From Candidatus Bipolaricaulota bacterium (lineage in GTDB: Bacteria; Bipolaricaulota; Bipolaricaulia; RBG-16-55-9): 7,589 nt of DNA. The notes below the pieces were generated by a model, which ran no database searches, was not told the DNA's origin, and worked only from the letters and a program-made list of their open reading frames with translations. Position numbers and translations under genes: made by a program. Position 1 is the first letter of the stretch. Each line of letters opens with the position of its first letter. The stretch is from the NCBI GenBank assembly GCA_018609825.1, contig JAHEOA010000155.1, forward strand, positions 1 to 7,589. The letters run 5' to 3'. Positions 1 to 7,589 of this stretch are shown here, one piece after another.

Positions 1-960
1 ACTGACGACGAGATCGAGACGGCCATCCGCGCTGGCGTTGACAAGGCCCACTCGCTCGGAATCACGAGCGTCCACGACGTCGTCGACGCCGATCGAATCC
101 GAGTTTATCATCGACTGCATCGCCAAGGGGCGCTGGACCTGAGAGTTCGACTCAACCCGCTGGTCCGCTATCTCGACGAACTTGCCACGCTCGGGCTCGG
201 CTCGGAGTTCGGCGACGAGTGGCTGCAACTGGGCGCGATCAAGCTCTTCACGGACGGATCGATCGGGGCGCGCAACGCGGCGCTGTTCGAGCCCTACACC
301 GACGACGCATCGACATTGGGCGAGCTGAACTACGAGCAGGCCGAGTTGGAGCGACTCGTGAGACGGTCGCATGACGCAGGCTTCCAAGTCATGCTCCACG
401 CCATCGGCGATCGCGCCATCGAGGCGGCGCTGAGCGCCCTGGAGTCGACTGGCGTCACCCCCGACGATCGGGCCCGCCTCGAGCATTTGGAGATGCCGAC
501 CGACGATCAGCTCCGGCGCATGGCGGATCGAGGCATCGTTGCGTCCATGCAGCCCAACTTCCTGCAGTGGAGCGGCCCAGACGGGATGTACGTCCAGCGG
601 CTCGGCGCCGAGCGCGACGCGCGGATCGATCCCCATCAGGGGGTGTTGGACGCTGGCATCCCCTTGGCCTTCGGCTCGGACACGATGCCGATCGGGCCCA
701 TCTACGGGCTGTCGTGGGCCGTGGACGCGCCGCACGAGGGCCAACAACTCTCGCCCGAGGACGCCCTCCGGGCCTACACCTCCGGCGCCGCCCACGTCGG
801 GTTTGCCGAAAGCCACTGCGGGGCGCTGCACTCCGGCGCGTGGGCCGATCTCGTCGTACTGAGCGACGACCCGACGACGATCGAGCCCGCCCGCTTCGAC
901 GAGCTGCGGGTCGAGGCGACCTACCTCGGCGGGCGGCTCGTCCATCCGACGTCCACTTGA
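1..960 (+). CDS. YtcJ-like metal-dependent amidohydrolase, 3' part (5' end outside window)
   Basis: The reading frame is open from base 1 to the TGA at 958-960, giving 319 visible residues. YtcJ-type amidohydrolases (amidohydrolase family 3) are usually about 530-550 residues, so roughly 200 N-terminal residues, including the HxH metal motif, lie upstream. Visible family signatures, numbered from base 1, are KLFTDGSIGA (K81, the likely carboxylated lysine bridging the metals), LHAIGD (H133), LEHLEM (H162) and GSDTMP (D227, the catalytic/metal aspartate), in the expected order of a TIM-barrel amidohydrolase. The C-terminal part (LHSGAWADLVVLSDDP) is the small beta-sandwich typical of the superfamily. 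The enzyme presumably hydrolyses an amide or related C-N bond in the cytoplasm; the substrate cannot be read from sequence. An internal ATG at 316 is not the start, because conserved sequence continues upstream. The gene ends 82 bp before rmlA, which has its own promoter. Confidence 0.9.
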   Translation, partial: TDDEIETAIRAGVDKAHSLGITSVHDVVDADRIRVYHRLHRQGALDLRVRLNPLVRYLDELATLGLGSEFGDEWLQLGAIKLFTDGSIGARNAALFEPYTDDASTLGELNYEQAELERLVRRSHDAGFQVMLHAIGDRAIEAALSALESTGVTPDDRARLEHLEMPTDDQLRRMADRGIVASMQPNFLQWSGPDGMYVQRLGAERDARIDPHQGVLDAGIPLAFGSDTMPIGPIYGLSWAVDAPHEGQQLSPEDALRAYTSGAAHVGFAESHCGALHSGAWADLVVLSDDPTTIEPARFDELRVEATYLGGRLVHPTST

Positions 961-967
961 CGGCCAC

Positions 968-996
968 TTGATGAGGTGAGTCGCCCCTGCTACCGT
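968..996 (+). promoter_or_regulatory. Putative sigma-70-type promoter of rmlA-hpt
   Basis: TTGATG (968-973, four of six matches to TTGACA) is followed after 17 nt by TACCGT (991-996), and a TG at 988-989 gives an extended -10. The predicted start of transcription is near 1003, leaving a leader of about 40 nt before the ATG at 1043. Assignment is by eye only. The TAC-type -10 resembles those in front of tsaD, dciA and hslV. Confidence 0.45.
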
Positions 997-1012
997 TGAG
1001 ACGCCAAAACGC

Positions 1013-1029
1013 CCCGTATTTCCCGTATT
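1013..1029 (+). repeat. Two tandem copies of CCCGTATT in the rmlA leader
   Basis: CCCGTATT occurs at 1013-1020 and again at 1022-1029, a 9-nt period with one T between. It lies in the predicted 5' leader just before the Shine-Dalgarno sequence. It may be a small duplication or a protein-binding half-site pair; nothing else supports a function. Confidence 0.4.
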
Positions 1030-1034
1030 GGAGG
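1030..1034 (+). promoter_or_regulatory. Shine-Dalgarno GGAGG that fixes the rmlA start
   Basis: GGAGG sits 8 nt before the ATG at 1043. A longer frame could use the TTG at 1028, but that codon overlaps the ribosome-binding site. The family's N-terminus (MKAVVLCAGEGTRLRP) begins exactly at the ATG, so 1043 is the start. It is the clearest Shine-Dalgarno sequence in the window. Confidence 0.8.
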
Positions 1035-1042
1035 CTCCGTCG

Positions 1043-2110
1043 ATGAAAGCCGTCGTGTTGTGCGCAGGCGAGGGGACCCGACTCCGGCCCCTGACCTATA
1101 CGAGCGCCAAGCACCTCATTCCCGTCGCCAACCGGCCCGTCATCCACTACACCCTCGACGCGCTGCGCGAGGCCGGCATTACGGACATTGGCATCGTGGT
1201 CAGCCCGAACGTCGAGGCGGAGTTCGAGGCCGCGCTCGGCGACGGCTCCCCCTGGGGCGTGCGGATCAGCTACATTCGCCAGAGCGACCCGAAGGGGCTC
1301 GCGCACGCGGTCGCCTGCGCCCAGGACTTCGTCGGGGACGACCCGTTCCTCGTCTATCTGGGCGACAACCTCCTGGAACAGGGCGTGGCGGGCCTCGTCG
1401 AGGCATACGAGGCCAACCCGACGGCGGCCGGGGTCATGCTCACCGACGTCGACGATCCCACGAGCTTCGGCGTCGCGCGGCTGGAGAACGATCGCATTAC
1501 GGAACTGGTCGAGAAGCCGAGCGACCCACCCAGCAACCTGGCCATCGTCGGGGTCTATCAGTTCGACGCCTCCATCTTCGACGCCATTGATCGGATCGAG
1601 CCCTCCTGGCGCGGCGAATTGGAGATCACCGACGCGATCCAGACGCTCATCGACGACGGCGAGACGGTCCGGCCGCATCGGGTCGAGGGATGGTGGAAGG
1701 ATGCCGGAAAGCCCGAGGACATGGTCGACGCCAATCGGCTCGTCCTCGAGGGCCTCGCCGACCCCCCGATCGACTCGGATCTCCCGGACGACGTGCAGGT
1801 GGCCGGGCGGGTGAGCATCGCCGCGAACGTCACGGTGACGAACAGCGTGCTGCGCGGCCCGCTCGTGATCGGCGAAGGGGCGGTCATACGTGATGCCTTC
1901 GTGGGGCCGTCCACGTCGATCGGCCCAGACGTTCAGCTGACCGACAGCGAGATCGACTATTCCATCGTCATGGCCGGGGCGAGCATTGAAGGCATCCGGC
2001 GGATCGACCACAGCCTGATCGGGCGCAACGTTCGGCTGCGCCATCGGACGCAGCCGCCCGACGCGTATCGCTTTGTCATCGGCGACGACGGCGAGGTGGA
2101 TCTGACATGA
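1043..2110 (+). CDS. rmlA: Glucose-1-phosphate thymidylyltransferase, long form (nucleotidyltransferase + left-handed beta-helix)
   Basis: This 355-residue protein matches the long form of RmlA, which joins dTTP to glucose 1-phosphate to give dTDP-glucose, the first step to dTDP-sugars such as rhamnose. The N-terminal Rossmann-like domain (about 1-240) carries the nucleotide-binding GEGTRLRPLT (residues 9-18), YLGDN with metal-binding D108, VEKP (K158, sugar-phosphate contact), EITDAI (second metal ligand D197) and GWWKDAGKPEDM. Residues from about 250 to 340 show the short-period hydrophobic pattern of a left-handed beta-helix (VSIAANVTVTNSVLRGPLVI), found in archaeal and actinobacterial-type RmlA but not in the short 290-residue form. 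It has its own promoter and a strong GGAGG. Its stop overlaps the hpt start (ATGA). No rmlB, rmlC or rmlD is in the window, so use of UTP or another sugar product cannot be excluded. The family is sure; exact substrate is less so. Confidence 0.87.
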   Translation: MKAVVLCAGEGTRLRPLTYTSAKHLIPVANRPVIHYTLDALREAGITDIGIVVSPNVEAEFEAALGDGSPWGVRISYIRQSDPKGLAHAVACAQDFVGDDPFLVYLGDNLLEQGVAGLVEAYEANPTAAGVMLTDVDDPTSFGVARLENDRITELVEKPSDPPSNLAIVGVYQFDASIFDAIDRIEPSWRGELEITDAIQTLIDDGETVRPHRVEGWWKDAGKPEDMVDANRLVLEGLADPPIDSDLPDDVQVAGRVSIAANVTVTNSVLRGPLVIGEGAVIRDAFVGPSTSIGPDVQLTDSEIDYSIVMAGASIEGIRRIDHSLIGRNVRLRHRTQPPDAYRFVIGDDGEVDLT

Positions 2111-2715
2111 GCGCTCAGCGTTCGACCGACAACGACTTGCGGCTGGCCGGCAGTGAAGAGCTGAAAGGGATCATCTACCGCCAAGACCAGATCCTTGAGC
2201 GCGTCCAGACGTTGGCGCGCGAGATCGCGGCCGACTACCGCGAGGTCATCGGCGAAGACCGGCTCCACGCGGAACCGCCCATCGCCGTGGGGCTCCTGCG
2301 CGGCGCGTTCGTCTTCCTGGCCGACCTGGCCCGGGCGATGGAGATCCCCTTGGAGTGCGACTTTATCCACATCTCCAGCTACGGCCGCGGCACCGAGCCG
2401 AGCGAGGTCAAACTATTGAAAGACCTCGATAACCCGATCAGCGGGCGGCACATTCTGGTCGTCGAGGACATCGTCGACACGGGCGGGACGCTCGACTATC
2501 TCGTCGAGATCCTCGAGGCGCGGCACCCGGCGTCCGTCAAGGTCTGCTCGCTGATCGACAAGACGCCACGACGTGAAGCGACCGTCAATGCGCATTATGT
2601 GGGGTTCAAGCTGGACGAGGACGCGTTCGTGGTCGGCTACGGGCTCGACTACGCCGAGCGCTACCGGAATCTGCCCTACATTGCCGAGCTGAACCCGGAC
2701 TCGATCGGCGGCTAG
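2107..2715 (+). CDS. hpt: Hypoxanthine(-guanine) phosphoribosyltransferase
   Basis: This 202-residue protein is a type I phosphoribosyltransferase that salvages hypoxanthine, and usually guanine, by transferring ribose 5-phosphate from PRPP to give IMP or GMP in the cytosol. Motifs in order are GLLRGAFVF (the PPi loop), ISSYG (start of the flexible catalytic loop), ILVVEDIVDTGGTL (PRPP loop with E120, D121, D124 and T125), SLIDK (purine-contact lysine) and DAFVVGYGLDYAERYRNLPY (C-terminal hood, typical of HPRT). About 20 residues precede the usual N-terminus of the 180-residue family. The ATG overlaps the rmlA stop as ATGA, with GAGGTGGA 7-14 nt upstream inside rmlA, so translation is probably coupled. 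A functional link between dTDP-sugar synthesis and purine salvage is not obvious; the two probably share an mRNA for convenience. Confidence 0.93.
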   Translation: MSAQRSTDNDLRLAGSEELKGIIYRQDQILERVQTLAREIAADYREVIGEDRLHAEPPIAVGLLRGAFVFLADLARAMEIPLECDFIHISSYGRGTEPSEVKLLKDLDNPISGRHILVVEDIVDTGGTLDYLVEILEARHPASVKVCSLIDKTPRREATVNAHYVGFKLDEDAFVVGYGLDYAERYRNLPYIAELNPDSIGG

Positions 2716-2716
2716 C

Positions 2717-2745
2717 TGGGCAATCACACGGATTGCCCCTACAAT
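2717..2745 (+). promoter_or_regulatory. Putative tsaD promoter with near-leaderless start
   Basis: TACAAT (2740-2745) is a good -10 element. TGGGCA (2717-2722) lies 17 nt upstream and matches TTGACA at four of six positions. Transcription would begin near 2752, about 8 nt before the tsaD ATG, leaving no room for a Shine-Dalgarno sequence, and none is seen. The spacer is filled by an inverted repeat (2718-2738). Confidence 0.5.
2718..2738. repeat. Perfect 7-bp inverted repeat between hpt and tsaD
   Basis: GGGCAAT (2718-2724) and ATTGCCC (2732-2738) are exact reverse complements around CACACGG. The repeat starts two bases after the hpt stop (TAG 2713-2715) and ends just before the tsaD -10. 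As DNA it could be an operator lying in the promoter spacer. As RNA it would be a short hairpin at the end of the hpt message, but with no T tract it is a poor intrinsic terminator. Confidence 0.6.
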
Positions 2746-2759
2746 CGACCCGACCCGTC

Positions 2760-3767
2760 ATGGCATTCCTGACGCTCGGCATCGAAACCTCCTGCGACGA
2801 GACGGCCGTGGCCGTTCTCAAAGACCGGCGGGACGTGCTGGCCAACGTCGTCTACTCGCAGGCGAAGCTCCACGCCGAGTACGGCGGCGTCGTCCCCGAG
2901 GTCGCCTCGCGCGATCACGTCATGAAGCTGCCCTACGTGCTGGACGAAGCGCTCGGCGACGCGGCCGTCTCGCTGGATCAGATCGGCCTGATCGGGGCCA
3001 CGCAAGGCCCCGGCCTGGTCGGGTGTCTGTTGGTGGGGCTGAGCGAGGCCAAAGGCCTGGCTTATGGGCTCGATGTCCCCCTGGTCGGGGTCAATCACCT
3101 CGAAGGGCATCTCCTCGCCCACGACGTGGCGTTCGGCGACGAGGCGCCACCCCCCTTGATCGCCCTGATCGTCTCCGGCGGCCACACGTCGCTGGTGCAC
3201 GTGCGCGACTGGGGCGATTACGACGTCCTGGGCCAGACGCGCGACGACGCCGCGGGCGAGGCGTTTGACAAGGTGGGAAAACTGCTCGAATTGGGCTATC
3301 CGGCGGGACCGCAGATCGAACAACTGGCCAAGGACGGCGACCCGAAGGCGATCCATTTTCCAAGGCCGATGCTGGAGAGCACGGACCACGCCTTCAGCTT
3401 TGCGGGCCTGAAGACCTCGGTGCTCTACTACCTGCGCAAACATCCGGACGTCGATCGGGCCGACGTCGCGGCGTCGTTCCAGGAGGCCATCGTCGAGGTG
3501 CTGGCGGGCAAGACGCTGCGGGCCGCCCGCGAACACGACGTCGAGCGCGTCGCCGTCGTCGGGGGTGTCGCCGCCAACGGGCGTTTGCGCGACGGGTTCC
3601 AGTCAAACGCCGAGCAAGCGAGCATCGACGTCCGCTTCCCGCCGATGGCGCTGTGCACCGACAACGGCGCCATGATCGCCGCGGCCGCGTATCTGGGCCA
3701 TTCTCAGGGCCAATCCGGGTGCGCCGAATCGTCCGACCTCTCGCCCAACCCCCGCTTGAATATCTGA
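2760..3767 (+). CDS. tsaD: tRNA N6-threonylcarbamoyladenosine transferase subunit TsaD
   Basis: TsaD (Kae1/Gcp/YgjD) transfers the threonylcarbamoyl group from TC-AMP to A37 of ANN-decoding tRNAs, working with TsaB and TsaE on the product of TsaC. The 335-residue length is normal. It begins with the ASKHA-fold phosphate loop LGIETSCDETAVAV, followed by YGGVVPEVASRDH, GPGLVGCLLVGL, the metal site NHLEGH (H113 and H117), IVSGGHTSL, GEAFDKVGKLLELGYPAGP, FSFAGLKT, GGVAANGRLR and CTDNGAMIA with metal-binding D301. Every key residue is present. The start is the ATG at 2760, because family homology begins at once and a longer TTG start (2733) would precede the -10 element. tsaB, tsaE and rimI, often linked to tsaD, are not here. 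The stop is followed by a GC-rich hairpin and the putative replication origin. If that is the origin, tsaD is transcribed toward it, that is, head-on to the leftward fork. Confidence 0.96.
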   Translation: MAFLTLGIETSCDETAVAVLKDRRDVLANVVYSQAKLHAEYGGVVPEVASRDHVMKLPYVLDEALGDAAVSLDQIGLIGATQGPGLVGCLLVGLSEAKGLAYGLDVPLVGVNHLEGHLLAHDVAFGDEAPPPLIALIVSGGHTSLVHVRDWGDYDVLGQTRDDAAGEAFDKVGKLLELGYPAGPQIEQLAKDGDPKAIHFPRPMLESTDHAFSFAGLKTSVLYYLRKHPDVDRADVAASFQEAIVEVLAGKTLRAAREHDVERVAVVGGVAANGRLRDGFQSNAEQASIDVRFPPMALCTDNGAMIAAAAYLGHSQGQSGCAESSDLSPNPRLNI

Positions 3768-3781
3768 ACGCCCCGTGCCGG

Positions 3782-3802
3782 CGTCGGCCCCCAGGCCCGA
3801 CG
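3782..3802 (+). terminator. GC-rich hairpin after tsaD, possible terminator
   Basis: CGTCGGCC (3782-3789) can pair with GGCC-C-GACG (3794-3802), giving 8 pairs with one bulged C and a CCCA loop. It begins 15 nt after the tsaD stop. There is no T tract, only the AT-rich stretch from 3808. It could slow or end tsaD transcription before it enters the DnaA-box region. Confidence 0.35.
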
Positions 3803-3807
3803 GCTGC

Positions 3808-3838
3808 ATATAGAAATTGAAACTCAATTCAGATATTC
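3808..3838. other. AT-rich left flank of the origin, candidate unwinding element
   Basis: By hand count 24 of these 31 bases are A or T (77%), against a strongly GC-rich surround. It contains a small inverted repeat, AATTGA (3815-3820) and TCAATT (3824-3829). It lies 16 nt outside the first exact DnaA box of the left array. Confidence 0.5.
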
Positions 3839-3853
3839 ACTTGGGGAAAACCC

Positions 3854-3919
3854 TGTGGAAAACCTTGTGGACAACCTGTGGATAACCGCCGCCGAGCTGT
3901 GGATAACCCTTGTGGAAAA
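3854..3919 (-). other. Left DnaA-box array, five exact boxes
   Basis: Five boxes read TTNTCCACA on the - strand: 3854-3862 (TTTTCCACA), 3866-3874 (TTGTCCACA), 3877-3885 and 3898-3906 (both TTATCCACA) and 3911-3919 (TTTTCCACA). Start-to-start distances are 12, 11, 21 and 13 bp, near one or two helical turns, so all could face the same side of the DNA. A degenerate copy (TGGGGAAAA, 3842-3850) extends the array toward the AT-rich flank. Confidence 0.88.
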
Positions 3920-3936
3920 GCGACCCGCGGCGTTTT

Positions 3937-3964
3937 CCCCAGCGCCTGTCCACAAGCGCTGGGG
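3937..3964. repeat. Central 9-bp perfect inverted repeat
   Basis: CCCCAGCGC (3937-3945) and GCGCTGGGG (3956-3964) are exact reverse complements. The 10-nt loop holds CTGTCCACA (3946-3954), a DnaA box with one mismatch. The repeat sits between the two opposed arrays, about the centre of the box region, and could extrude as a cruciform or bind a dimeric protein. Confidence 0.75.
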
Positions 3965-3977
3965 ATGGCTCCACAGC

Positions 3978-4041
3978 TTTTCCACAGCGTTGTCCACAGG
4001 CACGTGTCCCTTCCCTTGCGGACAGAAGCGAGTTTTCCACA
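3978..4041 (+). other. Right DnaA-box array, three exact boxes
   Basis: Exact boxes on the + strand are 3978-3986 (TTTTCCACA), 3990-3998 (TTGTCCACA) and 4033-4041 (TTTTCCACA). Weaker copies precede them: CTGTCCACA at 3946-3954 and GGCTCCACA at 3967-3975. A CACGTG palindrome (4001-4006) lies in the gap between the second and third exact boxes. The orientation is opposite to the left array, so the boxes of the two arrays point away from each other toward the two AT-rich flanks. Confidence 0.85.
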
Positions 4042-4055
4042 GGACATCCGGCCCC

Positions 4056-4070
4056 CTACAACAACTACAG
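4056..4070 (-). other. DnaA-trio-like triplet run
   Basis: The + strand reads CTA CAA CAA CTA CAG. The complement read 3' to 5' is therefore GAT GTT GTT GAT GTC. Known DnaA-trios are 3'-GAT-like triplets repeated after a box and a GC-rich spacer, leading into the unwinding site. Here the last box ends at 4041, a GC-rich stretch follows (4042-4055), then the triplets, then an AT-rich core at 4076-4084. Only two of the five triplets are exact GAT, so the match is partial. Confidence 0.4.
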
Positions 4071-4103
4071 GACGGAATATATATGGCCAGTCGTCCCTGT
4101 AGT
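4064..4103. repeat. 11-bp imperfect inverted repeat around an AT-rich core
   Basis: ACTACAGGACG (4064-4074) pairs with CGTCCCTGTAGT (4092-4103) with one bulged C. The loop contains AATATATAT (4076-4084). The arms overlap the trio-like run. It may be part of the unwinding region or an intergenic RNA hairpin; no T tract follows. Confidence 0.6.
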
Positions 4104-4141
4104 GTCGTGACCCGAGCGGCGTGGCGGCGTGGCCCCGAGCG

Positions 4142-4170
4142 TTGTTCCCCCAGCAAAGGTGGCCTACAAT
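4142..4170 (+). promoter_or_regulatory. Promoter of dciA, leaderless
   Basis: TTGTTC (4142-4147), a 17-nt spacer and TACAAT (4165-4170) form a good sigma-70-type promoter. The predicted start of transcription is about 4177, at or next to the ATG (4178-4180), so the mRNA would be leaderless. No Shine-Dalgarno sequence is present. The promoter begins 100 bp after the last exact DnaA box, so origin-bound DnaA might affect it. Confidence 0.65.
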
Positions 4171-4177
4171 TCACTCA

Positions 4178-4732
4178 ATGGACGCGTCCCAAATCTCCCT
4201 GTCCGACCTGCGAGCTTTCTTTCGCCGCGAAGGTCTCGACGACGCCTTCGAGGAGCAGGCGCCCATGCTCGTCTGGTTCCAGATCGCCGGCGAGCAGATG
4301 AACCGCCTGACTCGCCCGCTTCGGGTGCGTGGCGACACGCTCTACGTGGAAGTCGCCAACTCCGTGGTCGCCCAGCAGCTCAACCTGCTCAAAGACGACT
4401 ATCTGGAGCGCATCAACGCGCGACTCCAGGATCGTCGGTTGACGGATCTGCGCTTCCGGGTCGGTTCGTTCAAGCCCCCCGCTCGCGACGACGCGGTTGA
4501 CCTGGAACAGCTCGATCTCCTCAAGTCGGGGGAACTTCGGGAAGCACTGGACGACGTTGACGATCCCGAACTGCGGAAAGTCTTTGAGCAATGGGTGCTG
4601 ACCAACGCCCGCATCGACCGGCGCCGCGAGATCGCGGGCGGCCGCGAATGCCCCGACTGCGGAATCCATCACGAGGAGTCGACCGATCTCTGCTACTTCT
4701 GCAAACTGGAACAGGGATACGATCCGGCATGA
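4178..4732 (+). CDS. dciA: DUF721/DciA-family protein with C-terminal zinc ribbon, probable helicase loader
   Basis: This 184-residue protein has a DUF721 (DciA) domain at about residues 20-110. It shows the family pattern of a conserved tryptophan (MLVWFQIAGEQMNRLT), a short strand (GDTLYVEVANSVVAQQL) and a helix ending in YLERIN. DciA is the replicative-helicase loader or operator found in most bacteria that lack DnaC/DnaI-type loaders. After an acidic helical stretch (about 120-155) comes C158-x2-C161-x10-C172-x2-C175, a four-cysteine zinc ribbon that is not in the best-studied DciA proteins; it may bind DNA, the helicase or another partner. The ATG at 4178 is chosen because it follows the -10 element directly; an in-frame extension upstream to 4121 would lie before the promoter. 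The gene abuts the putative origin, which fits the proposed role. Its stop overlaps the GT4 start (ATGA). The family call rests on motif reading. Confidence 0.8.
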   Translation: MDASQISLSDLRAFFRREGLDDAFEEQAPMLVWFQIAGEQMNRLTRPLRVRGDTLYVEVANSVVAQQLNLLKDDYLERINARLQDRRLTDLRFRVGSFKPPARDDAVDLEQLDLLKSGELREALDDVDDPELRKVFEQWVLTNARIDRRREIAGGRECPDCGIHHEESTDLCYFCKLEQGYDPA

Positions 4733-5901
4733 GCTTGACCATCGGGTGTTTCAGCGACGCCTACGCGCCACAGATCAACGGCATCACGACGCTATTGAAG
4801 CTGTTAAAGCGCGAGTTCGAGCGCCGCGGGCATCGCTTCGTCGTGCTCGCGCCCCGCTACTGCCGCACGCCCCCGGCGCCGGATGAGCCCGATGTCGTGC
4901 GTTTTCCCGCGTTCCGGTTCGTCCTCGACAAACAGAGCCGCGTCACCGTGCCCATCCGGCGCGAGGCGCGCCAAATTCTCCAAGACATCGACGTCGTCCA
5001 CAGCCACACGGAGTTTTCGCTCGGGCTGTTGGGAATGCGGGCCGCTCGCGCGCATGGTTTGCCTCATCTGCACACCTATCACACGCTCTACGCCCAGTAT
5101 CGCCACTATTTTCCGAAGCTGGTCCGGCCGAGTGAGAAGTTGGTTGGCAGCGTCAGCGCCGCGTTCATCAATCGCTGCGACGCCGTCACGGTCTCGACGA
5201 CCCCCATGGTCGAAGAACTGAAGCGCTACGCCATCCGCGTCCCCATCCACCGCGTCCCCTTCGGCATGGATTTATCCATGTTCCAGTCGCCACCCCGATC
5301 CAATCTGAGAGACGAGCTGGGCATCGCGGCCGATGAGAAGATTCTGCTGTGTGCTGGGCGCGTCGCCCACGAGAAAAACATTTCCTTTGTCATCGAGGCA
5401 TTCGATGACGTCTGCCACGAGCGCGGGGACGTGCGCCTGTTGATCGTCGGTGACGGCCCCGCGCGAGCGGACCTTGAAGCTCAGACCGCCGAGCTCGGCT
5501 TGGGCGATCGCGTGATCTTTACGGGGTATCGCGACTGGGCCCAGCTCGTGGACGACTACAAACAGGCCGATCTGTTCGTCTACGGCTCGCAGACCGAGAC
5601 GCAGGGGATCGTCTTCATGGAGGCCCAGGCGGCCGGGTTGCCCGTCGTCGCCGTCGGCGCCATGGGCGCCCTGGAAGCGGTCAAGGCTGACGAGACGGGG
5701 GTTCTGCTCCATCCAGACGACGACGCCTCTGCCTTCGCCGAGACGATCCTGAGTCTCTTGGCGGACGACCAGCGACGCTGCCAGTTGAGCCGTAACGCCC
5801 GCGCGTGGGCCGAAGCGAACGGCCTCGATCGCACCGTGGATCAGCTCCTCGACATCTATCAGGCCATGCTCCAATCCCAGCCCCACGTTACGTCCCCGTA
5901 A
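4729..5901 (+). CDS. GT4 glycosyltransferase, probable 1,2-diacylglycerol 3-glucosyltransferase type
   Basis: This 390-residue GT-B fold enzyme has both Rossmann domains. The N-terminal domain holds SDAYAPQINGITT (glycine loop) and HSHTEFSLGLLG with HTYHTLYAQYRHYF, a pattern I associate with bacterial diacylglycerol glucosyltransferases. The C-terminal donor domain holds AGRVAHEKN (R211 and K216, donor-phosphate contacts), LLIVGDGP, and the GT4 EX7E motif with E290 and E298. It would transfer a sugar from a nucleotide sugar to a lipid acceptor at the inner face of the membrane; no transmembrane segment is seen, as expected of a peripheral enzyme. The donor and acceptor are inferred; a mannosyltransferase or another GT4 activity is possible. 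The ATG overlaps the dciA stop as ATGA, so it is probably translated from the dciA message. A longer open frame to 4591 lies inside dciA and is not used. Confidence 0.82.
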   Translation: MSLTIGCFSDAYAPQINGITTLLKLLKREFERRGHRFVVLAPRYCRTPPAPDEPDVVRFPAFRFVLDKQSRVTVPIRREARQILQDIDVVHSHTEFSLGLLGMRAARAHGLPHLHTYHTLYAQYRHYFPKLVRPSEKLVGSVSAAFINRCDAVTVSTTPMVEELKRYAIRVPIHRVPFGMDLSMFQSPPRSNLRDELGIAADEKILLCAGRVAHEKNISFVIEAFDDVCHERGDVRLLIVGDGPARADLEAQTAELGLGDRVIFTGYRDWAQLVDDYKQADLFVYGSQTETQGIVFMEAQAAGLPVVAVGAMGALEAVKADETGVLLHPDDDASAFAETILSLLADDQRRCQLSRNARAWAEANGLDRTVDQLLDIYQAMLQSQPHVTSP

Positions 5902-5913
5902 CCGAAGAGCGTT

Positions 5914-5943
5914 TTGAAGCCGGGCGTCGGGCTGTGCTACACT
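5914..5943 (+). promoter_or_regulatory. Promoter of hslVU, extended -10 and near-leaderless start
   Basis: TTGAAG (5914-5919), an 18-nt spacer and TACACT (5938-5943) are joined by an extended -10 TG at 5935-5936. Transcription would begin about 5950, only some 3 nt before the ATG at 5953. No Shine-Dalgarno sequence is present. No CIRCE element or sigma-32-type -10 was seen, so there is no sequence sign of classical heat-shock control. Confidence 0.6.
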
Positions 5944-5952
5944 TCGGAAACC

Positions 5953-6498
5953 ATGCCGATCCGTGGCACGACCATCCTCGCGGTCCATGACCCCGACCAA
6001 CGCCGCGCCATCCTCGCCTGCGACGGGCAAGCGACGCTCAACGACCAGATCATCAAGCACTCGGCGCAGAAGGTCCGCCCGCTCCACGACGGGCAGGTGC
6101 TCGCTGGCTTCGCCGGCGCCACGGCCGACTCGCTGACGCTGTTCGAGCGCTTCGAGGGCAAGTTATCCGAGTACGGCGGCAACCTGAAGCGCTCGGCGGT
6201 GGAGCTGGCCAAGGAGTGGCGCACCGATCGCATGCTGCGTCGTCTGGAGGCGCTCATGGCGGTGACCGGCGAAGAGGGCTTGTTGCTGCTGTCGGGGGCC
6301 GGCGACGTCATCGAGCCCGACGACGGGTTGATCGGGATCGGCAGCGGCGGCATGACGGCGTTGGCTTCGGCGCGGGCATTGCGAAGAACCAACGAAGACA
6401 TGCCCATTCGCGACGTCGTCGAGAGTGCCATGCAGATTGCGAGCGAGATTGATGTTTACACGAACGATCAAGTGACCATTGAGGAGCTAGCCTGGTAA
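5953..6498 (+). CDS. hslV: ATP-dependent protease subunit HslV (ClpQ)
   Basis: HslV is the threonine protease of the HslVU two-component proteasome-like machine and forms stacked hexamers in the cytosol. The 181-residue length is normal. The N-terminus MPIRG is a five-residue propeptide; cleavage before T6 exposes the catalytic threonine of TTILAV. DGQATL, the catalytic lysine at K40 (K33 in mature E. coli numbering; this protein has a two-residue insertion before it), AGFAGATADS, the long ELAKEWRTDRMLR helix, GIGSGG and the end TIEELAW all match the family. One oddity is C23 in ACDGQ, where a glycine (AGDGQ) is usual. The ATG at 5953 is used; an upstream TTG (5914) would precede the -10 element. 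hslU follows 3 bp after the stop, giving the usual hslVU operon. Confidence 0.96.
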   Translation: MPIRGTTILAVHDPDQRRAILACDGQATLNDQIIKHSAQKVRPLHDGQVLAGFAGATADSLTLFERFEGKLSEYGGNLKRSAVELAKEWRTDRMLRRLEALMAVTGEEGLLLLSGAGDVIEPDDGLIGIGSGGMTALASARALRRTNEDMPIRDVVESAMQIASEIDVYTNDQVTIEELAW

Positions 6499-6501
6499 CC
6501 G

Positions 6502-7589
6502 ATGGCCGACATTATCGAGATTCAACGAGGCCAGCCGGACGAGCGACAGCGGCGCATGGACGAGCTGACGCCCCAAGCCATCGTCGCCGAGCTCGACAAG
6601 TACATCATCGGCCAGCGCGAGGCGAAGCGCGCGGTCGCGATCGCGCTGCGCAACCGGACGCGGCGCCAGCGCGTCGAGGATCCCATCCGCGCCGAGATCC
6701 AGCCGAAGAACATCCTCATGATCGGGCCGACGGGTGTGGGCAAGACCGAGATCTCCCGACGACTGGCCAAGCTGGTCAGTTCCCCGTTTTTGAAGGTCGA
6801 GGCGACGAAGTTCACCGAGGTCGGCTACGTCGGCCGCGACGTCGACTCCATGATCCGCGACCTCGTGGAGACGAGCATCGGCATGGTCCGCCAGGAGGAG
6901 ATCGAGCGGGTCGAGCCCCAGGCCGAGCGCATGGTCGAGGACCGCATCCTGGATGCGCTCATCCCCAAGCCCGAGCACACCGATGAAGAGCGTCAGGAGT
7001 CCTACGAGCGCACCCGTGAGAAGTTCCGCCAACGGCTGCGGGCTGGCGAGATGGAGGATCGCGAGATCGACGTCAACGTCCAGGAGTCCTCGATGCCGCA
7101 GATCAGCGTCTTCGGCGGCGAGGGCGACGATCCGATGGGCATGGACATGAACATCCTCTCCGACCTCTTCCCGAGCAAAACGGTCGAGAAGCGCCTGCCC
7201 ATTCGGGATGCCCGCGATCTGTTGTTCAATCAGGAGGCCGAGAAGCTGATCAACGACGAGGAGATCCAGCGCCAGGGGCTCGAACGCGCCGAGGAGAGCG
7301 GCCTCATCTTCCTCGACGAGATCGACAAGCTGGCCACGGGCGGCCGCGAGGAGCAGGGCGGGCCCGGCGTCTCCCGCCAGGGCGTGCAGCGCGACATATT
7401 GCCCCTTCTAGAGGGTTCGACGGTCCGCACCCGTTATGGCTACGTCTCCACCGACAACATCCTCTTCATCGCCTCCGGAGCCTTCACCATGGCTAAGCCC
7501 AGTGACTTGGTCCCCGAGCTGCAAGGGCGCCTGCCGATCCGCGTGGAGCTGGGTTCATTGGGTCAGAACGACTTCGTCCGCATCCTGAC
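6502..7589 (+). CDS. hslU: ATPase subunit HslU (ClpY), 3' end outside window
   Basis: HslU is the AAA+ unfoldase that feeds substrates to HslV. 362 codons are visible with no stop before the window end; the family is about 440-470 residues, so roughly 80-110 residues are missing. Motifs are LTPQAIVAELDKYIIGQ (N-terminal helix), Walker A GPTGVGKT (75-82), the pore loop GYVGRD (GYVG 108-111), a charged I-domain from about 115 to 240 that includes the glycine- and methionine-rich GGEGDDPMGMDMN, Walker B LIFLDEIDK (D272 and E273), sensor-1 region ILFIASGAF, and KPSDLVPELQGRLPIRVEL with the arginine-finger region. The sensor-2 arginine and the C-terminal tail that docks into HslV lie beyond the window. 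The start ATG is 3 bp after the hslV stop; GAGGAG (6481-6486, inside hslV) is 15 nt upstream, rather distant for a Shine-Dalgarno sequence, so translation is probably coupled to hslV. Confidence 0.96.
   Translation, partial: MADIIEIQRGQPDERQRRMDELTPQAIVAELDKYIIGQREAKRAVAIALRNRTRRQRVEDPIRAEIQPKNILMIGPTGVGKTEISRRLAKLVSSPFLKVEATKFTEVGYVGRDVDSMIRDLVETSIGMVRQEEIERVEPQAERMVEDRILDALIPKPEHTDEERQESYERTREKFRQRLRAGEMEDREIDVNVQESSMPQISVFGGEGDDPMGMDMNILSDLFPSKTVEKRLPIRDARDLLFNQEAEKLINDEEIQRQGLERAEESGLIFLDEIDKLATGGREEQGGPGVSRQGVQRDILPLLEGSTVRTRYGYVSTDNILFIASGAFTMAKPSDLVPELQGRLPIRVELGSLGQNDFVRIL

Follow-up and report, generated by a model that had tools for sequence, protein, structure and literature searches.

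A mirror-symmetric DnaA-box array upstream of dciA is a probable chromosomal replication origin in Bipolaricaulota

The intergenic region between tsaD and dciA in the 7,589-nt stretch of DNA analyzed here (hereafter the window) is, with high confidence, a chromosomal origin of replication (oriC) that would be opened by DnaA; this confidence does not extend to the second-strand step discussed below. We favor this reading because the cluster of DnaA boxes is beyond chance, the frame in which the boxes are set is kept in seven origins, and the same gene order is found in three relatives. The initial annotation of the window had proposed the oriC of the host chromosome, in a lineage whose dnaA lies away from it, and the conserved frame, the gene order, and the occurrence of the boxes in single clusters in relatives support this as the best reading. 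A DciA profile (9 rows) searched against species genomes returned two loci, L001 from Candidatus Fraserbacteria RBG_16_55_9 (genome G001) and L002 from a Bipolaricaulota bin (genome G002), both with a box cluster directly upstream of dciA. As judged from the similarity of DciA and TsaD, rather than from a species tree, the window most likely belongs to the phylum of these two genomes, the Bipolaricaulota. Its nearest counterparts by DciA (P0001, P0002, P0003, and P0006) share 79-87% identity with it in that protein.

All genes in the window are on the plus strand, in the order amidohydrolase, nucleotidyltransferase, hpt, tsaD, a 410-bp gap, dciA, glycosyltransferase, hslV, and hslU, as assessed by open reading frames and Pfam matches (for hpt, hslV, and hslU, the short names rest on Pfam and on gene order). 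The gap with the proposed oriC (3768..4177, no strand assigned) extends from the stop codon of tsaD (PF00814, 2733..3767, plus strand) to the ATG of dciA, the helicase operator gene (PF05258, 4178..4732, plus strand), and this context is kept in three relatives, G063, G064, and G065. Open reading frames and Pfam confirm that the gap holds no credible gene. Neither dnaA nor recF was found by Pfam among the eight window proteins scanned, and there is no tRNA in the window. A plasmid origin was rejected, there being no similar DNA in the plasmid collection and the neighbors being housekeeping genes. An RNA element was likewise rejected in the absence of a match at Rfam gathering scores, and weak miRNA/sRNA matches (E 0.011 to 0.31, with bit scores far below cut-offs) were taken as chance. 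A candidate dciA promoter, TTGTTC-17 bp-TACAAT, was read by eye at 4142..4170 (plus strand), with the ATG seven bases downstream; a stricter promoter scan found none in the window. By eye, a TACAAT or TAAAAT hexamer also precedes dciA in five relatives, with TTGNNN ∼17 bp upstream (window 4142-4178; L001, L002, L006, L007, and L008). Hexamers so near the start of dciA suggest a leaderless or short-leader transcript.

The gap carries eight of the nine exact TTNTCCACA matches in the window, as initially counted, at 3854, 3866, 3877, 3898, and 3911 on the minus strand and at 3978, 3990, and 4033 on the plus strand. This is far above chance, since 200 dinucleotide-preserving shuffles of the whole window gave a mean of 0.06 matches and 2 at most. 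The ninth match (2363-2371) lies inside hpt, outside the cluster, where there is a single exact TTATCCACA. The "about four near-copies" reported earlier correspond to sites at 3842, 3933, and 3946 (one mismatch each) and 3967 (two mismatches), which brings the total to twelve. These sites are arranged as two half-arrays of divergent orientation, with one further box to the right. The left half-array (3842..3919, minus strand) consists of six sites, at 3842, 3854, 3866, 3877, 3898, and 3911, with gaps of 12-12-11-21-13. The right half-array (3933..3998, plus strand) consists of five, at 3933, 3946, 3967, 3978, and 3990, with gaps of 13-21-11-12 that mirror those of the left half. This mirror symmetry of box spacing was overlooked in the initial annotation, as was a trio array just past the last box. 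The central inverted repeat noted there is present (3936-3965), but it is off the dyad center of the array (about 3926). It was rejected as a conserved core because the spacers are not conserved.

The same twelve-site frame is found in six relatives with gaps equal to within 1 bp, i.e. 12-12-11-21-13 on the left, 22 across the center, and 13-21-11-12-43 on the right. This count of twelve includes places filled with two or three mismatches (two in G001, one in G002, two in G063, and one in the window). Counted from the rightmost box, site positions in the window, G001, G064, and G065 are −191, −179, −167, −156, −135, and −122 on the left, and −100, −87, −66, −55, −43, and 0 on the right, with five pairs at exact mirror positions; some offsets in G002, G063, and G049 are shifted by 1 or 2 bp. 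When the G001 frame was slid over the window, 11 of the 12 sites were matched with at most one mismatch at zero shift, compared with at most three at other shifts within 150 bp. Spacing is conserved whereas spacer sequence is not: between the window and G001, G064, and G065, boxes are 83-86% identical and spacers 46-51%. The frame lies directly upstream of dciA in five of the six relatives. Importantly, conservation of the boxes in relatives that keep the tsaD-dciA order, a check proposed initially, is what we find in G063, G064, and G065, where the same frame lies between the two genes. Five other genomes (G052, G055, G056, G057, and G059) have a related mirrored array, whose last box is 87-89 bp, not 43, from the rightmost box. 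The gap before that box contains AT-rich and palindromic stretches in these genomes (GACCGGTC type in G052 and G056).

To see where dnaA and dciA sit relative to such clusters, we surveyed a phylum set of 100 genomes, defining a box pair as same-orientation boxes ≤15 bp apart. A dciA match was found in 79 genomes, a box pair in 53, and a DnaA C-terminal domain in 87; dnaA and dciA are less than 3 kb apart in 66 of the 75 genomes in which both were found. Among the 53 genomes with a box pair, it is within 2.1 kb of dciA in 36, within 2.1 kb of dnaA in 36, near both in 31, and near neither in 12; the first three figures favor the oriC reading and the last counts against it. Exactly five genomes (G001, G002, G063, G064, and G065) have a box pair near dciA but no detected dnaA nearby: G001, G064, and G065 carry dnaA on a contig other than that of the box pair, and the search for the DnaA C-terminal domain found no match in G002 or G063. 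These five relatives bear out the earlier proposal of a lineage in which dnaA is not next to oriC. Elsewhere in the phylum box clusters usually adjoin dnaA; from the window's origin dnaA has left. The Fraserbacteria dnaA (L170, G001:C14:38000-50000) is among genes that, by eye, seem unrelated to replication, and its reading frame has a run of unknown bases. Four contigs (G074:C21, G098:C170, G099:C17, and G100:C67) have regions that resemble bipartite origins: two box clusters are separated by about 1.7 kb, and DnaA C-domain matches fall between or next to them. In G074 both the cluster and the dnaA domain occur twice, possibly through assembly duplication.

The location of the cluster directly upstream of the candidate dciA promoter would also suit a DnaA-titration or regulatory site that is not an origin, either datA-like or a DnaA-regulated dciA promoter. 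We consider this very improbable on several grounds. The array and dciA are on different contigs in G049, G052, G055, G056, G057, and G059, and in the last five the mirrored array is on a contig other than both that of dnaA and that of dciA. The array is therefore not strictly tied to either gene, and this speaks against a role confined to dciA regulation. Furthermore, genome-wide matches to the same-orientation box pair all fall in a single cluster in each of the 11 relatives that have a mirrored TTNTCCACA array, and the array has the box-spacer-trio anatomy described below. Finally, on a 370-kb contig of G052 the cluster (258.5 kb) is near the cumulative-skew minimum (254 kb).

Support from GC skew for an oriC is partial, as it is supportive in the G052 clade and mixed in the window's own. 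At the cluster, skew is negative on the left and positive on the right in G052, G055, G056, and G057, and positive on the right in G059. In the window's clade, right-side skew is positive in G001 and G002 and negative in G049 (−0.035), with no switch in G063 (+0.018/+0.021) or in G065 (+0.011/+0.020, on a short contig). The window itself, though too short for a verdict, shows no skew minimum at the cluster. For the single large contig of G073, sampled skew (20 stretches of 20 kb, i.e. 400 of 1726 kb) displays a local dip, not its minimum, at the dnaA-dciA locus, which is weak and uninformative.

The rightmost box is followed by what resembles a basal unwinding system, or BUS, whose published rule demands a box with ≤2 mismatches, a spacer of ≤16 bp, and ≥3 triplets with a middle adenine (NAN), according to PMC8287927. 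The BUS box TTTTCCACA (4033..4041, plus strand), 43 bp after the last array site, has one mismatch to the standard TTATCCACA, within the limit of two. A 14-bp GC-rich spacer (4042..4055, no strand), again within the published maximum, separates it from the near DnaA-trio array GAT GTT GTT GAT GTC (4056..4070), which reads 3′-5′ on the minus strand and whose GTT triplets lack the middle adenine. Next comes the AT-rich core AATATATAT (4076..4084, no strand), a candidate melting point. A trinucleotide repeat starting with 3′-GAT-5′ at 13-14 bp past the BUS box, then an AT-rich core, is found in all 13 mirrored origins, which were chosen for their array or trios, several of them by the trio feature itself. 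Eight of the 13 pass the rule of at least three NAN triplets, whereas the window, G002, G061, G064, and G065 fail it because of 3′-GTT-5′ triplets. Judging by its sequence, the window element would work like a BUS, yet it is not a BUS by the published rule. Pelliciari et al. (PMC8287927) suspected that deviant trios lacking the middle adenine exist, and Bipolaricaulota-type origins with GTT are natural candidates for these.

Of the AT-rich flanks reported initially, the left one holds up: it is 78% AT (3808..3840, no strand), lies beside the outermost minus-strand site, and has counterparts of 69-78% AT in 7/7 origins compared. On the right, the AT content of the 20-bp core is 70-90% in six relatives but reaches no more than 55% in the window, although we counted an AT-rich element beside the boxes as present. 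Together with the trios that fail the NAN rule and a far arm that is not significant (below), this composition speaks against the oriC reading. By eye, a TTGAG..TCAA-like stretch recurs in the left flank (window 3808-3840 and the same place in L154, L156, L168, L169, L099, and L158), possibly a site for a protein or a second melting element.

On the far side of the AT-rich core, the relatives carry a second trio array, which is on the opposite strand and faces the first. We measured it as the far run, the longest run of T(A/T)G triplets within 60 bp starting 42 bp past the BUS box. With the motif defined on the 13 origins before testing on them, far runs summed to 35 over these origins, compared with a mean of 15.3 and a maximum of 23 in 2000 shuffles. 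When one of each close pair was dropped (10 origins), the sum was 28 (mean 11.8, maximum 18); same-sense triplets in the far zone sum to 9. In the window, the far arm is degenerate (CTGTAGTGTCGTG, 4097..4109, plus strand), with a run of 1 (P 0.88, not significant), as also in G057, while G001, G063, G049, and G059 have runs of 2, none significant singly. As controls we took 15 other-clade genomes at first and later every one with a box-plus-trio match, 25 in total; the far run was 1 in 25/25, with a far zone that in most of these genomes is dciA coding sequence and thus not neutral. Outside the 13 and the 25, far runs were seen in G070 (2) and G020 (3), which the box-plus-trio pattern did not pick up; in G020 the far half is within the first dciA codons and may therefore be chance. 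By a count made by eye, a phylum-wide scan for CTACWAC...GTWGTAG matched at 34 loci, spread over 29 of the 100 genomes; 11 of them coincide with a box cluster or neighbor dnaA (G002, G020, G049, G052, G055, G056, G059, G061, G064, G065, and G070); it missed the origins of G001, G063, and G057. A reversed-pattern control matched more often genome-wide; the pattern in itself is thus not rare, and location is what counts.

What the far array does is a matter on which three readings have to be weighed. Tentatively, and with the odds against it, we propose that two clades combine a mirror-symmetric DnaA array with facing trios, where DnaA rather than a DnaD-type protein would mark the two strands and so place both helicases with DciA. 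GTT and GAT would then belong to a code broader than the middle-adenine rule, and the window's far arm would be decaying or reduced to a pairing arm. Alternatively, the origin may be asymmetric as in B. subtilis, the near trio alone being at work and the second strand being served by another element or protein, such as a DRE-like site, a contact through DnaA domain I, or the AT-rich flank on the left, to which we give somewhat less than an even chance. It would account for the degenerate far arm of the window and the AT-rich left flank in all seven origins. In addition, inward DnaA boxes beyond the far arm are no better than in shuffled sequence in any of the 13 origins (2-4 mismatches at best), which leaves no second complete BUS, and with far runs of only 1 in every other-clade control, bidirectional replication there must manage without a far array. 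Against an asymmetric origin stand the far array, which clearly exceeds chance in two clades, including at origins without a neighboring dciA, and the far runs of G070 and of G020, the latter with the caveat of its coding position.

A third possibility, which we regard as rather unlikely, is that the facing arms form a hairpin or cruciform in the unwinding element and were selected for pairing, not for two-strand DnaA binding. Indeed, the window arms pair (4064-4074 with 4092-4103) despite the weak trio repeat, and when the DNA of 8 of the 13 origins was folded, G002, G064, G065, and G052 were well below shuffles (z −4.1, −3.5, −4.3, and −5.5, respectively). There is little or no fold signal in G001, G063, G049, and the window (z 0.2, −0.1, −0.8, and −1.4), however, and the first three of these keep far runs of two triplets, albeit not significant singly. 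Similarly, own arms are slightly better matched than swapped ones (P 0.04 with 12 origins, P 0.066 with 10), but the pairing of swapped arms is only a little poorer (9.4, versus 10.5 for own arms).

Under the oriC reading favored here, initiation would proceed as follows. DnaA would fill the six left sites, the five right sites, and the BUS box, whose layout is directly visible, and a DnaA filament starting from the BUS box would cross the 14-bp GC-rich spacer onto the minus-strand trios. By analogy with the BUS model, the AT-rich core would then melt, after which DciA, made from the adjacent gene, would aid loading of the replicative helicase, as its family suggests. In the relatives, far trios might capture DnaA on the second strand and thereby allow loading of both helicases. 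This is the most speculative step, and second-strand capture is least certain in the window because its far arm is weak.

An oriC as such is ordinary; what makes this one a variant is the mirrored spacing, the deviant trios, and, in relatives, the facing trio array. The closest parallel to its unwinding element is the BUS of B. subtilis, with which the window shares an exact box, a spacer (14 bp in the window, within the maximum of 16 in PMC8287927), a trinucleotide repeat from 3′-GAT-5′, and then an AT-rich core. The window differs by its GTT triplets and failure of the NAN rule, and the relatives by a facing second array. Two oppositely oriented box arrays are known from E. coli oriC (five plus five; PMC10316083), but in the window the spacing is mirrored (13-21-11-12 each side) and the BUS box is 43 bp outside one half. 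The same paper describes the eTrio of Thermotoga maritima oriC, unwinding-element TAG triplets needed for DnaA binding and opening; these repeats are described on one strand, whereas in the Bipolaricaulota relatives trio arrays on both strands face each other. Helicase loading on the second strand is called unclear in PMC10201434, which proposes for B. subtilis a DnaD element (DRE) in the unwinding region that directs the second helicase. The DRE is the complement of the same trios, read by DnaD, unlike the separate inverted trio array found here across the core in a DciA lineage. As for gene order, dciA is beside origin genes in a dnaA-dnaN-recF-dciA-gyrB operon (PMC5109545), and G061 has dnaA-oriC-recF-dciA, but the window has oriC-dciA, with neither dnaA nor recF among the eight proteins scanned. 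In the literature on trios or Bipolaricaulota oriC, no title or abstract opening among the matches listed describes a mirrored array, deviant trios, or facing trios.

If far trios act on the second strand, a DciA lineage would make second-helicase loading testable on DNA scaffolds, and the mirror-image layout of sites may help explain the bidirectional launch of copying. The loci also offer a means to locate oriC in a phylum known mostly from fragmentary genomes.

One genome, G061, has variant boxes. Ten sites in a near-identical frame are all exactly TTNTGCACA, without a single TTNTCCACA in 6 kb, and TTNTGCACA pairs occur in the G061 genome only in that one cluster. This uniformity is as expected if one protein, DnaA, reads all sites. 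The array (L193, G061:C30, boxes at 3886-4041 and facing trios at G061:C30:3781-3824) lies between dnaA and recF, followed by dciA, recF being assigned by an SMC/RecF-type Pfam match and position. Across 13 DnaA helix-turn-helix segments compared, G061 alone has an arginine where the other twelve have a histidine (motif MHA). Together with the TTNTGCACA boxes, this arginine points to a possible specificity switch, a correlation in one genome, and with strong boxes that are all TTNTGCACA, G061 may represent a natural experiment in DnaA-box coevolution. The same position is a tyrosine in PDB chain 3pvp (M. tuberculosis) and thus varies anyway.
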